From Mayamaea pseudoterrestris (taxonomy: Eukaryota; Bacillariophyta; Bacillariophyceae; Sellaphorales; Sellaphoraceae): DNA of 64,000 nucleotides. Position 1 is the stretch's first letter; every line of letters starts with the position of its first letter. Positions 1 through 64,000 of this stretch are shown piece after piece. The notes under the pieces are model-generated. The model did not search any database and had not been told where the DNA came from. It saw nothing but the letters and a program-made list of their open reading frames with translations. Both the position numbers and the translations under genes were made by a program. The DNA lies in NCBI GenBank assembly GCA_027923505.1, contig BROI01000020.1, positions 310,001 to 374,000 on the forward strand. Reading direction: 5' to 3'.

Positions 1-201
1 CCATATGAACTGATTATAAAACTACATTTAGTAACGCTATGTCTCTTGTACGTGTATTATTGTTTGTCCCGCATTGCAATTCTACATTGACACGCAGATA
101 GTCTAATCTACGTTGACACACAGTCAGTTCTATAATGATTGAGTCTCTAAAACAACGATTATGTACACTTTCTATGGGAAGGTCAAACCACATCAACTTC
201 G

Positions 202-1833
202 CTAGTACTCCATGTAGTATTGATTTTCGACAAGTACCCTGTCCTTGGAAACGGACGGCAATGTCACATTCGAAAGCTTGATTTCGTTAAAATTGCGCTC
301 CTCATTGTATCCGGTATGTATCCAGTCCCATTCGGCATGAGTGCTGTTGAGAATGCGAAACATGCCGTAACCGTAAATGGTAGCATCACGAACAGCCACC
401 CATGGTTCCGGCTCCTCGTTTAGAAAAGGAGCCTCGCACTTGCGACCGCCGGCGCCAATCGTCACATGCATTGGTCCTGTGGGATGCGGCTCGCCATGCT
501 TGACCGTCTCGGTGCGCAAGTAGGCATGAATGTGACCCGACAAGACCATGTTGACTTGGTAGTCTACAAAGAGCGGCTCCAAATGCTCGCGTGCGGCAGC
601 AATCTGTGGATCCTTCTGATGTAGCGAAAATGTATTGTAGAGAGGTGTATGAAGGACTACCAGAAGCCACGGCGTTACCGATCGATCAACGGACTGCAGC
701 TCGCTTTCAATCCACTTGTATTGCGTAGAGTTGATGCTCATATCCGAGTAGGAGCTTATCATGATCATGCGAGCCGGACCGTACGTGTAGGCGTAGTACG
801 CATTGCCCCACTCGTAGTCAAGTGGATACGGCGGACGATCCATGTTCAGTGGACCAAGTGGACCATCGTAAATACCAAGTTCCGCCGGCTTGACGCGCGG
901 CATCCGAAACCGAGACTCATAGGCGAGAAAAATACCCGAATCATCGTCAACCTTGTCAATGTCGTGATTGCCAGGCACGATTTGCATGCCAAAGTGCTCT
1001 GCGATAGGATAGTCATCCAAAAAGTCAAAGAACGTATCCCATTGTCGCTGATCTCCATTCGAGTACGCCAAGTCACCCGCTAGAATGACAGTGTCGATTG
1101 ATTCACGAGCGCGAATCATGCCAGAAAGTGTTTCCTCCGAATGTGGAAACTGCCCCAGGTCTCCCATGAATGCAATATTCACCGATGGATGACCTGGCGG
1201 CGGGGCAGTCCTGAAGGAGCGAATCTTTTCAGGAGACGGACAGTCCCTTACTGATCCATCATACGGCGCTAAATTGCTTAGCATGCGATGCTGCTCGTGC
1301 TTCACTTCCTCCTCTCGTGATTGCTCCTCGATTCGATCAAGGGCCTCCTCCTTGGAGTACTGTGACATGGTCCCATTCTTGTTTGAATGCGAGCCCCGCA
1401 AGCCAAAGTCCTCTATCCGAGCATGTATTATCGGCTGATAGTAGTACCTTGTTCCAGGTTCAAGTCCACTAATCGAAACATGATGATAGTAAGGACTGTA
1501 GTAGCGCTTCCCGTAGTTTGCGCCAGTATCAACCTTGACACGATAGTGCGACGCCGGTTCCTGTTCCAGCACAACTCGATTCAGCTGCGATGGAGATGTT
1601 CCAATCAAGACTCCACCAATCGGAGCATCAAACTTAGATGGAATGGAAGCAAAGGAGACTGTCATCTCGGTTGCCGCGTCTGCTCCGACTGCCAAATGAA
1701 CATGCTTGGGCAAACCACCACATGTTCGAGGTCGAACGTCCCATGCTCGTGCCGAGTCATTTGTAGTAACGAGAGACAGCAGCAGTAGCTGTATTGGAAC
1801 TAGTCGTCCCATCGTGTTGCGAATCTTTGTCAT
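202..1833 (-). CDS. Purple acid phosphatase, secreted
   Basis: A 543-residue metallophosphoesterase with a hydrophobic signal peptide (about residues 10-30). All five metal-binding blocks of purple acid phosphatases are present in order: MGDLGQ, AGDLAYSNGDQ, PGNHD, VVLHTPLY and SGHIHAY. The N-terminal part resembles the fibronectin-like domain of plant enzymes (LEPGTRYYYQP). Known family members hydrolyse phosphate monoesters with a dinuclear metal centre, often outside the cell during phosphate scavenging; that role is inferred here. The start at 1833 places the signal peptide at the N terminus, with a second ATG seven codons later. It is transcribed away from the TPR gene at 2182 and shares about 350 bp of upstream DNA with it. 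No intron is needed. Confidence 0.93.
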   Translation of the reverse strand: MTKIRNTMGRLVPIQLLLLSLVTTNDSARAWDVRPRTCGGLPKHVHLAVGADAATEMTVSFASIPSKFDAPIGGVLIGTSPSQLNRVVLEQEPASHYRVKVDTGANYGKRYYSPYYHHVSISGLEPGTRYYYQPIIHARIEDFGLRGSHSNKNGTMSQYSKEEALDRIEEQSREEEVKHEQHRMLSNLAPYDGSVRDCPSPEKIRSFRTAPPPGHPSVNIAFMGDLGQFPHSEETLSGMIRARESIDTVILAGDLAYSNGDQRQWDTFFDFLDDYPIAEHFGMQIVPGNHDIDKVDDDSGIFLAYESRFRMPRVKPAELGIYDGPLGPLNMDRPPYPLDYEWGNAYYAYTYGPARMIMISSYSDMSINSTQYKWIESELQSVDRSVTPWLLVVLHTPLYNTFSLHQKDPQIAAAREHLEPLFVDYQVNMVLSGHIHAYLRTETVKHGEPHPTGPMHVTIGAGGRKCEAPFLNEEPEPWVAVRDATIYGYGMFRILNSTHAEWDWIHTGYNEERNFNEIKLSNVTLPSVSKDRVLVENQYYMEY

Positions 1834-2181
1834 GCTCGTTTCGCTCTATCGTATGTTGATGGTTGTAGCTCGATCGAAGAGCGACGCGGTTTGTGAGCAA
1901 GCTGCGTTGGTTTTCGTTGCGAATCTGCCGCGCCGCACCGAAACTGACGCGCGCCCTCGCGGTCGCGAGCTAGCACGAGCTACCACGAGCTAGCGTTCGC
2001 AATGGAGTACGACCGCCGTAGAAACATGTACACTGGAGGCGATAGTCATTTCGAAACGGAACAAAATTTTGTCGGAGAAACGGACCAGATTCGACGTCGC
2101 GGTGCGACTCACCATGAGACATTTCCAGCCGGTCGCAGCGAGCCGACCACTTCCCATCATCACATCCCATCAATTCGCACC
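1834..2181. promoter_or_regulatory. Shared upstream region of two divergent genes, with 3 x 10-bp repeat
   Basis: The phosphatase and TPR genes diverge from this 348-bp stretch, so it probably holds both promoters. Three consecutive 10-mers of the acgagctagc type lie at 1965-1974, 1975-1984 and 1985-1994, with one or two differences between copies. An in-frame ATG at 2002 would extend the TPR protein by 60 residues. That extension looks like untranslated sequence, so I prefer the ATG at 2182. Confidence 0.4.
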
Positions 2182-3285
2182 ATGGCAACAATTGCTGCAA
2201 TGTTTACCATTGGTTCGAGAGTGCGAGTACCCCTCGAAGGAACCAAAGCATACCGACGAGGCATTATTGCGACAATCCAAGACGATGGTACGGCTTCCGT
2301 GCTGCTGGAGGAAGCAGCTCCACCGCCAGCGTCGTTCGTCTCTAAACCGAAACAAACTATAACCTCCATTAACGAAGAAGAGGCAGAAATGACAGTTCCC
2401 ATGAGCGATATCAAGCCACTATTTGATTTCGAGTTATATGACAAGAATTCTGATAAAGATGCGTCAGTCTCTCTTGCGCTTTGGAAGGAACGAGGTGATC
2501 GGTTGCTCAAACTTGGCGACGCCTTGGCGGCGATGGAATACTATCAAGGCGGCCTCGTCGAGTCGTCAAGCCAATTCTCAGTTGGCAGCGTCGTTATCAT
2601 CAAGCAAAAGGGCTTTACCAAGCTTGCCGAAGTTGACTGCATGGAAGATGATGGTGATTCGCTTGATGTCAGTCTCGTATTCGACGGCGCGGAGGCAACG
2701 ATTCGACTGTCACAGGTCGTGCTTGGCGTTTCATCCGCTGACAGCGATCGACTGCAGGAACGCATGCTGTTAAACTTGGCGCGGTGCTGCTTGCAGGCTG
2801 CTGACATTATTGTGTTAAAGCAACGACCTCTATACATTCGATGCGCGGTTTTCGCGTGCACGTTGGCCATGGATGTCAGCCAGTACTACGACGGTTACGA
2901 AGGCCCTGCCACGTCGACAATGACGACTGCACTAGTGTTACGAAGCAAAGCGCAAATCATGGCTTCCAAGTTTGATCACGCCAAGGCAGATTTGAAACGG
3001 CTCTTGTCTGTCGATCCTCAGCATGCCGAGGCAAACCGACTTATGCGGCAACTGGAGCGAACCATACAACAAAACAAAGTATCCGAAAAGAAGCTTGTCA
3101 AGGAGTTGTGTAAATGGGTCGATGTAGCTACAAGCCAGTCGGTGAGTGATGCAGCTGCTAGTAATGATTCAGAAGAGGTGATGATCGATGTGCCATTTAA
3201 GGCAGCAAAACGATCGACTGGCCTTCCATTGCTTGTAATACTGATCATTGCGTTTGTTGCCTTCTATATGCAGACAAAGCTGTAA
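2182..3285 (+). CDS. TPR protein with C-terminal membrane anchor
   Basis: A 367-residue protein. Near the N terminus, residues of the type GSRVRVPLEGTKAYRRG suggest a small beta-barrel (Tudor/KOW-like) module, repeated less clearly around SVVIIKQKGFTKLAEV. TPR-like helices follow (WKERGDRLLKLGDALAAMEYY, and AKADLKRLLSVDPQHAEANRL near the end). The last 20 residues are a hydrophobic helix (LPLLVILIIAFVAFY) followed by a short basic tail, typical of a tail-anchored protein of the ER, mitochondrial or peroxisomal membrane. The layout recalls FKBP8-type co-chaperones, but there is no peptidyl-prolyl isomerase domain. ATG 2182 has a good context (caccATGGC). The 3' end lies only 51 bp from the convergent CX9C gene. 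The exact role is unknown. Confidence 0.8.
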   Translation: MATIAAMFTIGSRVRVPLEGTKAYRRGIIATIQDDGTASVLLEEAAPPPASFVSKPKQTITSINEEEAEMTVPMSDIKPLFDFELYDKNSDKDASVSLALWKERGDRLLKLGDALAAMEYYQGGLVESSSQFSVGSVVIIKQKGFTKLAEVDCMEDDGDSLDVSLVFDGAEATIRLSQVVLGVSSADSDRLQERMLLNLARCCLQAADIIVLKQRPLYIRCAVFACTLAMDVSQYYDGYEGPATSTMTTALVLRSKAQIMASKFDHAKADLKRLLSVDPQHAEANRLMRQLERTIQQNKVSEKKLVKELCKWVDVATSQSVSDAAASNDSEEVMIDVPFKAAKRSTGLPLLVILIIAFVAFYMQTKL

Positions 3286-3336
3286 ATTGGGGTAGATGAT
3301 CTCTATTTTGTAATACCTATGTTAAAGCAAGTTTAC

Positions 3337-3783
3337 CTACTTGCCAGTTTTAACAGCACTACTCCCTTCCTCCTTGTACCGATATTCTTCCTGCACTCGA
3401 TATGGCTCCGTCAACATCCAATTTTGACGCTTCTTCAATGCTCGATCGCAGCATCGCTTGTAGTATGCAATCGAGCTGCGACATTCCGCCAATGGTTCAT
3501 CTCCGGCCTTTGGCAAGGTTGGGTCGCTTCCCACCCTGGCCAGCTGCGCCGCTCGCTCATCTCCTGGTTGCAGCTTTACATCGGGAAAGTAACTTGACTG
3601 CAAACCAGCCTTCTCCATGTCGCGAGCCTTTAGCGTAGCTTCGTTGGCAAGACAAGCAAAGAGCGTTTGTGCTTGCGTTTCGCAACCCTTGGGTTCGACT
3701 GGAAAGTACGGTGGTAGGCGAATCGGTCCAGGCGGCAATTGCGGCTCGCCAGAAAAGGCATCCATAATGCGATAAAGAACCAT
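3337..3783 (-). CDS. Twin CX9C (CHCH-like) protein
   Basis: A 148-residue protein with two C-x9-C motifs: CETQAQTLFAC near residue 34 and CRSSIAYYKRC near residue 102. Paired CX9C motifs are the hallmark of small proteins oxidised by the Mia40 relay in the mitochondrial intermembrane space, many of them respiratory-chain assembly factors. About 57 residues separate the two motifs, far more than in the classical compact coiled-coil-helix fold, so the match is to the motif and not to a named family. The N terminus (SGEPQLPPGPIRLPPYF) is proline-rich and has no presequence, as is usual for this import route. Only 83 bp separate its start from the divergent gene at 3867. Confidence 0.75.
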   Translation of the reverse strand: MVLYRIMDAFSGEPQLPPGPIRLPPYFPVEPKGCETQAQTLFACLANEATLKARDMEKAGLQSSYFPDVKLQPGDERAAQLARVGSDPTLPKAGDEPLAECRSSIAYYKRCCDRALKKRQNWMLTEPYRVQEEYRYKEEGSSAVKTGK

Positions 3784-3866
3784 TGTAATAGAGAAGAAAT
3801 GAATTTTATGAGTTGTGAAGTAGCTGTGATTGCGACTATGAATCGAGAGACCGATCGCGCGCGACG

Positions 3867-4511
3867 ATGCGTTGTTCGCCTGCCAAAACCGCTGCGACTA
3901 CAGCTAGTGCCCGGATGACGTCAGACACAAAAAGCTGCTCGATTGATGATTGCTCGTCCTCATTTTTTCAAGGCGAAGACATTGTCCGGCGCCGTCCAGT
4001 TCTACACATCCCACAAAACAAGGTCACAAGCATGTTCATTACGCAAGCAACAATCAACAGCGAGTGTGAAGAAGACAACAGCTGCGATGCGCTCGACTTG
4101 CTGATGGATCCACTCAAGCTTCGCCAAGTCTTGTCGGTTCATGACTTTCTCGCCGAGGACGATGCGAGCTACGAGCAACTTTTGGAAAGTCCCTTGTCCA
4201 TGCAGTCAAGTTCCTCATACTCGTGGAGCAGCTACGGCGATGCAAACTATTTCAATCCATTTCCAGCGCTGTCAACGCGAAGCATTGTTCCAAGCAGCCC
4301 GCCGGATTCGTCGTCTCCCGAGTCAGCTCCATTCACCGATTCACTTGTATTCGGTCCGATTGCTCCCGAGCGAGTCTGCTTTGCATGCAAAAAGACCAAG
4401 CCTATCTTCATGTATTGCAAGAGTCAGTTTCGTCGAAAGGGATCAAAGGCGCGGTGCAAGTGCTGCGTTGACCAGAGTCGCAATGACGAGACCATTCAGC
4501 ACAAGAAGTAG
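3867..4511 (+). CDS. Small protein with C-terminal Stc1-like Zn-ribbon
   Basis: A 214-residue protein, mostly Ser-rich and probably disordered, ending in a C-x2-C-x22-C-x2-C module (CFACKKTKPIFMYCKSQ then RCKCC). The same module, with the shared core [Y/F]-x3-Q-[F/L]-[K/R]-[K/R]-K, starts the two paralogues at 54177-54692 and 55001-55570. From memory it resembles the Stc1 domain of fungal proteins, in which two CxxC pairs bracket an FSxxQ-type core; in fission yeast Stc1 links RNAi to a chromatin methyltransferase complex. Nothing here shows that function. Here the module is C-terminal, and the long domain that follows it in the paralogues is missing. The ATG lies 83 bp from the divergent CX9C gene. 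Confidence 0.7.
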   Translation: MRCSPAKTAATTASARMTSDTKSCSIDDCSSSFFQGEDIVRRRPVLHIPQNKVTSMFITQATINSECEEDNSCDALDLLMDPLKLRQVLSVHDFLAEDDASYEQLLESPLSMQSSSSYSWSSYGDANYFNPFPALSTRSIVPSSPPDSSSPESAPFTDSLVFGPIAPERVCFACKKTKPIFMYCKSQFRRKGSKARCKCCVDQSRNDETIQHKK

Positions 4512-4663
4512 AAATAAGCATCCGTAGATACTAATTACATCATACTTAATCAATACTTATCTTCTCAACTTTGCTCTACGTACATCAAGCTGTGTAGTAA
4601 GCCATAGTCGAGTCGATGGCGCGTTACGCAAAAACTCCCGCGTGCTGAAACCAACTGAGCATA

Positions 4664-5941
4664 TCATTGTTTCGTTCGTCTAGACGCAAGGTAATTCTTG
4701 ACACAATCAGCAATGTCTTTTATTGACGGTCCCTTTTTCTCCACTCGACTGGCTGCAAAGCTCCCGGCAAGCTCAAAGCCTTGACCGTCCGAATCAATAA
4801 AAATCTCCCAGTCCGCGGGATATCGCCGCATGACGACAATCTTTGGCGAAAAAGCGTCGTCATCTCCGCCTTGCATTGGCACTGCAACCAATGGCTGCAC
4901 GCTGTATAGAGTTTGCGCGGAAAGAAGCTCTCGAGGTGTAGGTTGCAAGTGGCAGTTTATTAGAATGAACGTTTTTGTAGCTCCGTAGTGCGCCACCAAG
5001 CTTCGAACGGCAATCATTTCCTCGGGACTTCTCGCAGATAAGATAATGATGGTATCCTCACTTTCAAGAGGCTTTGCGTTCTGAGCAACTGCTTGGAGCA
5101 CGTCTCTGCTCCGGTCAGCGCCAGTTGAGATTTTAGCCGAGCCAAGCATGCTGGCGAGGCGAAAGCTGGTCTGTGGAACATTTGACTCCCTTGGCTCGTC
5201 TGCCGGTTCCTTGACATTCAACAATGTAGCTTCTTCTGCGTCCTTGCGATCGCTGTCAAGCTCACTTTTCCCTTTCTCCCATCCACTCATGAGTTGCTGA
5301 CGGAACGATTCAACGTCGGAGGTAGGTGGGGGTTTAGGTTCATATACATTGCCCACAACGTCGCCTTCATCATCACTCTCATCGTCCTCATCGTCACTCT
5401 CTTCCTCGTCGCTGGCCATCTTTTGCTTCTTTTCACGCGCTGCTAGCACTCGTTGGACCGTTGCCAATGTCTGTTCGTCTCGCAGCAGAATTTCCGTGTG
5501 ACCGTTCGTTCGTTTCGCAAGCTGAATGCAAAACTCCGTCGCCAAGACCTCATCGTACATTTTCGATCCTTGCCGAATGTCATACTGGGGAAGCAAAATG
5601 TCAATAAAAAAGATGCGAGACTTGCTGCCGTTGGAAGCTGTTTCATCAGCAATGGCGTTGTTCAACGACGTGACTGCTTCGTCGGCAGCAGCGACTGGAC
5701 TTGTTGGAACTTGGCCCATTGTATTCGTATCCCAAGACGATTCCAAAAGTCTTCGCATGGCATCAATGCTGTCGCTTTCTTCGTCCGAGTAAAGTCGAAG
5801 TAGTGATGGCGTCCGATGTCGTCGTCGTTCATGGTAGTGGTGGTGCACCTTCGTCCCTCCTCGGCAAACGTTGAGTGATAAAAATGCATCGGAAAGAGAA
5901 ACGACAGAAATTGCTAACAGAGCCTGACTCCAGGACTTCAT
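4664..5941 (-). CDS. Plastid-targeted DUF1995-family protein
   Basis: A 425-residue protein. The start is set at the ATG at 5941, which opens a signal peptide (SWSQALLAISVVSLSDAF); cleavage before or at the phenylalanine of DAFLSL fits the bipartite targeting signal of diatom plastid proteins. The body matches the DUF1995 family: DILLPQYDIRQGSKMYDEV at its start, SARSPEEMIAVRSLV and a conserved end (PADWEIFIDSDGQGFELAGSF). A strongly acidic insert (DEEESDDEDDESDDEG) sits in the middle. DUF1995 proteins occur in plant and algal chloroplasts and some have been tied to photosystem assembly; the precise role here is not known. A GCGATG-type motif lies 129 bp upstream (6070-6080). Confidence 0.82.
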   Translation of the reverse strand: MKSWSQALLAISVVSLSDAFLSLNVCRGGTKVHHHYHERRRHRTPSLLRLYSDEESDSIDAMRRLLESSWDTNTMGQVPTSPVAAADEAVTSLNNAIADETASNGSKSRIFFIDILLPQYDIRQGSKMYDEVLATEFCIQLAKRTNGHTEILLRDEQTLATVQRVLAAREKKQKMASDEEESDDEDDESDDEGDVVGNVYEPKPPPTSDVESFRQQLMSGWEKGKSELDSDRKDAEEATLLNVKEPADEPRESNVPQTSFRLASMLGSAKISTGADRSRDVLQAVAQNAKPLESEDTIIILSARSPEEMIAVRSLVAHYGATKTFILINCHLQPTPRELLSAQTLYSVQPLVAVPMQGGDDDAFSPKIVVMRRYPADWEIFIDSDGQGFELAGSFAASRVEKKGPSIKDIADCVKNYLASRRTKQ

Positions 5942-6176
5942 TGTAACATCACGCAATCAGCGACCGACGGCTGAAAGAAATCTATTGTTAGCGACGCCAT
6001 CACACTTTCGTCATGGTCGCCATCGCGTCGTCGCTCGCGTGGAATTTCGCAGTCCTTTCCTGGTGCGACACCGATGCGATACTTAAGAGACTTACTCATG
6101 TTAATGCGAGGGGTAGCGACTCTCACCAACGATGCAAAAGGTCGAGAAAAAAGAAGAGTAACATGCAAAAAATAAA

Positions 6177-7745
6177 CTATGCATCAACTCTAAGAGGCTG
6201 GACTCGCTTTGCTTGATATCGATGCGTGCATTCGTCCGCTTGTTTGAGAACAGTTTCGAGCTCGGAGGACCCAGGCTTTAGACAATGGTGATGGAATATA
6301 TAGGTTCGCATGCCCTTGGCTTGCTCCTCATGTTTCCGCCGTGTTTCTGCAGAATGGCTCTCGTCCGCGAGGCGCTCTGCGTCAAAGTCATCGCGCGAAA
6401 GGCCGAGCATTCGTTCAATCTCTGCCGCCGCCTCGTGGACCCGTACACTTTTCTCCCTCGTCAAGTCTACAGAAGCAAACACAAAATGCTCATCCTTTTT
6501 GAACCACTGGACTTGCCGTCGCGAGTACTGTCTGGTTGCTGTTGTAAATTCCTCTAGAAACTGCAAAAATGCGTCGTAGTCGTTATCCTTTGCACCTTTC
6601 CGACCAAGATAGTCCAACACTTGTCGATAACCAATCGCCTTGGCCGCCATGTCGGGCAGCTGCCTCGATAGTGCAAGATTGCACGTTTCCGGTATCAGTC
6701 CGCGCACCAGCATTGACTCGCAGCGCTCGTCCACGGTTCGGCTATGCATCATGCGGTCGTGCGGACACAGAAAGAAGCAACGAACGTCGTAGTTGAGTGA
6801 CAGCAAGCCTCCGGCTCGCTCGCCACTGTAGTACTTGCTCAAATCAACCCTGCCAAGGCTGTTTTCGCCTTGTAGTTGCTCCTGCACGGTATACGCCACC
6901 TCCAAAATGCGGCGCAGTCGATACCAGTCATTGGCAAAGAGCTTTCCGACGGGCGCCTTGAGACTGGTGTGCAGCGAAGCGGCATGAGTCACGGCGCCTG
7001 TCCAATCTTGATCAGTTTCATACGTTTGAATGACTGTTTGGGCTTTGTCGAGTGCAGCTGCCGTCGGAGAAGGAGCGTCGGGCCGTCCATGCACCAGCCA
7101 CTGAATGTACATCATGGTTCCCCCGACGATGACTGGAATAATTGGCACGCTCGATTCATACTTTTTGATGGCCTTTGCTTCTTGAATCGCTTGATCAATG
7201 ATTGGTCGTCGACGGCGAGTAGCGTCCTCCAAATCAATCTCCTTAGACACATCTTGCTGCTGCAATTTTTGAATCACATACATGGCATCCTCCATCCATT
7301 CCGCGGCATTGTAGCTGTCACTCGAGTCGGCCACGTCAATCAGCAGGTGAGGCGTCTGCTGTAACTCCTCAGGCGTCGGCTTGTTGGCTCCAATTTGAAC
7401 GTGCCGATAGGCTTGGACGGAATCGGCCGACACAATGATGCCTTGCTGGCGTTGGCAAAGCAAGGCGGCAACGTCGGATTTACCGACACCTGTACTTCCA
7501 GCTATAATGACTACAAGAGGTCGATTATTTGAATCGCTGTCTCGCTGATTGGACGGCGATGGCGACGAGTGAAGTCGCGACGACGAGCAGGGTGAAGCCA
7601 TCATTCTTCGTTCGACGACAAATTTCGGTGATGCTGAAGCAGCGCTCAACGAGTGACAGCGCTTTCTTGACGTATGAATTGTCCAGCCAATCGACTTTCT
7701 TAGCCGCATGAACAATATGGCTAGTACTAGCTGACTTGGAACCAT
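6177..7745 (-). CDS. miaA: tRNA dimethylallyltransferase (MiaA type)
   Basis: A 522-residue enzyme that would transfer an isopentenyl group from DMAPP to A37 of tRNAs reading UNN codons. Visible motifs are the P-loop GSTGVGKS, SADSVQAY, NKPTPEE, the IDVADSSDSYNAAEW segment, VGGTMMYIQWLVHG, AKAIGYRQ and the C-terminal RQYSRRQVQWF signature. There is no C2H2 zinc finger after the catalytic region, unlike cytosolic/nuclear eukaryotic enzymes, so this is the bacterial-type form. The first 60-70 residues are basic and Ser-rich and could be an organelle presequence. Alternative starts are the Met codons at 7709 and further in. Its promoter side faces the divergent zinc-ribbon gene starting near 7978. 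Confidence 0.92.
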   Translation of the reverse strand: MVPSQLVLAILFMRLRKSIGWTIHTSRKRCHSLSAASASPKFVVERRMMASPCSSSRLHSSPSPSNQRDSDSNNRPLVVIIAGSTGVGKSDVAALLCQRQQGIIVSADSVQAYRHVQIGANKPTPEELQQTPHLLIDVADSSDSYNAAEWMEDAMYVIQKLQQQDVSKEIDLEDATRRRRPIIDQAIQEAKAIKKYESSVPIIPVIVGGTMMYIQWLVHGRPDAPSPTAAALDKAQTVIQTYETDQDWTGAVTHAASLHTSLKAPVGKLFANDWYRLRRILEVAYTVQEQLQGENSLGRVDLSKYYSGERAGGLLSLNYDVRCFFLCPHDRMMHSRTVDERCESMLVRGLIPETCNLALSRQLPDMAAKAIGYRQVLDYLGRKGAKDNDYDAFLQFLEEFTTATRQYSRRQVQWFKKDEHFVFASVDLTREKSVRVHEAAAEIERMLGLSRDDFDAERLADESHSAETRRKHEEQAKGMRTYIFHHHCLKPGSSELETVLKQADECTHRYQAKRVQPLRVDA

Positions 7746-7977
7746 CGAGCCATGGTCTCGACTCTCGACACTGGGCGGCGTTCCATTTCAATTTCGTCGT
7801 TTTGCGCGGTCGCCGCGACGTCGCGGTTGGGACTTGGACTTGGGTGTCGCATAGGTGATCGTTGTTCTTTTGCAACAAAGATATCGTTTGGATTTGGATC
7901 GCTCATAACATTCGCTTGGTCCGTTCTTCTTTCCATCCATCATCCTAGTCAAAATTCGTTACAACTAAACCAAGGAA

Positions 7978-9314
7978 GTGCATTGCAACGAATACCATGG
8001 AGCAGGAGCGCGGAAACCAGGTATGATTTGCGCGGCGTTTGAGCCGTTTGAGAATCGAATGATCGAATCAATTTGTTCTGCGGCCACGAACTTTTCTATT
8101 ATCTTACGATTACTGATACATATCCTATTGTCTTCTATTATAAAGACCTCCAAGTCTCCCTTGCTGTTCAAGCTCTCTCGCGACGTATTTTGTCGGCATG
8201 TTCTCAAGTTTTGCTCTCGCCAAGACGCCAAGTCATGCGTTGCGGCAAGTCTGGCGAGTAGCAAGCTTCGAGAAAACTATGATTTGCAGTCGCAATTTTG
8301 CGCTGACCATGGCACTCGTTTCGATCGCAACCTAGAATCACCATGCATTGACTGTCGGATGGAACGACAAGATCGTTTTCGGTGTGTCAAGTGTGACGAT
8401 TTTGCACACATTGATGAGCTGGAAAATGATAGGACCTGTGGAGCATGGCTCTGCGAAAATTGCGGTCCACAAATGGTGTGCTTTGACTGCCATACAACTC
8501 GTCATGGAGAGTGCAAAGAATGTGGTGGTATCGGGATTTGTGGTCAATGTGAACGGACATTTTGTTCGACCTGCCAAAAACTCGAGGCTTGTGACGGTTG
8601 CGGCTTACCCCTTTGCGACTTTGACTGCACACTTTCTCGATGTAACACCTGCACAAAATTGCAATGCGATGCGTGTCGACATGAGGAAGATTTTGTCGTT
8701 TGTGAAAGATGCGAATGGTACTATTGTTCGGATTGTGAAACGCTAGTTCCTTGTGACGGCTGCCAAACGTCCATGTGCTCTCAATGTCGTTCTGACGGTT
8801 GCTCCATATGCAATGTTTGTTCATGTGCGAGTTGCTGCCGTGTCTTCATCTGCCATAAATGCAGCGAGGTATTTTGTCTCACTTGCCGCAATACAATACA
8901 CTGTGAAGCATGCTACGAATCCTTCGTCTGCGCTGAATGCCTAAACGGGGGAATGCGTGACGGTTGCGATATTTTCTTGTGTAAAGACTGTGAATAATGC
9001 AAAATAGAGACTATTTCTAGTGTCAACGTGTTTCCAGTAACAAGTGCTGCAACACAATGCGCTGCAAAAGGTGCGGGCAAGTCCAATGTTCCGATGAAGA
9101 CGATGACGACTGCTGCGAGGGCCAAGTATGTGACCCTTGCAGTGTTTTTCTTTGCGAAATATGCGCCAAAAACCCGTTTCCGGAATGCTCCTCATGTGCA
9201 AAACATTTTTGTCTTGGTACACGTTGCTCGAGATGCAATGAAGCCTACTGTATGGATTGCGGGCCACGAAAGGGGGACCGTGAGGCCGACTTCGTCTGCA
9301 GTAACTGTACATGA
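7978..9314 (+). CDS. Cysteine-rich protein with tandem zinc-ribbon/B-box-like units
   Basis: The first open segment (7978-8997) encodes a run of CxxC pairs spaced about every 10-15 residues from residue 120 on, for example CIDCRMERQ, CVKC, CENC, CFDC, CKECGG, CGQC, CSTC, CDGCGLPLC, CNTC, CERCEWYYC and CHKCSEVFC. A hydrophobic stretch (ATNFSIILRLLIHILLSSII) precedes it. An equally Cys-rich segment follows at 9038-9314 (CKRCGQVQC, CDPCSVFLCEIC, CSRCNEAYC). Removing 8979-9037 (GTGTAA...TTTCCAG, 59 nt) joins the two in phase as a 425-residue protein. Alternatively, the first part ends naturally at 8997 after CKDCE and the second is a separate exon or gene. The units look like repeated zinc-binding ribbons. 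The function is unknown and the start is uncertain. Confidence 0.65.
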
Positions 9315-9881
9315 GAAGCCCTCGTCGCGAATCGGCAATGTAATACAAGCCATTGCTGGATCGTTCATCTAAAACACATTCGCGGGGCGGGGAGGTGGTA
9401 GGATCAATGGTTTTACAATGCCTGCAACGACCTTTTGCGCGCTCCGCGCGCACAAAGATTGCCAAAAACAGCAGACGAAGTATACCAACAGATTAACTAC
9501 GGTAGCCCGGGTAGAAGATGTCGCAGAACCACCGGCCAATCATTGGAGTAGACTACACGAACGCCAAGAAGTACGGCATGTCGCACCAAGTTACACCCAT
9601 TAATGTCGTGAAGCATGTCCGGATATATCCTACCACAAAAATACTTTATAAACAAAGTAAAAGCGTCAGAGTTATAGCTGTCAATAGCTCCATCGATACG
9701 ACGGCTGACAAAGAGTCGCAACGGTGTGCATATATAAGAGTTCGAAATCCGAATCCAAACCGAACCCCTTGATCGCATATTCTCACTGTCAGTCAATATC
9801 GCCTTCTTGGGCTGTCGACGCATAAAGAAGAAAACGAGGTCTACGTATCTTTAACAATTCAAAAGAAGAGCGACGGCAACA
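9315..9881. other. Intergenic region without recognised gene
   Basis: No convincing coding sequence or RNA gene. A TATA-like stretch (catatataag) lies near 9728-9737, about 150 bp upstream of the small open reading frame at 9882. Confidence 0.4.
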
Positions 9882-10115
9882 ATGACTCTGTTACATGAGC
9901 TCGCAAAGTCCGTGGGCATGGTTTCCGCCATGGGCGCCTTTCCAGTCGCTGCGGCCAATCAGTTCGAGATGGAACGTGTTTGCGCTCATGTGGACGAAGA
10001 TCCATCCATAAACAAAGGACAAAATAAAACAAACAAGGCAAGAAAGGAGCAGAAACCTGATTATAACGACGATCGACAAGAGGTAGCTGATGCAACAGAG
10101 AATGCGCACGGTTAG
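9882..10115 (+). CDS. Possible small hydrophilic protein
   Basis: A 77-codon reading frame with a good start context (caacaATGAC) and a TATA-like stretch about 150 bp upstream. The product is hydrophilic, with a Lys/Asn/Asp-rich second half (KGQNKTNKARKEQKPDYNDD). I recognise no family. An 84-codon frame on the other strand (9891-10145) reads as very hydrophobic, which is what the complement of such sequence would give. It may be real, an exon of a longer gene, or chance. Confidence 0.25.
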   Translation: MTLLHELAKSVGMVSAMGAFPVAAANQFEMERVCAHVDEDPSINKGQNKTNKARKEQKPDYNDDRQEVADATENAHG

Positions 10116-10226
10116 AAAACAGGACGAGAATCGCTGCAGCGACACTTAGACCACAGAAACTTCGTTGCAACGGTTTTCATAGTAATTTACAGTTAATCAA
10201 TCATCGATCCTTTTACATATTTAGTC

Positions 10227-10855
10227 TCATTTATACTGCTGTAGAAAGAACGTCAAACCAACAAAGGCAATAATGTTCTGCGCATCCGTCGGAATCAGCA
10301 GCATGAACTGAAGTAAAACGCCCCAAAACACTAAGCCCAATACGAGCGGCGTGTTCCATCCATAGTGCGGCCAATAGGCAAGATGAAAGCCGAGAGACGC
10401 CAGGAGAATGAGCGCAATGCCAGCGTGCGTGCACTTGGGATAGTTTTGGTAGTTGACCTTTTGCTTCAAGAAGCGGCCTTGGTAAGTTTCCATATAAGTC
10501 TTGAGAAATAAAATTGCTGTGTGAATAATAGGAATATAAACATGAGATACAATCCTTGATACAATTAGTGGATGCGAAGCCGTCCGTCATGCACATAAAT
10601 GGACTAACCAATTGTCGTCGCGAGACCAACCTTGAACCATTCATGGCTTATATGCGGACTATGAAACGTTGTCTCGTAAACATTGAATCTCTTGAACAAA
10701 AAGAAGGAACTAATGCCCAAAATAATGAGTCGCCACAAAATGTTGATTGCCGTGTCGCCGAAGCTTCGCTCAGGACCAGCACCTGTGTACGGATTAGGAA
10801 CCGGAAAACGGCCAGCCACCTCGGGATCCACTGTTCGTCTTGATGGTATCGCCAT
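10227..10855 (-). CDS. Four-helix membrane protein, two exons
   Basis: Joining 10855-10609 to 10516-10227 removes a 92-nt intron (GTTAGT...CACACAG) in phase 1 and gives 178 residues. The joint reads GLATTI-AILFLKTYME, making one continuous helix, which supports the splice. Four hydrophobic helices are visible: INILWRLIILGISSFFLF, FKVGLATTIAILFLKTY, AGIALILLASLGFHLAYW, and TPLVLGLVFWGVLLQFMLL running into a last hydrophobic end. The loop FLKQKVNYQNYPK is basic. I do not recognise the family; it looks like a small conserved organelle or ER membrane protein. Three TGCGATG heptamers sit 59-79 bp upstream. Confidence 0.7.
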
Positions 10856-10913
10856 TTATCAATTGCTTTCAGTGCAGTCACGATACCAGCGAAGGAGGGA
10901 TCTGGCTTGATCA

Positions 10914-10934
10914 TGCGATGTGCGATGTGCGATG
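10914..10934. repeat. Three tandem TGCGATG heptamers
   Basis: TGCGATG is repeated three times without spacing, followed by agcgatc, in the upstream DNA of the membrane-protein gene starting at 10855. The heptamer is the core of the ACCGATGCGATG motif found upstream of other genes in the window, so it may be a binding site array; this is inference. Confidence 0.45.
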
Positions 10935-11137
10935 AGCGATCATCGTCGTTGTTCGGAAGTCGGCGAGTGTCGCAGCGTTGTCGATCGATTCCGCTGCGAC
11001 ATAATGACGGATCAAAGATCGACAATCGTCAGTCGCATCCATCCATCGCAACCAACCAAGCCATCATCGCCACCATGAATCTCGTTTTCTGTCGCTAATT
11101 AGTCATCAAATACATCTTTCAACAGCATTACTTGATA

Positions 11138-12157
11138 ATGAAGTTAATCGTCAGTCTTTTACTGCTTGCCCCGCTGGCCGGTGCCTTTGTCCAGAACGGA
11201 CAGCAACGTGCACTGCAAACGAGCCGACTCTTTGGATCACGAGCGCGAGACAAGTCAGTCTCACGCAGCAAATGGATCGAAAAGCGAGGAGGAAAAAGTG
11301 CCACGGCAGTAGTTGACGCTTCTGAAGCAACCAAGACTGGCGCTGGCTTGCACAAGAATGATGAAGGACTCGAATACGTCAAGCTCGTCGCTCCCAATGG
11401 CGCAAGCTCGGAAGTCTACCTCTTTGGAGGCGTCGTGACATCCTACAAGGATGCCGACGGCACTGACTTTATCGCCGTCCGACCCGACGCCAAAATGGAC
11501 GGCAGCAAGCCCATCAGCGGTGGACTGTCGCACTGCTGGCCGCAGTTTGGACCTGGCGCGATCCAGCAGCACGGATTCGCCCGCAACGTCAACTGGGAAG
11601 TCGTGAGCATGACGGACACGTCCGTCGCACTCGAAATGAAGCCAAGCGACTACACCAAGGCTATTTGGGACAAGGAGTTTGTCTGCACGTTCACGGTAGA
11701 CTTGGAAGACGATCAACTAAAGACCAAGATGCATGTTGAAAACAAGGGATCCGATTCCTTTGACTTTCAGGCGGCATTGCACTCGTACTTTACCGTGTCG
11801 TCGCTCGACAAGCTGGAGATTGCTGGAAGTTTTGCCGGAAAGGAATTTTTGAACAAAATGGTTGGTGAAGGAGAAATGCAGACGGAGGACCGCGAAGTAA
11901 TTACCATTTCCGAGGAGTATGACCGCGTCTACAAGGGCGTCAATGACCCCGTGCTCAAGGATTCTGGCACTGGCAAAACCCTTTCGGTTGTGAATAGCGC
12001 TGGATGGGAAGATACTGTCATCTGGAACCCATATGGAAATGAAGGCATGGGCTTCAACAATTTTGTCTGCGTCGAGTCTGTCAAGTTTGATCCAGTGACA
12101 CTCGCTGGGTCGTCCTCATGGACGGGAGACATGGCACTAAAACCTTCCAAGTTGTAA
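11138..12157 (+). CDS. Glucose-6-phosphate 1-epimerase, plastid-targeted
   Basis: A 339-residue member of the aldose-1-epimerase superfamily (YeaD/Ymr099c branch), which interconverts alpha- and beta-glucose 6-phosphate. Visible signature segments are GGLSHCWPQFGPGAIQQHGF with the catalytic-type His, FQAALHSYFTVS with the second His, DTVIWNPYG, and FVCVESV with the likely general-base Glu. The ATG at 11138 opens a signal peptide (KLIVSLLLLAPLAGAF) whose cleavage at the phenylalanine of GAFVQN fits diatom plastid import. A Ser/Arg/Lys-rich transit stretch follows up to about residue 55. No intron. Confidence 0.9.
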   Translation: MKLIVSLLLLAPLAGAFVQNGQQRALQTSRLFGSRARDKSVSRSKWIEKRGGKSATAVVDASEATKTGAGLHKNDEGLEYVKLVAPNGASSEVYLFGGVVTSYKDADGTDFIAVRPDAKMDGSKPISGGLSHCWPQFGPGAIQQHGFARNVNWEVVSMTDTSVALEMKPSDYTKAIWDKEFVCTFTVDLEDDQLKTKMHVENKGSDSFDFQAALHSYFTVSSLDKLEIAGSFAGKEFLNKMVGEGEMQTEDREVITISEEYDRVYKGVNDPVLKDSGTGKTLSVVNSAGWEDTVIWNPYGNEGMGFNNFVCVESVKFDPVTLAGSSSWTGDMALKPSKL

Positions 12158-12800
12158 ACAGCAGTAGCATAGCAACTTGACGGTTTTTTATTCACGTAGC
12201 ATAGCCAAGTTGAGTCGTCTGTGCTCTAAGATATACCGAAACAGATTGGAACAGCTTGCAGCCCAGCATGCGCGAAAATAAATAGCTTCCTCTCGTATGC
12301 GTCAGATGTTCGGTTTATTTCCGAGCTATTAGCCAGTTTGTCCGAAATTACATTAGCGAGTTGTAGATGGAAGATGATGGAGTCTTCTAGGGGCTGCGAT
12401 AAAGCTCGCATAGCTTAAACTACCCCGACGAGCTAATGGCAAGATCCGCGCCAGCGCGCGGAGTCTCCATCCGGAAGGCAATACCGCAACATCACGTTGC
12501 GTAACGTGGCGCGAGAACCACTCGTTGCGTTGCACGCTCACACGATTGATCGGTTGGTGGCCTCTCGTTCAAAAATCGACGCAACGCACGCTGTGTCATC
12601 GCCACGCTCACGATCCTGCGGCGGACTGTCTAAGTAGGAAAGGTATCTTTCCGCAATCGTGGGAGTCCAGCGTGCCGAAAAACGGCGTGGTTGGGAATTC
12701 TTTGGCCATCCCGGAAGTATGTTTCACCTCCACCAGTGGATGGCACACTTCCGCGCATCGACCACGCAGTTACTCGAAACCAAACAAACAACATCTCACC
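12158..12800. other. Intergenic region without recognised gene
   Basis: About 640 bp between the epimerase and a small secreted protein gene. Short frames occur on both strands, but none has a recognisable product. An in-frame extension of the next gene back to 12525 is open but reads like untranslated DNA. Confidence 0.4.
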
Positions 12801-13043
12801 ATGAAGACCTCCATCTCCACTACTCTCATGCTCTTGATTGCCGCCTTTGGCCTTGCCACTGCCCAAATGGAAATGAGCGACGCCCCATCGGATGTGCCAA
12901 GCATGATGCCCACCACGGCGGACGAAGCAGGCGGCGGTGACCAGGGACGCGGCATTGACGGCGAGGAATCGGCGGCCAGCCGACAATGTTTTGCCTTGGG
13001 GGCCGTCGCTGCCGCGGCGGGAGCCTACTTGATGCAAAGTTAA
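12801..13043 (+). CDS. Small secreted or GPI-anchored-like protein
   Basis: An 80-residue protein. It opens with a clear signal peptide (KTSISTTLMLLIAAFGLATA), continues with an acidic, Pro/Ser/Met-rich stretch (DAPSDVPSMMPTTADE) and a Gly-rich acidic piece, and ends in a hydrophobic Ala-rich tail (CFALGAVAAAAGAYLM). The DVPSMMP-type sequence is common in diatom extracellular proteins. The hydrophobic end could be a GPI-attachment signal or a membrane anchor. The start codon is the one opening the signal peptide (tcaccATGAA). The function is unknown, though location at the cell surface is likely. Confidence 0.65.
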   Translation: MKTSISTTLMLLIAAFGLATAQMEMSDAPSDVPSMMPTTADEAGGGDQGRGIDGEESAASRQCFALGAVAAAAGAYLMQS

Positions 13044-13527
13044 ATTGCGAGCGATAGGGAATATTGTCTGTGGAATGTATACTGTACGAAGGATGGAAGG
13101 AGAGCATGTCCGATTGATTTGACCAGGCGAAGCTATATATTGCGTTTCGGCGGATGAGCATTAGTTACAAGGACTTAAAACACTAGAAGCACTTTGTTTT
13201 ATTACACTATCTTGCTGTATTTGTAGCAATATTACCAGGTAGAGGCATGGCTCATTCGTATGGATGAGCGCCATGCGTTGGAATGATCGTGCGTACGTAA
13301 CCATCCGATACTTAGGCAGCTTCCGCGTAAAGCTCCGAGAGACTTGCATATAAACCTGTCTAATGCGAGACTATCATCATGCCATGCAAGCTGCCGTAAA
13401 CAAGCTTGCCATCCAATGATTCGTCAACGAATCTCTTTTTCCACCCACCCGCCAGCCATCCATCCAATGCGTGCCGACGACGGACCTCGGAGCGAACCTC
13501 CAAAAGATGCATCTTCACTGCGACTCC
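13044..13527. other. Intergenic region between convergent genes
   Basis: About 480 bp separating the 3' ends of the small secreted protein gene and the PsuG/PfkB gene. I see nothing beyond short chance reading frames. Confidence 0.4.
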
Positions 13528-15705
13528 CTACAATCCAAGCGTCTCCTTGGACAATCTAGGCGAAACGGTCTGGTTGTTGCATTCCAAGCTCAGGCGCGCC
13601 GCCGCCATGCCTACTTCGACCGCCCTACTCGAGGAATGCCCCTCGAGAATGGCGTACACAAACGCGCCGCACAGCGAGTCTCCGGCGCCCGAGGCATTAA
13701 CAATTTTCAAGTTTGCGTCTACTGCAGGAAAGTGAATATACTCGGGTGATGTTGCTGTTTCTGAATTGCCATTGCGGCGAGTGGCGAGCAAGACGCCGCG
13801 AGATCCCAAGGTAACGACAAGGTACGCTTTGTTTTGGTTCATGTTCGCCAGAACCGTTGCTGCCGCTTGCTCGAGCGTTTCCATGCTTGCTTCGTTCCAT
13901 GATGAAGCATTTATATCCAATTGTAGTTGCTCCAACGAAGTAGCAGCAGACGTATTGCAAGCCTGCGCCATGGCCACGAGCTCGGACGCATTGGGAAAGG
14001 CAGCCGTCAAATGTGACATGAATTCAACATTACAGGCAACATCGTAGGCCTTGTGCACACTGGTTGGTTCCCAAAACACCTCGACGCCAAGCTCGACCGC
14101 ACGCTGCGCAGCTTGCTGTAAGATGTGAATGGGTGGATTGGCGTCCATGACTAACATTTTGGCTTGCTTCAAAACGTCATTGGATGGCACCTGAATTTGC
14201 TCCAACGCCGCCATGTCGGCGTAACCAACGTGCAAGTCACCAGTGCCGTCAAAGGAGGCAACGTAGGTTGCCGTCGCTTGGTGTTTGCAGACATGCATGG
14301 ATGTTTCGTTCACTTGCACCTTCATGCTTTCAAGTCGCTGCAGCATTCCCTGGCCGCGCGAGTCATTGCCAATGGACGAGTAGAAAATGGGAGCTTCATT
14401 TAATCGACCAAGCACTTCGGCAATGTTGCGACCGACGCCGCCGTCCACTTCAATGACACTTGCTGGATTGGATGTATGCAAGAGTAACTCATTGTTTGGT
14501 AACGGTTTGCAGAGTAAATCAAAGACACATCCGCCCATGACAATCACGCGAGATGGTTGTAGCGTATCAGTATCTTTTGAAATCTCACTAGAGCTGTAGA
14601 TTGTTTTGCGTTTCCGCAACGCACCTTGCTCGCAGACGGCAATAGCAATTTGCGCACTGACGCGCGCATTCTCCTGCACGAGCGCCACGTTGCTCCGCAA
14701 GCTTTCGCCGCCCGTGGCCTCCGCAACCCTCTTTAGTATGAAGGGCGTGACGGCCTGTCCCGTGACATTTTCATCATGCGCTTCCCGCAGCGCCGCTTGA
14801 ATGGCAAGTTCCACACTCGCTCCGGCTGGATCATGATTGGGAACGGCCAGCATTATGCCATGACTTAACTGCAAGTCACGCGCCGCCCAGTACATGTGCG
14901 CCACTTGCTCCGGAGTGTCAACGCGCGCCGGTGCCTTCACGTGAGAGTGCGGCGAAAAGAACGCTGGAAACTCGTCGGTGCGATATGCCAAGGTCAAGAC
15001 GCCGTACGTTTCCAGCACTTGCAGCGTGCGACTGATATCCAGTATGCTTTTAATGCCAGCCGAAACGACAATCAACGGCGTGCGACTCAGCTCGACCAAG
15101 TCGGCGGAAACGTCCATACTCGATTCAGCGTTGCGGTGGACGCCGCCAATCCCGCCCGTGCAAAAGGTGCGAATGCCAGCCAAATGAGCGAGATGCATGG
15201 TGGAGGCGACCGTCGTGGCGCCCCAAGAAATTGGTGCATTCTCTTGCGGTTGCTGCAGTAGTCTTGCATTGGCCATGACTATCGGTAGATCCCTCGTCGA
15301 GCACTTTAGAGCGCGTCCCTCTTTACTCGCCAAACACAAGTCGTGAATGTCATCTTGCTCCAGTCCGACGCAGCAGACGCCGTTTCGAACGGCAATGGTG
15401 GCAGGCTGCACGTGATGCTGTTTGAAAATGTCGGACAGTTTCTGTGATAGCTGGTAGTTTTCCGGATACGGCATGCCGTGCGCCAAAATGGTCGACTCCA
15501 ATGCCACGACGGGACGATGCTGCGCCAAGGCTTTTTGGACGACTGGATGAATCTGTAGAGTGGTGGTGCCATGATGAAGGTTTCGTCTAGCTGATGGCAC
15601 TGTAAAGGAGGAGGTGTGACGAAGAATGGAAGATAATGATCGCCCCTCCACATGGCTTGCGGCACGCTTGAAGGATTGCCGCAGCATGCAACGAGCAAGT
15701 CCCAT
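13528..15705 (-). CDS. Pseudouridine-5'-phosphate glycosidase / PfkB kinase fusion
   Basis: A 725-residue two-domain protein. Residues about 50-360 match PsuG/IndA glycosidase, which splits pseudouridine 5'-phosphate into uracil and ribose 5-phosphate: VALESTILAHGMPYPEN, SWGATTVASTM, FCTGGIGGVHR, and SAGIKSILDISRTLQVLET with the catalytic-type Lys. Residues about 390-720 are a PfkB sugar kinase like PsuK: a glycine-rich start (EVDGGVGRNIAEVLGRLN) and the C-terminal NASGAGDSLCGAF motif with the catalytic Asp. A basic, Ser-rich N terminus (CMLRQSFKRAASHVEGRSLS) suggests mitochondrial import. Fusing both steps of pseudouridine breakdown in one chain is known in several eukaryotes. A GAGTACCGATGCGATG motif lies about 120 bp upstream. 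Confidence 0.93.
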   Translation of the reverse strand: MGLARCMLRQSFKRAASHVEGRSLSSILRHTSSFTVPSARRNLHHGTTTLQIHPVVQKALAQHRPVVALESTILAHGMPYPENYQLSQKLSDIFKQHHVQPATIAVRNGVCCVGLEQDDIHDLCLASKEGRALKCSTRDLPIVMANARLLQQPQENAPISWGATTVASTMHLAHLAGIRTFCTGGIGGVHRNAESSMDVSADLVELSRTPLIVVSAGIKSILDISRTLQVLETYGVLTLAYRTDEFPAFFSPHSHVKAPARVDTPEQVAHMYWAARDLQLSHGIMLAVPNHDPAGASVELAIQAALREAHDENVTGQAVTPFILKRVAEATGGESLRSNVALVQENARVSAQIAIAVCEQGALRKRKTIYSSSEISKDTDTLQPSRVIVMGGCVFDLLCKPLPNNELLLHTSNPASVIEVDGGVGRNIAEVLGRLNEAPIFYSSIGNDSRGQGMLQRLESMKVQVNETSMHVCKHQATATYVASFDGTGDLHVGYADMAALEQIQVPSNDVLKQAKMLVMDANPPIHILQQAAQRAVELGVEVFWEPTSVHKAYDVACNVEFMSHLTAAFPNASELVAMAQACNTSAATSLEQLQLDINASSWNEASMETLEQAAATVLANMNQNKAYLVVTLGSRGVLLATRRNGNSETATSPEYIHFPAVDANLKIVNASGAGDSLCGAFVYAILEGHSSSRAVEVGMAAARLSLECNNQTVSPRLSKETLGL

Positions 15706-15822
15706 GTTGGAGTGAAACGCCGATCACGACTTGCGAGGCCGCATGAATGAGCTGATGGGTGAATGCCATCCAGACTTCGCGCGCGGAGCGCGCACGAAAG
15801 AAGAAACGGAGGCGCGACGGAC

Positions 15823-15838
15823 GAGTACCGATGCGATG
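15823..15838 (+). promoter_or_regulatory. GAGTACCGATGCGATG motif, copy upstream of PsuG/PfkB gene
   Basis: A 16-bp sequence found exactly again at 39274-39289. A 14-bp core is at 54829-54842 on the other strand, and a copy one base shorter is at 49974-49988. Its ACC lies 122 bp upstream of the start codon at 15705. A regulatory role is inferred only from recurrence and position. Confidence 0.4.
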
Positions 15839-15955
15839 ACATGCCGTCGAGAACTTCGAAACACACTTTGCAAAACAACTTGACAAAAGCATGATGTGAC
15901 CATGGCCCATGATGGAGCTGCAGTCTCATAATATATTCAGCAACAAGCTGATAGT

Positions 15956-16975
15956 ATGCTGTATAGGAATCTACTATCACGAGTGACTCCAAGACTCATC
16001 ATGACACGAGCTACTTCCAGCAGCAGTCCAGTTCCAACCGTTTACATGCACTCGACCTTTCGCGATGAACATGGTCGCCACATGCTGCCCCGCGGCCTCG
16101 ACTGGGACATGGACGGAACCTCACATGTAGCCTACGCTGTTGCGAATCAATTGACTACAATGCAAGATACCGTTGAGTGTCGACGCGCCCTTGTGGCGGC
16201 GCACAATCGCTGGTGCTTCGCCAAGGACTTGCCGTTCAAGACTATAAATGATATGCAGAGCATGAGAGTCAAGAATAGACATGTTCTTGTCGATTGGAGT
16301 GCGAAACGACGCGTCTTGGAAACAATCAGGTACCAAAACATTGCAGAGCTCCTGGCGAGTGAAGCAGCTGCCGAGAATGAGCCGAATATACCAATACAGC
16401 AAGTATGGATCAACGGAGTCTTCATTGCAAACCTATCTCCGCAAACACTAGACTCCATCATTGTAAAAATTTCCAAGCTGGAGAGCCCCAAATTATGCTA
16501 CAAGCGATCCGAAGGCATGATTCGCATCGAACGCTTCTTCGAGGGCGGCATTCGCAATCACCAAGTGTGGGAGCACATGCTAGACAATTTAATCGCATTG
16601 GAGGACGTACAACTCATTGACGAACATACCCTCATTGGAACGGTGACGCTACCGGATTGGATCATTGGTGGCATGCTGACGAGTCGACTGTATGTGCAGG
16701 AGCAACGTAACGGAGACTTTATGTTTCTGCGCCCACTCATGAACGATGATGCGGCAACGTCGGATCGAACCTATCGTTTACGCGTTGGCGAGCATGACGA
16801 CAAGATTGATATAGTGCGCATGGAGCTTGCTCGATTGCGGTATTTGGCTGGACTCGAGCATCCGTTCGACGAGGCTGCAGTGCGAGTTACGGCGTCCTCG
16901 ATCAAACTCTCGCCAGAGGAGTTGAAACGCAGGGAGCAGCATCGACGCAATCTAAAGAAGAGATTCACATTTTGA
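15956..16975 (+). CDS. Conserved-looking protein of unknown function
   Basis: A 339-residue, intronless reading frame with even amino-acid composition, so it is very likely a real gene. The N terminus (LYRNLLSRVTPRLIMTRATSSSS) is basic, Ser-rich and free of acidic residues, as expected of a mitochondrial presequence; the Met at residue 16 is an alternative start. No domain is recognised. The body is hydrophilic, with regular segments such as LDWDMDGTSHVAYAVANQL and LEHPFDEAAVRVTASSIKL. It ends with a basic helix (SPEELKRREQHRRNLKKRF) reminiscent of small ribosomal or RNA-associated proteins. It diverges from the PsuG/PfkB gene across 250 bp. Confidence 0.6.
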   Translation: MLYRNLLSRVTPRLIMTRATSSSSPVPTVYMHSTFRDEHGRHMLPRGLDWDMDGTSHVAYAVANQLTTMQDTVECRRALVAAHNRWCFAKDLPFKTINDMQSMRVKNRHVLVDWSAKRRVLETIRYQNIAELLASEAAAENEPNIPIQQVWINGVFIANLSPQTLDSIIVKISKLESPKLCYKRSEGMIRIERFFEGGIRNHQVWEHMLDNLIALEDVQLIDEHTLIGTVTLPDWIIGGMLTSRLYVQEQRNGDFMFLRPLMNDDAATSDRTYRLRVGEHDDKIDIVRMELARLRYLAGLEHPFDEAAVRVTASSIKLSPEELKRREQHRRNLKKRFTF

Positions 16976-17388
16976 GTATAGATGCTACGTTATAGTTTTG
17001 CATATTCATGGATGTTCAGGCATCGTCGCGGTTCAGTGTCCGATCGTTTGACTGGCTTACTTTTTTAAACATTCGCCTTAAAGAATCTTGATCGACGATA
17101 CTGTTTAAGCATTAACCTCTTTCTTTGACTTGCCCGCAGTGCAGCGTTTACAAGGCGCAGTGTTGGAAGGCTACATACATACGGTAGCTAATTGAAAAGC
17201 TAAGCCGCCGTGACGTCATCCACAAGCCACTAACCCGGGCCATAATGGAGCTTCCGATTCGCGTTGCGCCAGAGCATGCACGAAAACACGAAACAGCTGC
17301 TTCGCCTCGTCGATGACCATGGCATTCCATGCAGGGACAAGGAACGACTATCATTGATATCGAGGAGAACGATCGTTGGTGAACTCTC
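16976..17388. other. Intergenic region upstream of the protein kinase gene
   Basis: About 410 bp without a recognisable gene. A CRE-like gtgacgtcat sequence lies near 17210. The rest appears unremarkable. Confidence 0.35.
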
Positions 17389-19670
17389 ATGGGTAACGAC
17401 AATTCAAAGAGATCTGTAGATGGTGGTAAAGGAAATTGTCGTGCCGGTACGTGAACTGGTGGTGACGATTGGCCGGGCTTGCTGCCTTCGCCCGCCGAAG
17501 AAGGACGATTATGCTGCTGCGAGCAATGGACGACTCAACCTGTTTGCTACTGAATTTGACTCAACCTCTTGTTCGGCTGAGATAATTACAGAACAAAGCA
17601 GACAAGAACAACCAGCAGAAGCAGGAATTTCTACGCACGCAATTTCATCGGAGGACAGCAACGAACGAACGAAAAAGCAGCAGCATACACCAATGAACAA
17701 GAACGACTCGGCCCACACCTTTGGCACCTCGAGCCATGCGTCGCGGCGCAAGTCCAGTCCAGTCATGGTAACCAATGCGCTTGGAGATGTCCGCGTCAAG
17801 TATCATATAGACCCCAAGGAGATTGGACATGGACATTATGGCGTGGTGCGAAAGTGCATGCATCGGGACGGCAGCCAATGGTTTGCCATCAAGTCGATTC
17901 GCAAGAGTAAGGTCAGCAAGATTGAGGTGTTGAAGCGAGAAATTGCAATTCTGAAGGAGGTGAAGCATCCAAATATTATTGAATTAATTGATGTCTACGA
18001 GGATGAGCGGTATTTGCACTTGATAACCGAACTGTGCACGGGAGGCGAGCTTTTTGATCGCATCATTGCCAAGACGCAGTCGCCGGAGGGACACTTTTCT
18101 GAACATGACGCTGCCAAACTGGTTCGGGATATACTGGATGCTATTCGGTATTGTCATGAGAAAGGTAAGCGGATGGCTGCAAAGAAGGAGACGATTGGTT
18201 TGCTGTCGCCCGTTTGACTTGCAGCGCATTGCTCATTTCTTCGACTTTGTCCTTGTCACCCAATAGGTATTGTGCATCGTGATTTAAAGGTATGTTAAAG
18301 CCTAAAAGAAGTTGGAGAAACTCTGTCGATCATTTTCCGCTTAATTGCTCATCTCGCGTGAATATTGCCGTTTACAGCCAGAGAATTTCTTGTTCCTGAC
18401 CGAAGCCGAGGATGCGCCGGTAAAGATTATTGACTTCGGACTTTCGCGGCACGACGACTGCGACCTTGGTATTATGCAAACAAAAGGTATGATTAATGTC
18501 GCTTGGGAGCGTGCTAAAGTATCCCGATGCGTGCTGACAATGAACCTTCATCTTTTTCCGGTCATCTCTTACATCAGTCGGTACACCCTATTACGTGGTA
18601 CGTGCACTTATGCTGAACTGCAATGGCCGCCCTATTTATACTAGTCGCTGACTTTAACCGTTCTCCGTCTTCTACCGCAGGCTCCTGAAGTTCTTCGTCG
18701 CGAGTATACGAACAGCTGTGACATTTGGAGCATTGGCGTTATTACATACATTCTTCTTTGCGGATACCCTCCATTTTATGGCGACTCGGACGCTCAGATT
18801 TTTGAGTCTGTCCGCATTGGCAGGTTTGATTTTCCGAGTCCAGAATGGGACGAAATTTCAGAGTCGGCCAAGGCGTTTGTTGTCGAAATGTTGCAAAAGG
18901 ATCCGAACAAGAGGTATGTTCGCCCACATTATGTCTGTTGCATGTCGCTGTGACGACTTTTAATTTACATTCGGACATTGTTTGCATAACTTTGTTACAG
19001 GCCTACCGCAGCGGAAGCGCTGCAACATCAGTGGCTGATGGAGCAGCTTGGTGCTTCCGAAATGCAAATGAGCAGCCGACAGAGTCTCTTGCACTTGAAC
19101 AAGAAGACTGGAGAGTTTACCAACTACCTCGCGTTAAAGAAGTTACGCAAGGCTGCTCTAGGCCACATTGCTGCGAACTTGACAGGAAAAGACTTTGGCA
19201 AGTTGGAGGAGATTTTTCTTACAATGGACAAGAACGGAGACGGATACATTACGATGAGGGATCTTGACGATGCTATCGGACAAAGTCAGCTTAACAAGGA
19301 GTACATCGGTGAACTTCAGGGGGTTCGGCGGGATCTCGCAATCTCAAGTGAAGAGAGGCTAAACTGGAGAGACTTTTTGGCAATGACGATGGATCGAAAC
19401 CTTGTCGTACGCGAAGACAATTTGAAGCTCGCTTTCGAGCATTTCAAAAATACTGATGCAGAATACCTAAGTCTGGATGATTTAGCTCAGATAGTTGGAG
19501 GCAAAGGCCAGGCACAGGAGATTATGGACTTGCTGGACTCTGATGGCGATGGCAAAGTGTCGTTTGCAGACTTTCGCGACGCACTTGTTGAAAGTTTACA
19601 TGACGAGGTTGCTGGTGATGACGACGACATGGCAATGAAAGATGACCTCGACGGTCTGTACATTCACTAA
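17389..19670 (+). CDS. Calcium-dependent protein kinase (CDPK), multi-exon
   Basis: The kinase reads from exons 17592-18164, 18267-18289 (23 nt), 18378-18486, 18578-18597 (20 nt), 18681-18913 and 19001-19670, all with GT-AG ends and matching phases. It has the glycine loop GHGHYGVV, VAIK-type lysine (FAIKSIRK), HRDLKPEN, DFG and APE. Four EF-hand positions follow; the first (DKNGDGYITMRD) and fourth (DSDGDGKVSFAD) are canonical and the middle two degenerate. Upstream, ATG 17389 begins MGNDNS, a classic N-myristoylation signal. Exon 17389-17446 joins 17592 in phase 1 by removing 17447-17591 (GTACGT...TTACAG), giving 561 residues. Without that splice, the frame is also open from ATG 17420 (599 residues). 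CDPKs turn Ca2+ signals into phosphorylation, often at membranes. Confidence 0.9.
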
Positions 19671-19809
19671 ATAACATATTAGTTTATGCATAAACTTTCT
19701 GATCTTTGAATTATTTCATATGTATATCGCAAGCTTTAAAATATCGGCCGCGCTGATTGCAACCTACAAACAAGTTGCCCTTCCATCAATAATTCATCAT
19801 TCCTTCCAT

Positions 19810-21181
<1,372 letters not shown>

Positions 21182-21814
21182 ATGATCTTTGAACTGCCAT
21201 TCATGCCTGAACTTGGTAACATTGACAGCAAATCGAGCATGTTTGATACACGGCCATACTCGACCAATGCGCAAAGCCGGCAGGCCAATTGCGTGCTCCT
21301 ATTGCCGGCAAGGAGCTCACTGGAAGTAGCCGATAATGCTGCCAGTAGATCGACGAGTATTCCTCTTCCGACATCGCATGTCCAACGCACTCAGTCAGAA
21401 CTTCAACTTGACCAGGATGAAGAGGTTGCCGACCAACGCGACGCAACCATGTTTTATCGCTTGGTAAATGGCATTCGAGAGCGTCATTATGGTACCCACG
21501 ATGAGCAGCTAGATCATTCGGAGCGCAGTCTGCGAAGCATTATGCAAGCTCGACTGTCTAGCGAACAGGAGCAGGCTCGTTCCATGGGAGGGTCTCATCA
21601 TTTCCAATTCCACCAGCAGCAACGGATGGGAATGGGAGTCGCCGTCAATCACATTTCTCCCATTGCTGAATCCATGCCCCGGAACGCAGATGAATGGTCC
21701 ATTACAGGATTTAATGACCCGCCGCTTGCGCCAATGAACTTCCACATTTCGCAACAACCTGCTGTTGACGATCTGCTAGAGACGGATAGCGATATATTCG
21801 ATCTCGATCCATAA
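21182..21814 (+). CDS. Unknown Gln/Ser-rich protein with acidic C terminus
   Basis: A 210-residue reading frame from the first ATG (21182). It may be longer if an upstream exon exists, because the frame stays open for 26 codons before this ATG. The most ordered segment is ATMFYRLVNGIRERH in the middle, followed by a hydrophilic helix (ERSLRSIMQARLSSEQEQAR) and a His/Gln/Met-rich patch. The end is strongly acidic (DDLLETDSDIFDLDP), like a transcription-activation tail. No known domain is recognised. A nuclear regulatory role is a guess from composition. Confidence 0.5.
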   Translation: MIFELPFMPELGNIDSKSSMFDTRPYSTNAQSRQANCVLLLPARSSLEVADNAASRSTSIPLPTSHVQRTQSELQLDQDEEVADQRDATMFYRLVNGIRERHYGTHDEQLDHSERSLRSIMQARLSSEQEQARSMGGSHHFQFHQQQRMGMGVAVNHISPIAESMPRNADEWSITGFNDPPLAPMNFHISQQPAVDDLLETDSDIFDLDP

Positions 21815-22440
21815 CAAACGAGCTCGCGCCGCTATTGCCGCTTGTCTCTGCTAAAGCACTCTTGCTATTCTCACTATCTCGCGCACGAGGAATTTTTGCT
21901 CCGATTTTACGCCGCTATAAATACAACACCAATATAGAAGATTCGTAAAGCTATGCTACATTACACAATTCACAGTAGTTTTAGTCAAAAAGCATCGTTC
22001 TGGACAAACAGTTTCGAGGCCATGAGGAACACCAGGCGGGATGGTGAAGGGCTGCTGTTTGCAAAGCAGTTGCAACTTGCGTGGTACCCGCGCTTTGCAT
22101 GCTCCAATCCCGCCCTAGTAAACCAAACTGCCCGACCAGTCAGAGAATGCGTTCCTGTGACACGCAACACATGGTTGAACTATTGAACATCGGATGATCT
22201 ATCTTTACAAGCCAGGTCTCGGATGGAAGAAGGTGTCAGTCTTTTTTGTTTCGGTATCATTAACAAAGTCTTTTTTGTTTGGGTATCATTAACAAAATGA
22301 TAGAGCCGCGAAGAGTGGCTTTTGCAGGCTATCCATTTGGCACTTATTAGGTAGCTCGGGATGGCCACTGTCCCAGTCGCTCCGGTAATAAATGGCAGTC
22401 ACTTTTCCTCCGCACGTCGCGACAAACTCCACTTGTCACC
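21815..22440. other. Intergenic region with a short tandem duplication
   Basis: About 625 bp between two genes on the same strand. It contains the 29-bp tandem repeat at 22239-22296 and an 80-nt stretch with complementary ends at 22035-22114 that is not a tRNA. No coding sequence is recognised. Confidence 0.4.
22239..22296. repeat. 29-bp tandem repeat, two copies
   Basis: Two adjacent 29-bp copies (22239-22267 and 22268-22296), beginning gtcttttttgttt and ending atcattaacaaa, differ at one base. They lie about 145 bp upstream of the golgin start codon. Replication slippage is the simplest origin. Confidence 0.85.
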
Positions 22441-23783
22441 ATGGCGGAACCCGCTCCTACGTCTGCAATACCTGCGGCCAATGGAGAATCAAAGAGTTCG
22501 ATTCAATTGAAACGTTTACAGGAAGCGAATGCAAAATATAAAAAGCTGCTTCAGCTCGCAAAGGAGCGTATTCAGCAGCAAGAGGAAGAGCTTCAATCCG
22601 TTCGAGATGACAACGAACGACTAAAAGGTGAAGCAAATGAAGGAGCAAACGAGGAAGTAAGGATTACTGATGAGCCGACGACTGGAACAGAGGAAGTGAC
22701 AAGCATAGTGCAAGTATGTCAGCGAGTAAAGCAAGCTGGCCCTCAAACTGGGATGGAAGAAATTTGGGCGCTCCTGGAATTTGAAGCAGTGCCAATGAAT
22801 GACATTGGTGAATTGGCAAACACACGGCAATACAGGGAATGGAAAAGATTTGATACAGAAACTCAGCTCCAGGTAAGTGAGAGACCATTCACTTGATGCC
22901 CTCGTGTTATTTATGTCCCCCTCCCGCGACATCCGTTAACGAGGATCGTCGACTGACTATTTTCCACCAGGATTTCATTCGGCGAGACACTGGAGAACCG
23001 CTTGCTTTACCTCCATATTCCATGTCCCCAGAGCAGTCGATAAAAATACAACGCGAAGCTGCGACCCAGGTTTCGCAAGTAACGGAAGAATTTCGTCGCT
23101 TTCGAGTACGATCAGAGCTGGCTAGGAAGCAAGTTGAATCGCAAATTCGCGAATTGCAGAATCTCAAAGTAGCTAGCGCAGCACATCGAATTGAAGGACA
23201 TGACCTGCAGCACGATTCTGAGCAAGCTCGCACTTTAAATGCAGAGCTGGATCGAGTCAAGTCAGAGTTGGCGTCGCAAGATGCGCATTGGAAGGAGGCA
23301 TACAACATTCTTTTGCAAGAGAATCAGGCACTCAAATCTTCAGGTTCTGAAGCGTTGCTAGCATCGCAGTGGCGTCATCGATATGAAGCATGTTTAAAGG
23401 ACAAAGCAGAGCTTGAAAGCCGACTGCAAGGAGTATATGGTAAAAACGATAATGAAGACGACAAGTGGGAAGCCAAGTATCGGGATTTGAAGGAGTCCTT
23501 TCGGATATATCGGAAAAAGGCGAAGGAGATTTTCGAGACGCAGAGCCAAGGCGGTGTCATTTCGGCGCCTGGTATGGCCTCCTTCGCGCTCAACGATCAG
23601 TCGTCAGCGGAAGCAAAACTATCATATCTGAAGAACCTAATGGTCAACTTCCTCGCAGCATCCGACGATGTGAAGGAGCATATGGAAACGGCAATAGCAA
23701 CTGTATTGAAATTTACTCCTGACGACTTGGAAAAGATACAAAAGCAAAAGGCTGGCAGTGACGCTTGGTTTTCGATTTACTGA
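22441..23783 (+). CDS. Coiled-coil protein with GRIP-like domain (golgin)
   Basis: Exons 22441-22872 and 22971-23783 join in phase 0 (GTAAGT...CCACCAG, 98-nt intron) to give 414 residues. Long heptad-rich segments run through both exons (KRLQEANAKYKKLLQLAKERI; EEFRRFRVRSELARKQVESQ; LNAELDRVKSELASQDAHW). The C terminus (KLSYLKNLMVNFLAAS, then VLKFTPDDLEKIQ) matches the GRIP domain pattern, a YLKN-start helix ending in a SPEE-like turn. GRIP domains bind Arl1-GTP and place golgins on the trans-Golgi as vesicle tethers. The protein is short for a golgin. Its start context is good (caccATGGC). Confidence 0.8.
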
Positions 23784-24028
23784 TAATTCCGTTCGCTAAA
23801 TTACGTAGGAGTAATTACTGATGTCTATGTATGTAGCGTAAAGCAAAGTACGAGTTCATCATATAGCCGGCAGATAAGTCAAATCAACGATTTGGCCCGC
23901 ATTTGAAGAGCTCAGCGAGAAAACAAAGATGAAGGTGCTGGCAAGAACACGAATCCATAGGTGGTTTCTATCGAGTTCAGCCCTGAAATCGGCATCGTCG
24001 TTAAAGTCGTTACGTCTGACTTGCTCCA

Positions 24029-26824
24029 CTATGAATCGATTGTCTTCGGCGATCGGTTTGCTATGGAATGGCTCTTCAATGGCGACTTTGTTGCCCATAC
24101 GGGAGGTTGGCTATAACTTTTGCTACGGCACGGTATCACACATTTTCCCGTTGCTGAAGTTTGCTGAGAGGGACGTTGCTGCGGCGAGAAAGTTGCTGCA
24201 ACACCTGTGTTGTCCACGGGTACTGGGGGAGGTTGCTCGAAGGTGACCTTAGATATCATCTCACCTTCTGTTGCCGCATGAGCTTCGCCGGTCGTACTCA
24301 AAAACTCGTCGGGAATTTTCGGTTGCAACTGCTCGTCAACTCTTGCTGCCACTGCCTGATGAGGAGATGCAACTTTTGGTTCAATTGTCTCCGTAACCAT
24401 CTTTAGACTGCTTCTCCGTAAAGGTGACCGAAAAGCCCATTCAGGAGTCTTTGAAAACGACCTGGGAGTGCAATTGTTCTCACTGGTATTTACCGGTAAT
24501 CTACCACCAACAAAGGACAAAATACCAGGTACACTCGTTTCTTCGGAACGCATTTCCAATTCCAACGGAAGCGATTTGTTTCTGTCTAGCTCAGCTTCTT
24601 CCGCCGAATGACTCGCCGTGTCCTTAAGTGTGTCAACCTCGTTGCTTTTAATTGTCAATCTCAATTTGGTTTTGCTCTTCCGTAAAGGTGCACTAACCGC
24701 CCATTCTGGTAGCTTCGGATTAGTTTTAGGCGTAATGGTCGCATTGATTCCAACTTTACCCTTGGCCATATCTCTTGACGAATGGGTCGGCAATTTTGTA
24801 CTTTCCGTGGGAATTGGATGATTACCCTGTATCTCGACGCCAGATTCCGCTTTGCACTGTTGCCCTCTGCTCGACGCTTCAATAATATTCGTTTTTAACG
24901 TCTCCGCTGCGCGATTCGCAACTCCCAGCCCGAATTTGACACTGTTTTTTCGAAGTGGCGATCGAATGGTCCATTCCGGGATCTTAGTAAATTTCTTGGA
25001 CTCGTCCAACGCATCACCAAGAGCGTTTCTGACATCAGATGGCGACATTGAATTATTCGGGCAGAGTGCAGAACATGGTGAATCGTTACCTGTCGCAAGA
25101 GGCCTATTCGGCGATGCAGGGACATCGACGTTGTTGTCGCATTTATTTTCAGCCTCATTTTGTGGCGAATGGCGTGACTCTTCCGCCGTTTCCTTTCCCA
25201 GCATCTCTTCTGAGGAAGTTGGGATTCCGAGACCAACTTTAAGACGGGACTTTCGTAGTGGCGATTTAGTAGCCCAATCGGGAGTGCTAGAAAATGACTT
25301 TTCAGTGGATGTTCCATCGAATTTTCTTAAAGTCCATTCCGGCTTAGAGCCAAAAGGCCTCGGCATTGTTTTCGTCTGAGCATGAGCAAAACCATTCCAG
25401 TTCGCGCCGTTACTTGAGGAGTTATTGTTGGAACGTACAGGTGTATCGCGGGATTGTTTCGGCGTCACGTCGCCATTTTTCACTATCGATCGTGCAGGTT
25501 CGAGAAGAGGAACATGATTTGTTTCGCCAATCTCAAGATTGGGGCGAGACGTACGTCGGGTGGCCCAAACCGGTTGCTTCTTTTCGGTTGAGTGTGCATT
25601 CGACGCAATACGATTCACTGGTGTGCATCGTTTCAAAGGAGATTGTAGCGCCCAAGCAGGTGTTTGACTAAATGTCTGTGGCTGGGCCTTCTCCACGGTC
25701 TGGCGAAGCATGCGATTTTTTACCCACTCTGGAACCTCCCAACCATATATTCGTTTGATAAGCTCTGCTTCTGACAGCTTTACATGCTCCGGTTCCCAAT
25801 GGTATTGCGGTATGTCGCCGTCACCGATCTTGAGTCGTCGCCGATGTTCCGCGTCCAACTCCAATATTTTGGCGACGCGACGGCGATGTCGCTCAATTTC
25901 TTCGTCGTCATATTCATCACAGTTCTGTTGCTTAGATCGTATCCGACTGTCTTCATCATCCTCGTCGTCATTCTTTTCTTGTTGCTTGGATCGTAGGCGA
26001 CTGTCTTCGTCATCTTCCTCGTCATCCTTTTCTGGCGTATGAGTCTGCTCTTGACTGACAACAGGTTCTGCATTGGGGTTGATTGGAGCTGTCAGCTCGC
26101 CACCTGAAGGTGATCCGCTATCTACTTCTATGTCAGTATCAGTTATTGGATCAGCCTTGTGTCCAGTGCAGGGCTGCGACGGTATGGTTACTGGTAACTC
26201 AACATAACCTTCGTCGCATGATTCTGGGGCAAAGCTCTCCACACTACAGTCGTCGTCCAGATCATTTTCCGTTGACGAATTGTTTGTGCTGGAGCCGTTG
26301 GAACTACCAAACAATGCATCCCAATCCCAGCTCCTCCGAACTTTCTCTTCCTTTGGAGGAGGTGAAGGCTCACGCCGTCTGGCTCTTGCTTTGGCTTCCT
26401 CGGCTTGCTTGGCAGCACGAATCTTCGCCAACTCATCGTCCTTCTTTTGAATAAAAACCTTCTGTTCCTCTGACAATTCGTAGTCATCGTCGCCCCTCCG
26501 TATCACGTCAGGTCCGGCAACAGGCTGCTGCTTTAAAACAGACGACTGACAACGGTCTTGATGGAATTCCAAATCATCGTTGAAACATTTTCGCGAACAA
26601 TAGTGAGCATTCTTGCACATCCCACACTGGATCAGCAAGCCATCAACCTTGCTATTGGAGATGCCGCACCGGTCGCACTTGGAGCCTCGAAAGTTCCATA
26701 CTCGCAAATGATCCGTGTTGTCCAAAGCTCCCTCCATTTCTTCCGTGGAGTTGTAAACGGGGACTGTGGAACCCTTTGATGTTTTCACTGCCTCCGACAG
26801 CTTGTTTGGTAGATAAGAGGCCAT
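24029..26824 (-). CDS. MYND-finger protein with W-x-x-SPLRK repeats
   Basis: A 931-residue protein from the ATG at 26824 (in-frame ATGs at 26932 and 26938 are alternatives). A MYND zinc finger lies near residues 50-90 (CDRCGISNSKVDG, CGMCKNAHYC, CFNDDLEFHQDRC). Charged segments follow, including an acidic tandem unit (NDDEDDEDSRIRSKQQ type) repeated twice. The C-terminal two thirds carry about nine copies of a short motif spaced some 20-70 residues apart: VPEWVKNRMLRQ, TPAWALQSPLKR, QPVWATRRTSRP, KPEWTLRKFDGT, TPDWATKSPLRK, IPEWTIRSPLRK, LPEWAVSAPLRK, TPEWAFRSPLRR and PPVWATKSPLKS. The sequence between copies looks disordered. MYND fingers bind proline-rich peptides. The repeats suggest a multivalent docking or phosphorylation scaffold; I know no such family. 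Confidence 0.85.
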   Translation of the reverse strand: MASYLPNKLSEAVKTSKGSTVPVYNSTEEMEGALDNTDHLRVWNFRGSKCDRCGISNSKVDGLLIQCGMCKNAHYCSRKCFNDDLEFHQDRCQSSVLKQQPVAGPDVIRRGDDDYELSEEQKVFIQKKDDELAKIRAAKQAEEAKARARRREPSPPPKEEKVRRSWDWDALFGSSNGSSTNNSSTENDLDDDCSVESFAPESCDEGYVELPVTIPSQPCTGHKADPITDTDIEVDSGSPSGGELTAPINPNAEPVVSQEQTHTPEKDDEEDDEDSRLRSKQQEKNDDEDDEDSRIRSKQQNCDEYDDEEIERHRRRVAKILELDAEHRRRLKIGDGDIPQYHWEPEHVKLSEAELIKRIYGWEVPEWVKNRMLRQTVEKAQPQTFSQTPAWALQSPLKRCTPVNRIASNAHSTEKKQPVWATRRTSRPNLEIGETNHVPLLEPARSIVKNGDVTPKQSRDTPVRSNNNSSSNGANWNGFAHAQTKTMPRPFGSKPEWTLRKFDGTSTEKSFSSTPDWATKSPLRKSRLKVGLGIPTSSEEMLGKETAEESRHSPQNEAENKCDNNVDVPASPNRPLATGNDSPCSALCPNNSMSPSDVRNALGDALDESKKFTKIPEWTIRSPLRKNSVKFGLGVANRAAETLKTNIIEASSRGQQCKAESGVEIQGNHPIPTESTKLPTHSSRDMAKGKVGINATITPKTNPKLPEWAVSAPLRKSKTKLRLTIKSNEVDTLKDTASHSAEEAELDRNKSLPLELEMRSEETSVPGILSFVGGRLPVNTSENNCTPRSFSKTPEWAFRSPLRRSSLKMVTETIEPKVASPHQAVAARVDEQLQPKIPDEFLSTTGEAHAATEGEMISKVTFEQPPPVPVDNTGVAATFSPQQRPSQQTSATGKCVIPCRSKSYSQPPVWATKSPLKSHSIANRSPKTIDS

Positions 26825-27490
26825 GCTTGCGGATGTCAAGATGAGCGAACAGGGAGATACTTCATATACGCCGACGACCGAGGCAGGCGGTTTACTGAGG
26901 TTGCTCGCGTTTGTTTCTTCCAATCGCGTCATGGTCATTATCCGCGTCAAGACGTGCGAATGTCACAGCGGTGTCTTGGATTATAGCCCTTCAGTCTTGC
27001 ATGATGTGCGCTGTCTTGGATCTGGACATTATATTTTGGCTAGCTACCTGGCGCACCACAATGCTATGCTGGGCGGGATCTCATAGTAAGGGAGATTAAT
27101 AGATCATGTGGTTTTAGCACGAGTCTTTATGTCTGGCAAATAAACGTATGAGGACTACTGGAAGTACAGTACCCTACTGGGGCAAGACCATCATTGCATC
27201 AACGAAAGGCATGCTCAACTAAGGCGTAAGCAGCCTCACCAGCTAGCCTTGTGTTTTACGATAAATGCTGCTGCACATACAGTATAAAGTGTGCACATGA
27301 TTTTCAATCATGTGATGGGGGCTCGGGATTAGGACACTAGCTGCAGTCGTCGTACGCGATTTGTGTGCTTTCAAATAATATATTTAGGGATTGAGGTTGA
27401 AGCGCCTTGACACGTAGAGTTGTGTTTGCTTATATTGACTCATAGATACGTTACAAGCCGCAGTTATCAAACCAAGGTGCATGTTTTTGT
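26825..27490. other. Intergenic region between two MYND genes
   Basis: About 665 bp between the start of the large MYND gene and the end of the small one, both on the minus strand. No further gene is recognised. It should hold the large gene's promoter. Confidence 0.4.
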
Positions 27491-27996
27491 CTATTTGATC
27501 GATCCCAAGCTGCCTTCCTGCAGTTCCGTTGTATCGCATCCCAACTTGTGGTGAGCTGGTAGATCCGAATTGAAGCAACCAAGGCTACAATAGTAGGCCT
27601 TCTTGCATTTTCCGCACTGTGTATTCAAGGAAAGACGTGAAAAAGGCGTATGTAAGTTATGGTATCATTGTGAGTGGCATGGTTGGCAGCCGACAGGCAT
27701 GCCGATCATTCAATCTCTTCACAACTTCACAATCGCAAGCGGGCTTGATTGATTGTTCGCTCTCCACAATTACAGTCAGTTCGAAAATCATCCCCCAACA
27801 TCTTTTCTCTTTAGCCACTCACCTGAATAAGCTTGCCATCCAGTTGGCTGTTCTTCTTGCCGCATTTGTCGCAGCTATTCTTGGTAAAGCCAAACTTTTT
27901 CAAGTGGTTCATCGAATCCAATATTTGCAGCCGCTCCTCCTCGTTCGTGTACGTTAGCTCCTGCGCAACATCGTCAAACTTGTTTAGTTCCGGCAT
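27491..27996 (-). CDS. Small MYND-finger protein, two exons
   Basis: Exon 27996-27823 (58 codons) and exon 27616-27491 join in phase 0, removing a 206-nt intron (GTGAGT...ACACAG), to give 99 residues. The splice completes a MYND finger: CDKCGKKNSQLDGKLIQ from the first exon, then CGKCKKAYYC and CFNSDLPAHHKLGC from the second. The same finger in the neighbouring large gene is very similar (both read DG-x-LIQCG-x-CK-x-A-x-YC and C-F-N-x-D-L). The rest is a short acidic N terminus and a short tail. It probably acts as a protein-interaction module. The two genes look like an old tandem duplication. Confidence 0.85.
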
Positions 27997-28317
27997 GGTG
28001 GATAAAGTGGATGGTAAATGCTTGGAATGACACTGGGGTCGTCGCTAATGATGGTCGTGGTCCAACGAGTGGAAGAAAAGATCCAACGCGAGACACAATC
28101 CAAGAATGACCGACTTTGAGTCATAAATGTGCATGAGAAGGTGCGTGTGCTCTGGCTTCCAATCGTCATTTTAAAACCGGTGCGACCTCTCCATCGATGC
28201 ACTTCATTGCGCATCCATTGCACAAGCTGCGTTGCCATCCCTTGGATCTTTCATCGCAAGCATCTATACTTGTACCGCTACTACTCTCCCTTTTATCTCC
28301 AAACTAAAATTTCCATC
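27997..28317. promoter_or_regulatory. Shared upstream region of MYND and proteasome genes
   Basis: A 321-bp stretch from which the small MYND gene and the proteasome beta-3 gene diverge, so promoters for both are expected. The proteasome frame is open upstream to 28129, but the sequence there does not match the family. Confidence 0.35.
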
Positions 28318-28932
28318 ATGTCGATCATGTCCTACAACGGTTCGGCGATTATCGCCATGGCCGGCAAAGATTGCGTCGGTATCGCTGCGGACCGCCGCCT
28401 TGGTATCCAGCTCAAGACGGTTTCCACAGACTTTACCAAGACGTTTCAAATGCAGCCCAAGCTTTTCGTTGGCCTTGCCGGATTAGCCACTGATGTACAG
28501 ACGCTTCATAATTTGTTGGAATTTCGCATGAGCTTATTCAAGCTGCGAGAGGAGCGCGACATGCCGCCGGAGGTTGTGAATAATCTGCTTAGCACGTTGC
28601 TGTACGAGAAGCGTTTTGGTCCGTACTTTGTGGAGCCTATCGTGGCTGGTTTGGATGAAGACAACAAGCCATTTCTCAGCTGTATGGACCTGATTGGGTC
28701 ATCTGTCAAGGCGAATGATTTCGTAGTGTCGGGAACATGCACTGGTAACATGTTTGGAATGTGCGAGGCACTCTATCGGCCCGACTTGAATCCGGATGAG
28801 CTATTTGAAGCGCTGGCACAGTCGTTGCTAAGTAGTGTCGACAGAGACGCCATGTCAGGTTGGGGTGGAGTCGTTCATATCATTACGAAGGATGGAGTAA
28901 TGACAAAGGAACTGAAAGGTCGCATGGACTAG
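28318..28932 (+). CDS. 20S proteasome subunit beta-3
   Basis: A 204-residue protein matching the whole length of proteasome beta type 3: MSIMSYNGSAIIAMAGKDCV at the start, AADRRLG, TFQMQPKLFVGLAGLATD, the VEPIVAGL segment, FVVSGTCTGNMFGMCE, and RDAMSGWGGVVHIITKDG at the end. This subunit sits in the inner beta ring and lacks the N-terminal catalytic threonine, as here, so it is structural. The chosen ATG (28318) gives the family's normal N terminus; upstream in-frame codons are discarded. No intron. Confidence 0.97.
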   Translation: MSIMSYNGSAIIAMAGKDCVGIAADRRLGIQLKTVSTDFTKTFQMQPKLFVGLAGLATDVQTLHNLLEFRMSLFKLREERDMPPEVVNNLLSTLLYEKRFGPYFVEPIVAGLDEDNKPFLSCMDLIGSSVKANDFVVSGTCTGNMFGMCEALYRPDLNPDELFEALAQSLLSSVDRDAMSGWGGVVHIITKDGVMTKELKGRMD

Positions 28933-29136
28933 TTTTGCATTTTACTGTTACGACTTATTATGGTGTTTATACTACACAGTCTGCCAAAGATAATCTACTT
29001 TGTCAAATTCGACTTCTATAAAATGTATAGACTCAAATGACGACAACAGTTATTACTTTATATTTAAACTCTTGTCCCCGCAGACCAGAAACGACAAATA
29101 ACAGAATCAAGAACATCTGATAACTTCGCCAACTAA

Positions 29137-30004
29137 CTAGGATCTCAGCTTCATGCCCTTGGACTTGCTCGTCTTGGAGCCCTTGGTTCCCTTGCTCGAA
29201 CCACCAGAGTAGCTTCCAGAGCTGCCATGATAACTGTAGCTGCCGCTGGAGCCACTGTGGTAGCTTCCAGAGCCCTTGGTAATTTTAGAGCCACCCTTGG
29301 AGCCCTTGCTCGAGCTGCCGTTGACACCAAGCTTGTAACCGCCCTTGCTTCCCTTAACACCGAGCTTGTAGCTACCCTTGCTTCCCTTGACGCCCTTGCT
29401 AGAACCATTTGCACTTCCCTTTACGCCCTTGCTCGAGCCGTTTAAGTTGCCATAGACGCCCTTGCTCGAGCCACTGTAGCCGCCCTTGACGCCCTTGCTC
29501 GAGCCACTGCTGCCTCCCTTGACGCCCTTGCTCGATCCGCCTTTGCCGCCTCCTTTTCCACCCTTGCCTCCGCCTTTTCCGGCTCCCTTTCCGCCAGTCT
29601 TGCTGCTAACGGGAACGCCAGGTGCTTCGCCCTTTCCACCTTTTCCGCCCTTGCCACTGACAGGAACGCTGTCGCCGCCACCCTTGCCGCCTCCCTTGCC
29701 ACCGCCTTTTCCGCCCTTGCCACTGATAGGAACGCTCGGCGCCTTGGTGGAGCATGACGATTCGCCGAGCAAGCGTCCGATAATTTGCTCCGCCTAGTAG
29801 AAACAACAAGAGAAGCAAGGTGAGCGAGCTGTCACGACTGGCACAATCACGCGCAAAACACGCTGCAATACTTGCCTCCATGTTGCTATTGGCAGCTTCC
29901 AAAGCCGCCTTGATAGTGTTCTTCTTCTCCTTGCTCGTCTCCTCCACATGCAGTCCATGACATGCCGTCAAACAAATGATGAATGCAACAATCGAAAGCT
30001 TCAT
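29137..30004 (-). CDS. Silaffin-like secreted Lys/Ser/Gly-rich repeat protein
   Basis: Exon 30004-29876 encodes a signal peptide (KLSIVAFIICLTACHG) and a Lys/Glu-rich piece. Exon 29793-29137 encodes the repeats. The 82-nt intron starts GCAAGT after GAG and ends CTACTAG, a GC-AG intron, and joins in phase 0 (NME-AEQIIGRLL) to give 261 residues. The first half of the repeats is GKGGKGGGK-type blocks alternating with Pro-Val-Ser linkers. The second half has SSKGVKGS units and ends in SGSYSYHGSSGSYSGGSSKG-type and KGSKTSKSK-type sequence. Signal peptide plus Lys clusters and Ser/Tyr/Gly repeats resemble silaffins, which become polyamine-modified and phosphorylated in diatom cell walls. No RXL cleavage sites were noted, so silaffin-like is a composition-based call. 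Confidence 0.75.
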
Positions 30005-30698
30005 GGTGTATATATATTGCTGGCAACTCGCGCAAAATCGATTTTTATGAGCTCCACCTACGATCGGCGCAAAACGTGGAAACCCCTTCGTCGCCAACGG
30101 CTCGTCACGATTGCCTGCCAACTTGCCTCGGAGGTGCATTCGTCGTGCGTTTCCGGTCGTGACTCTCTAAGTGAGCCGCAACCCAAAACGATGCAACGGT
30201 TCGTATCGTGACTTGTGTGCGAAACCAAAAGCAACAAGATGACCAGTTCAATAGCATCATGGCGCGATGAAATGATGCGTGCATGTATAATGAGAGCTGG
30301 AGCGTGACAATAAGCTCCACATGATCATGATTTATGATGATGTAGAACGGCTCAGGCTCATGCGCTTAGGCTCGCTTTGAATAATCATCATTGCCATCAC
30401 TCAGCTCCACGGCATGCCGCATTATATGAATCCGAGCGGACAATTAGCAATGCAGAGAGTGTAGGCTTCGTTCTTCCAAGCACGCTGGTCGTCGTCATCT
30501 TGATCTCCATGGTTGGCGACGAGCATGACAACAACTATACTAATGCCGATGCGACTTCAGAATCTGCATCCGTTTCTCGGTACTTGGCGTGTCGCAATGT
30601 GTTTGACGGATTCGCGCCGATCCCCAAATCGTTCCATGAAACGTTGCGATGTCAAACCTTCATTCCATTCAAGTAAAGTAACACGACACTATCTCACA
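30005..30698. other. Intergenic region upstream of two divergent genes
   Basis: About 690 bp between the silaffin-like gene and the DUF1517 gene, which diverge from it. The DUF1517 frame is open back to 30513, but the signal peptide at 30699 marks the start. No other gene is recognised. Confidence 0.4.
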
Positions 30699-32051
30699 AT
30701 GATGTTTAACCAGCATCGATTCAAGCTTTCCTTGGCTCTATGCATTCTCGGAAGCGTCTCGGGCTTTCAGCTTGCTCATCGCGTCAGCCCGAGAGGACTA
30801 CTGTCCGCACCTCAGCTTCCTCGTTCCGTCGTGCTGGCACGTCTGAAACAGGATGCGACGTTCGGCTCGAACGAGCTGCAGCAGCCGAAACAATCAATTT
30901 TCAAATCTCTAACGAAGCATGAAACATCTTGGTCCAAGCGTCGATTCGCTATTCGCAAAGCCTTTACAAAGTTTACCTCACTATTCCATCGAAGAACCGT
31001 AGCATTTTGCTTCGCCGCCCTCTTGTGGCTGTCCGTCTCGCAGGCAGCCTTTGCCGTCACTGGCGGACGCGTCGGTGGATCGTTTGGAAGGTCGTCTTCA
31101 TCGTCGCAGTATTCTGCGCCGGGACGCGTCCAAATGCGACCCAGCCAAATGTATTACGGCAACGAGTACTACAAGTACGGCGCGCCTCCTTACTCGCTGA
31201 GTGCGCCTCGCCTCACGTTGGACAGTCCTCGTCCACGAGTCCGACCGGATGGTGCATCGAGGTTTACAACGTCGGATGTGGTGGTGTTGACTGGATCAAC
31301 GGCAGTGATTGGTTATGGACTTTTGAACAATTACAAGGGCAAAGGAAGTGATGGCACGATTAGCCCGCTGGGTCCAGGAGCCACCGTGGCGTCGATTGTG
31401 GTATCGCTGGATGTGGCGAATCAGGATGATCCCAATTCGATTGTGCAGCGCTTGAAGAAGATTAGCAGCGCTGCATCCACTTCGACGCGTCGCGGTGTAC
31501 AAAACTTGGTGACGGAAGTATGTCTGGAGTTGTCGAGGCAGGAGCGATCCATGGTGTCGGCAACGACGGAAACTAAACACTTTGGGGCTATATCGTCGGC
31601 GGAGCGAGAGTTTCGGCACTTGTCAGTTCAAAGTCGAAGCAAATTTGATCGAGAGAGTGGTACGTGTTTTTATTAATGAATGACTGGATGATAGATACGT
31701 GTATTGACGGCGAACTTTATGGCTAACATTTCACTCTTGTTCAAATTGACAGTCAATAAGTTTGGTAACATGGATCGTTCCGACGATCAGTCGCCAGGCT
31801 CTGCTAACGTTGGACCTCGAGCAACATCTGCCATTGTCAGCATTAACGTTGCCATTGAAGGTGATTCGACGAAACTGCCACGTATCAGAGACCGAAAGGA
31901 TGTTCTCAGCGCCTTGTCAAAGCTAGCGTCGGATGCACAGGTGGAAGAGTGTCTCTTGTCGGCGGAAATTTTGTGGGCGCCAGATGCTCCCGGAGAAATA
32001 CTGACGACGAATGATGTGTACGCGGACTATCCATCATTGGTGCCGTTGTAG
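30699..32051 (+). CDS. Plastid-targeted DUF1517-family membrane protein
   Basis: Exons 30699-31659 and 31753-32051 join in phase 1 (GTACGT...TTGACAG, 93-nt intron) to give 419 residues. The start opens a signal peptide (RFKLSLALCILGSVSGF) with phenylalanine at the cleavage point, then a basic transit region. A hydrophobic segment (TVAFCFAALLWLSVSQAAFA) precedes the family's opening glycine/serine block (TGGRVGGSFGRSSSS). Conserved parts continue with SDVVVLTGSTAVIGYGLL, VASIVVSLDVANQ and the C-terminal CLLSAEILWAPDAPGE with a double-Leu/Asp ending. DUF1517 proteins are found in cyanobacteria and chloroplasts, probably at the thylakoid; their biochemical role is not established. Confidence 0.88.
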
Positions 32052-32104
32052 TGTAGACTGGACATCGAATTGATATATAAATTGCTACTGTTTTATGATG
32101 ATTT

Positions 32105-32978
32105 TTACAAAAGCTTCCGTTTGGAGTCAAACAGTGGAACTGCCTTGCTGAATCCCATCAATACCCCAGCGTCGTACTGAGGGAATGATTTCGCCAAGCG
32201 CTTGGCTGTTGTTGATTAAAAGAGACCGAGATGAAGGCATTAGAAAATCGCAAAAACATATACTTGGTACCATTCAATCTTATAATACCTCGTCTCGACT
32301 TGATGTATTCCGTGTATGGTCGAAAGCCTAGCATTTCAATTTGAATGCGACTAAACTGCAAACAAAGCAAGAAAAAGGTTGATTGTCCCAAGAGAGGCTC
32401 CATCCAGTTCCATGTCCAGCCTGCCACTTCCAAGGCTGTTTCAATGTCCTTTGGCTCGGGAACGTCAGCCGTGACATAGGCATTGTTAAAGAACTCGGCA
32501 GTCGGCAGGTGAAAGACGAGTGGAAAGGACGTAAAGCCGGCCGTCAAGGCAATGGCAATGCCGATCTTGTAAGGTAAGGCATAGAGAAGCTGAAAGTCTG
32601 CGTATGATATAAGAATCTAATTGAGTCATTGTTCTGGCTCGAGCCACCACGCAAACTCTTTCGTTAAAACATACCAAGATTTGTCGCTTCAATCAATTCA
32701 AACTTATCAACTGCTTCTTCATATTCAATGCGATCAACGCTCATAATATGACGCTTGACAATTTCCTTGCGAGCATTCAAGTTCCCCAAGGCGCTCATGG
32801 TAATCAACGTATGATTGTCCAGTTCCTGGGGTGTCAGCGGCATGGAGTGAGCCATTTCCAGCGTTGGTTGCGGCAACTTGGACGTGTTCAAGGAAGTATG
32901 GATGGTTCGGCTGCAGTGTTGAAACGCAGCGAAGCTCCGAGATGCAGAAGCTAACAGAGATCGTCTTTGAGCCAGCAT
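32105..32978 (-). CDS. Mitochondrial-type two-helix membrane protein, three exons
   Basis: Exons 32978-32675, 32597-32289 and 32205-32105 join with GT-AG introns of 77 and 83 nt, both phase 1, to give 237 residues. The N terminus (LAQRRSLLASASRSFAAFQH) is a typical mitochondrial presequence. Two hydrophobic segments follow, YKIGIAIALTAGFTSFPLVF and GQSTFFLLCLQF, separated by an acidic loop (TADVPEPKDIETALEVAG). The C terminus is basic (SRRAKRLAKSFPQY). I do not recognise a named family. An inner-membrane location is likely from the layout. Its 3' end is only about 50 bp from the end of the DUF1517 gene. Confidence 0.75.
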
Positions 32979-33396
32979 GGTATTGGTGCTTGTCGCGGAA
33001 TCGAGAGCACCTTGATGGATAATGTGTGGCGGCTTTGTACTTTGTACCGGTGAAGTGATGATGCGCTTTGTGGTTGACGAAAGTGGATGGCGAAATCCTT
33101 GTCGCGCATCGCCAGTTTGCTGACGTCGGATGCCGGTGCGATCCTTATTACACGACAAACATATTATCATGAAAAGAAACTTCCGATTTTCGTAGTTCGT
33201 GACAGCTGTTTTGCTGTTCCAAAACGAATCGCGCTCCACCGCCTGCTCTGCGTCCAGGAAGATGCGATATGCGATCCATCGTAACATATTTTTTCAGGCT
33301 CTTATAATTACTCTGTCTGGAACAAGCGACTGCAAGTTAGCTGAAAGAAATAACGAAACAAGTAATATTGGTCGCCGATAATTTCTGATCGGAAAG
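32979..33396. promoter_or_regulatory. Shared upstream region of two divergent genes
   Basis: About 420 bp between the mitochondrial membrane protein gene and the VDE-related gene. Apart from short frames with no recognisable product, nothing stands out. Confidence 0.35.
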
Positions 33397-35097
33397 ATGC
33401 TGCACCTTCGCTTGTCTTGGTTGCTACTTTCATGCTCGTCGGCAATGGCGTTTGCTCCGAGAATGCTCTCAGCGAGGAAAGCAGACTTTGGTCGGAGCGA
33501 TGCGCAAACTACAGCACCATCGTCACATTCATTGATGAGATCTTCGACAATACGTATCTTCTCCGCGACACAATTGGCATTGTCCTCTTCGATATTTGAA
33601 TCCGTTACAAGCAATCCTAACTCTATTGGAACGATTACTTTTCTGATACCCAAGGAGCATGAGTCAGCTTCCTGCAGGTTTGGCCAGCTTTCTCCCGTCG
33701 GTAGTCCAAAGTTGCTAGAGGCGGTTCGACAGCTTTGCAAAAAGTGCTTCTACTTTTCGGATGGTCTGGTCGACACAAGCATTCAGTCGGTGCCAGGCAA
33801 TTTGCAAGATTTGGATTCCAGCATTCGTTCCAGCTCTGTGGTAATCGCGTTGGGAATACAAGATGAACAAGAGATGCAAGCTGTCCAAAATCTATTTGAG
33901 CAGCGGCGTCAATCTCCTTCTCGCGAGTCGCTCTGTAACTTCGCCCTCGACTGCAAGCAAACGCTTCCTGCGTTGGTTGGTCCTTTCGATTCATCAAATC
34001 CAAGTCTTTCGAGTCGATTGCTGCCATGGACTAGTGAAGCCTCCGCCAAGCGCCTGCATGATCAAATGATCAATCTTTTTGAACGCTTTACAAGTGATGA
34101 CTTTGCGTTTGCCGCCATGCTCTTTTTGAATGCCTTTTCCGGCCATCAAGTCGACTGGGTCAAACATTCGATAGATGCCACTTGGGAAAAGGGACCAGTG
34201 CGAAATGCGCAGGAACTGTACGCCATGGTGGACAAGTGTGGCGACTGCATCACCAGATGCGTCAAGGACGACAATTGTCGAGAGTGCATTGGCAAACTGA
34301 CTGCAATTGATTCGCGAGATCAAGTGACGAGTTACAGGACGATTGTCTCATACGAATCGGAATTGCTAAAAGAATTTACACTATGCATCATGACCAAGAA
34401 CAATATTTTTCAGTGTGCGGCTACCATTCCAATATTTCCTAAGGTTGCTCCTATTAGTTCCTGGCGAAATTCGCCCTTGACGGAAGAAGCAGCGAAAAGT
34501 ATTTTGGTCGGTCATTTGGACGATCCATCCGCTCCGGATGGTAGCTTGCGCCTATCCGTATCTTGGAAGGTCGCTTGCGGCGCCAATGTTGCTTACGATC
34601 AGTTTCCGTCTCAGAATCAGCTATTTTATCCTGCGGCGCGAGGTCGCGACATGTGGTATGATCCGGTTTTTCGTGTCGAAACGTTGGACGGTCGCAACGT
34701 TTGGTGTAAACGACACTACAAAGTGCGTCCTGCGGAACGACCAGGCACCTTTCGATTGTCCGTCTTGGATAATGGTGTGACAAGCAATGAATTCTGGACA
34801 ATTATTGGCGTTGCTGATGATCTTTCGTGGTGCGCCATGCATTATGCAGGCGCTGCTAGTGAAGTTGGGCAACGATATCTCGGCGGCTTGTTGTGTACAC
34901 CAGACGGTCAACTCCCAGACCAACATGTGCTGCCGGAAATCTGGGAAGTTTTCCGAAGCGCAGGAATTGAGCCATGGGAGCTCTACAGGGTAACGAACGA
35001 CGACACATCGGAAGGAGCACTCGAAGCTGGAGCTCCTCCGCTTGACTTTTATCGATCTGAAGTCCTTGCGCGTCGAGCTGCTGCAATAGCAATCTAA
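33397..35097 (+). CDS. Violaxanthin de-epoxidase-related protein (VDR)
   Basis: A 566-residue intronless protein. It begins with a signal peptide ending in AMAFAPRM, an almost perfect ASAFAP plastid motif. The central region has the VDE-family cysteine cluster (CGDCITRCVKDDNCRECIG), followed by the lipocalin-type barrel with signature segments GVTSNEFWTIIGVADDLSW and HYAGAASEVGQRYLGGLLC. This last pattern is typical of the VDE-related branch and not of VDE itself, and no Glu-rich C-terminal domain is present. VDE converts violaxanthin to zeaxanthin (diadinoxanthin to diatoxanthin in diatoms) in the thylakoid lumen. The reaction of VDR proteins is less certain, but a xanthophyll-cycle or carotenoid-synthesis role is likely. 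Confidence 0.92.
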   Translation: MLHLRLSWLLLSCSSAMAFAPRMLSARKADFGRSDAQTTAPSSHSLMRSSTIRIFSATQLALSSSIFESVTSNPNSIGTITFLIPKEHESASCRFGQLSPVGSPKLLEAVRQLCKKCFYFSDGLVDTSIQSVPGNLQDLDSSIRSSSVVIALGIQDEQEMQAVQNLFEQRRQSPSRESLCNFALDCKQTLPALVGPFDSSNPSLSSRLLPWTSEASAKRLHDQMINLFERFTSDDFAFAAMLFLNAFSGHQVDWVKHSIDATWEKGPVRNAQELYAMVDKCGDCITRCVKDDNCRECIGKLTAIDSRDQVTSYRTIVSYESELLKEFTLCIMTKNNIFQCAATIPIFPKVAPISSWRNSPLTEEAAKSILVGHLDDPSAPDGSLRLSVSWKVACGANVAYDQFPSQNQLFYPAARGRDMWYDPVFRVETLDGRNVWCKRHYKVRPAERPGTFRLSVLDNGVTSNEFWTIIGVADDLSWCAMHYAGAASEVGQRYLGGLLCTPDGQLPDQHVLPEIWEVFRSAGIEPWELYRVTNDDTSEGALEAGAPPLDFYRSEVLARRAAAIAI

Positions 35098-35160
35098 TTT
35101 GTTGCTGTACGCAGCGATAGCTACCACATAAAGGTACAGAACTAAAGTATGCATTACCGT

Positions 35161-37548
35161 TTATGCGACTGGGAGCGTCCGTGAAAGCAGTTGTTCAAGC
35201 GCCTCGGTGTTATCCATGCATGACAGCGCGCTGTAATCCTTGAAGCTATCTGCATGTACGATGTACCTAGTTAACTTGACAAACTCTTCTGCTGCTTCGT
35301 CCCGTTCCTTTTGATGTTCGCGCATAAGATCATACGTCGATGCTAGTAAAAAGTAGGCGTTCTTTAAGCGAGAGCAATCTTGGCAACGTTTAAAACACTC
35401 GATCGCTTGTTTAAACATTCTTGTCCCTGCCAGAAGGGAGTCGTTGCTTTTTGCTTCATCTTCCTTGGCGATCTGTAGATGACATTCAGCTATGGTCATA
35501 AATGTCTCGCCTTGCGTAAAAACATGTTCATGCTGTAGAATAGGCGATAGTGCTGCGCGGACAATGGCTAGCGCACGCTTCGGCTTGTGCATGCGCAAGT
35601 GAACTTGGCTAAGCAACGACAACGCACAAGCGTGCACTCCATTCATATTTGATTCTGAAATTGACAAACATTCGAGCAAATATGGCAGTGCTCCAGCAAA
35701 TTGATCAGATGCAGAGTCCAAGTGGATTGCAGTCAGTTGTAGGAGGAGTCGAGCATGGCGGACGTGTCGACGCTCGTTCTTACACTGCTCCAAGAGGGAC
35801 GATGTAAGCGACTTGGCCTCCTCCCACTTTTCCTGTCGCGACAGGAGCAAAGCTCGCTGCGCCATGATATCAATTTTAATCTCCTCCACATTTGGTATGC
35901 GCGGACAAAGCTGACATTGCATCGCGATACCAAGGTCTTCTGCCTCGCTCAGTTCACCGCGGCGAACAGCCCACTCATGAAGCAGCAACATCGTCTCCAA
36001 TTGAAAGGCCCCCTTTTTTGGCAATTTGAACATATCGCTATACTTATTCATTTTTCGCAGCGCCACAGCATAGACACAAGCACTATCATCGGTTGTCGCG
36101 CCCATTGGCTCTTCTAAATGTCCCTGAAGAGACTTTTGAAGGTCACTCGTCACATCATTGGACGAAAATCCAAGCAACGAGCATCGTGCAATATTTTGAA
36201 CAGCAGCGGCAACATCGTCCGACATCAAATGATTTGCATGACACTCAAGTACCGCCCGCGAGCTCATGTTCGACATGTTCGCTTGTCCAAACGCATCCCA
36301 AAGTCCGGCAGCAACGAGCCGCTGCCGCGCCAAAATCGCCAAGGCATCGTCGCCAGATTCCAAATGGTTCATACTCATAGCTCGATCCGAACCAGTCGAT
36401 ATACTTGTCGCTGTCGAATTGTCTACTAGCGCCTGCATCCAATGTGACCAAGCGACGGCTGGTTGATTCGTATTTTGCGTCGCCAGTATCAACGAAGCGC
36501 CAGCGTTGAGTGAACGCAAATTGTTTTGCGTCGCTCGCTCGACGCACCGATGCAGCAGCGAACGAGGCGCCAACGTGTTGCCATCTTGACCAAGCGACTC
36601 GTCGTGCAGACCCAGCCACCCCAATGCAAAGGCGACGCAGGCGGCGTCTCCGCCTTGCTGCGCCACGCGAACGGCTTCCTCGGTTGCCACGAGCGACATG
36701 TTCCGATCGCCGTTGGCGTTCCAAAAGGCGGCAGCCAATATTGCGGCAAACTGCAGAATCGATGTATGTTCGGTATCAGATGTCGTCGAAGATGAATTGC
36801 TGTTTTCTTCAAACTGCACCAAGGCCATGTCTATATATTCTTGCAAGGCGTCAATGGCCGCCTGACGATCGCCATTTTGGAGCGAGTAAAAGAACTTTAA
36901 AAAGTGACCCGACGGCAAAACTGGACAATGTTCCAAAATGGATTGAAGCTGCGAGTCTCGATCCTCTATATTGTCCGTCTTGTGCAAGGAGAGAGTTCTA
37001 ATCTCTTGCTGCAGAGACTCCTCCATTTGAGATGGCGACAATGTCCAGGAGGATAAGGGTAGCTCTGGTTCGTCTGCATTTAAACCATGCTGTTTGACGT
37101 AATCAATTTGCTTGACAAAATCACTCCACAGCGATCCAACGGAATCGAACGAAAGTTCCTCGAATCCAAGACTTACGGCTCGCAGATACATGCCACTGAA
37201 ACTCGTCGAGCTAACGTCAAGCGGTAACACTTGGCCCGTGACGGCTTGCTGAATGCTTTGCATCAGATCCATCAGGGCATCCACCGACGACGCCGCCGCT
37301 TCCAGCCAAGTAATAAAAAATTTTGTTATTTCGTAACCAACAGACTCTTGCATGGAATGCAGTAAAGTATATAGTGATGGTCCATGAATGGATGTGAGCT
37401 GCTTTTGCTCAATCAAAATTTGCTGCAAAAAGGCATCGACGGATGTCGGATCGTAGTCGATATGTTCGTACATGGAAAAGAAATTTTGCGAGTGAAGCGA
37501 AATCAAGGCCGATACGGCAATCGAGTAGCTTGTTGGACGAGATGCCAT
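35161..37548 (-). CDS. APC5: Anaphase-promoting complex subunit 5 (APC5)
   Basis: A 795-residue TPR protein from the ATG at 37548 (catcaccATGGC context; the frame is open 78 codons further up). The N-terminal helical domain (SIAVSALISLHSQNF), the HFLKFFYSLQNGDRQAAIDAL helix pair, and the segment ILQFAAILAAAFWNANGDRN with VATEEAVRVAQQGGDAACV match APC5. Degenerate TPRs fill the C-terminal half (ALSLLSQVHLRMHKPKRALAIVRAAL). APC5 is part of the scaffold platform of the APC/C ubiquitin ligase that triggers anaphase. No intron is needed. The gene converges on the VDR gene with 63 bp between stops. Confidence 0.88.
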   Translation of the reverse strand: MASRPTSYSIAVSALISLHSQNFFSMYEHIDYDPTSVDAFLQQILIEQKQLTSIHGPSLYTLLHSMQESVGYEITKFFITWLEAAASSVDALMDLMQSIQQAVTGQVLPLDVSSTSFSGMYLRAVSLGFEELSFDSVGSLWSDFVKQIDYVKQHGLNADEPELPLSSWTLSPSQMEESLQQEIRTLSLHKTDNIEDRDSQLQSILEHCPVLPSGHFLKFFYSLQNGDRQAAIDALQEYIDMALVQFEENSNSSSTTSDTEHTSILQFAAILAAAFWNANGDRNMSLVATEEAVRVAQQGGDAACVAFALGWLGLHDESLGQDGNTLAPRSLLHRCVERATQNNLRSLNAGASLILATQNTNQPAVAWSHWMQALVDNSTATSISTGSDRAMSMNHLESGDDALAILARQRLVAAGLWDAFGQANMSNMSSRAVLECHANHLMSDDVAAAVQNIARCSLLGFSSNDVTSDLQKSLQGHLEEPMGATTDDSACVYAVALRKMNKYSDMFKLPKKGAFQLETMLLLHEWAVRRGELSEAEDLGIAMQCQLCPRIPNVEEIKIDIMAQRALLLSRQEKWEEAKSLTSSLLEQCKNERRHVRHARLLLQLTAIHLDSASDQFAGALPYLLECLSISESNMNGVHACALSLLSQVHLRMHKPKRALAIVRAALSPILQHEHVFTQGETFMTIAECHLQIAKEDEAKSNDSLLAGTRMFKQAIECFKRCQDCSRLKNAYFLLASTYDLMREHQKERDEAAEEFVKLTRYIVHADSFKDYSALSCMDNTEALEQLLSRTLPVA

Positions 37549-37905
37549 GGTGATGAATGACAAATGACGAAAGGAGGGCGAAGATGAATGTGGACGAGTT
37601 GTGAAAGGACGCGGAGGCGATGGTCTGAGCGTGTAACGGTGCGACATGCTGCTATGGAGTTTTGCATTAACAACATGTACACCAGTATTCATTGTATCGC
37701 TCATCGCCAACTCAGAGTGCTTGTAGCAGGCCAATATACCAATTTTCAACTGATGACTGGCGATGAGCTCAACTGCGAACACTAATTATCAATTATAGTA
37801 ATATACATCGCTGTCGAATATAATCGATAGTATTCTTGTGAATAAATCTATAAGAAATCGATGCTTGCTGCATACTCAGGTTTGACGAGCGCACGTTGTC
37901 TCGAC
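37549..37905. other. Intergenic region upstream of APC5
   Basis: About 355 bp, AT-rich around 37780-37860. It should carry the APC5 promoter. No gene is seen. Confidence 0.35.
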
Positions 37906-39165
37906 TCACTTACTTTCGTCGTACAGCTTCGTTAATTTCTCCACTTCGCATTCAATACTCTTAGAAAAATACCGTTTGATATCACCCCCGTATGAGGATG
38001 ACATGCCTGACACGTTTCGGCAATGTTCGTGCATCTTTACCAACCCTTCACCAAACTGAGCAAATGACGTCTTTAGCTTCTTGATCTCCATGGCTTTCGC
38101 ACTTATGTCACGTTTGAATGATGCGATTATAGTAGAATTCGAGTCAATGATTTCAGATGAAGAGCGAAGCGATTCAATGAGGAGCTTTGAAAGGAACATT
38201 GGACTTTGTTTTTCAAGTAATGCAGAGGATGCCTTATTATTGAGCAGACTCTTATATTGGTGTGTCAATGATTTGATACAACGATCTTGCAGTGTAGTAA
38301 GCTTGGGAAGGCTTGAATAATTCACGAGTCCTGCCTCCATTGTCAACAGGTCCAATGCAACAGTCGGATCAATGGCCGGAACGTACTTCTCGTGGGTAAG
38401 CGACCGAAAAGTAGCAAGATCCAGATCATTTTTCTGGCAAATGTGGTTCAGTAGCCAACTAGCATGAAGACTTGATTGTTCGCTTCGCTCGTACTTCCTC
38501 AGTACATGAATCCAGAATTGCGGCTCCGCATACCCGACAATCGGAGTTGCCGGCGGGTGTTTCAGCATCAGGAACTCCTTTGCGCAGTAATCAACCACGA
38601 CTCCAAGGACTTTTTTATTATGTAGAATACAAGAGTGCTTGTAGTAAATGTGACAGAGTCGTCGGGAAAGATCATTCTTGATAAAGGACATGGTGTCAAA
38701 TCGCAGAGAAGCGATATTGAAGTATAGACTTAGAAAATGTAACCCCGTCGCCGACTCCGTCGTCGTCTTCAATTGCTTGCGTGCGTCTCTGTCGTACATA
38801 TAGTCGAGCATTGCAGGGATCTCTTTTGCGGCAATCTCGTCCAATTCAATGCGACTAGTACGCGTCATTCCTTCCTGGAAATTAGAAGCTTGGTTACAGA
38901 TGCTTTCAAAGTAAACACTCTTGCGAGGTCCGACAGTCAAGATGCAGCAATGAACATGATACTCTTTATTCTTTGGGTTGCCGCTATCATCCTTGGTGGT
39001 GATCTGAATTGTCCAATCACTGTGGCTAATCTCAGGATCGAGACGCCATTCGAGACAGGCGCTGCTTGTCACCGTCGATGGAGGATTGATGTCCGCTTCG
39101 TCGAGCTCGTCACAGTAATCATCCACAAATGCGCAGTCCTCATCAATAGTATGATGTTCCGTCAT
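37906..39165 (-). CDS. BTB/POZ-domain protein
   Basis: A 419-residue protein. Residues about 45-135 form a BTB/POZ fold: DWTIQITTKDDSG, then EYHVHCCILTVGPRKSVYFE (the HxxxL-x-x-S-x-x-F-type core) and IPAMLDYMYDRDARK. A helical region follows, similar to the BACK-type extension of BTB adaptors, with a Cys/His-rich patch (CHIYYKHSCILHNKKV). The C terminus has a coiled-coil-like stretch (DISAKAMEIKKLKTSFAQFG). BTB proteins commonly act as substrate adaptors for Cullin-3 ligases; this is inference from the domain. A GAGTACCGATGCGATG motif lies about 110 bp upstream of its start. Confidence 0.8.
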   Translation of the reverse strand: MTEHHTIDEDCAFVDDYCDELDEADINPPSTVTSSACLEWRLDPEISHSDWTIQITTKDDSGNPKNKEYHVHCCILTVGPRKSVYFESICNQASNFQEGMTRTSRIELDEIAAKEIPAMLDYMYDRDARKQLKTTTESATGLHFLSLYFNIASLRFDTMSFIKNDLSRRLCHIYYKHSCILHNKKVLGVVVDYCAKEFLMLKHPPATPIVGYAEPQFWIHVLRKYERSEQSSLHASWLLNHICQKNDLDLATFRSLTHEKYVPAIDPTVALDLLTMEAGLVNYSSLPKLTTLQDRCIKSLTHQYKSLLNNKASSALLEKQSPMFLSKLLIESLRSSSEIIDSNSTIIASFKRDISAKAMEIKKLKTSFAQFGEGLVKMHEHCRNVSGMSSSYGGDIKRYFSKSIECEVEKLTKLYDESK

Positions 39166-39626
39166 GCTGGATTGTAAGAACTATAAGTCAAGAATGAGGC
39201 CAGCTTGGCAGCCTAGGTAGTCGATATGTCACGTTTGTTGGGATTTTGGGGAATCTTTTTCGCAGGTTTATGTGAGTACCGATGCGATGGTCTCCGTACT
39301 TGTAGCTGACTGTGCTGTAAATCAAAAAAAGCTTTACCTACCGTATCAATATGTGTCGGCACTCTGGTATATAATGCCAAGCGTTGCTACATGTGAGCCT
39401 ATTCAGCTAAGTTTTTTCCACTGACGTTCATTCTACCACTTCCAAGGCAGGCACTCACCAGGGATTGTAACATTATGATAGTCCCCAGCGAAAAAACAGC
39501 CTGCATTGCGAATCACCTTAATAGCTTCTTATCTTATGTATTGCTCCTGTTCACGCGTCGATAAATTTTCTTTCTTTGAACGGAGAAACGCTGTTTGCTG
39601 CCACCGGACTACCGTAGCTATACGGC
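39166..39626. other. Intergenic region with a recurrent motif
   Basis: About 460 bp between the start of the BTB gene and the end of the sulfotransferase gene. It contains the GAGTACCGATGCGATG motif at 39274-39289. No coding sequence is recognised. Confidence 0.4.
39274..39289 (+). promoter_or_regulatory. GAGTACCGATGCGATG motif, copy upstream of BTB gene
   Basis: Identical over 16 bp to 15823-15838. Its ACC lies 113 bp upstream of the BTB start codon, in the same orientation relative to the gene as at the PsuG/PfkB gene. A regulatory role is inferred. Confidence 0.4.
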
Positions 39627-40970
39627 CTATCGTGAGGCGGTTGGCAACGGACTTTTGTCGCCATCAGTGATGGAATGTCTCCATGCCGTCAAAGCCCGGC
39701 CAAAAAGACAGCTAATCGGCCTCACAAGCATTCCCTCATTAACAATCAAATCTTCCGACGAATTAGCTCTAAGAAATGCTGATTGCTTCAAATCAAGATC
39801 TCCGTTTGTAAAATCGCCCGAGATAAATTCGTAGCCGAGCTCGCTCAGTAGATTCGAGTCACTCATGGCGTTTTCGGATGCTTCATGGAATAGTCTTAAC
39901 AATTTCTCAGAATATCGACTCTTGCGTAGCGACTTGCCGATTGAAGCATGACCTCCAGCGGAGCGAGGCTGATAAGAGCCAAGCTGCTCAATCGATGTAC
40001 CCGTCACATGCTGTATCCGGTCTTGCCAAAAATGAGACAATACACTGACACACAATGTAAATTGCAAAATCTTTGTCAACTCCTTTGCTGGGTCCTGAAT
40101 CAAATCTTCAAAGCGAATGAGTAAAACCGGTATGTCTACATCATTCAGCCAGTATCTGTTGAATCGGTTCCAGATTTTAATTTCGTTTTCTGCCAGCGCT
40201 TCAAACTTGTCGCGAAACCTTTCATAAACCTCATCTGTCACTGTCTTGACATGACTCTTGGTGGCATTCATATTCCAGTACGAGTCAATCGCATCATAGG
40301 GGTTCCTCACGAGCAAAATGGCTCGTCGCGCCGTCACTGGCATGGCTCCTTGTCGCTCCGGCCAGTGAGTCTTGACAAAGGCAACGTTTTGGACAACACC
40401 TTCACCGACAAGGTTGTGCTGTTCGGCCAATTCGCGCGAAAGGTTTCGATCCGGCCGCGTGTCGCTTCCAGTGACAATGCCCGTCGTTCGTTCCAAGAGC
40501 GAGCGCAGCAGCGAATTGCCAGAGCGAGGATAGGAAGCTAGCAAGGTGATTCCCCGACCAGAAAAGTCATTTGTTTGCTTGGTTAGAAAGCGAAGTAAGG
40601 TTTGGTCGGCTGGAAATTGTTGTATATGTGACGGATTGCTCCATTCAAGGCGAGCTAGTTCCGTCGTTGTGTATCCGACCGACTCTCTCGGTCTCTTCCT
40701 CCGACATAACTTTCGTGTATTGAGGCGAGCCAATAAGACAGTCGCATCATTCACAGGACATACTACAAATTTGTGCATATGTTTTCGAGGTGCTGATCCA
40801 TTTGCAGAAGAAGATAAGACCTGCAGGGAGTCAAACGACGAGTCCTTGATTCGAAACAGCGGAAGCAGCTGCGTCGCGTATCGCTTCTTAGTCAACATAA
40901 AGGAAGTTCCATCATATTCAGGAAGATAGAAAAGAATAATTGAAAGCGGATAGCGTCCCAGGCTTTCCAT
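39627..40970 (-). CDS. P-loop sulfotransferase
   Basis: A 447-residue protein. The 5'-phosphosulfate loop for PAPS is ASYPRSGNSLLRSLLE, and the 3'-phosphate-binding segment is LVRNPYDAIDSYWNM. The usual catalytic-region residues and a VLLIRFEDLIQDPAKELTKI helix follow, all typical of Golgi/cytosolic sulfotransferases. The RSGNS-type loop recalls WSCD-like and related algal enzymes. There is no clear signal anchor at the N terminus, which instead starts LGRYPLSIILFYLPEYDG. The acceptor substrate cannot be told from sequence; in a diatom, polysaccharides or sterols are candidates. No intron. Confidence 0.87.
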   Translation of the reverse strand: MESLGRYPLSIILFYLPEYDGTSFMLTKKRYATQLLPLFRIKDSSFDSLQVLSSSANGSAPRKHMHKFVVCPVNDATVLLARLNTRKLCRRKRPRESVGYTTTELARLEWSNPSHIQQFPADQTLLRFLTKQTNDFSGRGITLLASYPRSGNSLLRSLLERTTGIVTGSDTRPDRNLSRELAEQHNLVGEGVVQNVAFVKTHWPERQGAMPVTARRAILLVRNPYDAIDSYWNMNATKSHVKTVTDEVYERFRDKFEALAENEIKIWNRFNRYWLNDVDIPVLLIRFEDLIQDPAKELTKILQFTLCVSVLSHFWQDRIQHVTGTSIEQLGSYQPRSAGGHASIGKSLRKSRYSEKLLRLFHEASENAMSDSNLLSELGYEFISGDFTNGDLDLKQSAFLRANSSEDLIVNEGMLVRPISCLFGRALTAWRHSITDGDKSPLPTASR

Positions 40971-41137
40971 GAGCTATGGCTGTTGAAGTCTGATGAAGAA
41001 TGAAAATGTTGTGATCGGACGGTCGGAAACGGATCTGTCGCAGCTGGTTGCGCTGCGACATGTTTTTCGCGGTCCCTCATCGCCAAATGCACAGATTAGG
41101 ATGCACTACCGTAGTCGGTATATACAATCTCTAATGG

Positions 41138-42361
41138 CTATCTAAAGGATTTTCGCACAGAAATAGACTGCTGCTCGGCTGCAGACAGTTGCGCGAGAAA
41201 CGAGTAGGCTTGTAGGTAGACGCCAGCATGAGCCTCGATAATGGGCTCCCAGTCATCAGTCCTTGGATAGCCTCCACCCATGGTAATAACAAACGGAACG
41301 TTAAGGTCACGAGCAAACTGATACACCATCTCGTTCCGTCTCCGAACGCATTCCAGTGTCAAATCCATTCTACCGAGCCGATCATGCCCCAAAACGTCCA
41401 CTCCAGCTTGGTAAAAGATGAGGTCAAACTCAGATCCCATTTCGTTTCCGATCCGCTTTAGCCAGTGATTCAATGTGCTCAAGTATGTCGCGTCGTTGCA
41501 TCCTTCAGGTAGCTCAATGTCCAAGTCAGACTTTTCCTTCTTGGAAAAGTGGTTTGCGGAGCAATGCATCGAAAAAGTAAAGACGCGTGGCTCTTCTTGG
41601 AACAAGACTGCATTGCCATTTCCCTGATGAACGTCCAGATCCACAATCAAAATCTTTCGAACTACTTCTGGAAACCTTTGTAGCACAACGTTGGCTGCCA
41701 CAGCAATGTCGCTAAAGACGCAAAAGCCTTCGCCTCGATCGTAAAATGCATGATGAGTTCCACCAGCAATTTGGGCGCTCCAAGGAGCAATGACGCCATT
41801 GTAGTTGTCATATATGTCTCGATTCTCCGTCCATTCTTGAATTGCAGAGACTGCGGCGGCAAAGGTGCCGCCAGTCGAGCTGAAGCTCCGATTGACGCCT
41901 TGCAAGCTCCATGGGAACCCAACGTTTCGTAGCTCCCGGTCAGTCAATTTGCCTGACATGTACCGTTGTATATAGCTTGGACAATGAGTAGTTTCCAGCT
42001 CTTGTATTGTAGCTAAAGGAGACACTCGAAAGTCTGATCTGACCTTGAAATTTTGACCATTTTCCAAAAGCGATCGCTGAACCAACTCTCGGGTTTGACG
42101 ATATTTCTGCATGGGGAACCGATGCTTTGGAGGCAGATCGACTTCATAAACGTCGTTATAATACATCGGAAAGAATGGCAGCCGATCATGTGTTGAACTG
42201 CTAGTTGTGGACTCCTCATTCGTTACTGCTGATGATGACGAGGAACCGGTTGCGAAGTAATGAACGGCAGTGCTTTGCCTTGATAGCGACCTGACACTGC
42301 CAAGTTGGATATGACTCAAGATATGCACCATAGCTAGCCAATGTGGTCTATGTATGATCAT
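41138..42361 (-). CDS. Histone deacetylase superfamily protein, class IV-like
   Basis: A 407-residue protein with a complete deacetylase catalytic set: AGGTHHAFYDRGEGFCVFSD with the paired His and the metal-binding region, ILIVDLDVHQGNGN with Asp and His ligands, FYQAGVDVLGHDRLGRM with the second Asp, and MGGGYPR. It resembles HDAC11/class IV and bacterial acetoin-utilisation-like members (short inserts, GEGFCVFSD form). The first 50 residues are basic and Ser-rich (HILSHIQLGSVRSLSRQS), so an organelle location is possible; ATG 42331 is an alternative start. The substrate may be histones, other acylated proteins or small molecules. Confidence 0.9.
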   Translation of the reverse strand: MIIHRPHWLAMVHILSHIQLGSVRSLSRQSTAVHYFATGSSSSSAVTNEESTTSSSTHDRLPFFPMYYNDVYEVDLPPKHRFPMQKYRQTRELVQRSLLENGQNFKVRSDFRVSPLATIQELETTHCPSYIQRYMSGKLTDRELRNVGFPWSLQGVNRSFSSTGGTFAAAVSAIQEWTENRDIYDNYNGVIAPWSAQIAGGTHHAFYDRGEGFCVFSDIAVAANVVLQRFPEVVRKILIVDLDVHQGNGNAVLFQEEPRVFTFSMHCSANHFSKKEKSDLDIELPEGCNDATYLSTLNHWLKRIGNEMGSEFDLIFYQAGVDVLGHDRLGRMDLTLECVRRRNEMVYQFARDLNVPFVITMGGGYPRTDDWEPIIEAHAGVYLQAYSFLAQLSAAEQQSISVRKSFR

Positions 42362-42595
42362 GCTCTAGATCAACAAGTTTTGCATTCGTCATTCGTCGTT
42401 CCATGGTCGAAGCCATAATTATTTTTTCGGAATGTCGCCGACGAAATTAGGTCTTACCGGTACTCCGCTTAAAGTAGCAGCAGGAAAGCAGTGTTAACCA
42501 GATTGCAAGTAGACTACAAGAGCATTGAAATACAATCCAATCTGATGTATAAAAACGACGCTCAATACTCAGCATCTACTGTACAGAAGCTCTAT

Positions 42596-44158
42596 TTATC
42601 CACGAGTTGCCGCTTTGGCTCTCCATCGCCGCACAAACTGCTCGATTTGTCCAACATGTCCATAGTCCAAATACAGCTGCTGATGACTCCGATCGGTATA
42701 GACCAGAGCGTTGCGATCCGTTGCATACTGAAGCACTGCGTCAAACTCTCCCTTGGGGCCCTTGACGCATTCGTGTATAAATACCTCCTGAAACTTGACT
42801 CGAGTCTGCTCCTTGTCCCACAACCAGATTTGATCCGCAACGTTTGCTGGGACTGGAGATGTATTGCTGTTACTTGACGTCTTGCTGCTGGTCCGTAGTT
42901 TCGGATGCGCATGTTTCTCCAGAAAGCGAACAATTTGCCGCGCATGAATGCCCAACGCAAAGGCACCTTTGATGCTGTCACGCGTAATTACCATAAAGAC
43001 AACGTTCGGAAGGCGGCGAATGGTTGTCACGTCACAAAAGAGTGAAAGCATGCTAACATGAAGCTCGCTTGTTGTGTATGCGCAAACTTGAAAGTTTGTT
43101 TGGACGATAATGCCGAGATGCGACGAGTCTTGCGGCTTTGGGTGCGCCAAGGCCGCGTCCAAAGCCTTGGATGAGAGCGACCATTGAGCTGCCGCTGCAG
43201 CGTTTGCAGCCTCTGGATTGGAGACAAGCTGCAAGGCAATCCGAGTCGGATAAAAGATTGTTTGCTTGGCAATCTTGCGTGTGTACAACAGCCCAAAGTG
43301 ATGCAGATCTTTCACCATGACGCGAGCATCCTTGGTGAGACTTGTAGACGTCAAATAAGCTTCACCAGGCCGACCAAAGGATAAACAAATCAACAAAAGT
43401 AGCGCTTCCTTGTGCAACTCCTTGCCTTTTTCATGTGAAGCCAAACTAGCCAGATACTGAACGACAAAATGCCAAACCTGCAAGGTCGTTTCCGACAACA
43501 TGAATTCATACCCCTGCTCGGTAATCACCAACGGCGCATCATCAGGTGCTCCATTAAACTCTGGATCCGGTTGCATCAAATTCATCTCCAATAGAAAGTG
43601 CACAACGGCGCGTGGTGGCGCCCTTTCCGAAACGGACCCCACCAAAAAGTGCAACACAGAATCCCATTGCGTCTGCGTATAATGCTCCAAATCTTCGATT
43701 GTAGTTTCCTTATGCGGCTCACTCGCTTCCTTTTCCAATTCTCGAATTTGCTGTATTGTCAATGGCATCCACGGCGACTGATCCAGTGCTCGCAGCGACT
43801 CGCCGATTCCATGATGAAATCCATTGGTGAGCGTCACCGTCGTTGCCATTTGCGTCGCATCAATAATGGCCCACGACTGCAACTCCCGCAACGCTCGATC
43901 CATGTTTTGGTGTCCCCACTTTTGAACATCGACTAGCGGAAAGCTTCCGCCCGTGCAAGTCAGTCGCATGACGATTTGCTGGGCCGGCATGGAGAGTTGC
44001 TGCAGAATGGCGCGGCAAACGTAGCGGCCGCGGGTTTCGTCAGTGTATAGTTCAAACAAGTCTTGGTGACTGAGACATTTTTGTAAATAGTCTAATACAC
44101 CAGTTGTTTTAGAGGCGCCGCGGCGCTTGGATGTAGTCTTCGTTTGGTCGCTGGCCAT
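42596..44158 (-). CDS. TFB2: TFIIH subunit p52/Tfb2
   Basis: A 520-residue protein colinear with Tfb2/GTF2H4. The N-terminal HEAT-like region starts VLDYLQKCLSHQDLFELY and continues with QQIVMRLTCTGGSFPLVDVQ and WDSVLHFLVGS. The middle has EQGYEFMLSETTLQVWHFV and MVKDLHHFGLLYTRK with YPTRIALQL. The C-terminal part has GIIVQTNFQVCAYTTSELHV and ITRDSIKGAFALGIHARQIV, and ends with the XPB-binding/p8-type domain (DQIWLWDKEQTRVKF, DYGHVGQIEQFVRRW). This subunit anchors the XPB helicase in TFIIH for transcription initiation and nucleotide excision repair. No intron. Confidence 0.94.
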   Translation of the reverse strand: MASDQTKTTSKRRGASKTTGVLDYLQKCLSHQDLFELYTDETRGRYVCRAILQQLSMPAQQIVMRLTCTGGSFPLVDVQKWGHQNMDRALRELQSWAIIDATQMATTVTLTNGFHHGIGESLRALDQSPWMPLTIQQIRELEKEASEPHKETTIEDLEHYTQTQWDSVLHFLVGSVSERAPPRAVVHFLLEMNLMQPDPEFNGAPDDAPLVITEQGYEFMLSETTLQVWHFVVQYLASLASHEKGKELHKEALLLLICLSFGRPGEAYLTSTSLTKDARVMVKDLHHFGLLYTRKIAKQTIFYPTRIALQLVSNPEAANAAAAAQWSLSSKALDAALAHPKPQDSSHLGIIVQTNFQVCAYTTSELHVSMLSLFCDVTTIRRLPNVVFMVITRDSIKGAFALGIHARQIVRFLEKHAHPKLRTSSKTSSNSNTSPVPANVADQIWLWDKEQTRVKFQEVFIHECVKGPKGEFDAVLQYATDRNALVYTDRSHQQLYLDYGHVGQIEQFVRRWRAKAATRG

Positions 44159-44378
44159 GATGGAATGAATGAGATGATCGAAGTTGTGACAGACGCGCGC
44201 ATGGCGCGACGGCGCGGCAGACTTGGTTACCGTTGCGACTTGAACCGGCGCGGCTGCTGATCGCCATCAGATCTTTTGCGGATGCTCATGCCACAGAACA
44301 AAAGCACTTGCACGCTGCGTCAAAAGGCAAGAATAGTCCAAAGCGCAATAGTACAGACTCTAATATATAGAGTTCAAC

Positions 44379-47300
44379 ATGGCCATGCGGCTCACTCCTA
44401 TTCGCCCTACCGTTCAGGAAGCTGACAGTGTCCAGGCGCTCGGCAGCATGACACTCCAAGATTCTGCGCCGGCATCCAAGAACATCAGCGTGACTCCAAA
44501 GCCTGGCACAAACATGGGCAACTTGCTTCTTCGTCAAGACTTTGGAGCATGGTACGAAAGCATTACTACGACGCGATCTGCTGCTAGTGCAAACGCTGAG
44601 GATGTTGATGACGATCCGGAAAACATTTGGATAACAAGCAAGCGCATTGATTCCGTTTGCCTTGCCCATTGGTTCCACGCGTACTTGCTGGACCATTCTG
44701 ACTTGTTCAAGGAGGCGGCCGATCGTGATGCAGCTGGCAAGATTTTTTGCTCCTTTTACAATCAAGTGGTTGCCATGACTAGCCTCGAACCTTTCAAAAA
44801 GATGGAACCGCTCGTCATGACTCGACTCCGCGAACTAAAGTTGCTGCGCTCTAAGCGAACCGACGTCAAGACGGTCTTTATGATGTTTGCGGATGAAGAG
44901 GGAAACTTTGCATCAGCGGAAGAAAAAATGACGGCGCGTCAAGAAATGATGATGCGCAAAAAGCAAGAGCAGGCCAACAAGCATGGTACCATGGTGACGG
45001 AGGCACCCGAGCCGCAGTTTGTGCCGCTCGGAACGGAACATGTGTTTGACATCAAGGTTGGACCCGACGGTGCAATTCGTGACGGCAGCGAAATCGTTTT
45101 GAAGGAAGTCAGGCTATCTGGTCCCAATAGTAATCGGTACCAGATTAAGGAAGGCTCCAGGCTACCAACCGATCTTGACAGCTCCAGACTTTTCAAGTTT
45201 GCGGTGACGCCTGTAAATATAGGCGTGGTGCGGGCAAATGTCACCTTTGTCTTTCGCAAAAATGCGAATGAAGACTTTACTATTGTCCGATTTTTCGTGT
45301 TTCGAAGTGGTGACGAAAGCATGGACAAGATGCTGGTGCCTGTTGCTCCGTATAGGCGCAAAAAGACGCGCAATCGAAAGCAGCATGTCGCACCCAACAA
45401 GATTCACGATGCTCCTCCGCCAAGTAACGCTGGGAATAATCCATTCAAAGGAAAGTTGAAGTATTACGATGTTCCTAAGGATATCACGAACCTGCTGGTT
45501 GCGAACGAATTCGTCGATGCTGTCGGACCGTTGGGCGAGAAGATTCAGAACTACGCCAAGTTTTGGCATTCTCTCTTGTGGGCGTGCGAGCACCAGGATA
45601 TGCAGGATATTCAGTGGTACGATATGGAGGCGGTGCGGCTGCAGCGGGAGGGTAACATGTTTGTTTTACGTGTCCCCGGACTGGCCGAAAGCCGTCCTTC
45701 GGTTCTTCGCGGCGATGTGATTGAGATTAATTGGAAAGACCAAGTCTACAGGGGACGTGTTCAGCGAACACGAGAGCTGGAGGTAGTTTTGCAGTTTGCG
45801 CAGTCGTTTCAGCGAATGTTTAACGAGTCGCTGGACAGAGTCGATGTCCGCTTCACGTTCTCGCGTATGGCATATCGAACATCGCATGCTGGCTGTAATA
45901 TGGCTCGCGAAACAATGAAAACGGATCTGTTGTTTCCAGCGCCATCGCATGTTAAGCAAATTTCAGCTGCTGCTTGCCCCCGTAAAGAACCATATCCGCT
46001 TAACAAGTGGATGTGGGCGAATCCCTCATTGAATGATGAGCAGAAAATGGCCGTCCAGCAAATAGTGAGAGGATCCATGCGTCCATTACCTTACATTATT
46101 TTTGGCCCGCCTGGCACTGGGGTAAGTGAGATGGAGCGATTGGCGTCACTATTTCAATTCATGGAACTGTCAGTCTAACCAGAGTTCTTCCCTTGCAGAA
46201 AACCATGACAGTGGTCGAGACGGTATATCATCTCGCCAAGAAATGCCAAGCCAAGGTCCTGCTCGTTGCGCCGTCAAATGATGCGGCAGATATCTTGGTC
46301 GATCGGCTTGCGTCCTACTTTCCGCCTTCGGAACTTCGCCGCGCCCTTGCGTTTAGCAGGTCAATGGAAAGTGTTCCCAGCGCTATCTTGCCTTATGTCA
46401 CGGTAGGTGGTCCAAACGTTCAAGAAATCCTGTCGGAACAAACAAGAATCGTTGTCAGCACTGTTAATCTTGCTGCAAGATTTTCCTATCTAGGAGTTGC
46501 AAAAGGTTGCTTCGACGTACTTATGATTGATGAAGCGGGACATGCCACGGAACCAGAAGTTATTGCAGTAATGGCTTCCATAATGGACTTTGAGCGCAAG
46601 GGACAAATTATTTTAGCTGGGGATCCAAAGCAATTAGGCCCTGTGATCAGATCGGAAGAATGCAATGCACTGGGTATGTCCGACTCGTTCATGACACGTC
46701 TTATGAATCGAAGTGTGTACATGAAAGACGGCGGCGGATACACCCCAAGTCTGGTCACCAAGCTAGTGAAGAACTATCGTTCTCATCCGTCTATCATTAA
46801 GCTTCCAAACGAAATGTTCTACGATAATGAACTGGTGTGCGCGGGCGACCCATTGGTCACTCACAACCTAAATCAGTGGGAGCATTTGCCAGTCAAGAAG
46901 TTTCCCATTATCTTCCATGCAATCGACGGCGACAATGTTCGTGAAAGCAACTCTCCAAGCTGGTTCAACCCGCAGGAGGCGCAGCAAGTCGTACTTTATG
47001 TCCAGAAATTGATGTCTGAAACTCGCCCAGCGCTTCGCGCCGACGACATTGGCATTATCACTCCATATGCGCGTCAGGCGGAGAAAATTCGCATCGTATT
47101 AAACCACAAGGGTTTTAAAGATATCAAGGTCGGTTCAGTCGAGACTTTCCAAGGTCAGGAGCGGCGTTGCATCATTGTTTCGACTGTGCGATCGCTTGTC
47201 GACGAAGTCAATTCGGATAAGAGGTTCAATTTGGGTTTTGTTGCCAATGAGAAACGTTTCAATGTAGCAGTCACGCGAGCCAAGGCACTTCTTATCGTCA

Positions 47301-47509
47301 TTGGTTGCCCGAGAGTTCTTGCGTTGGACGAAGCGAATTGGCTTCCTTTCCTTCGGTACTGTCACGAAAACAGGGCTTGGTGCGGCGACGAATGGAATCC
47401 CGATGTAACTCCGATTAAGGAAGATGTAGGCGCCGGTGTCGTGGCGGACGAGGATGGTTGGGATCACGTTGAAGAGCAAAATTTTGCATTCACGTCACGA
47501 GAAGAATAA
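44379..47509 (+). CDS. MOV10/SDE3-type superfamily-1 RNA helicase
   Basis: Exons 44379-46121 and 46199-47509 join in phase 0 (GTAAGT...TTGCAG, 77-nt intron) to give 1017 residues. The intron falls exactly between GPPGTG and KT of the Walker A motif. Other helicase motifs are VLLVAPSNDAADILVDRL, LMIDEAGHATEPE (motif II, DEAG), ILAGDPKQLGPVI, VKNYRSHPSIIKLPN, GSVETFQGQERRCIIVS and NVAVTRAKALLIVIG. These are diagnostic of the Upf1-like group and closest to MOV10/SDE3, whose members act with Argonaute and small-RNA silencing or against retroelements. The N-terminal half contains a beta-rich region (VSFVFRKNANEDFTIVRFFV-like) as in that family. A silencing role here is inference. Confidence 0.9.
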
Positions 47510-47591
47510 AGTGCAACCGTTAGATTAACAAAAGATAATCTATTTTAATATTCAGTTTATCAATGAAAACAACTAGTTTACACCCACAACT

Positions 47592-49524
47592 TCATTCAGA
47601 CTTGATCTTGACTCCTTCAGAGCACCCAATTAGCTCAGCACGATGCGAATATAGGGTACCGGTAGCAGGGCGTAGTAGCGGAAGTCGAAGCATGTGGCTG
47701 ACTCTCTTCCGGAGGCCATCCCATTCTTTCCAGGATATCATAGAAAGCTGTAGCGCGGCAGACACGAGCATCAACGAGGCAATTCCACCAAATACAACAC
47801 GAAGTCTGAAAAGACGAGCATTCTGTGAGTATGCCAATTCATCGTGAACTTTGCTGGACATGGGAGAACTCGACACTTACTTTATAAAATTCGTTGAAAT
47901 AACACCCACTGCAACAATAAGGTTGACAACAATTCGGGGAATGCTCATGATAGAGGCTCTTGCATGAGCAGGAAAATACAACGACCGTATCACACCTTCA
48001 CATGGCCGAAAAGTACCCATCAGAAACTCCAGCGCTAAAAACGCAACGAGACAAACCGAGAATGACTTGTCGCTATCCTCGGTGAACATGCAAGGTAAAG
48101 CCAATAGACACGCCGATAGAGCATAGCATGCCGCTGCAAGGAGTTCAACGGCCATGGGGCGAACGGTGACTACTTCGCCATCAACTTCAACAGTTTCCAT
48201 GTCGTTGTCGCTTTGGTTTGATGGCGAAAAAATGTTTGACATACACCTTCGAAGCCAAGGAGCAACGAGGCCACCCATGACACCCGCAGCCATAAAGGCA
48301 CCAAAGATTAGTCCGTAGGCAGGCTCGCTATATGTATCCAAGCCCCAGCTACTAGCTAGCGCTTCTTTCGCTAGCGCAGCTAACGCGGGCGACCACAAAA
48401 AGATGAATACATTGACCGACCCTTCGCTAAATGACTGGATGATGCCCACTCGAAGCATCTTTGAATCTCGCCTATATGCTTCAACGGCTTCGCGAAAGTA
48501 TCCCGACATGCCTCGTGGTGCTTCGCCCTGTTGGTGCCCGTAATTCTCAGACCATAGTAAAGCAATGACTCCAAGAGCAATCGCAGTGCTCGTCACTGCT
48601 CCCTTGAACGGTCCGACGGGACCATATGCCACAGCCAGAGCATGGCTCAACCCTCCAGACGCAATCGCTGCAATGTTGCTAACAATCACCGAGTCACGAT
48701 GAATCAGCTCGTACTTCTCCGTGGGCAGCCCCCTCCGCCTGAATTCCGTGTCTAGCCATGTTTCGAAAACAGACGATAGCAGATTGGTAGTGAAGCCACC
48801 AATCATGCGACTGGCAATCAATCCAGCCAGTATTGGAAACTGCTCTAACCAGTTGATTGTTATTTCCAGACAGCAGTATAATATGGCAGCCTTCTTTCTG
48901 CCAAATTTGTCGATAATTTGGCCAGTAACCGGGGACATCAATCCGCCAGCCAAGAAGCCTAAACAATACAGCGACGCCACCGAATATCCATAGCTTTCGT
49001 ACAGCACGTATAGATGCGTCCCTGAAAGGAAGATAACAGAAAGAGTCAGCCAAAAATTCATTGGATAGTGTGCCATCCGGACTTTCTCCGTCCTCCGTGA
49101 CAATCCTGCTCTCACCTTGTAGCCCATCGGCGAGCATGACCACAAACGTGACAATAAGATACGTCCACTTTAGCAAAGCAAATTCTTGCTCCTGTCTCTT
49201 GTGCTGATCGACATCCAACACAACATTTTCGACACTAGCGACGGATGTGTCTGATCCATCCATGGACGACGACGATGTACTCCGACTTTCCTCAGAAAAC
49301 GCCAAAGAGCTGGCTGTACAATCGTCATCCTCCAATGCCAGACATGGCTTTGTACATATTGTATTGTCTGCATTATTGTCACTCGTCTCGTCCATACTGC
49401 CGCTGCTACACAGGCCTCCATAGGCCGCAAATGCCAGCTGGGAAACGAGCGAGTGCTGCCGAATCGCCGATGATGACGCATCCGATGGCAACTTTTTGAG
49501 CGCCTTGCTCGTTAACTGATCCAT
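47592..49524 (-). CDS. MFSD5-type major facilitator (molybdate transporter family)
   Basis: Exons 49524-49116, 49021-47881 and 47805-47592 join in phases 1 and 2 (GTGAGA...TTTCAG, 95 nt; GTAAGT...TTTTCAG, 75 nt) to give 587 residues. Signature segments are MLADGLQGTHLYVLYESYG, the MFS loop DKFGRKKAAILYC, and SSVFETWLDTEFRRRGLP, all typical of MFSD5/MOT2, a putative molybdate importer. The third exon restores the last membrane helix (VVFGGIASLMLVSAALQL); without it the frame stops just after the second donor. The N-terminal 100 residues are acidic and Ser-rich. The frame is open further upstream to 49776. ATG 49524 is preferred because the preceding codons look untranslated. Confidence 0.86.
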
Positions 49525-50668
49525 CACGTTCTTTTCAGAAGTGTAGTAGCCTGTGTATCGAAAACAAAGACAGACAAGCAAGTTCAAGAGGCAGCTGGGC
49601 GTTGGGATTTTGTGTGGAAATTGTGAGGACTCGCAACAGCGAGGAGAGCAAGAAAGGGGCTTAAATGGTTTGCGGCGACCCAGTGGAGCTCGACCGATTT
49701 CGTCGTATCTTTTGAGTGTCGCAGCATAGACAGGCGCGTGCACAAATAAATGAGCGTGATTCATGCGTGTGCTCATCTATCTCGCATCCGACGAAGGGGT
49801 TCCATGGCCCAAATAAGACTGTCAGGATAGAATGTCTTCAGTGACGTCATGATGACTATTTTGACATTTTTTAGTTATGTATCACATTTCATTCACGACT
49901 CGACGGGCTTTCCAACGGTAACCAACGAGTAAAAATCGGAGCGGAGGTGCGCGAGCAATCCTAAGACGCAGTCGAGTACCGATGGATGTCGCACTTGCCC
50001 GCTTGAGCGAAAAACGTTCCGCACCTCAACATCCCCAAAGAATCTATTCACGAGCGACGGGACCAGTCTGCGCCAACATCTTTCTTTATAAATTGTTAGT
50101 TGGTTGTCTTTAGATTGATGTAGAAGCTTGGTTGCACTGTCGCTGCTTTGCGCGTTGGTGAAAAAGGGCGACGCGAACTTGATTTGAAGTTTTCTCGTGA
50201 CGTCCGTCCGGCGCTTGATGACGTCACTGAAGGATTTCTATCCTGACAGTCTTAAATGTTGCCTATTCTTGTATGCGCAGATATGCGGGAGCATGACGAC
50301 GGTTATATCGTGAACCCTTCGCCTTTTAAGTAGGAATAGTGAATAATCCACGATCAAGCCAGTGCAGTCGGGTAAAGCTTCGCAGATCGTGTATTGCGTT
50401 AGATACGCGCTTGAACGAGGTTGATTGAGAAGAGGAACATGGATTTCGAAATTTGAATATGCAGCTTGTCTGTACCACGCATCAGTATGTGCGAAGTACC
50501 GCGCGAATCTAGGCAAGTCTTTGCAACAGGTGTGCCAAGACATTGGAAGTCGTCATTGGTGTTCAGTTGCAAGGCGGCAACCATGGGCATGCGCAAGTTC
50601 TTTCATTCCATGGTGCAATGTGTGCGACTCAGTAGCTCCTTCAGACTTATGGCATAGCCGTTACTTCG
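49525..50668. other. Long intergenic region containing an inverted-repeat element
   Basis: About 1140 bp without a convincing gene, between the MFSD5-like start and the PEX10 end. It contains the inverted-repeat element 49814-50254, annotated separately. Short frames at 50238-50543 (minus) and 50425-50715 (plus) have no recognisable product and no good starts. Confidence 0.5.
49814..50254. mobile_element. Probable non-autonomous DNA transposon (MITE) with 37-bp terminal inverted repeats
   Basis: The left end 49814-49850 and right end 50218-50254 are reverse complements over 37 bp with three mismatches. Both begin TAAGACTGTCAGGATAGAA and contain the palindrome TGACGTCA near their inner edge. 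If the outermost TA is a target-site duplication, the element proper is AGACTG...CAGTCT, 49816-50252, 437 bp, as expected for Tc1/mariner-type MITEs. It has no coding capacity, so it would need a transposase in trans. A shortened copy of the recurrent motif (GAGTACCGATGGATG) lies inside at 49974-49988. Family assignment is tentative; the inverted repeat itself is certain. Confidence 0.7.
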
Positions 50669-51868
50669 TCAATCGTCTCCTCCATCATTGCCTTGGTAAT
50701 TTTGCAGCGCCATGATTTGCTGCGGTAAACATGGCACGCGGCAAATGGGACATGATTCGTGCCGTTGCACCCACTGCTGCAGGCAGCTCCAGCACATGAC
50801 ATGGCCGCACTTGACGGAGCACGCCGGATGAATGCGAGTTTGTCGGCAAATGACACAAACTCGAGTGTCTTTGCTGCTGTTCAGTGCCGACGATGCGGGC
50901 GGCGGGGATTGCGGAGTGTTTGAGTAAAACTGAATGGGCGATTTTGCAGCATCCGCCGGCAATGACGCGGGAAAGCAATCAGCGAGCCACTCCACAAGTC
51001 GCGAGCCCAAGTGCGGCACCAGAGTTCCGAAAGCTTGTAACAATATAAGTAGACCGACGATGCGAGCCGTCGTTGGCTTATGGGTGAGCTTGCTTTCATT
51101 CTCGTTTTGCCTCAACTCGAGACGAAACAGTCGATGCATCCATGTAGAATATTTCGCATCGAGACAGTACCAAGCCAAATGGAGGCGAAATAACCAGGCG
51201 CCGAGCGAGAATGTGGTAGGGTTACTGCTGGTAGACGAGTCGATTGTTGCATGCGGTCCTTCCGTATCACTCATTGACAGCCCAGAAGCTAGCTCCTGAG
51301 CGGCTCGTTGAATAAATTGTTTACTCTGGTGCAAAATTACTCGAAAAGGTGCATTATCCGTGGATGTGGCTGCTATCGATTGTCTCATTGCACGTGTATG
51401 TTGCTGCAAGATTCCACTCTGACGTTCCGTCTGCGATAGCTGCTCATTAGACGCCGCACGCTCCATCATGCGCCTCCTTTGCTGCTCATGCATGAGTTGG
51501 CGTTGCCTTCCTCGTAGCGTCTCATGGGTGCGGCCTTGCGTCGCGTCATTTTCGTTAGCGGCGGAGTTTGCCAGTCGTCGCACAAAGTAAATGGTGGTGG
51601 ACGCGAAAAGTGAGCCGACAACAAGTCTCCACTTGCTTCCATTCTTGTATTCTACATTCACTGCTTCCTGTCCGAGGGACTTGCCCTTTCGCATCAATAC
51701 AAGAATGATATAAAAGATACTAGCGAGAAAGGAAGCATCCATCTCGCGACGATTCTCGGTAATTTGCTGCGGCAAGATTCGTAGTAACAGCGTCTTGCAT
51801 TGCTCCAAATAGCGAGCGTCCTTTGCAAGTGCCAATAAAACATCAGGTACAATGTTGCTACTGCTCAT
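50669..51868 (-). CDS. PEX10: Peroxisome biogenesis factor 10 (PEX10), RING ubiquitin ligase
   Basis: A 399-residue protein from the ATG at 51868. The frame is open to 51997, but MSSSNIVPDVLLALAKDARY matches a PEX10-like beginning. The C terminus carries a C3HC4 RING: CVICRQTRIHPACSVKCGH, MCWSCLQQW and CPICR. The N-terminal and middle parts are hydrophobic helical segments (ASFLASIFYIILVLMRKGK; RIVGLLILLQAFGTLVPHLG) matching the membrane domain of the Pex2-Pex12-type family. An insert rich in Gln/Arg (RQRQLMHEQQRRRMMERAAS) is unusual. In the family, PEX10 acts with PEX2 and PEX12 to ubiquitinate the import receptor PEX5 so it can be recycled from the peroxisome membrane. Confidence 0.88.
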   Translation of the reverse strand: MSSSNIVPDVLLALAKDARYLEQCKTLLLRILPQQITENRREMDASFLASIFYIILVLMRKGKSLGQEAVNVEYKNGSKWRLVVGSLFASTTIYFVRRLANSAANENDATQGRTHETLRGRQRQLMHEQQRRRMMERAASNEQLSQTERQSGILQQHTRAMRQSIAATSTDNAPFRVILHQSKQFIQRAAQELASGLSMSDTEGPHATIDSSTSSNPTTFSLGAWLFRLHLAWYCLDAKYSTWMHRLFRLELRQNENESKLTHKPTTARIVGLLILLQAFGTLVPHLGSRLVEWLADCFPASLPADAAKSPIQFYSNTPQSPPPASSALNSSKDTRVCVICRQTRIHPACSVKCGHVMCWSCLQQWVQRHESCPICRVPCLPQQIMALQNYQGNDGGDD

Positions 51869-52083
51869 GATGCTGTTATGTATAGTAAATCCCGCATCGT
51901 TAGTCGTCTTCTTGACTCGCTTGTCGTCGTCGTCGTTTTGTGTCGTGGTTCGTGGTTGTCGGCTAAAAAAGCATCGCAGCGGTACTAACTGCGACACTCG
52001 TGGCCCTTCGTCGTCTCCGATGAATCACAGTCGCGTCTCCCTCGTTTGTTTCCCATTCATTTGCCCAACAAAACCGACAGACT

Positions 52084-53811
52084 ATGGATCCTACAAATAA
52101 AATCCCCGACAAAAAGGAAGACGCTTCTATTGCAGCGCAAACAGTCACTTCACTGAAGAAACGCAAGCGACCTGCTGCCACCAAAAAGGCTGCAGCGAAG
52201 CCAATCAACGTTACATCGTCGTCCGCTGCTTCAACCATTATAACTCCACCGCCCACTAAAATACTAGTCATTGACAATGGAGGCGACACGGTCAAGTATG
52301 GCTGGAACACGGATGATGCGCCGCAAGTAATCAGCAACATTACGGCGCGCCTGCCGCAGCAATGGACCCTGTTAGTGGGAGATCAACTACAATCCATTCA
52401 AAATCCCAATCAACTCTTTGGTTTGACGCGATCCACGGAGCGCGGCATGATTGTGAACCTTGGTAACCAAGTGCATGTTTGGAAACGTATGTTGGATCTA
52501 TTGAACGTGGCAGTGGCACCGCACGCAACGTCGGATGCAGCGCAAGCGTTTGGATGGAAAAAGGTAAACGCAGCGACTGCCAACGTCACTGCGGCAAGCA
52601 CTTGCGCCGTACTGATTGCACTGCATCCGTTCTGTCCAAGGTCAGTACTGGATGCCGTCGTGAACGTTTGGATGAACGACTTTGGATTCAGTCACGTTGG
52701 TGTTTGCGTATCGACGGCGTGCGCGCGGAGCGAGCACTTGGAGTATTCGACGAGTCTGACGGTGGATCTTGGATGGAGTGCGACGCACATTGTTCCAACC
52801 GTTGGCAATCAAATGTTGAAGCGGGGCATTCGACGAGTTCCACTTGGAGGTCGACATTTAATCAACATGATGAAGTACTTGTTCACATATCGTCAGTGGA
52901 ATTTGATGGATCAAGAGTGGATCTTGCGAGATGTTTTGGAAAAGGCAGCTTTTGTTTCGTTAAATTTCAAGCAAGACATGCAGATAGCATCGAGAATAGG
53001 CAGGGGTCGGCGCCCATTTGATCGGGAGTACTTGCTTCCAGATTACCAAGAGACCTTTGTCGGGTCCATACGGCTTCCCGCTCCGCTTTTAAAGCAGTTG
53101 GAGCACGAGCTAAACCAAGAATCTGACGAGGAAGACGAGGAGGACGACTCTAGTGTTGACGAAAAAGACTTGATGGAGGAAGACATTGAGGACGATGGCA
53201 ATGACGATGATGAGCCGCAGCAGCAGCTACCGACGCCGTCAAGAAAGAAAAAGCCAAGCAATGACTCGGTCGACGCTGATGACGACGAAGTCGAGGATGA
53301 CGAGGAGGAAGAGACCATGGAGCAGGTGCGGGCTCGCCTTTTGAAGCAACGCGCGGAGGAGGAGCGTCGGCGCCGGGATTTGGAGCAGGAGCACCAAGTG
53401 TTGCAGCTTTCCGTGGAGCGCTTTTCGGTTCCGGAATGCTTGTTTCGGCCGTCAGATGCAGGGTTGTCAACCAAGTTGGCAGGCTTGCCGCAAGCCATTG
53501 TCCAAGCTATTGATGCGTGTGAAGAAATATATCGACCAGCGCTGTATCGCTCGATTCATCTTGTTGGTGGCCTTTCACAGTTAGAAGGTCTGAACGAGCG
53601 TTTGGCGCAGGAGTTGCGGAGCTTGGCTCCTTGTGAGTATTCCATCGGTATGACGAATGCTGAGCGACCTCTTGAACAAGCATGGTTGGGTGCTTGCAAG
53701 TTGTCGAAGGAGAGCGCCGCCTCCATTTGGTCAGTGAGTCGAACCGAATGGGAGGCGCTTGGCAGGAAGGGATCATGGAAGCGTCTCGTTGAATCCGGTC
53801 AGGTAGTTTAG
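52084..53811 (+). CDS. Actin-related protein, Arp6-like
   Basis: A 575-residue divergent actin fold. It has the phosphate-1 loop ILVIDNGGDTVKYGW, SLTVDLGWSATHIVPTVG, and RRVPLGGRHLINMMKYLFTYR. The C-terminal part reads VERFSVPECLFRPSDAGLS, IHLVGGLSQLEGLNERL and AWLGACKLSKESA, which is the Arp6 pattern (ERF-x-VPE-x-LF-x-PSD). Arp6 is a subunit of the SWR1/SRCAP complex that deposits histone H2A.Z. An insert of about 110 residues in the middle is very acidic, then Lys/Arg-rich (EEDEEDDSSVDEKD; RARLLKQRAEEERRRRD), and a basic N-terminal extension holds a nuclear-type signal (KKRKRPAATKKAAAK). No intron. Confidence 0.83.
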   Translation: MDPTNKIPDKKEDASIAAQTVTSLKKRKRPAATKKAAAKPINVTSSSAASTIITPPPTKILVIDNGGDTVKYGWNTDDAPQVISNITARLPQQWTLLVGDQLQSIQNPNQLFGLTRSTERGMIVNLGNQVHVWKRMLDLLNVAVAPHATSDAAQAFGWKKVNAATANVTAASTCAVLIALHPFCPRSVLDAVVNVWMNDFGFSHVGVCVSTACARSEHLEYSTSLTVDLGWSATHIVPTVGNQMLKRGIRRVPLGGRHLINMMKYLFTYRQWNLMDQEWILRDVLEKAAFVSLNFKQDMQIASRIGRGRRPFDREYLLPDYQETFVGSIRLPAPLLKQLEHELNQESDEEDEEDDSSVDEKDLMEEDIEDDGNDDDEPQQQLPTPSRKKKPSNDSVDADDDEVEDDEEEETMEQVRARLLKQRAEEERRRRDLEQEHQVLQLSVERFSVPECLFRPSDAGLSTKLAGLPQAIVQAIDACEEIYRPALYRSIHLVGGLSQLEGLNERLAQELRSLAPCEYSIGMTNAERPLEQAWLGACKLSKESAASIWSVSRTEWEALGRKGSWKRLVESGQVV

Positions 53812-54176
53812 CCCAACATGGGTTCATTTGAAATTGTGTCAGCTGCTGTCACCTCTGCACGGTAACTGTTGTTCTGGTTTTGATCTGTAACTCGCCGCTA
53901 CGTCAACGGCAATCGAGTACTTGATGATTTAGAATAGTCTGTCGAAACAAAATATCAGCGGCGACAGCTTCTGCTTGCTTCGATAACTTCAACAACTCGG
54001 TCAGCGGCATTCTCTATGTGGCAAGCAGTCGTTATTCGTACTACCGGTAGATGCGACGCTTGTGTCAATAGGATATAAAATGAAAGGGCAATGTTTTATT
54101 TTTTATCGAGCCATCTACAAGGCTGTGATGGCAGCAGTGAGTTTAATGCACTATAGTATTGATCATTTTCTTTCCA
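53812..54176. other. Intergenic region between convergent genes
   Basis: About 365 bp between the ends of the Arp6-like gene and the Stc1-like gene. A perfect 10-bp palindrome ctaccggtag lies at 54041-54050, and the same palindrome recurs at 58579-58588. Nothing else is recognised. Confidence 0.35.
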
Positions 54177-54692
54177 TCAACGTCGCAGGGCGCCTTCAAA
54201 AAGGGGACAACCTGATTTTATGTCAATGTAACCGTTTTTCGAACGGGAATGCCGCATAAGGTGGGCTTTAAATGCCTCATAGATTCGTGAAGTAACGCTA
54301 GACAACTCAAAGGTTTCACCAGCGAGGAACCGTTTGGCGCTCTCCAACGTTGGAGACTCCACGAAATCCACCGTTATATTTTTGGATCCTCCCATAAACT
54401 CCATCGAAAGATGAGCCTTGCCGCTTGCGTTTGACAAAACGTATCCACCCTTGCGACTGCGATTCGCTGCGAAAACTGCGTCAACCGCCTCGGTCAACGT
54501 GTCCATGGAAACTGATGGAAGAGGTAGGTTGTTTGCTACCAGCGGTTCTGCTCGAGTCTGCGTCAGTGTCGACTCTTCAGGGGGCTTGAGGCACGCCATG
54601 CATCGTTTCACCTCCGTGCCTTTCTTCTTGAACTGGCTGGCAGAAAAGCTTTTACGAGGCAAATTTTGATTGCATAAACCACAAGTAGGCAT
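54177..54692 (-). CDS. Stc1-like Zn-ribbon protein, left member of divergent pair
   Basis: A 171-residue protein from the ATG at 54692, whose MPTCGLCNQNLPR start matches MPICGVCNQNLPR of its neighbour. The N-terminal module is C-x2-C-x23-C-x2-C with the FSASQFKKK core. A second domain fills the rest, with segments shared with the neighbour: VDFVESPTLESAKRFLAGET and SRSKNGYIDIKSGCPLFEG. Both halves align with the gene at 55001-55570, so the two are paralogues arranged head to head, 308 bp apart. The Zn module resembles the fungal Stc1 domain; the second domain is not recognised. The predicted protein lacks signal peptide and membrane helices. Confidence 0.8.
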   Translation of the reverse strand: MPTCGLCNQNLPRKSFSASQFKKKGTEVKRCMACLKPPEESTLTQTRAEPLVANNLPLPSVSMDTLTEAVDAVFAANRSRKGGYVLSNASGKAHLSMEFMGGSKNITVDFVESPTLESAKRFLAGETFELSSVTSRIYEAFKAHLMRHSRSKNGYIDIKSGCPLFEGALRR

Positions 54693-55000
54693 TATGAACA
54701 AAGACTACTAGTCTGTTTGCGTAACTGGTAGCTGAATCTTGGTGGAGACAAGCCAGCTTTCACGCTGTGGACTTGTATCTTGTGCCGTCAGATATCGCGA
54801 CGAAAAGATCGCGTAAAAGATCGCATATCATCGCATCGGTACCCACGGCAAGATAAAGATATAGTGCCGATACGACACGATGTCATCACGATATTTCTTT
54901 CGAGACAGCTTCCTCATTTTATAAGCAAACCGTTTAGCATCAAGAAGAGTGACAAAGCATCGATCGGTAGACAATTAGCAGTCTATTAGAAGAGCTCATA
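54693..55000. promoter_or_regulatory. Shared 308-bp upstream region of the Stc1-like pair
   Basis: Lies between the start codons of the two divergent paralogues, so promoters for both are expected. It contains several GCGAT words (for example cgcgacgaaaagatcgcgt and agatcgcatatc) and, at 54829-54842 on the minus strand, the 14-bp core GTACCGATGCGATG shared with 15823 and 39274, 137-150 bp from the left gene's start. Confidence 0.5.
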
Positions 55001-55570
55001 ATGCCCATTTGTGGTGTTTGTAATCAAAATTTGCCCCGAGGGCGCTTTTCTAGCAGCCAGCTCAAGAAGAAAGACGATGCCATGAAACGATGCATGGAGT
55101 GCCGCTCCGCATCCCTCGGCATTCAGCGTCAGCCCGTTACTTCCATCACTGGAGCTAGCATTCAAGCAAAATCCTTTGTGCCGACGGTGCATCTTCGTGC
55201 GGTTGCCAGCAAAAGTACAAGCACGCGTACACTGACCGATACGATTGCAACTGTTTATGCAACAGCAGGCCGTGGGATCGGTGGATTGATATTGGTCAAC
55301 ACGGCAACAGGCAATACATTTTTGTCCTTGGAATTTATGGGAAAAGGCGTGCTGAGTGTTATGGGAGTCGAATTTGTAGAATCCCCAACCATGGAGAGTG
55401 CCGAGAGATTTTTGAGGGGAGAAACCTTTGAGGTCGCTCGCATCAGTTCCTTTGTCTACAACGATTTCAAGACCCATCTGGTGCAAACTTCTCGATCGAA
55501 GGACAATCTGATTGATCTTTTATCTGGGTGCTATCTGTTTGAAGGTGTTATACAGCGCGTGTTAGCCTAA
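55001..55570 (+). CDS. Stc1-like Zn-ribbon protein, right member of divergent pair
   Basis: A 189-residue protein. The N terminus holds CGVCNQNLPRGRFSSSQLKKK and KRCMEC, giving C-x2-C-x23-C-x2-C. A variable linker of about 50 residues follows, then the domain shared with 54177-54692: a TIATVYATAGRGIGGLILVN beta-type segment, FLSLEFMGKG, VEFVESPTMESAERFLRGE and SRSKDNLIDLLSGCYLFEG. The C-terminal domain looks like a compact alpha/beta fold with a conserved SRSK and SGC-x-LFEG end. A third gene (3867-4511) has only the Zn module. The function is unknown. The pair probably arose by an inverted duplication. Confidence 0.82.
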   Translation: MPICGVCNQNLPRGRFSSSQLKKKDDAMKRCMECRSASLGIQRQPVTSITGASIQAKSFVPTVHLRAVASKSTSTRTLTDTIATVYATAGRGIGGLILVNTATGNTFLSLEFMGKGVLSVMGVEFVESPTMESAERFLRGETFEVARISSFVYNDFKTHLVQTSRSKDNLIDLLSGCYLFEGVIQRVLA

Positions 55571-55690
55571 TAGCTGTCAAAGCTGAGGCAATGCAACATG
55601 CAAAAACACGATTAAACGTCGCGTAAAGCTATATATGTTTGATATTGTCACGTTTATAACTTGCATTAACTTGCATCAATGTAATAGGCG

Positions 55691-55759
55691 CTACGTTGAA
55701 GGAGGAAGCTCAGGCTCTACGTTGTAGGAGGAAGCTCAGGCTCTACGTTGAAGGAGGAA
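55691..55759. repeat. 26-bp tandem repeat, about 2.7 copies
   Basis: Copies at 55691-55716 and 55717-55742 and a partial one at 55743-55759 begin ctacgttg[a/t]aggaggaa. They differ at one base. They lie in the 317-bp space between the ends of the Stc1-like gene and the convergent NudC gene, which otherwise shows nothing recognisable. Confidence 0.88.
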
Positions 55760-55887
55760 TTCGGTTTCCAGAGATAATCTCTTGCAGAAGTACTACTAGG
55801 TCAATTACTTGCCGCTTTACCAACACCAGAGGATACTGTCTTCTCCGTACAAATTATATTATCTGTAATGCAATCAAGTTAATATTA

Positions 55888-57000
55888 CTAATTCAAGTTG
55901 AACTTATTCATGTCAACAAACTCCACGCCCGGTGGCAATGCTTCGGGAGGCGGAATCGTCGACGGGTCAGACGTATCAATGGTGGTTGCCGCGTTGCGCA
56001 TTAAACTCTGTTGGTGAATAATCTTTCGAATCTGCGCCTGCGTCGAGTCGTCATACTCTTGAATATGGCGCCGCGAGTCTACTAGAGTCGTATCGATTTC
56101 CTCGTCGCCATGAAAGACAGACTTCCAAAAGGTGCGATTCTGCTTGTATAGAATGAGAGTCAAGATTCCACTTTCAATGCTCCACGTTGATTCGCTGGGC
56201 TTAATTGCTTCGTTCAAATCGCCATTCAAAAACTCTCGTGGCTCTGTTTCGCCTGGCAGCGGAGCCTTGGATTTGACTCGAATATGCTTTGCCTGAAACT
56301 GGACGTCCAAATCCTTGCCGCGGCTGCATTCCGGAGGCACGGGCAGTAGAACGGTACACTCCTCGAGATTTTGAGTCCATTTGAAAGTTGCTGTAGATCC
56401 CCCGTTACCGACCGGAATTTGCTTGCCGTCATCATTGTACCGGACGCCATGCATTGGATCCGTCAATTCCTCTTGTGCGGTCGTCGTTGCTATCGATTTG
56501 GGAGCAGATTCAGCTTTCACCTTCGCGGCTGGCTTTTTATCATCTTCTTCAACGTTATCTGTAGCTGATGTATCGGCAGAGCCCGCTGTTTTGGAGTCAT
56601 TGCTTACTTCCTTGGGCGGCATGCGATGCAAGGGAAACTGTCGAAAGGCGGCGAGCAAAAGCTTCTCCGCATCTCCCTCCACAAATCCCCTTCCAGACTT
56701 GTTGACTCCATTTTGAATATCATCAGGGTGAGGTACCATGTAAAAGTCTGTCCGGCGATGTAAAAAGCTGAAAAAGGCGTAGAGAAACTTGCGGTGGTCG
56801 CCTCCGCTCCAGTTGGCCAGCGCCATGAGTGGAGCGTCAATCACTTGCGTCGTTCGCGGATCGCGAGGATCCGGCATAGCAGGCGATGGTCTACTAGTGT
56901 GAGGAGAATTAGGGACACTCATGACAAGATCAAGGAGTGTGAGTGCTGCTTGCGAAGGTGAGTTTGTATTTGTGACGATGCTTGCGAAGGCTTTCGCCAT
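55888..57000 (-). CDS. NudC-family protein (CS domain)
   Basis: A 370-residue protein from the ATG at 57000 (gccATGGCGAAAG context, reading MAKAFASIV). The N-terminal NudC-like segment reads HRKFLYAFFSFLHRRTDFYM. The p23/CS domain runs from about residue 205 to 300: FKWTQNLEECTVLLPVPPE, AKHIRVKSKAPLPGE, FLNGDLNEAIKPSESTWSIE and LTLILYKQNRTFWKSV. The tail (DDSTQAQIRKIIHQQSLM) resembles NUDCD3/NudC ends. Members act as Hsp90 co-chaperones linked to dynein and cell division. A Lys/Glu/Thr-rich linker joins the two parts. No intron. Confidence 0.88.
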   Translation of the reverse strand: MAKAFASIVTNTNSPSQAALTLLDLVMSVPNSPHTSRPSPAMPDPRDPRTTQVIDAPLMALANWSGGDHRKFLYAFFSFLHRRTDFYMVPHPDDIQNGVNKSGRGFVEGDAEKLLLAAFRQFPLHRMPPKEVSNDSKTAGSADTSATDNVEEDDKKPAAKVKAESAPKSIATTTAQEELTDPMHGVRYNDDGKQIPVGNGGSTATFKWTQNLEECTVLLPVPPECSRGKDLDVQFQAKHIRVKSKAPLPGETEPREFLNGDLNEAIKPSESTWSIESGILTLILYKQNRTFWKSVFHGDEEIDTTLVDSRRHIQEYDDSTQAQIRKIIHQQSLMRNAATTIDTSDPSTIPPPEALPPGVEFVDMNKFNLN

Positions 57001-57160
57001 GGTGGATCGTGCGGACGTGACGAGCGTGACACGATAAATCCGTGTCACGCGCAGTCCTACCGGTACTCAAATCCATCCACATGAATTGGCGAGGTTGCAT
57101 GGTTGTTGGAATTTGAAATGATGCTGCCGATGGTTCTTTGATCCCGAATTGACTCTGTAA

Positions 57161-58336
57161 ATGCGTTCAATACCGCGGAGGCTCGTAAGCTGCATAAGTT
57201 TTTTGAATGTAATTGCCTCGAAATGGTGTAGTCAATCCTTTTTCGTCGCACCATCCGCTAAGCGCCCGCCACAATCATCTTCTTCCTCCTGCATCGAACG
57301 CTTACGACAAGCCGTCCATGACCAACAAAGTCTCACAAATAACGCAAATGAAGTATGTCCGCCAATGACAACTGCATTACTAAAGATTAGTTACGATGGT
57401 GGACGCTTTAAGGGCTTTTCTGCCGCCAATGATGAGCAAACATCAACTGGCTCTCTTAGAAGCATCCAAGGCACCATTCAGGACTGTTTGTCACGACTAA
57501 ACGGAAACCTGCCAGTAGTTGTCGAAGGCTGCAGTCGCACCGACAAGGGAGTCCATGCCTACGGTTTGGTGGCGCAGTTTTATTGCATCGATCCCCTACT
57601 GTTTCACGAAACCGCCAATGAGACAACCATGAGCTCATTCAGTATACCCGGCAAACGGCAACCACATCCGTGGAACAAGACGGATGCATCATACTTTAAG
57701 GCTATTCCAGGTGACTTGGCAAGCATTCAGTACAAGCTCAATCGCATGCTTCCAAAAGATGTGCGCATTGTCAATATTGCTCCACTTCCCGACCTTGGTG
57801 CATCAACAGTCTTTCATCCTACCTTGTCGTGTACATGCAAGACCTATGAGTATACGCTTTCATGTGGAGAAGTCCATGATCCTACGCAGTGGCGAAGCAC
57901 CTGGCATATTGGCAATGAGTTGTTAGATTTGGATGCCATGAGGGCAGCCTGCCAAGAAGTCTTTGTTGGGTCCCATGACTTTACCGCGTTTCGAGGAGCT
58001 CCAAGAGGCAAGGACGACAGAATGAAGCATTCAAAACAAAATCCCATTTGCAATATTCAAAGCATGACCATCAGTGAAGACACTAGTCGTTCGTGGTCGG
58101 AGAATACCAAGGTTTACAAGGTAGCTGTCACGGGCGACCGCTTCCTCTACAAAATGGTTCGCTTCCTGGTCGGAGCCGTGGTAGCAATAGGACACCACAA
58201 ATTGTCAACGGAAGATTTGCAACATGCCTTGACAAGTAAAATACGAGATGGTCTGCCCTTGTTTGAGTGCGCGCCAGCAAAAGGTTTGGTGCTGGCAGAC
58301 GTTGCGTACGATGGCAATGAGATTGATTGGCATTAA
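57161..58336 (+). CDS. tRNA pseudouridine synthase, TruA family
   Basis: A 391-residue protein. The catalytic Asp is in EGCSRTDKGVHAYG. Other TruA signatures are ALLKISYDGGRFKGF, NRMLPKDVRIVNIAP, FVGSHDFTAFRGAPRGKDD and YKMVRFLVGAVVAIGHHKLS, with the final LFECAPAKGLVLADVAYDG. TruA-type enzymes convert U38-40 in the tRNA anticodon arm to pseudouridine. The first 65 residues, from the ATG at 57161, are basic and Ser-rich (RRLVSCISFLNVIASKWCSQ) and look like an organelle targeting sequence. The catalytic core starts near Met68. No intron. It diverges from NudC across 160 bp. Confidence 0.92.
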   Translation: MRSIPRRLVSCISFLNVIASKWCSQSFFVAPSAKRPPQSSSSSCIERLRQAVHDQQSLTNNANEVCPPMTTALLKISYDGGRFKGFSAANDEQTSTGSLRSIQGTIQDCLSRLNGNLPVVVEGCSRTDKGVHAYGLVAQFYCIDPLLFHETANETTMSSFSIPGKRQPHPWNKTDASYFKAIPGDLASIQYKLNRMLPKDVRIVNIAPLPDLGASTVFHPTLSCTCKTYEYTLSCGEVHDPTQWRSTWHIGNELLDLDAMRAACQEVFVGSHDFTAFRGAPRGKDDRMKHSKQNPICNIQSMTISEDTSRSWSENTKVYKVAVTGDRFLYKMVRFLVGAVVAIGHHKLSTEDLQHALTSKIRDGLPLFECAPAKGLVLADVAYDGNEIDWH

Positions 58337-58706
58337 CCGAATTCGAGTTTGCGGAATGTAAAAAGCAATTGTAATGAAATCCACCATTTGATTCTTTCTT
58401 CGAGCAATTCAACGCCGTGCTGAACGCATCTAAACTATTTACTACGCGTAAAGGTACCAATGAAGACGCCGACTGTGGTGCACGTATACCGAGAAGAGGC
58501 GGTAGTACTATAGCAAGGATTGGAGGGTAGTGCTACTTATAAAAAAATTCTCCAAAGATCTAAAGCCTTGCTTTCGTTCTACCGGTAGTTGAGCGTCACA
58601 TGAAACGACACGACAGAGTTTTGTCCAATGCGTGGACGCTTTGACGTTACCCATCCAGCGGATTGAGAGAAACTCAATGTTAACAGTTTTTGCGCCATTT
58701 AACCCG
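58337..58706. other. Intergenic region between convergent genes
   Basis: About 370 bp between the TruA-type gene and the ALKBH1-like exon. It contains the second ctaccggtag palindrome (58579-58588). Nothing else is recognised. Confidence 0.35.
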
Positions 58707-59378
58707 TCAGTCATCATAAACTTGACGCAAGTTAATGTTGATGCGATGCTTTGTAAGGTACTGCTCGAGCGCCGCTCGCTCTGAGCCGGAAGGAACTGGC
58801 ATGTTGTGAATGGTTGCAATCTGATGTTTCTTCAAGTCATTGTTATGTATATCATCTTCTTTCTTTAAACTACCCGCACGAGCCGGTAGTAGCCTCGCCA
58901 TGCAGTGATAGTTCAGTCGCGATGCACCACCCATGATCATGACATCGCCCGGTCGCACCAACATGGGAACCACTGGATCATGCTTCGTGTCGCCTCCCAA
59001 TAAGAATAAGGCAGGTCGGCCCATGCTGAAGCTCACAATCGGTTTCGATACCGCATGCTCCGAGTCATCTCGGTGTGGACCCATGACGGATTTATCGTGG
59101 TAGTAGTTGACAATGGCAGCTGATGGAACAAAGGCTGGTGGTGTGCATGCATTGACTTTTTCGTTTGCATTGACATTTTGGCAGTGGATCAGAGAAGCTT
59201 TGGCGAAGGGTTGCGATAGCTCTATCAATTCACTTGGTATGCTGCTTGCCATGGTAGCTGGATAAGATCGAGCCGTCCAGTTGTAGTGGTATCCCGCTGA
59301 GAATCGGTGATTAAACAGGTGATCCTCAGTACTATGGCCTACATCCCAGGGCATTGGTAAAGATGCGGGATCGACTGG
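58707..59378 (-). CDS. ALKBH1-like 2-oxoglutarate/Fe(II) dioxygenase, 3' exon only
   Basis: The frame from ATG 59354 gives 215 residues with the AlkB core: GYHYNWTARSYPA, NYYHDKSVMGPHRDD (H-x-D iron ligands), PIVSFSMGRPALFLLGG, RPGDVMIMGGASRLNYHCM (distal His) and RININLRQV (R-x5-R). This corresponds to the second half of ALKBH1; the 100-odd residues that normally precede GYHYNW are missing. Upstream the frame stays open to an acceptor-like site (ttgcaacgcag, exon start 59378), so this is probably the last exon, with earlier exons displaced by the retroelement block or lying beyond the window. ALKBH1 demethylates tRNA or DNA. Whether the gene still works cannot be judged here. Confidence 0.75.
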   Translation of the reverse strand, partial: PVDPASLPMPWDVGHSTEDHLFNHRFSAGYHYNWTARSYPATMASSIPSELIELSQPFAKASLIHCQNVNANEKVNACTPPAFVPSAAIVNYYHDKSVMGPHRDDSEHAVSKPIVSFSMGRPALFLLGGDTKHDPVVPMLVRPGDVMIMGGASRLNYHCMARLLPARAGSLKKEDDIHNNDLKKHQIATIHNMPVPSGSERAALEQYLTKHRININLRQVYDD

Positions 59379-59776
59379 CTGCGTTGCAATGAACAGGACA
59401 GTTAGCTATAGAGACTCGGAGACACTCTTGGAGAGGTCAAGATTCCAAGAGTTACGGCGGTCGCTTAGGATAGAATAAGCTCACTCTTTTATAGCGGATC
59501 TTTTGCAAGCGAATAGGAGAGGTTTATATCGTAAATTACAAGTACATTTGGAGCAATCTCAGCATACCTTAAGGTAGCCTCGGAGATACCCGAGTCAGCA
59601 TGGCTGAACCAGCCCAAGGAATCGTTCCTGCAAGGACTGACGAGGAGCGATGGAAAGATGAGCGCTGGAACAAGAAGCCTGCGGCGATCCCCAAGTTGGA
59701 TAAAGACAAGAAGTTTTGGACTTGGAAGATGGAGATCGAGTTGGTGCATGACTTGGACAAGGTAATGGATCCAAGC
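59296..59776. repeat. Direct repeat, copy 1 (start of duplicated block)
   Basis: This 481-bp stretch is nearly identical to 63511-64000, which runs to the window's end. The distance is 4215 bp. The block starts inside the ALKBH1-like exon, passes through about 220 bp of non-coding sequence, and enters the retroelement's gag region at 59600. It is therefore a duplicated genomic block, not a terminal repeat of the element alone. Confidence 0.9.
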
Positions 59777-62700
59777 GGATGGGCGGACCTGCCGCTGAGA
59801 AGAACAGCCAAATCAATCGTGCGCCAACAGGCGAGCGGTCAAGATGAACAAGGTAGCCATGGCGCAGTTAATCATGGCGCATGGCGACGGAGACAAGGGG
59901 AGCGGAGTTCCTCTTGATCATTCCGGAATCAAGGACGGAAGCGTGGCGGCGGGCAAGGCAAGTGAGCGTCATGAAGAAGCTGATCGAACAATATCAGCCG
60001 ACCGATCAAGTTGCCCAATTAAAGTTGATGGATGACCTTAGCAGTCTCTCGATGCGAGACAGCCAAAATCCAACCAAGTTGTTCCTAAAGGTAGCAGAGC
60101 TGGAGAGTCAGTTTCTAGCGTCAGGAGCAAAGCTCGAGGAGCGTCAAGTCGTTCTCATATCATCAAGGCCTTACCGGAGCGGTACAGCGGACGAGTGTCG
60201 GCCATGTTTGAAAAGCACAAGGAGCTAACCAAAGCAATGATACGCGAAGGCGTAGAGGCAGAATATCGCCTCCAAGTGGCGAAAGGCGCCATCAAGGAAG
60301 ACGACGATGAAGATGAAGATGAACAAGCTCTCTTTACTCAATCGTCGATCGGAAACCCCAAGGGGCTGCTGGCTTTGCGGCAGCACGGAACACAAGAAGA
60401 AGGACTGCCCAAAGTATAAAGGAAGGCAGGCGGAGGAAGGAACAGAAGCAGGTCGAAGAAAAGATTCCAAGGAACGTGCATGACGAATGCGGAAAGCAAG
60501 GGCACAAGAAAGAAGACTGCTTTCATCTTGAGAAGAACGCCTCCAAGCGCCCCGCTTGGTTCAAGAAGATCTTGGAGAAGAAGAATGAGTCGGCAAATGT
60601 CACTTGTGACGACGAATTCTTCATCATGGCAAGGGCGTCGCGGAGGTCGACGACGAGTTGTGGTTTGCCGACAACGGGTGCACGAGCGCCATAACGAAGT
60701 CAAAAGAAGCAATGTATGAGACAAGGGCAGCAACAAGCGTCGATAAGATCAAAGTCGGGAACAGTGAATACGTACATCCCGAGCTTGTTGGAAAGTTGCG
60801 AGGCACAATCGTGGATAAGGACGGCAAGAAGGTTGGAAACTTGTCGTTGGATCGAGTCAGTTACTCGGAGTCAGCCGTCGGCAACCTCATTCCAGTCGGA
60901 AAGATGATAAAGGAAGGTTGGACGCTGAAGCAGTCAATAGATGGACTGGAGTTAAGCAAAGGAAAGCGCAAGTTAGTCTTCGATGTGACGGTACAAGTCG
61001 GCAGCGGAGTCTTCTCCACGCTATGCGAGTCAAAAGGACGCCGACGACGGCAGAACAAGCAACAGTCGCGGCAAACGCAAACAGAGTCGTTTCTTACCAA
61101 CAAGTGCATGAAGAGTTTGGCCACATGGGCAAAGCAGCGACTCGAGCGACAGCGAAGCACTTAGGATGGGCTTAACTGGAAAGATGAATCCATGCGTCTC
61201 TTGCGGCGTAGAGCGAAGGCGCGCCAGAAAGGATATCGCTCGAAGGAGCCAGCCGAGAGAGGCAAAGACACCAGGACGACGCATCTACTTGGACTTGACG
61301 ACCCAAAGGATAAAGAAGGCAAGAATCTGCCAGGCAAGTTGGAACGGTCGATGCATCGTGGACGAGGCGACAGGATTCAAAGTTGTCGACTTCTTCGCAA
61401 CCAAGAACGCAATGGTGGAACCAACCTTGAACCTGCTTAGAGAATGGAAGCACAAAGGAAGGGAGGTTGAGTTTCTAAGGATGGATAACGCTGGCGAGAA
61501 CAAGAGTCTTGCGAGGCAAGCCAAGGCAGAGGGACTCGTCAAGCGCATTGAATGGACAGCGGCAAACACGCCGCAACAGAACCACAAGGCAGAAACCTGC
61601 TGGCGCACACTCAAAGGGCGTTCAAGAGCTATAGCATACAGAGCAAACGTACCAGAGAAGCAGAGGCAGAAGTTCTTTGCAAGGCTAGTAAAGCATGCTA
61701 GCAAGTTGGATGGACTCACCATGGTCGAGTTGAATGGGGAAATGAAAACACGCTATGAGCACTTTGGCGAAAAGATTCCACGCTTTGTTAAGTACATGAG
61801 GCGTTGGGGCGAGGCGTGCGTGCTGACGAAAGGTGTCAAGAAACCGGAATGGAATTTGACAAAGGCGCAGTCGGCATGTTGGTAGGCTTTCCGGATGACC
61901 ATGAGGGAGACGTCTATCAAGTTTGGAATCCCAAGACGAATAGAGTTGCAGAGGTTAGAGATGTAACGTTCCTAAACAAGTGGTATTTCCAAGAAACGAT
62001 CAAGGAGATAGCCGACTTAAAGGAGAAGGAAGGCATCGATTGGGATCTTGACACCCCAAGAGGTGCGACTCACGACGCGCAAGCCAGCGACAGTGAGGAA
62101 GAGGAGAGTGTCAACGGTGACGTTGACAACGTGGCATCAGCAAACGAGCGAGCTGTCACAAAGATTGACCATGGGGAAGGAAGAACAATCGATCCGGGCG
62201 CGTTGTAATACCAAGGCAACGATTGATCGAGCAAAACGCGTGGCGTATCAGCTGGCGACCCAAGAATGCGTTGGCGATGCTGGACTGTGAGCTTACGCTC
62301 AACGCGGCAATCATCGAGGAGATGGAGGAAGGCGAGTGCTACACGCCGGCGCGCGACGAGTTAGCGCGTTGGCGCGAAGGGATTGGCGATGGCATTGCGC
62401 ATACATCAGAGCTACAAGTAATGAAGTTCACAGCGAGGCAATGGCGAAGGGACCAGTCGCTGAATGGCAGAAGGCGGTTGACGACGGGCATGATCGAATG
62501 CTCAAGTATCAAATGCTTCAAAGAAATCCCACGCTCGCAGCTTCCTGAAGGAACGAAGCTGATCGACACGACATGGGCAATGAAGCAAAAGGCAAACGGA
62601 ACAAAGCGAGCAAGAATGGCGGTCAGGGGATTCCAGCAGATCGAAGGAGTCCATTACGATCCCAAGTCGGTGTCGGCGCCTGTCGAATCTATCGACGACG

Positions 62701-63475
62701 CGCATCATGTTGGTATTGATGTTGATGGCACGCTGGGACGCGCACATTGTCGACGTGCGAGGAGCATTCTTGCAAGGCAAGTTCGAAAACGACGAAAAAA
62801 GATTTACATTAAGATACCACAAGGATTCGAAAAGCATTATAAAGCAGACAGCGTGTTGCAGCTGTTGGCGCCAGTGTACTGGATTGATACAAGCGGCGTA
62901 CTGTTTCTATTTGGTGTTGGTCAGAGCGTTCGACAACCAAGGATACGGAAGGAGCAAGGCCGATCCATGCCTCTATTATCAATGGGGCGAACAAGGATTA
63001 CATCTTTGGTCGAAATCATACGGATGACTGCTTGTCGGCCGGAAAGGATATCATCACAGCGAAGAACAAATTCATGAGCGAACTCCGACTGCGAGGACAT
63101 TGGCGAGTTGAAAGAGCACATCGGCTGCAAGATCGATATCAACAAGGAAGAAGGATGGTTGAAGATAACTCAACCAGTCGCAATTCAAAGACTCAAAGAC
63201 GAGTTCAATATACCCGACGAGCTCGATGAGGAGAGGCTTCCCGGCGTCACCGGGAAGCAAGTTAAGAAAGACGGCGAAACAATCGTTGGAGCGCAGGAGC
63301 ATCAACGAGTTTCGCAGCGGCGTTGGCATTGTTCAATGGATTAAAAGAGGCTCGAGACCAGAGATAAGCAACGCTGTTAGAGACGTTGCAAGGCGTCTAC
63401 AAGGACCAACGGAAGCGCATGTGAAGCGAACCATCGAATCATGCGCTACTTAACGAGGACTCCGGAGCGTGGACT
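59600..63475 (+). mobile_element. Ty1/copia-like LTR retrotransposon fossil, internal region
   Basis: Recognisable parts lie in Ty1/copia order: gag from 59600 with zinc-knuckle motifs (CWLCG-type and CGKQGHKKEDC) up to about 60.6 kb; protease near 60.66 kb (WFADNGCTS); integrase about 61.1-61.8 kb; reverse transcriptase about 62.5-63.1 kb; and the beginning of RNase H near 63.45 kb. Integrase before reverse transcriptase marks the copia and not the gypsy order, as in the CoDi elements of diatoms. The element is broken, with several breaks (roughly five to ten), and its 3' end is missing where it abuts the repeated block. No pair of LTRs can be delimited. Recognisable domains suggest a fairly recent insertion. 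Confidence 0.88.
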
Positions 63476-63510
63476 CGTCCTCAAGCCATCGAGGCAATGG
63501 GATGAACCAT

Positions 63511-63593
63511 GCTGAGAATCGGTGATTAAACAGGTGATCCTCAGTACTATGGCCTACATCCCAGGGCATTGGTAAAGATGCGGGATCGACTGG
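63511..63593 (-). pseudogene. Duplicated fragment of the ALKBH1-like exon
   Basis: This 83-bp segment repeats the 5' end of the exon at 58707-59378 (from the acceptor-like site through PMPWDVGHSTEDHLFNHRFS) and then stops at the repeat boundary. It cannot encode a working domain. It could, however, mark where the true upstream exons of the gene continue beyond 64000. Confidence 0.75.
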
Positions 63594-63814
63594 CTGCGTT
63601 GCAATGAACAGGACAGTTAGCTATAGAGACTCGGAGACACTCTTGGAGAGGTCAAGATTCCAAGAGTTACGGCGGTCGCTTAGGATAGAATAAGCTCACT
63701 CTTTTATAGCGGATCTTTTGCAAGCGAATAGGAGAGGTTTATATCGTAAATTACAAGTACATTTGGAGCAATCTCAGCATACCTTAAGGTAGCCTCGGAG
63801 ATACCCGAGTCAGC

Positions 63815-64000
63815 ATGGCTGAACCAGCCCAAGGAATCGTTCCTGCAAGGACTGACGAGGAGCGATGGAAAGATGAGCGCTGGAACAAGAAGCCTGCGGC
63901 GATCCCCAAGTTGGATAAAGACAAGAAGTTTTGGACTTGGAAGATGGAGATCGAGGCGTGGCAAGTTGCGCATGACTTGGACAAGGTAATGGATCCAAGC
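63815..64000 (+). mobile_element. Start of a second Ty1/copia gag region
   Basis: The same gag beginning as at 59600 (AEPAQGIVPARTDEERWKDE), part of repeat copy 2. Only the first 186 bp are visible, so whether this copy is whole or broken cannot be told. Confidence 0.8.

Follow-up and report, generated by a model that had tools for sequence, protein, structure and literature searches.

Results

Architecture of the divergent gene pair

The window, a stretch of 64,000 nucleotides that is part of contig C20 in the 30.6-Mb, 41-contig genome of Mayamaea pseudoterrestris, contains two open reading frames (ORFs) that are arranged head to head, are both complete and carry no interruption (Table 1). 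Our alignment reveals that the encoded proteins share 49% identity, and a tblastn search with the plus-strand protein recovers the minus-strand gene at an E-value of 2.1e-39. Cysteines 4, 7, 31 and 34 (positions in the plus-strand protein, taken from the alignment) are present in both proteins, and the motifs VDFVESPT or VEFVESPT, SRSK and SGC-x-LFEG are common to their C-terminal parts. Coordinates, motifs and the tblastn match thus agree with the earlier note on this locus, which had described two paralogues diverging from a 308-bp spacer, each joining a Zn module to the same C-terminal domain. When the window is read in all six frames, cysteine pairs with about the spacing of this module (x20-25) occur at 23 places, and 17 of these fall within 8452-9225; since pairs of such spacing are not rare, the finding rests on the core motif and the paralogy rather than on the cysteines. 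The ORF at 8023-8997 (+), without a Pfam match at 0.001, and the stretch at 9153-9308 are very cysteine-rich, with many CxxC pairs.

Table 1. Coordinates of the gene pair, the third gene and the further finger-bearing ORFs. Positions are those of the window except where a contig is named.
Feature	Position	Strand	Basis
Gene, 171-aa ORF, single Stc1-type Zn finger and C-terminal domain without assigned family	54177..54692	-	ORF list, tblastn, alignment
Zn module of minus-strand gene, C-x2-C-x23-C-x2-C with FSASQFKKK	54591..54683	-	Pfam scan, pattern
C-terminal domain of minus-strand gene, 110 aa	54180..54509	-	No Pfam match up to E 10
Spacer, start codon to start codon, 308 bp	54693..55000	.	
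Gene, 189-aa ORF, single Stc1-type Zn finger and C-terminal domain without assigned family	55001..55570	+	ORF list, tblastn, alignment
Zn module of plus-strand gene, C-x2-C-x23-C-x2-C with FSSSQLKKK	55010..55102	+	Pfam scan, pattern
C-terminal domain of plus-strand gene, 113 aa	55229..55567	+	No Pfam match up to E 10
Inverted repeat, left arm, 108 nt, covers Zn module, 80% complementary to 54996-55103	54590..54697	.	
Inverted repeat, right arm, 108 nt, covers Zn module	54996..55103	.	
Third gene, 214-aa ORF, one Stc1-type Zn module near C terminus	3867..4511	+	ORF list, Pfam scan
Zn module of third gene, C-x2-C-x22-C-x2-C	4377..4466	+	Pfam scan, six-module PDB profile search
1924-aa ORF, N-terminal finger like that of the pair	L019:852-6626, contig C2		
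Two related ORFs in tandem, each with a C-terminal Stc1-type module	C12:360407-362159		DNA patterns

The linker between the Zn module and the C-terminal domain is poorly conserved (20% identity, 30 aligned codons). The C-terminal domain retains 51% amino-acid identity over 107 codons, with a pN of 0.31 against a pS of 0.70; on these values both frames appear to be selected as protein, indicating that purifying selection acts on the pair proteins. Since the C-terminal domain has only two copies in the genome, the genes might instead be regarded as decaying or non-functional duplicates retained by chance. However, both frames are intact, pN lies well under pS, and half of the C-terminal residues are kept despite the high synonymous divergence, and we consider such decay very unlikely.

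The inverted repeat and the spacer

The 5' ends of the two genes are the more alike part of the pair. The inverted repeat that covers the Zn modules extends past each start codon by 5 bases into the spacer. The two genes use identical codons for 17 of the 21 residues shared in the Zn part and for 22 of the 54 shared in the C-terminal part (Met and Trp excluded; Fisher p 0.002), and pS falls to 0.34 in the Zn part as compared with the value given above for the C-terminal part. Gene conversion between the inverted copies would be the simplest reading of these more similar 5' ends, while constraint on the DNA itself may account for them as an alternative.

The similarity between the two spacer halves does not exceed chance, as 148 of 500 shuffles reach their score. 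A mirrored promoter in the spacer was rejected on this result, and the inverted repeat extends into the spacer only by the 5 bases noted above. The genes of a second divergent pair in the window, at 55888-57000 (minus) and 57161-58336 (plus), lie only 160 bp apart. The shared regulation that had been proposed for the two paralogues is therefore not supported. Visual inspection shows a unit of ~26 bp repeated head to tail almost three times at 55690-55760, downstream of the plus-strand gene. Further along the window, at 60712-63077 (+), three consecutive short ORFs, of which the third matches RVT_2, possibly represent remains of a Ty1/copia-like retroelement.

The C-terminal domain of the pair

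The C-terminal domain had been described as matching nothing known, and this description held in our searches: no Pfam family matches it up to an E-value of 10, no PDB sequence is matched by the pair profile, and NCBIfam and PHROGs yield weak matches only (best 0.22 and 0.019, respectively), none at an E-value of 0.001. These comprise phrog_12840, of unknown function (E 0.019, residues 50-139 of the minus-strand protein), phrog_14486 (E 0.13, residues 43-102 of the plus-strand protein) and NF052256 (E 0.22, residues 72-98); these matches lie outside the module, and we accepted none of them as a relative. Within the genome, no copy of the domain beyond the pair is found at E-values up to 10. 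Searches of viral contigs, by alignment of the whole pair proteins or of the C-terminal domain, and of bacterial and archaeal genome contigs with the C-terminal domain gave no confirmed relative, and the plus-strand protein finds no phage record at E-values up to 1. As the genome collections hold bacteria and archaea, the lack of relatives there does not imply that the domain is rare.

AlphaFold models of the plus-strand protein with its paralogue (mean pLDDT 40.3) and of the C-terminal domain alone (mean pLDDT 44.1) are unreliable; in both, the domain starts with a helix and three strands followed mostly by helices, an arrangement that is not usable at these scores. A Foldseek search with the first model returned 14 matches (best E 2.0), which we did not count as evidence. 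The C-terminal domain is the only part of the pair that may be new, the zinc part being of a known kind.

Single-finger modules elsewhere in the genome

The gene at 3867-4511 had been proposed as a third relative. It does carry a related module near its C terminus, but its protein finds no match to the plus-strand pair protein by BLASTP. Beyond the pair and this gene, at least three more modules are present on contigs C2 and C12. The C2 module was found with the plus-strand protein in a tblastn search of the genome (E 0.0055) and heads an ORF that has extended acidic tracts and, towards its C terminus, weak LRR matches (LRR_14, E 0.0047, below its cut-off); a hydrophobic stretch ahead of these matches appears by eye to be a membrane span. 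The two modules on C12 end a tandem pair of related ORFs, the second of which has a stop inside and a module whose last pair is C-x3-C. The stretch GGWEFVRKKKH in these tandem ORFs is reminiscent of HicA-like proteins; a HicA-like family is absent from the Pfam matches of the first of the two.

Comparison of the six modules with Cys-fixed shuffles supports their similarity, as 14 of the 15 module pairs beat the shuffles at p < 0.01. The third-gene module does so against both pair modules (p 0.0001 and 0.004), and its comparison with the C2 module is the exception (p 0.066). Furthermore, a profile of the pair and C2 modules aligns with a profile of the third-gene and two C12 modules at an hhalign P of 7.2e-9. 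Three DNA patterns were used to search the genome. The first occurs at 12 places (5 in its reversed control), four of them with flanking Cys pairs; the second at 3 places (control 3), two of which lie in the C12 modules; and the third at 2 places (control 0), one of them in C12. Six modules in the genome is a lower bound, because the third gene fits none of the three patterns. The first C12 module was chosen by the pattern holding the FSxSQ core and the second was first spotted by eye, a way of picking that somewhat flatters the E-values of the profiles holding them.

Relation of the finger to Stc1

The tandem domain of Stc1 contains eight cysteines. It is a LIM-like tandem of zinc fingers according to the text of the fission yeast study (PMC2875855). 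The pair and third proteins have one C4 module each, that is, one finger as compared with two in Stc1. The pair and the third gene share with the Stc1 family the finger layout, the F-S-x-S/T-Q core and an Arg before the third Cys; they differ from it by their single finger and, in the case of the pair, by a different C-terminal part and a Leu at the position of Stc1 K100.

For the whole pair proteins, Stc1 (PF12898, curated cut-off 24.8 bits) is the only Pfam family matched, at E-values of 0.033 and 0.019 (15.2 and 15.9 bits), below the cut-off. The whole third protein has no Pfam match, and its last 69 residues match Stc1 at 0.0031 (18.5 bits). When the modules are scanned alone, Stc1 matches five of the six, with E-values from 4.5e-5 to 0.021 and 15.8 to 24.4 bits, all below the cut-off: the pair modules at 0.0014 and 0.0011 (19.6 and 19.9 bits), the third-gene module at 0.016 (16.2 bits), and the first and second C12 modules at 0.021 and 4.5e-5 (15.8 and 24.4 bits). 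The C2 module has no match to Pfam Stc1. Stc1 is the only Pfam family matching more than one module, six other families matching one module each. The Stc1 alignments run from profile position 52, 53 or 54 to 82 or 83 of 84.

In a search of the PDB with the six-module profile, the best and only chain below an E-value of 0.1 is 2luy_A (P8B7.28c), at 1e-4; it is matched within finger one and across finger two, by stretches that are weak singly (0.14 and 0.043). SPBP8B7.28c is identified in the text of the same study as S. pombe stc1 (PMC2875855). The profile of the third-gene and two C12 modules finds 2luy_A at 7.1e-7 and nothing else up to an E-value of 10, and the three window modules alone find it as the only chain at 0.063. 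The profile of the pair and C2 modules does not find Stc1 in the PDB, its one chain being another at E 5.7. Two controls in which the columns between the Cys pairs were permuted returned no PDB chain up to an E-value of 10.

Profile and Pfam matches, intermodule similarity and the empty permuted controls together show that the finger is, in sequence, related to those of Stc1. The evidence is strongest for the third-gene and C12 modules taken together; for the pair it rests on the sub-threshold Pfam matches and on the intermediate modules. The earlier note's suggestion that the Zn module resembles the Stc1 domain is therefore retained for one finger, about half of the domain, on the strength of the 2luy match and of five modules that match the Pfam profile, although none of them reaches the curated cut-off.

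Stc1 relatives in algae, a diatom included, are already known: by iterative HMM search, proteins of Ostreococcus, Micromonas, Emiliania, Aureococcus and Phaeodactylum tricornutum (B7GAR1) were assigned to the Stc1 family in 2010 (PMC2875855, Figure S5). Their conserved region corresponds to Stc1 residues 40-121, as given in the text and legend of that paper, on which our comparison with them is based. No paper title on single-finger Stc1 proteins was found in our literature search, which mostly covered sources other than subscription journals.

Competing matches of the zinc module

The module is also matched by profiles of phage endonucleases, which raises an alternative in which the pair binds nucleic acid: the finger would be like the Zn module of phage endonuclease VII/HNH proteins, and the C-terminal domain would act on or bind DNA or RNA. 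Such a reading draws on phrog_2340 (endonuclease), which matches three of the six modules (best 0.0046, on the plus-strand module and there nearly as good as Stc1), on phrog_2633 (endonuclease VII), which matches two (best 0.012), and on matches of the two profiles to the whole pair proteins at 0.025 to 0.098. In addition, the core of the module is Lys-rich, and tblastn with the third-gene module gives weak matches to 21 phage records, the best at E 0.07; several of the 20 listed are annotated as endonuclease VII or HNH endonuclease. In these profiles the module lies near the N terminus, as in the pair, and the similarity is weak; by comparison, the nuclease domain that follows the Zn module in phage endonuclease VII-type proteins is not found in the pair. 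Neither Pfam nor PHROGs places a nuclease family on the C-terminal domain, the nuclease matches covering only the module, and the plus-strand module finds a single phage record, at an E-value of 10. Stc1, moreover, matches more modules than these profiles and with a better best E-value.

Other zinc ribbons outscore Stc1 in part of the modules, which would also favor a nucleic-acid-binding protein. For the first C12 module, KDM6_GATAL (0.0012) and Zn_ribbon_RPAB4 (0.0031) score ahead of Stc1 (0.021), in the same order for the whole ORF, but neither matches the pair or the third gene. Weighing both sides, we regard binding of nucleic acid by the pair as rather unlikely. HgcB_ferredoxin (NCBIfam, 0.056, in the module) and phrog_12813, of unknown function (0.0035 on the third gene, about equal to Stc1 on its last 69 residues), were not accepted as relatives.

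Residues required for Stc1 function

Stc1 links RNAi to heterochromatin in fission yeast, and the text of the report describes that C83A and C93A destabilise the protein, while K100A and R116A impair its interaction with Ago1/RITS (PMC2875855). In our own mapping, an offset of 29 relates the 2luy chain to the numbering of the paper, and the chain has Cys at 54 and 64, Lys at 71 and Arg at 87, in agreement with all four residues. Aligned to 2luy on this mapping, the K100 position is Leu in the pair, Lys in the third gene, Met in the first C12 module and Lys in the second; the R116 position is Arg in the pair and the third gene, Lys in both C12 modules and Ile in C2. On these residues the pair would be a poor candidate for the known role of Stc1, and the third gene would be the better one.

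An Stc1-like role, in which the pair proteins would connect Argonaute with a complex that modifies chromatin during RNA-directed silencing, as Stc1 connects RNAi with CLRC, nevertheless has points in its favor apart from the finger's relation to Stc1 in sequence. The genome contains two equally scoring Piwi-domain matches on C5 (105655-106557 and 116397-117299), ~10.7 kb apart and possibly a recent duplication, and both residues reported, in the text cited above, to be needed for the Ago1 interaction (PMC2875855) are present, as Lys and Arg, in the third gene. By comparison, the pair has a single finger instead of two and the Leu noted above, while keeping the Arg, and a similar finger heads the ORF with LRR matches and the apparent membrane span. 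A family search of the genome for the Stc1 domain also found no match, a weak negative as the controls gave none either; a tblastn search of the genome with one 29-residue Stc1 finger, an uninformative query, found no match. An RNAi-heterochromatin role of the pair is thus not supported, and we consider it most improbable.

Discussion

Our analysis leads us to view the pair tentatively, with a little less than even confidence, as duplicated small adaptors, each combining a single Stc1-type finger with a domain of ~110 residues that has no convincing library match. An inverted gene duplication would have given rise to two small intracellular adaptor proteins. Their finger is related to one of the two fingers in the LIM-like Stc1 tandem domain and would presumably bind zinc. 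LIM-type fingers are generally protein-binding modules, and by analogy the finger of the pair may serve to bind protein, while the C-terminal domain would set the partner or effect specific to each protein.

The position of the finger at the N terminus of the 1924-aa C2 ORF with weak LRR matches, and at the C termini of the C12 ORFs, points to a mobile module. On a wider and doubtful view, single Stc1-type fingers would constitute a mobile interaction module in this lineage, used in soluble adaptors, in a protein with a C-terminal finger and in an LRR membrane protein. The second domain of the pair would then be a lineage-specific fold. The finger would be an ancient recognition element whose target may be Argonaute or some other common partner, and the tandem Stc1 domain of fungi would have been built from it.

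The single fingers found here call for caution in inferring an RNAi function from the Stc1 name. The occurrence of single Stc1-type fingers on several otherwise different ORFs of one genome suggests that the module is more general than the role of Stc1.
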